From: an uncultured Pelagibacteraceae bacterium
GTDB lineage: Bacteria > Pseudomonadota > Alphaproteobacteria > Pelagibacterales > Pelagibacteraceae
NCBI GenBank assembly: GCA_902619675.1
Contig: CACNFA010000007.1
Coordinates: 1 to 34,877 of the forward strand
Direction: 5' to 3'
DNA length: 34,877 nucleotides
Under the pieces are notes generated by a model. The model did no database searches. It saw only the letters and a program-made list of their open reading frames with translations, and was not told the origin of the DNA. Each line of letters begins with the position of its first letter. The stretch's first letter is position 1. The position numbers and the translations under genes were made by a program. Of this stretch, positions 1 to 34,877 are shown in pieces.

Positions 1-639
1 AGCCCACTCTGTAGAAATCAAATATATTACAGGACCTAATATAGTTCCTCCAATAACGGCAATAGATATACTTAAATTTTTCATTGCACCTATCATCATA
101 CAAAAGAAATAAACTGGATTGACTATAGCAAGACCAATTAACATTTCTTTATTAAGATAGTCTGCAGACAAATATCCAATTACTGTCATCAAAATTGCTG
201 TAGACCAAGTTCCAATTCCTATTCCCATCCAAAAATCTATTCGATGTTTTTTATCAATCTTTTTGTAACCGTCTTTAGCTATGAGCCAGGAAGTTACTGC
301 TAAAAAATGACAAGACAAATAATATTTCCATTTTGGTTGTGATTTGTGGTCAAGTAATGGAAACAAAGAAACTGTCATAGGATAAAGTCTAAAATTGACT
401 AACCATACTGCTATAAAAATATTTATTATTGAAGCTCCAACTAAAAGTGACTCAGCCATAACTAATTGACCAGGCAAAGCATAAGTAAATAAACTTGAGG
501 CAGCACTCTGTTGAATATTAAATCCTGCATCTTTTAATAAAGCTCCAAGAGCGATGAAACAAGCTGCTAAAGGAATAGCTGGGCTTCTAGAACCTTTTAG
601 AGATTTTAAACCTGTAAGAAAAACTTTTATGTTAATCAT
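1..639 (-). CDS. azlC: AzlC-family branched-chain amino acid permease, 3' end cut by window edge
   Basis: The minus frame is open from ATG 639-637 to the window edge, giving 213 codons without a stop. The product is a multi-span membrane protein with AzlC-like stretches: PAIPLAACFIALGALLKDAG near residue 20, ALPGQLVMAES near 54 and RLYPMTVSLFPLL near 83. AzlC proteins usually have about 230-245 residues, so only the C-terminus is missing. With its small partner AzlD, AzlC forms an inner-membrane branched-chain amino acid exporter; azlD, if present, would lie beyond the edge. Its start overlaps the livF stop by 4 bp (ATGA), so it is the last visible gene of the liv-type operon. Family assignment is firm; substrate is inferred. 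Confidence 0.85.
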   Translation of the reverse strand, partial: MINIKVFLTGLKSLKGSRSPAIPLAACFIALGALLKDAGFNIQQSAASSLFTYALPGQLVMAESLLVGASIINIFIAVWLVNFRLYPMTVSLFPLLDHKSQPKWKYYLSCHFLAVTSWLIAKDGYKKIDKKHRIDFWMGIGIGTWSTAILMTVIGYLSADYLNKEMLIGLAIVNPVYFFCMMIGAMKNLSISIAVIGGTILGPVIYLISTEWA

Positions 640-1421
640 CCACCAAGGAATAATCTTCCTACGTCTGGATTTTTCAAAAGATCGTTACCTTTGCCAGCGA
701 TAGCGGTTTGTCCAGAAACTAATACATAACCGATGTCAGCAAATTCTAATCCTTTTTTTGCATTTTGCTCTACAAGTATGATTGTTTTCTTTTCAGTTTT
801 TTGAAGATCTTCCAAAATTTCAAAAACCATATTAATATATTTTGGTTCTAAACCAATTGATGGCTCGTCAACTAATAATACTGAAGGTTTCATTACTAAT
901 GCCCTTGAGATTTCTAATAATCTTCTTTCACCGCCGGATAAAACTTTTGCAGGTTGATTTCTTCTATTTCTTAATCTTTCATATTTTTGGAAAATTCTCT
1001 CTGCCTCTTCATATGCTTCATCCTGCTTATCTTTAATATATCCACCCATTAAAAGATTTTCCTCTACTGTCATATCTGGAAACACTGAATTATCTTGTAA
1101 GATGTAGGCTATACCAACTTTACTTAATTTTTGTGCAGGAGTTAATTGTGTAATTTCATTGCCTTCTAATTCGATTTTTCCATCAAAGATATTTGTGAAA
1201 CCATAAATAGAATGAAGTATTGTAGATTTTCCAGCTCCGTTAGGTCCTATCAAGCACAAGGATTGTGCTTTACTAACTGTTAAATCAAAATTATGAAGTA
1301 TTTCCATCTTCCCATAACCAGCATTCAAACCTCTGATTGTTAGATGGACGTCATTTGGAGATAATTTGTTTAAGTCCTCTAAGCCAGGTGCTTTTCCTAA
1401 AACATCATATTGATTTGCCAT
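636..1421 (-). CDS. livF: HAAT-family ABC transporter ATP-binding protein, LivF type
   Basis: This is a 261-residue cytoplasmic ATPase. It has a Walker A motif (GPNGAGKST, residues 59-67), a Q-loop region near LQDNSVFPDMTVEENL, the ABC signature LSGGERR (161-167) and Walker B VLLVDEPSIG (181-190). The switch region reads VEQNA, normal for LivF. About 30 extra N-terminal residues precede the ABC core, longer than E. coli LivF (about 237). The start overlaps the livG stop by 1 bp and the stop overlaps azlC by 4 bp. With LivG it would power import of amino acids or related small carboxylates; the substrate cannot be read from sequence. Confidence 0.93.
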   Translation of the reverse strand: MANQYDVLGKAPGLEDLNKLSPNDVHLTIRGLNAGYGKMEILHNFDLTVSKAQSLCLIGPNGAGKSTILHSIYGFTNIFDGKIELEGNEITQLTPAQKLSKVGIAYILQDNSVFPDMTVEENLLMGGYIKDKQDEAYEEAERIFQKYERLRNRRNQPAKVLSGGERRLLEISRALVMKPSVLLVDEPSIGLEPKYINMVFEILEDLQKTEKKTIILVEQNAKKGLEFADIGYVLVSGQTAIAGKGNDLLKNPDVGRLFLGG

Positions 1422-2155
1422 TACTGAGCTCCTAAATAAGCATCAACAACTCGCTTATCATTTTTAATTTGATCTGGTGAGCCTTCTGCTAACATTTTAC
1501 CGTGCGCCAAACAGAAAATTCTTTGTGCTAGACTCATAATCACTTTCATATTGTGTTCTATAACTAATAAAGTAATTCCATAATCTTTATTAATTTTAAT
1601 TAATCTATCTATAATACCATTAATTAAAGTTGGATTTATTCCGGCTGTAGGCTCATCAAGTAAAAGCATTTTTGGTTCATTCATTAAAGCCATTGCTAAT
1701 TCAAGTAATTTTTGTTGTCCAAATGATAGATCCCCTGCTCTTAAATTTCTTTTTTGGTAAAGACCTACAAAGTTCAAAAGATTTTCTGCTTTCTCAGTAA
1801 GTTCTGTAGGCACTTTTGCAAAAATAAATCCAGAGTCACTAGCTTTATGACTTATAAGCATATTCTCAACGCAGTTTAGTTTTGAATAAATTCTTGTTTG
1901 CTGAAAGGTTCTTAACAAGCCTAGTTTAGCAACTGCCGGGACAGGCATCTCTGATACCTCAGTGTTATTAAAAACAATAGATCCTTGATCTATAGGGTGA
2001 GTTCCAACAATAGAATTGAATAAAGTAGTTTTACCTGAACCATTTGGTCCTATTAAACCAACAATCGATCCCTGCTCTACAGAAACTGAAATATCTACGT
2101 TTGCTTGCACACCGCCAAAAGATTTACTTACATTTTTAACTTCTAAAATACTCAT
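1421..2155 (-). CDS. livG: HAAT-family ABC transporter ATP-binding protein, LivG type
   Basis: This is a 244-residue ATPase with Walker A GPNGSGKTT (36-44), signature LSFGQQK (143-149), Walker B MLLLDEPTAG (163-172), and switch histidine 201 in VIEHNMKV. These features and the LRTFQQTRIY segment are typical of LivG. It pairs with LivF as the second nucleotide-binding subunit. Its start overlaps the livM stop by 4 bp, indicating translational coupling within one mRNA. Confidence 0.94.
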   Translation of the reverse strand: MSILEVKNVSKSFGGVQANVDISVSVEQGSIVGLIGPNGSGKTTLFNSIVGTHPIDQGSIVFNNTEVSEMPVPAVAKLGLLRTFQQTRIYSKLNCVENMLISHKASDSGFIFAKVPTELTEKAENLLNFVGLYQKRNLRAGDLSFGQQKLLELAMALMNEPKMLLLDEPTAGINPTLINGIIDRLIKINKDYGITLLVIEHNMKVIMSLAQRIFCLAHGKMLAEGSPDQIKNDKRVVDAYLGAQ

Positions 2156-3210
2156 TTTAATTCTACCTGTGCTTTCCGATCTTTGTCATCAATTACTTCG
2201 CCAAATCTCTCAGGATATTTTTCTCTCAACCAACCCATTAATCCTTCTGGGAAATAAACAACGATTACAACAATTAAAACTCCTAGCGCAACATATTGCC
2301 AACCTAATATTAAAGTCCAAAGACCCTCTTTGAAAAAATGAAATAAAGTTGCTCCAATTACTGGTCCCCACAAAGTTCCTTTACCACCGAGAATTGCCAT
2401 AAGCACCATAAATACTCCCATTTCTCTTCCGTCAAATGCTACATCGGTTGAGTCTATATATCCAATTAGTCCACCCATAATTCCACCAGCAAGACCACAG
2501 AAGAATGCAGAACACATCCAACCTACAATTTTATATTTCATAGTTTGAATACCCATTGCTTCTGCTTTATCTTCATTGTCTCTTATCGCATTCAAAATTA
2601 ATCTAAATCTAGAACCGTAAATGTATTTAACAAAAATAAATGTTCCAACTAGTAATGCGAAACTTAAAAAGTAGAAAAATTTCCCTCTAGCCTCAGTATC
2701 AACTATTTCAGCTGGAAAAGGCGGTGTAGTGAAACCTTGACCTGCTCCAATAATTTCAATTCCGCCAGCAATTTCACCTGCCGCGATACCTAAACCTAAA
2801 GTGCAAATTGCAAAGTAATGACCTCTCAATCCTAAAATAGCGTAACCTATAGCGCCAGCAATAACAGCAGGTATAATAGCTGAAACTAATAATCCGACAC
2901 CTATTCCTTGAAAATATTGTGCAGTAGTATGAACAAATGTTTTTTCTCCACCACTTTCAGTCCACTCAGCTAAAGGAAAAAACATTCCTACTTGAACCGA
3001 GGCAGTAAGATACATTCCTAAACCATAGAAAAGTATATTTCCAAAAGTATTGTAGCCCATCTCTCCGCCTTGTAGGTTCCAAGTCATTGCTAGAACAATC
3101 AAGACACAAAGATATGTAAGTTGAACTTTAAAAGCTGAGAATAAATAAGGTGCAGCTAAACCTAAGATAATTAGGCCAGAATATAATATTAAATCTTTTT
3201 GTTTCATCAT
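2152..3210 (-). CDS. livM: HAAT-family ABC transporter permease, LivM type
   Basis: This 352-residue inner-membrane permease of the BPD_transp_2 family has many hydrophobic spans. It carries the LivM-typical segment GLRGHYFAICTLGLG (about 127-141) and a cytoplasmic coupling stretch RDNEDKAEAMGIQ. A roughly 35-residue charged C-terminal tail ends the protein. It partners with LivH. Its start overlaps the upstream hydrolase stop by 4 bp, an unusual neighbour because livH and livM are normally adjacent. Confidence 0.93.
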   Translation of the reverse strand: MMKQKDLILYSGLIILGLAAPYLFSAFKVQLTYLCVLIVLAMTWNLQGGEMGYNTFGNILFYGLGMYLTASVQVGMFFPLAEWTESGGEKTFVHTTAQYFQGIGVGLLVSAIIPAVIAGAIGYAILGLRGHYFAICTLGLGIAAGEIAGGIEIIGAGQGFTTPPFPAEIVDTEARGKFFYFLSFALLVGTFIFVKYIYGSRFRLILNAIRDNEDKAEAMGIQTMKYKIVGWMCSAFFCGLAGGIMGGLIGYIDSTDVAFDGREMGVFMVLMAILGGKGTLWGPVIGATLFHFFKEGLWTLILGWQYVALGVLIVVIVVYFPEGLMGWLREKYPERFGEVIDDKDRKAQVELK

Positions 3211-4337
3211 AATAAATTTTCCTTAAAGAAATTTATAAATTGAGGCATATAAGCATTCGCGTTATCTCCGCCTAAAGTTACTCCTTTAGAAATACATTTT
3301 TCTTTTTTCATAACTTTAAAACCAGTTTTCCAAGCTTTTCTAGGATCTTTTTGTGCAGCGTCATAAAATTCTTCTACTGAAGCATATTTTTTGTGTTTAT
3401 TCACCATCCACTCAACCCATATAGGATTTGTAAATCGACCTTCATTATCAACAAAAAAATCTGGACAATCATGAAGTGTCATCGCCATTTTTTCTCTCCA
3501 TGGTTTTTTTCCTGCGTGCCATACATGGTACCAACCTTCTTTAATATCAACTTTTACTTTTCCTGGAGGAGCTTTAATTCTGTCGGCATGCTCTTTGCAA
3601 AACTTAGCCAAAGTATAATCGTCTGCACCGCCGTGCACTACAAGCATTGTGGTATTAGAAGTTAATTCTGGTTCTGCAAAAAAGCCAGCCATCCTACATT
3701 CTGCTGCTTCAGGTAAAATCGCATCAAAACCTTTTGTGCCACCAAGAAACTTCGATGTGAGTTTAACATCCGATAAAAAAAATGAATTAGTTCCACCTCT
3801 CGAGTGGCCAGTTGTTCCAAATTTCCCATTAGATCTAGGATGAGATTGTAAAACTTTTAAAGCCATAAGTGCATCAATAGCTCCATTAATTAAAGGAACT
3901 TTAGACTGGTCTCGCCACGTAGACCTGGCACCTCTTGCACAAAAATTATCAATATACATAACACCAATGCCCTCTTTCAGAAGATTTTGTGCAGCATGAT
4001 ATACGAAGTCATCCCAAACATAATCTCCTGGTCCTCCGCTACTATGCGTGTAAATTACTATAGGAACTTTACCTGTTCCCTCTGGCAATCGAAGATATCC
4101 TGTAATTTCAACAGGGTTATTTAAATGACCATCTATTAAGACTGTTCTCTGATCAAATCCAGTATAGGAACTAAATTTGATTATTTCACCTCCATCATAA
4201 CCCTTTAATTTGGAGATACCTTTAAGCATCGATAATTTCTTTCTGCAATTGTCTTTGGAATTAAAATTTGGCGGTTCGTGAGCTAGTAAGCTAGTCGAGA
4301 ATAAAATTGCAAATAAGATAAGAAAACTTCTCCTCAT
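3207..4337 (-). CDS. Exported alpha/beta-hydrolase (dienelactone-hydrolase-like) inside transporter operon
   Basis: This is a 376-residue protein with an N-terminal signal peptide, probably cleaved near LLA-H19, so it should act in the periplasm. The core is an alpha/beta-hydrolase: nucleophile elbow GHSRGG (177-182, Ser179), a glycine-rich oxyanion region THSSGGPG (97-104), a candidate acid in HGGADDY (Asp239 or Asp240) and a candidate histidine in WYHVWH (His271 or His274). It resembles dienelactone hydrolases. Seven or more cysteines could form disulfides. It overlaps livH and livM by 4 bp each, so it is coupled to the permeases. I infer that it releases the transporter's substrate from an ester, lactone or amide; the actual substrate is unknown. 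Confidence 0.82.
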   Translation of the reverse strand: MRRSFLILFAILFSTSLLAHEPPNFNSKDNCRKKLSMLKGISKLKGYDGGEIIKFSSYTGFDQRTVLIDGHLNNPVEITGYLRLPEGTGKVPIVIYTHSSGGPGDYVWDDFVYHAAQNLLKEGIGVMYIDNFCARGARSTWRDQSKVPLINGAIDALMALKVLQSHPRSNGKFGTTGHSRGGTNSFFLSDVKLTSKFLGGTKGFDAILPEAAECRMAGFFAEPELTSNTTMLVVHGGADDYTLAKFCKEHADRIKAPPGKVKVDIKEGWYHVWHAGKKPWREKMAMTLHDCPDFFVDNEGRFTNPIWVEWMVNKHKKYASVEEFYDAAQKDPRKAWKTGFKVMKKEKCISKGVTLGGDNANAYMPQFINFFKENLL

Positions 4338-5227
4338 TTTAAATATTCCCTTTTTTTTGATAGTTTAAACCTTCTGTAAACTAATATTAAAACGAGCAGC
4401 ATAAATACTGCACCAATTCTAAATTCTGTTCCTAAAATGTAATCTGCAAACTCTTCAAATAGTCCTAATCCCATTCCTGAAACTGCTACAGCTGGTAAAT
4501 TACCAAGACCTGCAACAATAACTATCATGAAAGATCTTACTGTATATGGAAGTCCCACATAAGGGTGAAGTGTTAAAGTTATTGAAATTAAAGCTCCTGC
4601 AATTCCACATAGCGCAGCGTTAATTCCAAAAGTTGCAGCATAAACTTTTTCTGTATCTACACCTAAAATTTTTGCAGCTCTAGCATTTTGTGCTGTAGCT
4701 CTTATAGCTCGTCCAAGTCTGGATTTTTTCATATAAATAACTAAAGCTACTGCATATAAAACACTTATAAAAGCTGAGAATATTTTTGAATTTGGTAAAG
4801 TTACTGAATTATCAAATAACATTGTTGTTCCGTATTCAGACTGTGCCACAACTACGTCTGCACCAAAAATAAAATTCATTAGTTGTTGGAATACGATAGC
4901 AATACCAAAAGTGGCTAAAATAGAAATAAATAAATCTCGATCTACAACTTTATTAATAACTAACTTGTAGAGTGCCCATCCAACAAAAAACATAATTATG
5001 GGAGAAATAATAACTCCCCAAGCAGGATGAATTCCCCAAAGATAAATAGTGTATGCAATGTAACCTCCAAGAATAACTAAGTCACCTTGCGCAATATTAA
5101 TTATATTCATTACACCCCATTGAAGTGCCATGCCGTATGCTATTAATGCAAATAATATACCTAAAAGAATACCATCCAGTGATGCCTGGACCATTAACAT
5201 TGGAGCTTTAAATATAAGAAAGTCCAT
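4334..5227 (-). CDS. livH: HAAT-family ABC transporter permease, LivH type
   Basis: This 297-residue inner-membrane permease carries the LivH hallmarks GVMNIINIAQGDLVILGGY (about 34-52) and the coupling region RAIRATAQNARAAKILGV (about 172-189). Hydrophobic spans cover most of the remainder. It starts about 22 bp downstream (in the reading direction) of a strong hairpin terminator separating it from livK, and overlaps the hydrolase start by 4 bp. It forms the transmembrane channel with LivM. Confidence 0.94.
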   Translation of the reverse strand: MDFLIFKAPMLMVQASLDGILLGILFALIAYGMALQWGVMNIINIAQGDLVILGGYIAYTIYLWGIHPAWGVIISPIIMFFVGWALYKLVINKVVDRDLFISILATFGIAIVFQQLMNFIFGADVVVAQSEYGTTMLFDNSVTLPNSKIFSAFISVLYAVALVIYMKKSRLGRAIRATAQNARAAKILGVDTEKVYAATFGINAALCGIAGALISITLTLHPYVGLPYTVRSFMIVIVAGLGNLPAVAVSGMGLGLFEEFADYILGTEFRIGAVFMLLVLILVYRRFKLSKKREYLK

Positions 5228-5240
5228 AAAATTTCAAAAC

Positions 5241-5278
5241 TTATAAAAGAAAAGCCCCTAGAAAACTAGGGGCTTTTC
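5241..5278 (-). terminator. Intrinsic terminator/attenuator between livK and livH
   Basis: A perfect 13-bp inverted repeat (5249-5261 with 5266-5278) encloses a 4-nt loop. On the minus strand the stem ends GGGGCUUUUC and is followed by UUUUAUAA, a standard U-tract. It lies just after the livK stop and before livH. This arrangement lets the binding-protein gene be transcribed in excess while some polymerases read through into the permease genes. Confidence 0.9.
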
Positions 5279-5295
5279 AAATTATTCAGAAGTTA

Positions 5296-6537
5296 TTAGC
5301 TTCTTTCAGACCATTTCGGGATTGGATGATAGAACTTATCAGAAGCCCATTTTGTAGGAGCTACTACTCTATTTTCACAATCGTCGCCTTTACATCTTAC
5401 TTGGAACAATATCATTGGCTTAGCAATGTTTTGACCACCAGGACCAAATTTAATGTTACCATAGAAAGTTTGCATTTCTGTATCAACTAGCGCATCTCTA
5501 ACTGCATCTCTATCAAAAGAATTTGCTCTTTCGAACGCATCTTTAAATACTAATAATGCTGCAGAAGATTCTGCTGATTGATATGGCGGGTCATATCCAA
5601 ATTCTTTTTGGAAGTCTCTAGCGTATTTTTTACCACCACCAAAAAACTTATCTTTGTATGATAAATTTTTGTGCCACTGAGAAGCACATAATGCATACTC
5701 AGATTTCTTTCCGTGTTGTTTAGAAAGTTTTGCGGCATCGCAGTGTGTCATCGCTAGCATAGGAACATCAACTTTCATCTCAGATATTTGTCTGATTGCA
5801 GTTAAAGCACCTTTTGTGTGACCTGATACAACAAGCACATCTGGCTTAGTAGCTTTTACTTTAGCCAATGTAGCTGCCATATCGTTAAGTTCTTTTGGTA
5901 GTTTGTCATCGATGATGATCTCAGATCCAGTTCTTTTCGCTGCATCTAAAATACCTAGTCTCACGTCTTGTGAAAAAGCATCTTGTTCAAATGCTTGAGC
6001 AATTCGAACTCCTTTACCACCGTTTTTCTCTACCGCTAAATCAATAGCTACTTCAAGGTATTGGTTAGCTGGTGATAACACCGCGAACAAATATTTGTAT
6101 CCTTTAGTAAATAAAGATCTAGATGCACCATTTGCTTCAACCATAGGAATTTTATATTTCTCGGTTACTGGTGCAATGGCTTTCGTTAAACCTGAACTGT
6201 ATGGTCCAAGCATGTAATGAACGCCATCCTGTTTAATTAGTCTTTCAGCTAACTGAGCGGCTCTTTTTGGGTTTGACTCATCATCATAGTAAATGATCTC
6301 AAACTTATATTTCTTACCTTGTACTTCTACTCCACCCATTTTGTTAATTCTGTCAACGGCCATGTTATAACCATTTTGAGTATGAACTCCATTTGAAGAG
6401 TATTTACCTGTAAGAGATATCGCAGAACCTAACACTATGTATTCGCCTTCTACTTTTGCAAAAGAAGAAGTGAAAGAAACAAGTGCTAAAGTTATAGCTG
6501 AAATAAATGTAACAAATAGTTTTGCTATTTTATTCAT
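5296..6537 (-). CDS. livK: HAAT-family periplasmic substrate-binding protein, LivK type
   Basis: This 413-residue protein has a signal peptide (positively charged MNKIAK, hydrophobic core, probable cleavage after SSFA, about residue 27). The mature part is a Peripla_BP_6 (Leu/Ile/Val-binding-type) domain: it opens with YIVLGSAISLTGKYSSNG, continues with DDESNPKRAAQLAERLI and has the hinge-region GPYSSGLTKAIAPV. It binds the ligand in the periplasm and delivers it to LivHM. A promoter at 6581-6609 and an AAGGG ribosome site about 6 nt before the ATG support the start. The ligand is not determinable; amino acids, amides and short carboxylates are all known for this family. Confidence 0.93.
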   Translation of the reverse strand: MNKIAKLFVTFISAITLALVSFTSSFAKVEGEYIVLGSAISLTGKYSSNGVHTQNGYNMAVDRINKMGGVEVQGKKYKFEIIYYDDESNPKRAAQLAERLIKQDGVHYMLGPYSSGLTKAIAPVTEKYKIPMVEANGASRSLFTKGYKYLFAVLSPANQYLEVAIDLAVEKNGGKGVRIAQAFEQDAFSQDVRLGILDAAKRTGSEIIIDDKLPKELNDMAATLAKVKATKPDVLVVSGHTKGALTAIRQISEMKVDVPMLAMTHCDAAKLSKQHGKKSEYALCASQWHKNLSYKDKFFGGGKKYARDFQKEFGYDPPYQSAESSAALLVFKDAFERANSFDRDAVRDALVDTEMQTFYGNIKFGPGGQNIAKPMILFQVRCKGDDCENRVVAPTKWASDKFYHPIPKWSERS

Positions 6538-6551
6538 TATTTCCCTTCTTG

Positions 6552-6609
6552 TTGTTAATTAATTAATTAATAATTAAATAATTAAAACAAGAAATAGAGA
6601 TTTTGACAA
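6552..6609 (-). promoter_or_regulatory. Sigma70-type promoter and AT-repeat leader of livK operon
   Basis: On the minus strand, TTGTCA (6609-6604) and TTTAAT (6586-6581) each match the -35 and -10 consensus at five of six bases with a 17-bp spacer. Transcription would begin near 6574, giving a leader of about 37 nt. The leader and -10 region consist of TTAA/AATT repeats (6552-6586), including TAATTAATTAATTAA, which could be an operator or simply low-complexity DNA. Confidence 0.6.
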
Positions 6610-6622
6610 CAGTAAGAATTAA

Positions 6623-7249
6623 TTAAAAATTCTGTGTCGCAGCAATGTAAACTGCTAAAATTAGAAGAACACACGCAGAAATTGTATTTAATAGCTTTGG
6701 TTTACTTCTTAACCACACTGATATTTTTTCAGCTGCTAATCCATAAATCATTAACGTTAAAAAATCTAAAACAACATATGTAATTAATAATATTAAAAAC
6801 TGTGAAATTATATTTGATCCAAAATTTATAAAAGTAGGAAAAATTGTTCCAAAGAATAAAAGTGCTTTTGGGCTTAAACCTGCAACTAACAGTCCATCTT
6901 TATAAAACGATAGTGGTGATTTTAAATTTTGGTCTTTAGAATTAAAACTTCTAATTTTAGACGTAAAAGTGTCATAAGCTAAATAAACTATATAAAATAT
7001 CCCAGCCCATTTTAAATAGTATAGAACTTGAGGGTTATCACTTAAAAAAGAACCAATTAGAAAAACTACTAAAATAGCTTGGATAGTATTTGCAGATATA
7101 TCTCCTAATGCAGTCCAAACAGATCTATTTAATCCATAGTTTAATGTGTGTGAAACAATTACAACTCTAGGCGGGCCTGGTGAAATAAATAAAAATAAAA
7201 TGATTTGTAAAAATATTATATAGTCTGTTGGAAACATTTGATTAGTCAC
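6623..7249 (-). CDS. LysE/RhtB-family amino acid exporter
   Basis: This 208-residue membrane protein has about six hydrophobic segments. It carries the LysE/RhtB signature region ISPGPPRVVIVSHTLNYG (about 22-39) followed by GLNRSVWTALGDISANT, and a second LysE-type stretch LVAGLSPKALLFFGTIFP (about 120-137). The family exports amino acids or small metabolites. The classical motif is PGP-x3-V; here it reads PGPPRVVIV. The gene diverges from the DUF2805 gene, with only 13 bp between start codons. The exported compound is unknown. Confidence 0.86.
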   Translation of the reverse strand: MTNQMFPTDYIIFLQIILFLFISPGPPRVVIVSHTLNYGLNRSVWTALGDISANTIQAILVVFLIGSFLSDNPQVLYYLKWAGIFYIVYLAYDTFTSKIRSFNSKDQNLKSPLSFYKDGLLVAGLSPKALLFFGTIFPTFINFGSNIISQFLILLITYVVLDFLTLMIYGLAAEKISVWLRSKPKLLNTISACVLLILAVYIAATQNF

Positions 7250-7262
7250 TATATATAAATTT

Positions 7263-7559
7263 ATGAAGAAAAAAAGTTTTATCCCTCAAACAAGAGTTAA
7301 AAACCCTGAGCCAAAAGAAAAGGATGATAATTGGATTATTTGGGCTGCATGGGCAGATAGGATTACTTTTGAAGAAATAAAAGAAAAAACAGGAAAAAAT
7401 GAGTCACAAGTTATTAAGATAATGAGAAAAAATTTAAAACCAAGTGCTTTTAGGCTATGGAGAAAAAGGGTACATAATACTAGCATCAAGCATAGAAAAA
7501 AGTTTCAGTTAGGTAGAAAAAAACTTAGAGAAAAAATAAAAATAACTGATATATATTAA
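7263..7559 (+). CDS. DUF2805 / TIGR03643-family small basic protein
   Basis: This 98-residue, strongly basic protein has a helix-turn-helix-like core. The segment ITFEEIKEKTGKNESQVIKI (about 37-56) is followed by MRKNLKPSAFRLWRKRV, the diagnostic stretch of the DUF2805 family, which has no established function. The basic C-terminal tail (HRKKFQLGRKKLREKIK) suggests nucleic-acid contact, which is inference. It ends 2 bp before the glutaredoxin ATG, so the two genes are cotranscribed. Confidence 0.78.
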   Translation: MKKKSFIPQTRVKNPEPKEKDDNWIIWAAWADRITFEEIKEKTGKNESQVIKIMRKNLKPSAFRLWRKRVHNTSIKHRKKFQLGRKKLREKIKITDIY

Positions 7560-7561
7560 TT

Positions 7562-7816
7562 ATGAAAAAAGTCACAATGTATACTGGCAATCCTTGCTCA
7601 TTTTGCGCGGCAGCAAAAGCTTTATTAAAAACAAAAAATGTTGAGATAGAGGAAATCGATATTTGGGCAGACCCAGCTAACGCTAAAGAAATGTTACAAA
7701 GAACCAATGGCGTAAGAACTATTCCTCAAATTTTTATAGGTGATCATTACATTGGTGGAAATGATAAACTTCAAGAAGCTAATCGAAACGGAGAATTGGA
7801 TAAGCTTCTTTCTTAA
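7562..7816 (+). CDS. grxC: Glutaredoxin 3 (GrxC-like)
   Basis: This is an 84-residue single-domain thioredoxin-fold protein, the usual size for bacterial Grx3. The active site is C12-S-F-C15 rather than the commoner CPYC, so both catalytic cysteines are kept. The cis-proline loop TIPQIF and the glutathione-binding GGNDKL segment (GG-D motif) are present. It reduces disulfides using glutathione, which fits the gshA-gshB genes about 5-7 kb away. Its stop shares a TTAA with the convergent hydrolase gene. Confidence 0.92.
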   Translation: MKKVTMYTGNPCSFCAAAKALLKTKNVEIEEIDIWADPANAKEMLQRTNGVRTIPQIFIGDHYIGGNDKLQEANRNGELDKLLS

Positions 7817-8604
7817 TTGATAAATCTTTTAATAATTTTTGAAGCATTAACCAAAGAGCCTGAGGCATGTTTGCCTTCAATTATATAAAGTTCACTTTTT
7901 AAACCTTTAGTGATTAACATTTCATGATAGTTTTTTGACAATATTGGAAATGTATTTGTGTCATCCCTCCCAACAATAATAATTGTATGAGAGTCTTTGG
8001 AGATTCCATTTATATTTCTATGAGGTGAAGTTTTTAGTTTAAAAACACTTTCTCCCTTCATTTTTCTCCAATTCTCAAAATTACAAGGGCAAGAAATTAA
8101 TATTGTTTTATCAATTAATTTTGGGAAACGGCTATTTATTGTTGCTAAAGAAAATGCGCCTCCAGAATGACCAATCATAATTAAATTATTAGCTCTGTAG
8201 TATTCTTTGAGATTTTGAGCTGCTTTTGCAACTAACTCTAATTTCTCCCATTTATAATTAGTTTTTGATTTTCTAGTTTCTTGGTAGCTTCCATAAGATT
8301 TTCGCCCTGAGTCAAGAGTGTATCCAGGTCTTGCGAGAAAGAAAAAATTAGTATTTTCTGACAGCAATTCATTTCCTAACTTCCAATATCCCTTTTTTCC
8401 AGGAGGTTTTGCGCCAGAAGATAAATCGCCATGTAAAAATATAATTAAGTTTTTTTTGTTTTGCTTTATTTCACCAATAGTTTGGAGTGCTATACACTTG
8501 TTTTTTTCAGCAGAAACAAAAGTTAAAAAATCTTCCTTTTCACATGCTAAAGAATAATTGGGTAAGATTAAAAAAATTAAAAATAAGACTTTATCCCTTA
8601 TCAT
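7813..8604 (-). CDS. Exported alpha/beta-hydrolase, function unknown
   Basis: This 263-residue protein begins with a hydrophobic signal peptide (IRDKVLFLIFLILPNYSLA). The following C21 is not in a good lipobox, because the -3 residue is Ser. The hydrolase core has IIFLHGD (54-60, oxyanion region), nucleophile elbow GHSGG (145-149, Ser147), a candidate acid in VGRDDT and a candidate His in EGKHASG near the C-terminus. It starts within the ribokinase stop (ATGA overlap) and ends within a TTAA shared with grxC. The substrate is unknown; an esterase or peptidase is possible. Confidence 0.75.
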   Translation of the reverse strand: MIRDKVLFLIFLILPNYSLACEKEDFLTFVSAEKNKCIALQTIGEIKQNKKNLIIFLHGDLSSGAKPPGKKGYWKLGNELLSENTNFFFLARPGYTLDSGRKSYGSYQETRKSKTNYKWEKLELVAKAAQNLKEYYRANNLIMIGHSGGAFSLATINSRFPKLIDKTILISCPCNFENWRKMKGESVFKLKTSPHRNINGISKDSHTIIIVGRDDTNTFPILSKNYHEMLITKGLKSELYIIEGKHASGSLVNASKIIKRFIN

Positions 8605-9503
8605 TTTATATCACTAAAAAAAGGCATCGCATCTCCTGCACCAAGTTTTGTTGTAGAAATTCCAGCAACTTTATTTGCTAATTCTAAACACTCTTTTATT
8701 GGTTTTTCTTTTGATAGCCCAAAAGCTAAACCCCCATTAAAAGCATCTCCTGCGCCAGTAGTATCAATAGCTTTTACAGCACTGGCTTTTAAATAAGTTT
8801 CTTCTTTTCCATCAGAATAAAAGAGCCCTTTTTCTCCAAGAGTTATTATTACTTTTTTAATTCCTAATTTTAAAAGTTTATCTGCTGCCTGCTTTGCCTC
8901 TTTCTCACTAGTAATCTTTATTCCAGTATAAAATTCGGCCTCGGTTTCATTAGGCGTAAAAAAATCGATATTATTATAAAACTCTTTTGAAATTTCAGAT
9001 GCTGGTGCAGGATTTAAAATAGTAATACATCCATTTTCTTTAGCAGTTTTCAAACAATGTAAGGTTACATCTTTTGGAACCTCTAATTGAGTTAAAAAAA
9101 TTTTTGATCTTTTTATTAAATTAATTTGTTTTTCAATTTCACTTATTCGCAAAGAACTTGGGGCGCCTACAATTACATTGATTGCATTTTTTCCAGTATT
9201 TTGATCAACTAAAATCCCTGCTACGCCAGTTTGTTGATTACCATCTTGAATTATATTTTCTGTAGAAATTTTATTTTTTTCAAGAGTTTTAAGAGCTAAC
9301 TCTCCGTAAGCGTCTTTACCAATTTTACTTATGAAATTTGTGTTTCCACCAAGTCTTGCAATCGCTATAGCTTGATTGCAGCCTTTTCCTCCTGGGCCTA
9401 CATTATATTTTTTGCCTAAAATAGTTTCGCCTATTGATGGGATTTTAGGTCCAGAAAAACTTATGTCAGCAACAAAAATACCTAGGACTGTTATTTCACT
9501 CAT
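8601..9503 (-). CDS. rbsK: PfkB-family carbohydrate kinase, ribokinase-like
   Basis: This 300-residue protein is the usual ribokinase length. The substrate-side motif GPGGKGCNQAIAIARLGG (36-53) and the ATP-side motif DTTGAGDAFNGG (247-258, catalytic base Asp253) are both complete. NPAPA (164-168) and TPNETEAE (183-190) also match ribokinase. It phosphorylates ribose at O5 with ATP, or a related sugar or nucleoside. It begins 1 bp overlapped with the ccdA stop and overlaps the hydrolase by 4 bp. No sugar transporter is adjacent, so the pentose may come from nucleoside turnover, which is inference. Confidence 0.88.
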   Translation of the reverse strand: MSEITVLGIFVADISFSGPKIPSIGETILGKKYNVGPGGKGCNQAIAIARLGGNTNFISKIGKDAYGELALKTLEKNKISTENIIQDGNQQTGVAGILVDQNTGKNAINVIVGAPSSLRISEIEKQINLIKRSKIFLTQLEVPKDVTLHCLKTAKENGCITILNPAPASEISKEFYNNIDFFTPNETEAEFYTGIKITSEKEAKQAADKLLKLGIKKVIITLGEKGLFYSDGKEETYLKASAVKAIDTTGAGDAFNGGLAFGLSKEKPIKECLELANKVAGISTTKLGAGDAMPFFSDIK

Positions 9504-10219
9504 TAACCAACTTTAGCGAGAATTGGGAAGGTCGTCAAAATATAATAACTTATGACTTGAATATAATTTGTAGTAATCAAGATGCCAGTAATTAAAAGTA
9601 TAGCTCCGCCAGATTTTGTAATAGTTCCATAATATTTTCCAAAACCTTTTTTAGAATTTAAAAATCTACTCATATAGTATCCGGATAATATAAATGGGAT
9701 GGCTAATCCTAAAGAATAAAATGATAATAATAAAATTCCTTTACTAATTGTAGCCTCAGTAGCAGACAAAGCAATTATAGATCCTAAAACCGGACCAATG
9801 CAAGGTGTCCAGCCAAACGCGAAAGCTGCGCCAACTATAAAAGGAAATGCATAATTATCTTTATAACTTGAAGCAGTTTGGATTCTTTTTTCAGTATTTA
9901 AAAAAGAAAAATTTAGAAAACCTAACATTTGTAATGAAAAAATTATAATTATTAGTCCTGCAACAATTCGTAATTCATTTGAAAAGAAAAGAAGCACGTT
10001 CCCTATTGCAGAGGCGGCCGCTCCAAGTGTTATAAAAACAAAGGAGAAACCTAGTGAAAAAAGAATAGTTTTAGTCAAAACTATTGATTTGTCTTTATCT
10101 ATTTCCCCTAAATCTTTTCCAGTAATATAAGAAATATAACCGGGGATAATTGGAAGTACGCAAGGGGTGAGAAAACTTATAAATCCAGCCCCAAAAGCGA
10201 ACACAAGTTTAATGATCAT
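9503..10219 (-). CDS. ccdA: Cytochrome c biogenesis / thiol-disulfide membrane protein CcdA
   Basis: This is a 238-residue membrane protein with about six spans and the two conserved cysteines of the CcdA/DsbD core: FLTPC20VLPIIPG in the first span and GWTPC140IGPVLG in the fourth. The family passes reducing equivalents from cytoplasmic thioredoxin across the inner membrane to periplasmic partners such as CcmG. No thioredoxin-like partner is coded in this window. It is the first gene of a three-gene operon with ribokinase and the exported hydrolase. Confidence 0.9.
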   Translation of the reverse strand: MIIKLVFAFGAGFISFLTPCVLPIIPGYISYITGKDLGEIDKDKSIVLTKTILFSLGFSFVFITLGAAASAIGNVLLFFSNELRIVAGLIIIIFSLQMLGFLNFSFLNTEKRIQTASSYKDNYAFPFIVGAAFAFGWTPCIGPVLGSIIALSATEATISKGILLLSFYSLGLAIPFILSGYYMSRFLNSKKGFGKYYGTITKSGGAILLITGILITTNYIQVISYYILTTFPILAKVG

Positions 10220-10269
10220 ATTACGTTTATATTTGCCTTTGAACTTTACCGCAATTACAATATTGGCTC

Positions 10270-10614
10270 ATGATAATTAAATACGCAGGTTTTTTATTCA
10301 CTCTTTTATGGTCATATACTTTCATTAAGTCTCAAAGTATTTTTAAAAAAGGATCAGGTATTTTAATTACTTTATTTGTAACCAATATATCCTGGTTCAC
10401 GTTTATCGCAGCTTGCTTTTATGGCCTTAAAAATTTTAGTTTTTACCATGCTTTACTTGGTATAGCTTTGAGTATTGTTTTGGTTCACTTGGCTTTTTCT
10501 CGATTAACTTTATTCATCAATAACAAATTTCAGGATAAGAACACTCTTTTAAAGATTAAAACATTTATTGAATACTTAATTTTAATAGCAGTTGGATATT
10601 TTATATTTTTTTAA
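10270..10614 (+). CDS. Small integral membrane protein, unknown family
   Basis: This 114-residue protein is almost entirely hydrophobic, with about four predicted spans (roughly residues 5-19, 28-50, 58-80 and 95-113) separated by short basic loops. I do not recognise the family. It is divergent from ccdA (50 bp between starts), and its TAA stop lies in a TTAA shared with the convergent histidine-phosphatase gene. The position suggests a real gene, because the packing around it is as tight as elsewhere. Confidence 0.7.
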   Translation: MIIKYAGFLFTLLWSYTFIKSQSIFKKGSGILITLFVTNISWFTFIAACFYGLKNFSFYHALLGIALSIVLVHLAFSRLTLFINNKFQDKNTLLKIKTFIEYLILIAVGYFIFF

Positions 10615-11168
10615 AAAGTATTAATTGTAGATAAAACTTTAAAATTTTTATCAGTGATGACTAGTTCACCGGATCGTGTTGTTTCTCCAGTTATTGCCAA
10701 GATAATTACATAATGCGTAACTAAAACAAGGTTTCCCCCTTTACCATTCCAATTACTTACATATTTTTTTAAGTCTTTAATCTGCTGTTTTTCATTTTGG
10801 TCGTATGGTGGAGTATAAGTAGAATTTAACGCTGAAAATTCTTTGAAATTTCCAAAAGCATATTTTGCAGTATCTTTACATCTGCACCATTGACTTGATA
10901 ATACTTGATCAATCTTAATTTTTTTTTCTTTGAAGAGATTACCAATTTTTTTGGATTGATTAATTCCCATCATATCGAGATTTCTTTGGGTCTTACAATC
11001 ATTAATATTAAAACCTTCTGGGTCTCCGCCTCCAGGAGCTTTAGCATGTCTAATTAAAATAATTTTATCTCCATCCTGAGCTGGTTTCCAATTTTGTTCT
11101 GATGAATGCGCGTGAAAAGAAATTAATGAAAAAATTATTATAAATAGGGAAATAATTTGCTTCTTCAT
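10611..11168 (-). CDS. Exported histidine-phosphatase-superfamily protein
   Basis: This 185-residue protein has a signal peptide (KKQIISLFIIIFSLISFHAHS) and a short histidine-phosphatase domain. The phospho-acceptor motif LIRHAKAPGGGDP has His41 and there is a second His152 in LVTHYVIIL. SSQWCRCKDTA matches the SSPxxRxxQTA region with cysteines added. It probably dephosphorylates a small molecule or acts as a phosphohistidine phosphatase in the periplasm. The exact substrate is unknown. Confidence 0.82.
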   Translation of the reverse strand: MKKQIISLFIIIFSLISFHAHSSEQNWKPAQDGDKIILIRHAKAPGGGDPEGFNINDCKTQRNLDMMGINQSKKIGNLFKEKKIKIDQVLSSQWCRCKDTAKYAFGNFKEFSALNSTYTPPYDQNEKQQIKDLKKYVSNWNGKGGNLVLVTHYVIILAITGETTRSGELVITDKNFKVLSTINTF

Positions 11169-11283
11169 GGTGGATGAAATGATAATCTAACAAACTTATG
11201 TTGCCTTGGTCTAGAGGACATGGCAAATGAGATTATAAATTTTTGAAAGGTTGTATTAAAACACTTAATTGGTTTGTGAATAA

Positions 11284-11661
11284 CTACTCGCCTTTTGGTT
11301 TAAAGACTAAACAGACTCCATTGTTGCAATATCGTTTACCAGTTGGTTTTGGACCATCATCAAAAACATGTCCATGGTGACCTCCACATTTTTTGCAATG
11401 ATATTCAGTTCTTGGATAACCAATGTGCATATCTTTTTTTTCTTCGAATACCCCTGGAATAGATTCGAAAAAAGAAGGCCAGCCAGAACCACTCTCATAT
11501 TTAGTTGAAGACTCAAATAACTTTGTTCCACAACCAACGCAATGATAAGAGCCTTCTCTTTTTTCTTGGTTTAAGTGACTACTGCCTGGGGACTCTGTTC
11601 CCTCTTGCTTTAAAACATAATTTTGTTCTGGAGTTAAATTTGGATCCCAGTCTTTACTCAT
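11284..11661 (-). CDS. msrB: Peptide-methionine (R)-S-oxide reductase MsrB
   Basis: This 125-residue enzyme reduces methionine-R-sulfoxide in proteins. Four zinc cysteines are visible (C41-VG-C44 and C89-KK-C92), with GSGWPSFF (58-65) and the catalytic cysteine C112 in [10 protein letters not shown]. The usual N-S/G-A-x-L tail here carries an additional Cys117. Its ATG overlaps the cysE stop by 8 bp, so it should be cotranscribed and coupled with cysE. Confidence 0.95.
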
Positions 11662-12229
11662 CTTTTACTTTATCATCAACACCATAAGGTCTAAAGCTTC
11701 CTTTATTTTCTAACTTGACTGCTTTAGCGGGGATACCGACCATCGTTGCGTTTTCTGGTACATCTTTAACAACAACCGCGTTAGCGGCAATTCTTGAATT
11801 GTTACCAACTTTTATTGGCCCGATTATTTGTGCACCCGACCCAATTACAACATCATTACCAATTGATGGATGTCTTTTTTCATGTCGTTGTCTTTCGCTA
11901 TCTATACTTGGAGAGATTCCACCTAAAGTAACATTTTGATATATGGTAACGTTGTCTCCAATTTCAGAAGTTTCGCCTATTACTACACCCATACCATGAT
12001 CAATAAACAAATTTTTACCTATCTTTGCTCCAGGATGAATTTCAATTCCTGTAAAAAATCTTACCGTTTGAGAAATAATTCTCGCTACTAAATCAAATCC
12101 AGCTTTGTAAAAAAAGTTTGATATTTGATGAAAGAAAACTGCTTTTACACCAGGGTACGTGAGAATGATACTCAGTATAGATTTTGACGCAGGATCTCTT
12201 TTTTTTATAGATTCTAAATAATCTTTCAT
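11654..12229 (-). CDS. cysE: Serine O-acetyltransferase CysE
   Basis: I place the start at ATG 12229, giving 191 residues, because homologous short serine acetyltransferases begin near [14 protein letters not shown]. An upstream ATG at 12286 would add 19 unusual residues and overlap the divergent VOC gene. An N-terminal helical part ([18 protein letters not shown]) precedes a left-handed beta-helix of hexapeptide repeats with [12 protein letters not shown] (catalytic His) and YQNVTLGG. The enzyme makes O-acetylserine from serine and acetyl-CoA for cysteine synthesis. The C-terminus ends VKDE and overlaps msrB. Confidence 0.92.
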
Positions 12230-12278
12230 AGGATGTATATAATGACTACTTGATAAATTTAAAGAAGAATATATATAA

Positions 12279-12677
12279 ATGTCCATGAGTAGTTCATTTC
12301 ATTTGGCAATCCCAGCAGGTGATTTAAAAAAAGCAGAAGCTTTTTATACTAATATTTTAGGATGTAAAACTGGAAACCGTGAAAACGGTAAATGGGTTGA
12401 CATAGATTTTTGGGGCAATGAACTCACATTACATCAAACATCCATGAAACTTCCAAGAGAAAGACATGACGTGGATATGGGTCAGGTTCCAGTTCCGCAC
12501 TTTGGTGTGCATTTAAAAAAAGATGTTTTTAATAAAATCAAAGCAAATATTGAAGCTAATAAAATTAATTACATCGACAAACCCTACACTAGATTTGAAG
12601 GTACTGAATTTGAGCAGAATACATTTTTTATTGAAGATCCAAACGGAAATGTATTAGAGTTAAAAACGTTTGACTAA
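12279..12677 (+). CDS. VOC / glyoxalase-like family protein
   Basis: This 132-residue single-domain vicinal-oxygen-chelate protein opens with [20 protein letters not shown], has HFGVHL in the second beta-alpha-beta-beta-beta module, and ends with [13 protein letters not shown], the conserved C-terminal metal-ligand Glu region. Members bind a metal and act on diverse substrates. The start may instead be ATG 12285, two codons in. Its 3' end overlaps the gshA TTG start by 8 bp, so a glutathione-related role is possible but only inferred from position. Confidence 0.85.
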
Positions 12678-14013
12678 TAAATCAACTTCCTTCATTGAAA
12701 ATAAAAATCAGCTAATCCAATATTTTAACGACGGGATTAAAAAAAATACTAATCTTAGAATTGGTGTTGAGCATGAAAAATTTCTTTTTAATAAAACAGA
12801 TTTAAAAAGAGTGGATTATGATCAAATTAAGAAAATATTTGAAATCTTAAAAGAAAAAGGTTGGAGACCACAATTAGAGAAAGATAAATTAGTTGGTTTA
12901 CGTAGACAAAATCAAAAAATTACGACCGAACCTGGATTTCAGTATGAATTATCGGGCGCGCCGTTTAAAAACATACATTCAGTTTGTTCGGAAAATAGTT
13001 CTCATTTTAATGAACTGAAAGAGGTTTTTAAATCTACAAATATTACTACTTCATCAATTGCATATGATCCATTTAATAAATTAGCTGATATCCCTAAAAG
13101 TCCAAAAGAGCGTTACAAAATTATGACAGCCGAAATGCCGAGAGGAGGTAAGCTAAGTTTGGATATGATGTATAAAACTGCAGGTATTCAGATTAATTAT
13201 GATTATACTTCTGAAGAAGATTTTGAAAAAAAATTTAAGATAGGGAATTACTTAACTCCTCTAACAATTGCTTTATTCGCGAACTCTCCATTCTCTGAAA
13301 ATAAACCTTCAGGTTTTTTATCCTATAGAGGGAAAGTTTGGCAAGAAACTAATAGAGGTGGGATAATGCCAATTACTTTTGAGAAATTAAACTTTGAAAA
13401 ATATATAGATCATGTAATCAATTACCCTATTTTATTTCTCAAAAAAAATGGAACGTACCATTCTCCTAATGGTCAAACATTTAATGATTTTTTAAATGGT
13501 AATTTAAGTTTTTTAAAAGGAGAAAAGCCAAATTTAGAAGATTTTGAAAATCATTTAGGTACTATTTTTACTGAGATAAGATTAAAACAAGTTATAGAAT
13601 TTAGATCGTTAGATACATGCAACTTTGGATGTATTTGTAATGGACCTTCTTTCTTCACGGGATTAATTTATGGGTCATTAAATGAGACTTATGAAATAAT
13701 TAAAAATTGGAAAAAACAAGATGTAATGGATGCATATTTAAATGCACCTAAAAAAGGACTTAACACTGTGCTTCAAGATAAAAAATTAATTGATTGGGCA
13801 AAAATATTTTTAGATTTATCTAAAAAAGGCTTACAAAATAGAAATGAACTTAATAAAAGTGGGAAAAATGAGACAATTTATTTAAAACATATAGAGGAAA
13901 TAATTAACAATAAAAAAACTAGAGCAGAAATGCTAATTGAGCAATATAATAAAACAAAAAAATTAGATTTCTTAATAAGCCATGATGAAAATTTTAGCTA
14001 TTCAGGGTTCTGA
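12670..14013 (+). CDS. gshA: Glutamate-cysteine ligase, plant/proteobacterial class
   Basis: This 447-residue enzyme performs the first step of glutathione synthesis, ATP-dependent gamma-glutamylcysteine formation. GVEHEKFLF (about 34-42) is the ATP/Mg-binding start of the fold. MMYKTAGIQINYDY (about 174-187), IGNYLTPLTIALFANSPF and IEFRSLDTCNFG are further class motifs. Only a TTG at 12670 gives a full-length N-terminus, since the next methionines are far inside. The TTG lies within the last codons of the VOC gene, an 8-bp overlap. Its 3' end overlaps gshB by 32 bp. Confidence 0.92.
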   Translation: MTNKSTSFIENKNQLIQYFNDGIKKNTNLRIGVEHEKFLFNKTDLKRVDYDQIKKIFEILKEKGWRPQLEKDKLVGLRRQNQKITTEPGFQYELSGAPFKNIHSVCSENSSHFNELKEVFKSTNITTSSIAYDPFNKLADIPKSPKERYKIMTAEMPRGGKLSLDMMYKTAGIQINYDYTSEEDFEKKFKIGNYLTPLTIALFANSPFSENKPSGFLSYRGKVWQETNRGGIMPITFEKLNFEKYIDHVINYPILFLKKNGTYHSPNGQTFNDFLNGNLSFLKGEKPNLEDFENHLGTIFTEIRLKQVIEFRSLDTCNFGCICNGPSFFTGLIYGSLNETYEIIKNWKKQDVMDAYLNAPKKGLNTVLQDKKLIDWAKIFLDLSKKGLQNRNELNKSGKNETIYLKHIEEIINNKKTRAEMLIEQYNKTKKLDFLISHDENFSYSGF

Positions 14014-14899
14014 TCTTACAAAAGTAAATATCAAAACTGATACAACTATTCTTTTAGCATCTGAAGCACAAAAAAGAGGTTACAAAATATATTATTTCGA
14101 ACCAGAAAATTTAAGTTTTTTAAATGGAAAGGTTATAGCTTCTTGTAAGCATATAAAAATCAACGAAAGTAAAAAGAAATTTTACTCACTATTAAGAACT
14201 GTTAATTTTAATTTAGAAAAATCTAAAATAATTCTTATCAGAAATGATCCGCCTTTTGATAATCGTTATTTATATACAACATTCTTACTGAACCATATCT
14301 CTAAGAAAGTTAAGATAATTAATCATCCTTTTGCAATCAGAAACATATCTGAAAAGCTATTTTCCATCAATTTAATGAGGTATATGCCTCCAACTTTGAT
14401 CAGCGAAAACCTTGTAGAAATAAGAAGTTTTTTTAAAAGATATAAAGCTATTGTGGCTAAACCTATAAATGGTTTTAGTGGTAATAACGTAACTCTCTTT
14501 AAAAATTTTAACGCTTCTAAAGTAAGAAAATTATTGAAAACTCATAATCATTTATTTTTTCAAAAGTTTTTACCTGGAGTTTATAAAGGTGATAAAAGAG
14601 TTTTTATCATTAAGGGAAAAATTGTAGGTGCTATTTCTAGAGTACCAAAAAAGGGTAGTATTTTATCTAATATGAGTAAGGGAGCTAAAGCAAACCTAAC
14701 TGTACTCACAAGCAAAGAAGCTAATACATGCAAAGCAATTGGGAAATTATTAGTGAAAAATAATATATATTTTGCAGGAGTAGATTTCGTGCAGGAGAAA
14801 TTAATTGGTGATATTAATGTAACTAGCCCTACTGGACTTGTTGCATATAAAGATTTATCTGGAATCAACCTTGCAAAATTGTTCTGGAATAATATTTAA
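13982..14899 (+). CDS. gshB: Glutathione synthase
   Basis: This 305-residue protein has an N-terminal pre-ATP-grasp domain with the motif LIRNDPPFDNRY (RKDPPFD in the family). The ATP-grasp part contains IVAKPINGFSGNNV (ATP-binding Lys/Gly loop) and GDINVTSPTGL (family LxEINVTSPTG; the first acidic residue here is Asp). It joins glycine to gamma-glutamylcysteine. The start (ATG 13982, or 13985 one codon later) is inside the gshA 3' end, so translation is coupled. It is the last gene before the metY leader. Confidence 0.93.
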   Translation: MMKILAIQGSDLTKVNIKTDTTILLASEAQKRGYKIYYFEPENLSFLNGKVIASCKHIKINESKKKFYSLLRTVNFNLEKSKIILIRNDPPFDNRYLYTTFLLNHISKKVKIINHPFAIRNISEKLFSINLMRYMPPTLISENLVEIRSFFKRYKAIVAKPINGFSGNNVTLFKNFNASKVRKLLKTHNHLFFQKFLPGVYKGDKRVFIIKGKIVGAISRVPKKGSILSNMSKGAKANLTVLTSKEANTCKAIGKLLVKNNIYFAGVDFVQEKLIGDINVTSPTGLVAYKDLSGINLAKLFWNNI

Positions 14900-14906
14900 T
14901 TGATAG

Positions 14907-14936
14907 TTGACAAAATCCTAAATTTCTTGCTATAAA
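14907..14936 (+). promoter_or_regulatory. Sigma70-type promoter of metY
   Basis: TTGACA (14907-14912, perfect -35) is followed by an 18-bp spacer and TATAAA (14931-14936, five of six). Transcription should start near 14942-14944, at the very beginning of the SAM-II aptamer. This is the best promoter match I found in the window. Confidence 0.85.
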
Positions 14937-14941
14937 TCTAT

Positions 14942-14997
14942 TAGCGCTGAGTTAAAGCAACTTGCGGGCGCTTAATAAATCCTGCTAAAGCGCAAAG
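14942..14997 (+). promoter_or_regulatory. SAM-II riboswitch aptamer
   Basis: The segment has the SAM-II H-type pseudoknot layout. P1 is AGCGC (14943-14947) with GCGCT (14968-14972), and the P2 pseudoknot is UUGCG (14962-14966) with CGCAA (14991-14995). Loop sequences UGAGUUAAAGC and UAAUAAAUCCUGCUAAAG closely resemble the known Sargasso Sea metX SAM-II aptamer. It binds S-adenosylmethionine. CTAAAGCG (14985-14992) can alternatively pair with CGCTTTAG (15010-15017) in the terminator region. A SAM-dependent terminator choice therefore follows. Confidence 0.88.
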
Positions 14998-14998
14998 T

Positions 14999-15033
14999 CT
15001 TTAGACCACCGCTTTAGTCGGTGGTTTTTTTTT
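14999..15033 (+). terminator. SAM-II-controlled intrinsic terminator
   Basis: ACCACCG (15005-15011) pairs with CGGTGGT (15019-15025) around a 7-nt loop and is followed by an unbroken run of nine Ts (15025-15033). The candidate antiterminator (14985-14992 with 15010-15017) uses two stem bases and the whole loop, so it should compete. With SAM bound, the upstream strand is held in the aptamer and the terminator forms. Confidence 0.85.
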
Positions 15034-15052
15034 GGAGCATTCTAAAATTAAA

Positions 15053-15105
15053 CCGGGTATTTGAACCATATTGTACACCTGGCAATCGCCGAAGTACTAA
15101 AAAGG
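15053..15105 (+). promoter_or_regulatory. SAM-V riboswitch aptamer
   Basis: The segment has the SAM-V-like core TGGCAATCGCCGAAGTACTAAAAAGG (15080-15105, summarised). A possible fold is P1 GGGT (15055-15058) with ACCT (15077-15080), a pseudoknot GTAC (15073-15076) with GTAC (15094-15097), and an inner hairpin GGC-AATC-GCC. This topology parallels SAM-II. A strong Shine-Dalgarno site (GGAG, 15104-15107) follows directly, as expected for translational control. A tandem SAM-II/SAM-V leader before metY is, to my knowledge, reported from Candidatus Pelagibacter ubique. Confidence 0.78.
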
Positions 15106-15156
15106 AGAAGATGAACAAAATTAAATTTCGTTCATTCTTCTCCAAAAAAAGGAGAA
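15104..15156 (+). promoter_or_regulatory. Two mutually exclusive Shine-Dalgarno-masking hairpins
   Basis: The pyrimidine arm TTCTTCTCC (15135-15143) can pair upstream or downstream. Upstream, 15130-15143 pairs with 15104-15116 (13 bp with one bulge), hiding a GGAG and its ATG at 15111. Downstream, TTCTCC (15138-15143) pairs with GGAGAA (15151-15156) across seven As, hiding the second GGAG before ATG 15160. The pairings exclude each other. The link to SAM-V is inferred. Confidence 0.6.
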
Positions 15157-15176
15157 AAAATGAACGAGACAATTAG
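15111..15176 (+). CDS. Candidate 21-residue leader peptide 1 (uORF)
   Basis: ATG at 15111 follows GGAG at an ideal short distance and opens a 21-codon frame ending TAG. The peptide is very basic (KIKFRSF, SKKRRK). No protein family applies. It could be a control element whose translation opens the hairpin it lies in, a duplicated start region, or chance. It overlaps leader ORF 2 by 17 nt in another frame. Confidence 0.35.
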   Translation: MNKIKFRSFFSKKRRKNERDN

Positions 15177-15207
15177 AGAAACAGTAAGGGGGAAAATCAA
15201 TGGCTGA
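15160..15207 (+). CDS. Candidate 15-residue leader peptide 2 (uORF) overlapping metY
   Basis: ATG at 15160 follows AAAGGAGAAAAA and opens a 15-codon frame (MNETIRETVRGKING) whose TGA lies at 15205-15207, inside metY codons 2-3. The 8-nt overlap with the metY ATG is typical of translational coupling. The start repeats the ATGAAC of leader ORF 1. Its role is unproven. Confidence 0.35.
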   Translation: MNETIRETVRGKING

Positions 15208-16492
15208 TTTTAAACATCCGGAAACTATTGGCTTACATGGTAGCGATTACAGATCAGATCCTACTACTACAGCTGTAGCAGTTCCTATTTACCAAACAAC
15301 CTCTTACCAATTTAAAAATGCAGAACACGCAGCAAATTTATTTGGTTTGAAAGAATTTGGTAACATTTATACGCGTATAATGAATCCAACAGTAGATGTT
15401 CTAGAAAAAAGAGTTGCGGCACTTGAAGGTGGTGTAGCAGCATTAGCAGTTGGATCAGGTCAAGCAGCTTCAGCAATGTGTATTCAAAACTTAGCACAAG
15501 CTGGAGATAATATTGTTGCGTCTACTGACTTATACGGAGGCACAGTAAACTTATTCAAAAACACTTTGAGACAACAGGGTATTGAAGTTAGATTTGCAGA
15601 TCCTGCAGATCCTAAAAACTTTGAAAAAGTTACTGATGATAAAACAAGAGCTTACTATGGTGAGTCTTGTCCAAATCCTTATCTTCGTGTGTTCCCAATC
15701 AAAGAAGTTTCAGATATCGGTAGAAAAAAGGGTATTCCTTTAATCATCGATAACACAGCTTCACCAGTAATTTGTAAACCTTTAGCTCACGGAGCTGCAA
15801 TCGTAATGCACTCATTGACTAAATATATTGGTGGTCACGGAACTTCAATTGGCGGAATTATTGTTGATGGTGGAAACTTTGACTGGATAAAAGACAGAAA
15901 AAGACAACCATTAATTAATGAACCTGATCAAAGTTATGGTGGTGCGGTTTGGGCAGATGCAGTTCCTCAACTAACAGGAGCTAACATTCCTTTTGTAATC
16001 AGAGCAAGAGTGGTTTTATTAAGAGACTTAGGTGCTCCTTTAAGTCCATTTAATGCTTTCCAAATTATTCAAGGTTTGGAAACAGTTGCTCTTAGAATGA
16101 AACAACACTGTAGTAATGCAGAGAAAGTTGTATCTTTCTTAGAAACACAGAAAAAAGTTAAGAATGTAATCTACCCTACTAATCATCAAGGTGAGATTAA
16201 AGAAAGAGCTAAAAAATATATGCAAGGTGGATATGGTTCTTTAGTTGGAATGGACTTAGGTACTAAAGAAGCTGGTGCCAAATTCATCGATAACTTAAAG
16301 ATGTTATATCACGTTGCTAATATTGGTGATGCTAGAAGTCTAGCAATTCACCCGGCTACTACAACGCACAGTCAATTAGATGATGCAGCGTTAGCAGCAG
16401 CAGGAGTAACACCTGGTTATGTGAGACTGTCAATTGGTATCGAACACCCGGATGATATCATTGCAGATATCAAACAAGCATTAGCTGCTTAA
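15200..16492 (+). CDS. metY: O-acetylhomoserine (thiol)-lyase MetY
   Basis: This is a 430-residue PLP enzyme of the Cys/Met-metabolism family. IIDNTASP (182-189) gives the PLP-ring aspartate (Asp184), and SLTKYIGGHGT (205-215) holds the Schiff-base Lys208. ETIGLHGSDYRSDPTT and SVPIYQTTSY-type N-terminal motifs match MetY. It makes homocysteine directly from O-acetylhomoserine and sulfide. An AAGGGGG site 7 nt before the ATG supports the start. Expression is under SAM-II plus SAM-V control. Confidence 0.95.
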   Translation: MADFKHPETIGLHGSDYRSDPTTTAVAVPIYQTTSYQFKNAEHAANLFGLKEFGNIYTRIMNPTVDVLEKRVAALEGGVAALAVGSGQAASAMCIQNLAQAGDNIVASTDLYGGTVNLFKNTLRQQGIEVRFADPADPKNFEKVTDDKTRAYYGESCPNPYLRVFPIKEVSDIGRKKGIPLIIDNTASPVICKPLAHGAAIVMHSLTKYIGGHGTSIGGIIVDGGNFDWIKDRKRQPLINEPDQSYGGAVWADAVPQLTGANIPFVIRARVVLLRDLGAPLSPFNAFQIIQGLETVALRMKQHCSNAEKVVSFLETQKKVKNVIYPTNHQGEIKERAKKYMQGGYGSLVGMDLGTKEAGAKFIDNLKMLYHVANIGDARSLAIHPATTTHSQLDDAALAAAGVTPGYVRLSIGIEHPDDIIADIKQALAA

Positions 16493-16503
16493 TAATTGAT
16501 TTT

Positions 16504-16532
16504 GTGGTCCCAATTATTTATATTGGGGCCAC
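16504..16532 (+). promoter_or_regulatory. Hairpin between metY and rhodanese, covering the putative ribosome site
   Basis: GTGGTCCCAAT (16504-16514) pairs with ATTGGGGCCAC (16522-16532), 11 bp with one G-U, around a 7-nt loop. There is no U-tract on either strand, so it is not a standard terminator. The only G-rich site before the rhodanese ATG (GGGG, 16525-16528) is in the stem. Confidence 0.6.
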
Positions 16533-16535
16533 TCA

Positions 16536-16904
16536 ATGATCAAACAAATCAAATCATCAGAAATAAAAAAATTTATAGATAGCAATCCAAACACTGTTTT
16601 ACTAGACGTTCGAACAGAAGACGAATGGAATACAGTTGGTAAGCCCGATACGAAAGGTTTCGGTATTGAATCCTTTTTTATTACTATTTCACAAGACCCA
16701 AGTTTTTTAAAGAGTGTTAAAAAAAATATCGATAAAAAAAATCAAGTATTGGTAATGTGTGCAGCAGGTGGCAGATCAATTGTTGCTGCTAATCTTTTAG
16801 CAAATGAGGGTTATAATGTCTTAAATGTCTCTGATGGTTTTAGTGGAAATGGTCAAGATCCTGGCTGGAAGAATATAGGATTACCTTCTCTTATAAATTT
16901 CTGA
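16536..16904 (+). CDS. Rhodanese-like sulfurtransferase
   Basis: This is a 122-residue single rhodanese domain. LLDVRTEDEW (22-31) is the CH2A-type motif and the active-site loop is C75-AAGGRS (75-81), with the catalytic cysteine present and an extra nearby Gly. NVLNVSDGFSG and DPGWK follow. Such proteins move sulfane sulfur. It lies 43 bp after metY on the same strand and may be cotranscribed with it. Its last 24 bp overlap the convergent lipoprotein gene. Confidence 0.9.
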   Translation: MIKQIKSSEIKKFIDSNPNTVLLDVRTEDEWNTVGKPDTKGFGIESFFITISQDPSFLKSVKKNIDKKNQVLVMCAAGGRSIVAANLLANEGYNVLNVSDGFSGNGQDPGWKNIGLPSLINF

Positions 16905-17258
16905 TTCTTTTGCTAAGTTCTCTATTTTAGATCTTTTGATAATTTTTTGTTTATTAACAAAATATTCCTTTGTTTGTAAAATATTTTTTTTAACAGCTTC
17001 GCAAATTTCTGAGTTAGTTGACTCAATAAAAGATACGCATTTAGATTTTTTCTTTTCTGGGTTATGTTTTTCAGCATAAGCCACTACATGCTCCATTGGA
17101 CTTTTTCCAGTCTGTTTTTTAATTCCGTAACTCATTGCCGATGAAACAGTAGATTGAGCTATATTGCTACCTGTCGTTGCTGTTCCGAGTAAAGCTACCG
17201 ACTCTGCGCATCCTGCAAAAAAAACTAAAAGCAATATTAGACTAAAAACTTTTTTCAT
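16881..17258 (-). CDS. Small putative lipoprotein, unknown function
   Basis: I choose ATG 17258 rather than 17291 because AGGGGA sits 6 nt before it and the resulting protein begins with a clean lipoprotein signal: MKKVFSLILLLVFFAGC, with lipobox FAGC. The mature part (about 108 residues) has a Gly/Ala/Ser/Thr-rich stretch (ALLGTATTGSNIAQSTVSS), two further cysteines in a KCVSFIESTNSEIC segment, and a Lys-rich tail. I do not recognise the family. It has a possible own promoter in 17275-17320. Confidence 0.72.
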   Translation of the reverse strand: MKKVFSLILLLVFFAGCAESVALLGTATTGSNIAQSTVSSAMSYGIKKQTGKSPMEHVVAYAEKHNPEKKKSKCVSFIESTNSEICEAVKKNILQTKEYFVNKQKIIKRSKIENLAKESEIYKRR

Positions 17259-17355
17259 TATTCCCCTGTTTTGTTTTATATATTTATTCAAAAATAAAAA
17301 AACAAATCACTAGACCACAATGAGTTTAACAAAGTTTAACCTTGAGTTGAATCCT

Positions 17356-18309
17356 TTAATTTGAAATCACTCTAATTGGCTTATTGTTCAAACAAGCATT
17401 AAGATTTTCCATCATCTGATTGTAAAATTTAGAATAATTTTCAGCTGTAACATATCCAATGTGAGGTAAAAGAAGAGCATTAGGCAGAAATCTTAACTTG
17501 TGGTCCTGAGGAAGCGGTTCTTTTTCAAATACATCCAAACCCACTCCTGCGATAGCTTCGTCTTTTAGAGCTTGAATTAAATCATTTTCATTAATAATAG
17601 GGCCTCTGGAAGTATTGATTAAATAAGATGTTTTTTTCATCATTTTAAATTCATTTTTTGTGATTAGATTTTTATATCTTTCTCCAAGAACTAAATGTAT
17701 TGAAATAATATCTGAGTTTTTTAATAAATCTTCTTTGCTCATTGGTAAAACACCAAGCTCACTAGCGCTAGATAAGTTAAGATTTTCACTCCATGCACAA
17801 ACTTCCATACCAAAAGCTTTAGCTACTTTAGCAACTTGTTTACCAATTTTACCTAAACCAATTAAACCTAACATTTTCCCTTTAAGTTCTGATCCTACGG
17901 TTGTCTGCCAATAACCTTGAAACATATTATCTATTTCTTGTTTCATATTTCTTAGAAGACCTAAAATCAGCGCCCAAGTTATCTCAGCAGCTGGATTAGA
18001 GTTTATATCAGTTCCACATACTGTTATTTTTCTTTGCTTAGTTGCGTCTAAATCGATTGATTTATTTCTCATGCCGGAAGTCATAATATATTTTATTTTT
18101 GGTAAATTTTTAATTAAAGACTTTGAAATAGTAGTCCTTTCTCTCATAATAAATAATACCTCATATTCCTCTAAAGCTACGATAGCCTCATTCTCATCAG
18201 CGAAAGGTTCATTAAATACTTTGAAGATAAATTTATCTTTATATTTACTAAGATTTATAATTTGTTTGAAAACATCTTGATAATCATCAAGCACTGCAAC
18301 TTTAATCAT
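17356..18309 (-). CDS. D-2-hydroxyacid dehydrogenase (SerA/D-isomer-specific family)
   Basis: This is a 317-residue NAD-dependent enzyme. The dinucleotide loop is GLGKIG (151-156). Catalytic candidates are Arg235 (NTSRGPIIN), Glu264 (FEKEPLP) and His283 (LPHIGY), all in expected order. The family oxidises D-2-hydroxyacids or reduces 2-oxoacids; the substrate is not clear. It begins in the stop of the EamA transporter gene (ATGA), making it the third gene of an operon with a D-amino-acid-dehydrogenase-like gene. A chain from D-amino acid to 2-oxoacid to D-2-hydroxyacid is conceivable. Confidence 0.9.
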   Translation of the reverse strand: MIKVAVLDDYQDVFKQIINLSKYKDKFIFKVFNEPFADENEAIVALEEYEVLFIMRERTTISKSLIKNLPKIKYIMTSGMRNKSIDLDATKQRKITVCGTDINSNPAAEITWALILGLLRNMKQEIDNMFQGYWQTTVGSELKGKMLGLIGLGKIGKQVAKVAKAFGMEVCAWSENLNLSSASELGVLPMSKEDLLKNSDIISIHLVLGERYKNLITKNEFKMMKKTSYLINTSRGPIINENDLIQALKDEAIAGVGLDVFEKEPLPQDHKLRFLPNALLLPHIGYVTAENYSKFYNQMMENLNACLNNKPIRVISN

Positions 18310-19196
18310 TGAGTTTTCCTATTAGATAAATAAATACCTGATACTATAAAAGTGCCACCAATAAAATGGTATAATTGAAATTTTTCTTTAAATATTAATA
18401 TTGCCATTAAGGCACTGAACAAAGGCATTAATTGTACAAAAATTGCTGATCTATTGGGTCCAATAAATTCAATAGCTTTTTGCCAACAATAGTATGCGGC
18501 TATAGCTGGAAAAATAACTACATAAAATAAAATAGCTACGGAAAATTTGTTAATTGGAACTTCTAGTCCAATTTTCTGCTCATACAAATATTGAGGGATT
18601 AGAAATATTAAACCAACAGTGACCATAAGTTGAATAAATGTAAATTGAGAGAGTTGAAATTTTTTTTTCTTCAATAGAGTCGAATAAAGTGACCAGCTCA
18701 TTACACAAACTAACATCCACAAATCTCCTTTGTTAAAATTTAAAGAAAAAATTTTTTGGATATCCGCATTAGAAATAATTGTTGCAACCCCTATTATCGA
18801 TAAAATCAATCCTACTAATTGAAACATATTTGATCGTTCTATATTCATGATTGAAGACAAAATCATAACAACAGCGGGTATACCTGCTAACATTAATACA
18901 GCATTGATAACTTGGGTATAATTGAGTGCAAAATAAACAACTGAATTAAAAGTACTAATTGTTATAATTCCCATAAAACTAATCAATAACCAATTTTCCT
19001 TAATATAATTTTTTTTGTGTAAAATTTCTTTAAAAGTAAATGGAATTAAAATAATCCAAACCATAACCCATCTATAAAAATTTAATGTGAGTGGAGGTAT
19101 TTCGAATAAAGTAGCGAATTTTCCAACTATAAAATTTCCGGACCAAAACAAAGTTGCAAGTATTAAAAATATGTAAGCTGTATAGTTTTTTGACAA
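18306..19196 (-). CDS. EamA/DMT-superfamily transporter
   Basis: This 296-residue protein has ten predicted spans in two EamA halves: FWSGNFIVGKFATL near the N-terminus and VFPAIAAYYCWQKAIEFIGP in the second half. It is an inner-membrane metabolite exporter or importer of unknown substrate. The start is TTG at 19196, supported by AGGA about 6 nt upstream. That ribosome site overlaps the TAG at which the interrupted upstream dehydrogenase frame would end. It overlaps the downstream dehydrogenase by 4 bp. Confidence 0.88.
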   Translation of the reverse strand: MSKNYTAYIFLILATLFWSGNFIVGKFATLFEIPPLTLNFYRWVMVWIILIPFTFKEILHKKNYIKENWLLISFMGIITISTFNSVVYFALNYTQVINAVLMLAGIPAVVMILSSIMNIERSNMFQLVGLILSIIGVATIISNADIQKIFSLNFNKGDLWMLVCVMSWSLYSTLLKKKKFQLSQFTFIQLMVTVGLIFLIPQYLYEQKIGLEVPINKFSVAILFYVVIFPAIAAYYCWQKAIEFIGPNRSAIFVQLMPLFSALMAILIFKEKFQLYHFIGGTFIVSGIYLSNRKTQ

Positions 19197-19203
19197 AAAG
19201 TTC

Positions 19204-20481
19204 CTAATTAAATCTTTTCGAACTGTAAGGCGTCAAGTTTAAATTTGTCTTGTCACCAGCAACAATTCCAGAGACAATTTTGCCTGTAATAGCTCCTAAA
19301 GTTCAGCCTAAATGTTGATGACCAAACGCATAGATTATATTCTTATTTTTAAGAGATGGACCTAATATTGGTAAAAAGTCTGGCAGTGTAGGTCTGAAAC
19401 CTAGCCATTCATCTTCGTGTTTTCCAAGTTGTGGCAATAATTCTTTTGCGCAATTAATTATGTATTTAATTCTTTTTTCTGAAGGTGGATTTTTCAGCCC
19501 GCCTAATTCAACAGTGCCTACAGCTCTTAAGCCTTGATTCATTGGTGTCATTCCAAATCCGCGATCTAAGAAAATTACAGGCCTAGAAATCAAATTTTCT
19601 TGTCCTTTAAAGTGCACATGGTAGCCTCTTTCGGTGTCTAGGGGAATATTTTCACCTAGCTGATCTGTTAGCTTTTTTGAGAAAGCACCAGAAGCAATTA
19701 CTGACTTTTCGAATTTATACTCTTCATTTTCAGATCTTATCACTGTCTCGTTAATCGTTAATTGCTCTATGTTTTTTATATTAGTTTGAATGAACTTCCC
19801 TCCTTTTTTTAAATATAACTTAAATATTTGCTTAAGTATTCCATGAGGGTCTCTAGCGTGCATAGCGCTTTCGTAAATTACACCAGCGTCAAATACAGGT
19901 TTTAAATTTGGTTCTAACTTCAAAACTTCTTTTTGGGTAAGTAATTTTTGTTCAATTCCAAGGTCATTACGCACTTTTATCTCTAATTTTCTGCTTTTTA
20001 AGTTTTTGTTTGTCCAAACATAAATAATGCCTTTTTTTTCAATTAAACCAGATGTATCTATTTCTTGAAAAATTTCTTCGTATGCATCATTTGATAGACT
20101 TAATATTTGATGCATGTATTTAGCGGTGTGGAGCATTGATTTTTCATTACAATTTTTAAAGTAATGTACAAACCATTTAATCATTTTTGGAATATAATTC
20201 CATTTTAAAGCTAAGGGCCCATAAGAACTTAAAATCATTTTTGGAACATCATTCAAAATATCTGGCCGATTGAATTGCAAAACAGCATAGGGAGAAAAAT
20301 GTCCAGCGTTTCCATAAGATGCAGGTTTGTACTCAGATGATAGAGGGTCATGGCGATCAAAAAGTGTAACTGGAATTCCTTTTTTTATTAGTTGCAAACC
20401 AATGCAGACTCCTTGTATCCCGGAGCCAATTATTCCAACAGATTTACATTTATAATTTTCCACAAAGAAATTATATTGCAA
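19204..20481 (-). pseudogene. D-amino-acid dehydrogenase (DadA-like) gene with in-frame TGA
   Basis: The first 392 codons (20481 to the TGA at 19305-19303) code for an FAD oxidoreductase of the DadA/DAO type, with the FAD loop GIIGSGIQG and the C-terminal motif FGHQHLG. After the TGA the same frame continues for 32 codons (TLGAITGKIVSG to TPYSSKRFN) to a TAG. Together these rebuild the normal DadA C-terminus, where the stop position is usually Trp (GHxxLGWTL). TGG to TGA is therefore the simplest explanation. The start is TTG 20481 or GTG 20463. Loss of the FAD-contacting C-terminus should inactivate it unless the stop is read through or is a sequence error. Confidence 0.8.
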
Positions 20482-20507
20482 TCTTAAAAAAATTGAAGTG
20501 CGGTAGA

Positions 20508-20975
20508 TTAGGCTAGAGCTTCTTTATTAACCACTTCTGGTCTATCTTCTTGGTTATCAGGCTGATCTTTTTTATCTTTTTTCTTGAACAAGAAATCGCC
20601 TGTTAATGTAGGTTTATTTTTATTTGTCTTTTTAATATACCCATCTATGTCTGCGCCATTTTCAGTTCTCAAGTTATTTCCAAATTCAATATCTCCTTTT
20701 ACTGTGCCTGTTGAACCAATAACAATATCTTGACCAGAAACTTTTCCGTCTAAATGTCCATGAATTTCAACATGGTCTCCCTCGATAGAGCCAGTTATTG
20801 AACCCGTTTCCCTTATGATAATTTCTTTTGAAAATACCGGACCTTTAATTAAGCCTGCGACATCTATTGCACCAGAGCTATTTATAGTTCCCTCGATGCT
20901 TACAGTCTCGCTTATTAGAGATCTTTCTGAATCTGTGAGTTTTTTTTTCTTATCACCAAACATATTTTTTTTCAT
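20508..20975 (-). CDS. Bactofilin (polymer-forming cytoskeletal protein)
   Basis: This 155-residue protein has a basic N-terminal tail (MKKNMFGDKKKK). The bactofilin beta-helix core spans about residues 22-115, with repeats such as SVEGTI-like VSIEGTINSSGAIDVAGLIKG, TGSITGSIEGDHVEIHGHLDG and GTVKGDIEFGNN. The tail is disordered and charged (KKKDKKDQPDNQEDRPE). Bactofilins self-assemble into filaments and often recruit wall enzymes. It lies 64 bp after rodA, at the end of the elongasome operon, which fits a shape or wall role. Confidence 0.9.
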   Translation of the reverse strand: MKKNMFGDKKKKLTDSERSLISETVSIEGTINSSGAIDVAGLIKGPVFSKEIIIRETGSITGSIEGDHVEIHGHLDGKVSGQDIVIGSTGTVKGDIEFGNNLRTENGADIDGYIKKTNKNKPTLTGDFLFKKKDKKDQPDNQEDRPEVVNKEALA

Positions 20976-21039
20976 AAACTAACCACCAATTCTAATAATA
21001 TACAAGTCATTTATAAATTTAAATTTGACCATATTAGGT

Positions 21040-22164
21040 TTAATTTACTGGAGTGTCTTTATAGACTTTACAAGACATTACTATACCCAAGCCTAACATA
21101 ATTGCCATCATCGATGAACCGCCATATGACATTATAGGCAAAGGAGATCCAACAATTGGTAATAAACCCAATACCATCATCATATTTACTACTACATATA
21201 TAAAAAAAGCTGTAGCAAAACTATAACAATATAATTTACCGAAATTACTTCTGGTTACATTTCCTATTTTGACTATTCTCCAAACAATAATAGCGTACAA
21301 AATTAGAATAAATAATGAACCAAAAAATCCAAATTCTTCAGAAAATAAAGTAAAAATAAAATCCGTATGTTTTTCAGGTAAGTAATCTAAATAGCTTTGA
21401 GATCCCTGTAAGAATCCTTTACCAAAGAGACCTCCTGAGCCTATTGCAATTTTGGATTGAATAATTTGATATCCTGCTCCTAAGGGGTCTCTCTCAGGAT
21501 TTAAAAAAGTTAGTATTCTTGACTTTTGGTAAGGTTTTAGAAAAGAAATTGCAATCGGTAATAAGCCCAAAAAGGCTAATCCAGAAAATGCAAAAAATTT
21601 TATTCGTACACCTGCAAGCCAAGCAACTGTTACTCCGCCTGCTGCAATCAATAAAGCAGTTCCAAGGTCTGGTTGTGTAGCAACTAATATTAATGGAGCA
21701 ATCAACACTACAATAGGTAAAAATAAGTACCTAAGCTGATTAATATTCTCTATAGAAATTCTATGATAATACTTCGCTAAAAATAAAATTAAGCCGATTT
21801 TCATTAACTCAGAAGGTTGAAGATTCATAAAATACAAGTCTAACCAACGTTTGGAACCAGAAGAAGTTAATCCAAAATATTTTACACCAAGTAGTAAGAT
21901 AAAAAATAAAATATAAATTAAGTAACTTTGACTATGCCAAAATCTTATTTGAATAAATGAGAGAAATAGAAACATTCCAAAGAAAACAAAAAAACGGAGT
22001 ATATGACTATTAGTGTGATATTTAAATTCTCCCCCATCTGTTGAGTACATTGCCAATATGCTAACGAGCCCGAGGATAAAAATGGAAACTACTAGAATAT
22101 AGTCTAATGATAAAATTTTATCTTTTAAACTAAGCGATGAATGAATTGATCTTGGTTGAAACAT
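21040..22164 (-). CDS. rodA: Rod-shape SEDS peptidoglycan glycosyltransferase RodA
   Basis: This is a 374-residue SEDS membrane protein with about ten spans. Family stretches include KRWLDLYFMNLQPSELMKI, ATQPDLGTALLIAAGG (catalytic Asp in QPDLG), GSGGLFGKGFLQGSQSYLDY with HTDFIF, and SPLPIMSYGGSSMM near the C-terminus. It polymerises glycan strands with PBP2. Its ATG shares one base with the mrdA stop (TAATG). Confidence 0.96.
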   Translation of the reverse strand: MFQPRSIHSSLSLKDKILSLDYILVVSIFILGLVSILAMYSTDGGEFKYHTNSHILRFFVFFGMFLFLSFIQIRFWHSQSYLIYILFFILLLGVKYFGLTSSGSKRWLDLYFMNLQPSELMKIGLILFLAKYYHRISIENINQLRYLFLPIVVLIAPLILVATQPDLGTALLIAAGGVTVAWLAGVRIKFFAFSGLAFLGLLPIAISFLKPYQKSRILTFLNPERDPLGAGYQIIQSKIAIGSGGLFGKGFLQGSQSYLDYLPEKHTDFIFTLFSEEFGFFGSLFILILYAIIVWRIVKIGNVTRSNFGKLYCYSFATAFFIYVVVNMMMVLGLLPIVGSPLPIMSYGGSSMMAIMLGLGIVMSCKVYKDTPVN

Positions 22165-24098
22165 TAGACTGGTTCTCCGATTTGATTATTAATACTTCTT
22201 CTTAATTCATGTCTTTCAAGAACTTTTTTAATTACTTTCTTTGCTATTGGAGCCGCGGCTTTACCGCCAGAACCACCATGCTCAACCAAAACACTAATTG
22301 CATATTGAGGATTTTTATAGGGAGCGAATGCCACAAATAATGCATGATCTCTTTCTTTATAAGGTAAATTCTCTTGTTTAACTTCAGCCTCTCTTTGTGC
22401 CTCTGTAAATCTTTTAACCTGCGATGAACCAGTTTTTCCAGCAAATGTAAATTTTGGATTTTCAAACCTGTGTCTGTAAGAAGTCCCTCCTGGCTCATTT
22501 GATGATGAAAACATTGCATCTTTAATTAAGTTTATGTGTTCTTGATTTTTAAACAAAGGCTCTAAATTAAAATTTGATACTAGCAAATCAGTTGGAAGAG
22601 GCTCATTTGGATTTTCATTTTTATGTTTCAAATAATTTCTAAGATTGTCATTTTTTTCATCAAATATTATTCTTGGCCTTATTTTAAAACCTCCATTGGC
22701 AATTTGAGCTGTCATTAGACATAATTGTAATGGCGTGCTTTGGAAATATCCTTGGCCAATACCTGAGTGAAGCGTCTCACCTAAATACCAGTTTTGCCCA
22801 ATAAATTTTTTCTTCCATTTTGTATTTGGTACTACTCCTGATCTTTCTTCGATAAAATCATTTAAAACTTTTTTACCTAATCCAAATCGTTTTGCAGTTT
22901 CAGATAGTCGATCAACGCCAAGTTTTCTCGCAACTTCGTAAAAATAAACATCGCAAGATCTTTGAATTCCTTTTCTTAGATTTACTATGCCATGCCCGTC
23001 TTTTTCCCAGCAATGAAATTTCTCCCCATACAATTCTATTTTTCCCTTACATCTAAAGGTATCCAAAGGTCTTATAATTTTATTTTCTAAGGCGCTTAAA
23101 GCTACTAAAGTCTTAATTGTAGATCCTGGAGGATACAATCCAGATAATGCTTTGTTAGCTAAAGGTTTTTTTTCGTCTTTAATTAAACTATTCCAATAAG
23201 CTTTATCTAATCCATGAACGAATTCGTTAGGTTCAAACGTTGGAGATGACACTAAAGAGACTATATCTCCATTAAAAACATCCATCACACAAACTGCAGC
23301 TGCTTTATCTTTTAAAAGTTCATTAGTAAATTTTTGCACTTCATAATCTAGAGTTGTTTTAAAGCTTTTTCCTGCTTGGCCTTCATCAATTTTGATTTCT
23401 CTAATTCTTTTACCAAAAGCATTAACTTCATAACGTTGATATCCAACTTTACCAATAATCTGTTCGTCTAGTTTTCTTTCTAAACCAGTTTTTCCGATGG
23501 ACATGCCTGGTACTGCTAAATCTTTGAGGTATTCTTTTGTTTGTAAATCTTTCTTACTTATTTGAGAAACATAACCTAAAATATGAGCTGAGGAATTATC
23601 AGGATAAGTCCTTGCAACAGACACAATTGGTTCTACGCCCTCGAGTTCATGTAAAAATAAATTTATTCTAGAAAAATCAGACCATTCTAAATTTTCAGAA
23701 ACTATTATTGGTTCCCAAGGTTTTTGTTTTTTTATCAGTCTTTTTAGGTAAGAAACTTTTTTGTCAGTAATATTTAAGATCGCTTTTAATCTTACAAATA
23801 AATTATCTAGATCTTTTGCATTTTCAGGAACTAAATGAACTTGATAGAGCGGTTCAGTCGATGCGATTTCAGTGTTGAAAAAATCTTTTATAGCTCCTCT
23901 TTCTGGAGCTAACTTCCATTCTCTAAATCTATTTTTATCTGATAAAGACTTATATTTTGTAGCTTGATTAATTTGTAGAGATATAAGTCTGCCGACTAAA
24001 CCAAACATTACTACTGCTTTTGCTGCAGTAATTAAGAACATTCTTCTGCTTATAAGTTTTGATTTAATGACAGTGTTACCTGAACCTGGACTAAGCAT
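22164..24098 (-). CDS. mrdA: Penicillin-binding protein 2 (elongation transpeptidase)
   Basis: This 644-residue class B PBP has a short cytoplasmic N-terminus, one membrane span (about 22-40) and a pedestal domain (about 55-240). Its transpeptidase domain has all active-site motifs: S326-T-I-K329 (PPGSTIK), S381-C-D (the SxN-type box) and K555-T-G. It crosslinks peptidoglycan for lateral wall growth. It overlaps mreD by 8 bp and rodA by 1 bp, in the standard mreBCD-mrdA-rodA order. Confidence 0.96.
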   Translation of the reverse strand: MLSPGSGNTVIKSKLISRRMFLITAAKAVVMFGLVGRLISLQINQATKYKSLSDKNRFREWKLAPERGAIKDFFNTEIASTEPLYQVHLVPENAKDLDNLFVRLKAILNITDKKVSYLKRLIKKQKPWEPIIVSENLEWSDFSRINLFLHELEGVEPIVSVARTYPDNSSAHILGYVSQISKKDLQTKEYLKDLAVPGMSIGKTGLERKLDEQIIGKVGYQRYEVNAFGKRIREIKIDEGQAGKSFKTTLDYEVQKFTNELLKDKAAAVCVMDVFNGDIVSLVSSPTFEPNEFVHGLDKAYWNSLIKDEKKPLANKALSGLYPPGSTIKTLVALSALENKIIRPLDTFRCKGKIELYGEKFHCWEKDGHGIVNLRKGIQRSCDVYFYEVARKLGVDRLSETAKRFGLGKKVLNDFIEERSGVVPNTKWKKKFIGQNWYLGETLHSGIGQGYFQSTPLQLCLMTAQIANGGFKIRPRIIFDEKNDNLRNYLKHKNENPNEPLPTDLLVSNFNLEPLFKNQEHINLIKDAMFSSSNEPGGTSYRHRFENPKFTFAGKTGSSQVKRFTEAQREAEVKQENLPYKERDHALFVAFAPYKNPQYAISVLVEHGGSGGKAAAPIAKKVIKKVLERHELRRSINNQIGEPV

Positions 24099-24603
24099 CT
24101 TGGTTTCCTATAAAACTCATTTGATAAATATTGAAAAGAAGCCAAAAAACTGGAAACAGAAATAAAGTGAAGAAAGTGTTATAGCCAATTTTTGTATAGG
24201 AGATGGCAACTTCAGAAAAGTTATTTAATAAAGTAAAGAAAAGCAAATTAGCGAATATTAAAGCAAGCAAGAAGGTAAACCAGTCAGAAGCAATCGTTGT
24301 ATTAACGCTTTTGTTTCTTACATAATTACCTACAAAGCAAACTAACAGATAAGACAATGAACTAATACCTAGTGGAAAACCCATTACAACATCATTTATA
24401 AGACCGGCGGAAAAAATATGTCCTGTCCCCATCAAATTAGGACGTTTTATTATCCAAAAATAAATTATTATAATTTGTAAATTTATAGAAAAAACTTCAA
24501 ATAATTTTTCCAAATTTGTGTCAATTTCACTTATAGATAGATAGTACAATAGAATTAGAGGGCCAGATGCAAATAATTTATTTATTATATTTTTTTTTGC
24601 CAT
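24091..24603 (-). CDS. mreD: Rod shape-determining membrane protein MreD
   Basis: This 170-residue protein has about five hydrophobic spans. GTGHIFSAGLINDVVMGFPLG (about 57-77, abbreviated) is the MreD-typical region between spans, with an Asp in a membrane-proximal position. It is a bridge of the elongasome. The identification rests on this motif and the order mreC-mreD-mrdA, with a 1-bp overlap to mreC. Confidence 0.93.
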   Translation of the reverse strand: MAKKNIINKLFASGPLILLYYLSISEIDTNLEKLFEVFSINLQIIIIYFWIIKRPNLMGTGHIFSAGLINDVVMGFPLGISSLSYLLVCFVGNYVRNKSVNTTIASDWFTFLLALIFANLLFFTLLNNFSEVAISYTKIGYNTFFTLFLFPVFWLLFNIYQMSFIGNQDA

Positions 24604-25448
24604 TAAAAAACTTCTTTACTTGGTTTAATTAAATTTACAGTTACAAATGATAATTGATTAGGATCTACAAATAATTCTACTTCTCCGCTTTCTTTAGTTT
24701 TTCCGATTGGAGTTCCAGCGCTAAAAATACCATCTTTTCCAGAAGCAAATACAGTTATGCCTTCTACAAATTGATAATCTTCAGGCAAGTATGACAATGT
24801 TGGTTTACGTGTTCCACCGCCAGTCAAAATTGCTTGAGTACTTTTTTCATCAAAAGTAACTGGAATTCTGCTATTCAAATCGTTCAGAAGCAATACTCTT
24901 GATGATAAATAATTTGTCTCAACTATACGCCCAACTAAATATTTATTTTGAGTGACAGGCATTCCTTTAATAATGCCTTCTTTGCTTCCTTTGTTAATAA
25001 TTATTGATTTTAAAAATGGACTATTACGATCTACCAAAACTTTTGCCAAAACTACATTCGAGACGCTTTGAACATCTTCAGTATCTAATACCTTTTTTAA
25101 ATTTTTATTTTCATTTGATATGTACTCTAAGTTGAGATCAAGAGATTTGTAACGCTCAATTACCTGTCTTAGTTCTTCATTTTCTTTTCTTAGATTAAAA
25201 TGTCCAGTTACTCCTTCATTTATGCCTGGAAGTAATCTTGTTGGAGTAGAAGCTAAATAAGTCACTCTATAGACTACATCATTGATGAAACTTCTTGCTG
25301 TTTTTACTAAAGTAAAACCATAAACATCTAGAAAAAAAATAATTAGGGCTAAAAAAATTAGTGAAAGAACTGAAAATTTTTGAGCTCCTCCTCTTTGAAG
25401 AAGAGCTGAACGAAAAGCTATACTAAAATCATCTCTGCTAACTGACAT
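24603..25448 (-). CDS. mreC: Rod shape-determining protein MreC
   Basis: This 281-residue protein has a short cytoplasmic tail, one membrane span (about 24-43) and a coiled coil around residues 85-118 (KENEELRQVIERYK, ENKNLKKVL). The periplasmic beta-barrel domain includes VDRNSPFLKSIIINKGSKEG, GMPV, GRIVET and VLLLNDLNSRIPV. It joins MreB in the cytoplasm to PBP2 outside. It is 18 bp downstream of mreB. Confidence 0.95.
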   Translation of the reverse strand: MSVSRDDFSIAFRSALLQRGGAQKFSVLSLIFLALIIFFLDVYGFTLVKTARSFINDVVYRVTYLASTPTRLLPGINEGVTGHFNLRKENEELRQVIERYKSLDLNLEYISNENKNLKKVLDTEDVQSVSNVVLAKVLVDRNSPFLKSIIINKGSKEGIIKGMPVTQNKYLVGRIVETNYLSSRVLLLNDLNSRIPVTFDEKSTQAILTGGGTRKPTLSYLPEDYQFVEGITVFASGKDGIFSAGTPIGKTKESGEVELFVDPNQLSFVTVNLIKPSKEVF

Positions 25449-25466
25449 TTTTTCTGTAAAGACAAA

Positions 25467-28074
<2,608 letters not shown>

Positions 28075-28176
28075 AGCCAATTATTTTTAAAAATTAAAAG
28101 CTCCTCATATTACAATTAAAGCTAAAATTTGCAAATAATTATGTCGATCAACTTTGCATTTTAGACTCAGATTGGG

Positions 28177-29746
<1,570 letters not shown>

Positions 29747-29747
<1 letters not shown>

Positions 29748-31513
29748 TAAACTAAAATTTTTCCCTCATCAGAAATTTCTTCTTCCTCCTCAGGACCTAA
29801 AATCATTTGATTATGGGGTTTCCCTGACGGTATCATAGGAAAACAGTTTTCTGCTTTATCTACAACACAGTCAAATATTACTGGTTTATCAATATTGATC
29901 ATTTCTTTTATTTTTTCATCAAGCTCATCTGGTGTTTTTGCTCTAATTCCAACACAGCCATAAGACTCTGCAAGCTTGACGAAATCTGGTAATGCAGCAG
30001 TGTAACTCTCAGAATAATTTTTTTCATGCAAAAGTTCTTGCCACTGTCTTACCATGCCCATGTACTCATTATTCAAAATAAATATTTTTATTGGTAGTCT
30101 ATATTGTACTGCAGTAGACATTTCCTGCATTGTCATTAAAACAGAAGCTTCTCCAGCAATATCAACAACTAATTTTCCAGGATTTGCAATTTGAACACCA
30201 ATTGCTGCCGGAAGTCCATATCCCATTGTTCCAAGCCCTCCAGATGTCATCCACCTATTAGGTTTATTAAATTTATAATGTTGAGCTGCCCACATTTGAT
30301 GTTGTCCAACCTCAGTTGTAACAAAAGTATCCTGATTTTTAGTCATCTCATACAATCTTTGTACTGCATGTTGAGGTTTGATAACTTTACTGCTGTTAAT
30401 AAAGTTTAAGGACTTTTTTTCTCTCCATTTTTCAATTTGTTCCCACCATTTCGATGTCTTTTGTTTGTTAGAGCTCGCAAAGTTTTTATTTTTTTCTTTA
30501 AATCTTTTGATTAAAGATTTTAAAAGTTGAGTTACGTCACTTACCACAGCTAAATCAACTTTAATATTTTTTCCAATTGAAGATGGATCAATATCAACGT
30601 GAATTTTTTTTGAGCCAGGTGAAAATTCATCTACTTTTCCTGTTATTCTGTCATCAAACCTCGCGCCAATATTTATCATTAAGTCACAATCGTGCATTGC
30701 ATTATTTGCTTCGTAAGTCCCGTGCATACCAAGCATACCTAAAAATTGTGGATCGTCGCCAGGATAAGCACCAAGTCCTTGAAGTGTTGAAGTTATTGGA
30801 AAGCCTGTTAATGAAACTAGTTCTCTTAAATATTTGCTAGCTTCAGGCCCTGAGTTTATTACTCCTCCACCGGTATAAAAAATAGGTCTTGAGGATTTTT
30901 TAATAAGATCGATAAATTTATCTAATTCTGAATTAGATATTTTGTGAGTTGCTTTACCGTTAAGTTTTTTTTTAAGCGTATTCTTAAAAAATTTATATTT
31001 CCCTTTTTTAAATTGAATATCTTTTGGAATATCGACAAGAACTGGGCCGGGTCTCCCTGTAGTTGCTACCTCAAAAGCTAAATGTAAAACTCTTGAAAGA
31101 TCATTTACGTCTTTTACTAACCAATTATGTTTTGTACAAGGTCGTGTAATTCCAGTTGTGTCACATTCTTGAAAAGCATCAGTACCAATTAAATGTGTTG
31201 GTACTTGTCCTGAAATACAAACAAGAGGAACAGAGTCCATGTAAGCGTCTGTTAAAGCTGTAACAGCGTTAGTGGCTCCTGGACCAGATGTGACTAATAA
31301 AACTCCTGGCTTACCGCTTGATCTTGCGTATCCTTCCGCTGAATGTCCTGCTCCTTGCTCATGTCTCGCTAATATATGTTTAATTGATTTATGATTTTTT
31401 AATTCATCATAAATTGGCAATACTGCACCACCTGGGTAACCAAAAATGTATTCTACTTTTTGGTCCTCCAGTGCTTTAAATACAATTTCTGCTCCGCTCA
31501 ATAATTTTGGCAT
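29747..31513 (-). CDS. ilvB: Acetolactate synthase large (catalytic) subunit
   Basis: This 588-residue thiamine-diphosphate enzyme has [15 protein letters not shown] (24-38), the catalytic Glu52 in ARHEQGAGH, the FAD-region motif [10 protein letters not shown] and [10 protein letters not shown]. In the cofactor motif the usual GDxS is GEAS (454-457, Glu455 for Asp), followed by [14 protein letters not shown] with Asn481/482. It condenses two pyruvates, or pyruvate with 2-oxobutyrate. The symbol ilvI is an alternative. A promoter seems to abut the ATG. Confidence 0.95.
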
Positions 31514-31547
31514 ACATACAATCTAGCCTAGAAATGATTTGCGTCAA
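31514..31547 (-). promoter_or_regulatory. Candidate ilvB promoter giving a leaderless mRNA
   Basis: On the minus strand TTGACG (31547-31542) and TAGATT (31525-31520) flank a 16-bp spacer. Only six bases separate the -10 from the ATG at 31513, so transcription would start at or next to the A of the ATG. No Shine-Dalgarno site lies before the ATG. This is a pattern match without experimental evidence. Confidence 0.5.
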
Positions 31548-31550
31548 GTT

Positions 31551-32468
31551 TTAGCTTACGACTTTTAATGATTTTTTTAAAAGAATTGAGAATTTTTTAG
31601 AATAAAGCTTATTCCAATTCTTCATATGGCCTCTAGCCCAAGTATTTTGTCTCTTTGCGTATTGTCTAGTCTTTATATTGATAAGCTCTTTGCATTGGTC
31701 TATTGAGATTGAACCCTTCAAAAAATCATTGATTTCTTGAACGCCTATTAGTTTATTTGCAGATAAGCTTTTTTTAATTTTAAGTCTGTTGAATTTTCTT
31801 ACCTCTTTAATACATTTTTTTTTAATCATTAAGTCTGTTCTATGATTAATTTTTTTTAATAATTCATCCCTTGGAATATCAACGAATATCTTTTTTACTT
31901 CATAATCTGAGAAATCAGATTTGGTATTTATAAACCAATCAAACAATGATTTTTTTGTTTTTAACTTTACTTCATAAGCTCTTTGAACTCTTTGTGAGTC
32001 AGTTGGAAGAATTCTACCTTTAACGTTGGGATCCAGTTTAAGAAGAAGGTCATAAAATCTTTTAAAACCAATTTTTTTATACAAATTTCTTACTTTATTT
32101 CTTGTCTTTAAATCTATATTTGGAATTTTACTTATACCTTTTGTAATTGTATTAAAATAAAGGCCAGTTCCGCCTACAATTATTGGAATTTTTTTCTTTT
32201 TAAGACAAAAATTAATTTTTTTTTTTGCTTGTTTAAGCCAATCTCCTGCAGAAAAATATCTTTTAACAGAAATTACTCCATAAAGATGGTGTTTAATCTT
32301 TCGAGTATCATTTGAACTTGGACGAGATGATAAAATTTTGAACTCTCTAAATACTTGCATGCTGTCTGCATTAATGATTTCTCCATTTAATTTTCTAGCT
32401 AAACTAATTGCTAGTTTTGATTTTCCTGATGCTGTGGGTCCGGCTAAAAGAATAATTTTTTTTGACAA
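31551..32468 (-). CDS. miaA: tRNA dimethylallyltransferase MiaA
   Basis: This is a 305-residue enzyme with P-loop GPTASGKS (10-17), GEIINADSMQVFREF (about 29-43, tRNA/substrate region), GGTGLYF (about 98-104) and the C-terminal tRNA-contact stretch QYAKRQNTWARG. It prenylates A37 of tRNAs reading UNN codons. It starts 1 bp after the degP stop. The usual miaA neighbours hfq and hflX are absent here, but hflC is nearby upstream. Confidence 0.95.
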   Translation of the reverse strand: MSKKIILLAGPTASGKSKLAISLARKLNGEIINADSMQVFREFKILSSRPSSNDTRKIKHHLYGVISVKRYFSAGDWLKQAKKKINFCLKKKKIPIIVGGTGLYFNTITKGISKIPNIDLKTRNKVRNLYKKIGFKRFYDLLLKLDPNVKGRILPTDSQRVQRAYEVKLKTKKSLFDWFINTKSDFSDYEVKKIFVDIPRDELLKKINHRTDLMIKKKCIKEVRKFNRLKIKKSLSANKLIGVQEINDFLKGSISIDQCKELINIKTRQYAKRQNTWARGHMKNWNKLYSKKFSILLKKSLKVVS

Positions 32469-32469
32469 A

Positions 32470-33873
32470 CTAATTTATTTTAACACCTAAGTATCGTCTT
32501 CGATTATCTTTATTTATTATTGTTAATAATAATGTTTTTTCACCTTTCTTAAAGATGCCATCAACCTTTCTTTTAAGATCAGAGGAATTTTTTACAGAAG
32601 TTTTTTGAACTTCAATAATTATATCATTAACACTTAATAAATTATACAAAGGGCTACGATTTGAGATATCAGTAATTACTACTCCTGTAGTTTTTTTATT
32701 TAAATTTCTTGAAGAAATATCTTCATTTGTGATTTCTCTTACTGCTATTTTTAAACTCTCTATATCAATATCTTTTTTTACTTTTTGTTTTTTTGTTTCC
32801 TGAAATTCTTCAGAAGTTTCAAGTCTACCAAGAATTAATCTTTTGGAAATTAATCTTTTATTTCTCCAAATTTTAAGTTCAACACTTTTACCCACCTCTG
32901 TACTAGCTACAACATTTGGAAGTTTTTTCATTGTGTTAATTTTTTTGCCATCAAACTCTAAAATAATATCTCCTGCTTTAATTCCTGCTTTTTCTGCAGG
33001 GCTATTTTTCCCAACACTTGCAACTAATGCCCCTTCAGGTTTTTTTAGTTTTTCAACATCGGCAATCTCTTTGCTTACTTCTTGTATTCTAACACCTAGC
33101 CAACCTCTTTTTGTTTCTCCAAACTTAATAAGCTGATCAATAACATTCGCCGCTGCATTAGCTGGAATAGCAAATCCTATGCCGATTGAACCTGACTGGC
33201 CTGGAGCTATAATCGCAGTATTAATTCCAATTACTTCACCTTTTAAATTAAATAAAGGTCCGCCAGAATTACCTTGGTTAATTGATGCATCAGTTTGTAT
33301 AAAATCTTCATATCTTGTTAATCCAATCTGTCTATTTCTAGCAGAGATAATTCCTGAAGTGACAGTTCCTCCCAAACCAAAAGGATTTCCAATTGCAACA
33401 ACCCAGTCACCAACTCTAGCTTTATTTGAGTCGCCAAAAGAAACAGGTTTAAATTTATCATTCGTTTTCATCTTTATAACTGCAATATCCATATATGGAT
33501 CTGCCCCAATTATTTTAGCCTCATACTCTTTTTCGCCAACTCTAACTAAAATATCTTCTGCATCAGCAACAACGTGATTATTAGTAATAACAATTCCGTC
33601 TTCATCTATAACAAAGCCAGAGCCAAGAGATGCGGCTTTTCTCTCAGTTGGTCTTTCAAAATCTTTAAACATTTCTCCAAATGGTGAGCCTGGAGGAAAT
33701 TGAAAGGGGAATTGATTTGTAGTTGTTCTAACAGTTTGAGTAGTAGAAATATTTACTACAGAAGGCATCAATTTCTCCGCCAAATCAGCAAAAGACTCTG
33801 GGATAGGTTTTGCATTAGCAGTTGAGAGCTTAAAAATGATCAGTAAAAATAATATTTTATTAGCAAATTTCAT
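32470..33873 (-). CDS. degP: Do-family periplasmic serine protease (DegP/DegQ-like)
   Basis: This 467-residue protein has a signal peptide (cleavage probably after TANA, residue 21). The trypsin-like domain has triad His100 (TNNHVV), Asp129 (MDIAVI) and Ser203 (QGNSGGPL). PDZ1 (about 235-330, RGWLGVRIQEV) and a shorter PDZ2 (about 375-465) follow. It degrades or refolds misfolded envelope proteins. DegQ or the symbol degQ is equally possible; the LA loop (PFQFPPGSPFGEMF) is short to medium. It directly abuts the upstream DUF2065 gene. Confidence 0.94.
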   Translation of the reverse strand: MKFANKILFLLIIFKLSTANAKPIPESFADLAEKLMPSVVNISTTQTVRTTTNQFPFQFPPGSPFGEMFKDFERPTERKAASLGSGFVIDEDGIVITNNHVVADAEDILVRVGEKEYEAKIIGADPYMDIAVIKMKTNDKFKPVSFGDSNKARVGDWVVAIGNPFGLGGTVTSGIISARNRQIGLTRYEDFIQTDASINQGNSGGPLFNLKGEVIGINTAIIAPGQSGSIGIGFAIPANAAANVIDQLIKFGETKRGWLGVRIQEVSKEIADVEKLKKPEGALVASVGKNSPAEKAGIKAGDIILEFDGKKINTMKKLPNVVASTEVGKSVELKIWRNKRLISKRLILGRLETSEEFQETKKQKVKKDIDIESLKIAVREITNEDISSRNLNKKTTGVVITDISNRSPLYNLLSVNDIIIEVQKTSVKNSSDLKRKVDGIFKKGEKTLLLTIINKDNRRRYLGVKIN

Positions 33874-34059
33874 TTAACTTTTTATATACCAAATTATAGA
33901 AAAACCGATAATCAAAAAGACTATTCCTAATAATCTAAGTTTATTCTCAGGCGTATTTTTGATCAATTCTAGTATGCTTTTAATTCTAGACGGGAAAATG
34001 GCTAAAAACAGACCCTCCACAAAAAAAATTAAGCCAATAGCAATAATAAATTCACTCAC
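33874..34059 (-). CDS. DUF2065 (YjeT-like) small membrane protein
   Basis: This 61-residue protein has two membrane spans: about 3-23 (FIIAIGLIFFVEGLFLAIFP) and about 41-58 (LRLLGIVFLIIGFSIIWYI). A connecting RLLG motif is typical of DUF2065. In many proteobacteria this gene follows hflC, as here (15-bp gap). The function is not established. Its stop is immediately next to the degP ATG (TAAATG). Confidence 0.88.
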   Translation of the reverse strand: MSEFIIAIGLIFFVEGLFLAIFPSRIKSILELIKNTPENKLRLLGIVFLIIGFSIIWYIKS

Positions 34060-34074
34060 GATATCTAGTTGTAT

Positions 34075-34877
34075 TTATCTTTTTAAATTTGGCTTAATTG
34101 ACTTACCAAAAAATTTAAAGAATTCACTGTCTGGTGACAAAACTAATGACGTTTCTCCACCTATTAAAGCTTTCTCATATGCTTGCATAGCTCTGTAAAA
34201 TGCAAAAAATTGTGGATCTTTTCCAAAAGCGTCAGCAAAAATTTTGTTTCTTTGACCGTCACCTTCACCTTTCATTATTTCAGATTTTTTATTTGCTTGA
34301 GCTAGGATAACAGTTACGTCTTTATCTGCCGTTGATCTAATTTTTTGAGCGATCTCCGCACCTTGCGCTCTAAATTCTTTAGCTTCCCTCTCTCTTTCTG
34401 TCTGCATACGTTTATAAATTGCTTCACTGTTTGCGGGTGGTAAATCAGCTCTTTTGATTCTCACATCTACAATATTTATTCCAAAATTCTTAGCCTCATC
34501 ATTAACTTGTGATTGTATAATTTGCATTTGTCTTGCTCTATCAGTTGACAATAAAGTTGCTAATTCTTGAGTTCCTAATACACCTCTTATTCTAGAATTG
34601 ATAATTGTAGATAATCTTGATCTAGCAACTCTCTCGTTTCCAACTGAGATATAAAACTTCAATGGATCTACAATTTTAAATCTTGCAAATGCATCAACAA
34701 TTAATCTTTTTTGGTCAGCTGCGATTACTTCCTCAGGGTCGTTGTCCAAGTTAAGAATTCTTTTATCTAAGTAAACTACGTTTTGAATAAAAGGTAATTT
34801 AAAGTTTAAACCTGCTTTTGTAACAATTTTCTTTGGATCACCAAATTGAAGTACTATTGCTTGACTAATTTCCTGTA
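34075..34877 (-). CDS. hflC: HflC, FtsH-protease modulator (5' end beyond window)
   Basis: The reading frame continues upstream from the internal TTG at 34749 to the window edge with 42 more codons: QEISQAIVLQFGDPKK then KLPFIQNVVYLDKRIL. So the true start lies outside. The visible 266 codons cover nearly all of the band-7/SPFH domain (DQKRLIVDAFARFKI, RGVLGTQELATLL, GINIVDVRIKRADLP) and the HflC end (SPDSEFFKFFGKSI). With HflK it forms a membrane complex around FtsH. hflK is expected just upstream. Confidence 0.94.
   Translation of the reverse strand, partial: QEISQAIVLQFGDPKKIVTKAGLNFKLPFIQNVVYLDKRILNLDNDPEEVIAADQKRLIVDAFARFKIVDPLKFYISVGNERVARSRLSTIINSRIRGVLGTQELATLLSTDRARQMQIIQSQVNDEAKNFGINIVDVRIKRADLPPANSEAIYKRMQTEREREAKEFRAQGAEIAQKIRSTADKDVTVILAQANKKSEIMKGEGDGQRNKIFADAFGKDPQFFAFYRAMQAYEKALIGGETSLVLSPDSEFFKFFGKSIKPNLKR

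Follow-up and report, generated by a model that had tools for sequence, protein, structure and literature searches.

A conserved hairpin relay behind SAM-V as a likely expression platform for methionine genes in one SAR11 family

The stretch of DNA analyzed here (the window) comprises 34,877 nucleotides from an uncultured Pelagibacteraceae bacterium and carries metY, which encodes O-acetylhomoserine sulfhydrylase, at 15200..16492 (TIGR01326, 567 bits; cut-off 495.1). The gene and all leader features described below are on the forward strand. Just upstream of the metY leader are the glutamate-cysteine ligase and glutathione synthetase genes (12670-14013 and 13982-14899), and a rhodanese-domain gene (16536-16904) lies just downstream of metY. 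In the leader, the covariance model RF01826 matched a SAM-V riboswitch aptamer at 15046..15110 with 66.8 bits, above its cut-off of 41. A weak SAM-II-like aptamer was placed at 14934..15008, where RF00521 scored 18.0 bits and did not reach its cut-off of 36; the assignment was made because an element ahead of a terminator-like hairpin matches the arrangement of the known SAM-II/SAM-V tandem. This hairpin (ACCACCG/CGGTGGT with a T run, 15005..15033) was recognized by sequence reading alone.

Two GGAG motifs, designated SD1 (15104-15107) and SD2 (15151-15154), were read in the sequence behind the SAM-V core, together with two short reading frames. Mini-ORF 1 (15111..15176) has 21 codons from ATG 15111 to a stop at 15174-15176, and mini-ORF 2 (15160..15207) has 15 codons and ends in a TGA at 15205-15207 which overlaps the metY ATG at 15200. 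An SD-like AAGGGGG of metY itself is located within mini-ORF 2 at 15186..15192. The coordinates and frames of the two GGAG-ATG modules, including the overlap with metY, had been given correctly by the original prediction. The distance from the SAM-V GGAG to the metY ATG is 96 nt, and the window therefore lacks the direct layout in which a gene starts within about ten nt of the SAM-V motif.

Three arms were defined in this region. Arm1 (GGAGAAGATGAAC, 15104..15116) contains the GGAG of SAM-V, arm2 (CGTTCATTCTTCTCC, 15129..15143) is a shared pyrimidine anti-SD arm identified by sequence reading and conservation, and arm3 (GGAGAAAAAATGAACG, 15151..15166) holds the ribosome site and the start of mini-ORF 2. 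Arm1 and arm2 are predicted to form the helix H1, with 13 pairs and one bulged U, and arm2 and arm3 the helix H2, in which arm3 would be hidden. A single CUCC in arm2 serves both, so the predicted helices are mutually exclusive; as in a sequestor/anti-sequestor switch, one of the two exclusive helices would hide an SD. The duplex energies are -20.9 kcal/mol for arm1:arm2 and -19.1 kcal/mol for arm2:arm3. None of 1000 dinucleotide shuffles of the middle segment gave a sum as low as the observed -40.0 kcal/mol (mean -18.8, sd 4.1). The claim that one arm can mask either GGAG, but not both, was thereby borne out, and the pyrimidine arm itself exists; its proposed extent of 15135-15143 covers only the 3' part of arm2. 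The two GGAG-ATGAAC modules, which had been described as duplicated, are best read as two strands that both have to fit arm2. An intrinsic terminator at H1 or H2 was ruled out by sequence reading, as neither hairpin is followed by a T run.

Close relatives were used to follow this layout. The window stretch was matched by 134 of 169 genomes of the same genus, of which 'Candidatus Pelagibacter ubique HIMB058' (L300) is a named member. Among the matches listed, at least 69 loci, the window included, have the layout of the window (type C), at least 20 have the arms and mini-ORF 2 separated by a gene roughly 1.1 kb long (type B), and in at least 19 metY starts straight from SAM-V (type A). Five type B loci were translated, and one (L141) was typed solely from the part adjoining metY. 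The order in type B is relay, methyltransferase gene, mini-ORF 2 and metY. In L062 the intervening gene encodes a homocysteine S-methyltransferase (PF02574), and in L080 it is MetE-like, with NCBIfam matches that fall under the cut-off. In L080, L081 and L145, the gene following the SAM-V relay is MetE-like instead of bhmT-like. All three arms are present in type B with other letters, arm1 of L062 being GGAGAAGTAGATGAAATC and its arm2 ending in GATTTCATCTCTCTCC. The ATG of arm3 in type B is the start of the intervening gene, and mini-ORF 2 lies between that gene and metY with an AGGAGG of its own. In the window, therefore, the start at the end of the relay belongs to mini-ORF 2 instead.

The intervening gene comes and goes among close relatives (L062-L080 and L141 of type B; L032-L061 and L082-L120 of type C). 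Types B and C are intermixed on the metY tree, where 12 and 13 changes were counted (540 columns; weak support for 50 of the 109 inner branches). The stems of the two states are spelled differently, which would fit an exchange of entire cassettes. A deletion scar alone, with the mini-ORFs as mere leftovers of a lost gene, was considered and rejected, because the three arms also precede that gene where it is present.

Conservation was measured in 65 distinct type C leaders, with L119 left out. The mean heterozygosity was 0.009 for arm1, 0.025 for arm2 and 0.029 for arm3, compared with 0.033 for SAM-V, 0.131 and 0.143 for the two loops, 0.102 for the remainder of mini-ORF 2 and 0.201 for the third positions of metY. 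Nine of the 13 positions in arm1 and 11 of the 15 in arm2 are invariant. Relative to the window, length changes were found 11 and 7 times in the loops, 4 times in arm3 and never in arm1 or arm2. Near-invariant arms beside variable loops are what alternating stems would need, because any change in arm2 must be matched twice.

For a wider survey, 207 distinct leaders behind SAM-V were taken from the fetched loci. Another 20 of 238 loci gave no match to the SAM-V pattern and were placed in neither group, although some of them hold a SAM-V that the pattern missed. After L031 was dropped (pattern at the wrong place; its SAM-V is direct) and L146 was moved, there were 109 non-direct and 97 direct leaders. 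The order GGAG-CUCC-GGAG-ATG was found in 101 of the 109 distinct non-direct leaders and in none of the 97 direct ones, with unrelated stems, by a pattern (CUCC-like, 4-14 nt, GGAG-like, ATG) that was written after examples had been seen. The genes behind the 109 leaders are metY (66), bhmT-like (37), MetE-like (3) and without assignment (3). In most relay leaders ahead of genes other than metY, the last ATG is the start codon of a homocysteine methyltransferase gene; one such case is a genome with coordinates matching those of strain HTCC1062. Among the 109 are leaders from other genera (L145, MetE-like; L146, bhmT-like; L151, gene unassigned) and Pelagibacter-type bhmT leaders (L191, L195, L212-L218, L220, L221, L225 and L229-L231, of which L215 is unparsed). 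Direct leaders, including those of the same genus, dispense with the relay. In a class-wide scan, SAM-V was matched in 8 of 289 genomes; six of these matches lie outside the family, one of them above the cut-off, and the relay was not seen at any of the six.

Eight of the 109 leaders gave no relay parse (L025, L101, L104, L111, L154, L155, L156 and L215). A base within the CUCC is altered in L101, L104 and L111. In L025 (G236:C7 near 29563), a strong GGAG-CUCC hairpin follows SAM-V and no ORF of at least 60 codons starts within 200 nt; we read it as an orphan or decayed leader. A long leader, followed here from the GGAG to about +140, separates SAM-V from the next gene in L151, L154, L155 and L156, which come from two other genera. 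An ORF of 44-45 codons begins 3 nt past the GGAG in L151 and L154, its 3' part contains the arm1 complement, and in L151 it overlaps the next start as TAATG.

The base beside the P2a strand also sorts with the leader type. A C occupies this position in 108 of the 109 non-direct leaders and in all 16 direct bhmT leaders, whereas the direct metY leaders have T in 71 of 74, C in one and no reading in two. By its sequence, the metY SAM-V of the window looks like the bhmT type, as would be expected if a bhmT leader had come to serve metY. We can only guess that this C strengthens P2a against H1.

The arms hardly vary inside the clade of the window, leaving co-change visible between clades only. Of 31 named representatives, 30 were testable by shuffling, and the summed energy was reached by a fraction of at most 0.003 of the shuffles in 29 of them and 0.025 in L221. 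When the arms of seven clades were exchanged in silico, every arm1 fitted its own arm2 best (7/7). The mean H1 energy was -18.56 kcal/mol for matched vs -11.41 kcal/mol for mismatched arms, and the true pairing was the single best of 5040. With eight clade representatives, the own arm2 was best in 7 of 8, and the true pairing was 1 of 40320. For H2 in seven clades, the corresponding means were -12.36 vs -10.38 kcal/mol, and 269 of the 5040 pairings were equally good. In a set of 14 representatives, half of which (7) are Pelagibacter, 8 of 14 middles had their matched H1 as the best one and none of 20000 permutations was as low; the matched H2 was best in 2 of 14, and 928 of 20000 permutations were as good. 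These swap outcomes suggest that arm1:arm2 is specific and that arm2:arm3 is mostly SD against anti-SD. Two-sided changes were found at arm1 offsets 5-17 of the predicted H1 helices in 26 leaders. Hence, judging by predicted helices and arm swaps, the arm1:arm2 helix appears to be kept by compensatory change. The comparison of related leaders that the original prediction had called for was thus favorable as to the conserved arms, the co-change of arm1 and arm2 between clades and the retention of mini-ORF 2, but not as to the frame of mini-ORF 1, which differs in 22-25 of 66 type C leaders.

In fold models of 26 leaders, the two states are close to balance, the H1 state minus the H2 state being -0.35 kcal/mol on average (sd 1.65). 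To imitate the effect of SAM, the leading two G of SD1, which SAM-V presumably captures, were barred from pairing. Over 101 leaders, this lowered the probability that SD2 is unpaired from a median of 0.44 to 0.0003 and from a mean of 0.39 to 0.008. The value fell in 98 of 101, the other three being already near zero with a drop of at most 0.01, and it fell below half in 63 of 63 leaders that started above 0.3. After masking, it was still 0.40 in L021 and 0.15 in L212, and in the HTCC1062-like bhmT leader it decreased from 0.94 to 0.40 only. Masking other arm1 positions gave the same drop. Because both helices draw on arm2, such a drop is to be expected, and it illustrates switching and does not prove it.

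The complete leader of the window favors H2 by 1.3 kcal/mol, with SD2 unpaired at 0.12, compared with a median of 0.52 in type C (63 leaders). To reach the ON state, the window would therefore have to trap H1 while the RNA is being made, or mini-ORF 1 would have to be translated. In the growing transcript, H1 (-18.0) forms first. The unpaired probability of SD2 stays at 1.0 until base 15164, has dropped to 0.64 by 15168 and reaches 0.12 at 15180; masking of the two G leaves SD2 paired from 15160 onward (0.05 unpaired). As H1 forms first in the growing RNA, the decision probably falls during transcription, judging by equilibrium folds of fragments.

All 89 type B and C loci among the matches listed have a mini-ORF 2 that overlaps metY. 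It ends 8 bases into metY in 87 loci and as TAATG in two, so that a stop overlapping the next start, the mark of translational coupling, is conserved throughout. Single-base codon changes in mini-ORF 2 were synonymous in 20 of 49 cases, vs an expected fraction of 0.25 (p 0.011; 86 loci), which gives modest support for coding. The SD and ATG of metY itself are mostly unpaired in both states of the fold models, with 15188-15193 at 0.5-0.7 unpaired across all modelled states. Coupling of mini-ORF 2 to metY would be plausible, but the open metY site speaks against the explanation proposed below.

We propose that, when SAM is absent, the 3' GGAG of SAM-V would pair with arm2 (H1), leaving the downstream GGAG-ATG free (ON). 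Once SAM is bound, SAM-V would retain the leading two G of this GGAG in helix P2a, and H1 would lose its base. The CUCC of arm2 could then turn to the downstream GGAG and form H2, so that translation starting at ATG 15160 would drop (OFF). The controlled start would be a gene's own in relatives that have another gene in the slot; in the window it would be that of mini-ORF 2, and metY would follow via translational coupling at the overlapping stop. An expression platform of this sequestor/anti-sequestor kind is the likely reading of the locus, given the sequence, the conservation, the co-change of arm1 and arm2 and the predicted near-balance of the folds. It is probably OFF with SAM; the dependence on SAM, the sign and the coupling to metY are what we infer. 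Competing hairpins with an OFF sign, as originally predicted, are supported by conservation, by co-changing arms in other clades and by the fold models.

Other explanations were weighed against this one. An ordinary SAM-V, with its GGAG as the working ribosome site and the hairpins due to chance, would agree with the 97 direct leaders and with the published model. However, the metY ATG of the window is far from that GGAG (96 nt), the pairings of nearly all testable representatives exceeded their shuffles, and the arms of type C leaders are conserved, which makes this explanation highly improbable. Alternatively, the signal could be passed on by translation: without SAM, a ribosome starting at ATG 15111 would read mini-ORF 1 and cover arm2, leaving SD2 free, and SAM-V would block this start so that arm2 masks SD2. 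The sign would be the same, and ON would be explained although H2 is favored in the full leader of the window. A start codon is kept at this place in 66 of 66 type C leaders (65 ATG, 1 GTG), and in 41-44 of the 66 the frame has 16-17 codons and overlaps the second start as ATGA (the higher count takes the nearer of two in-frame ATG in L085, L117 and L118). On the other side, the GGAG-to-ATG spacing is 3 nt, H1 itself buries ATG 15111, the window is among the 22-25 leaders with a deviating frame or stop, and five leaders stop within 4 codons. A list of 26 relay leaders drawn from all clades contains 11 that lack a start at this place, and L145, L146 and L229 have only TTG. The conserved frame of a leader-peptide attenuator is lacking, and mini-ORF 1 was rejected as a general coding element on account of the variable frames and stops and the missing starts elsewhere. 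We regard a translational handover as distinctly unlikely, and the idea that mini-ORF 1 is a needed part of the relay was not sustained. From its sequence, mini-ORF 1 is probably incidental; pairing with the CAU opposite which ATG 15160 can also lie accounts for its ATG in the window.

The relay of the window might also be a relic that once served a methyltransferase gene now missing here, governing mini-ORF 2 alone while metY uses its own open SD. Type B relatives do have the relay, the methyltransferase gene, mini-ORF 2 and metY in that order, the window's own genome (80.7% complete) gave no match to the type B methyltransferase protein, and the SD of metY looks open in the fold models. Yet the arms are less variable than SAM-V itself in the 65 leaders, and the overlap of mini-ORF 2 is retained in every type B and C locus examined. 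We consider a relic rather unlikely.

The preferred sequestor/anti-sequestor platform shares features with several known systems. It has the aptamer, the 3' GGAG, the methionine genes and the expected OFF sign of direct-type SAM-V (RF01826), but its GGAG is away from the gene start (96 nt for metY; the HTCC1062-like bhmT of genome G026 starts 73 nt past the GGAG) and can pair with a downstream anti-SD arm. The thiM TPP riboswitch and the translational S-box are translational riboswitches with sequestor and anti-sequestor helices. As in those, there are two exclusive helices and the ligand would favor the one hiding the ribosome site; unlike in those, the anti-sequestor strand would be the SD-like end of the aptamer itself. 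The window resembles the SAM-II/SAM-V tandem in its upstream SAM-II-like element and terminator-like hairpin, but the relay lies after SAM-V and the SAM-II match is under its cut-off. The erm leader peptides are translational attenuation leaders, and they likewise place a mini-ORF and alternative hairpins ahead of a gene; in contrast, the frame of mini-ORF 1 is not strictly conserved and its start is absent from the relays of many relatives. The logic of the platform is known, and its use with SAM-V's own GGAG appears to be new. A literature search by titles and the beginnings of abstracts, which did not cover Poiata 2009, reportedly the study that described SAM-V, yielded no description of a relay downstream of SAM-V.

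In earlier reports, SAM binding is proposed to form P2a and hide part of the adjacent SD (PMC6061858), the SAM-V partner always controls RBS access (PMC9481103), and the SAM-V motif is typically within ten nt of the start codon (PMC2704228). Three leaders from genome G026 (L021, L210 and L211) have SAM-V positions within the HTCC1062 metY and bhmT intergenic regions given in PMC2704228. The HTCC1062 bhmT tandem was probed in PMC11508383, the available portion of which holds no mention of a downstream relay. In HTCC1062, levels of bhmT and metY go up when sulphur is limiting (PMC5069961).

Taken on its sequence evidence, the relay is a real and conserved SAM-V expression platform, observed here within one SAR11 family only. 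It is about evenly balanced, in our judgement, whether the GGAG of SAM-V is SAR11-wide a decoy without a gene, an anti-sequestor strand that passes the SAM signal to a ribosome site 45-130 nt downstream, and whether the window chains a 15-codon coupling ORF to it and so has three SAM-dependent steps (SAM-II termination, SAM-V relay and coupled start). If the relay is right, it would be a compact bistable RNA of natural origin, poised close to energetic balance across several lineages, and its mutually exclusive hairpin layout could be tested in a cultured strain. The HTCC1062 bhmT leader would need re-reading, and constructs ending at the aptamer would miss the working part. SAR11 bacteria are among the most abundant cells in the sea, and, if the relay is right, they have a second SAM-V mechanism for their methionine genes.
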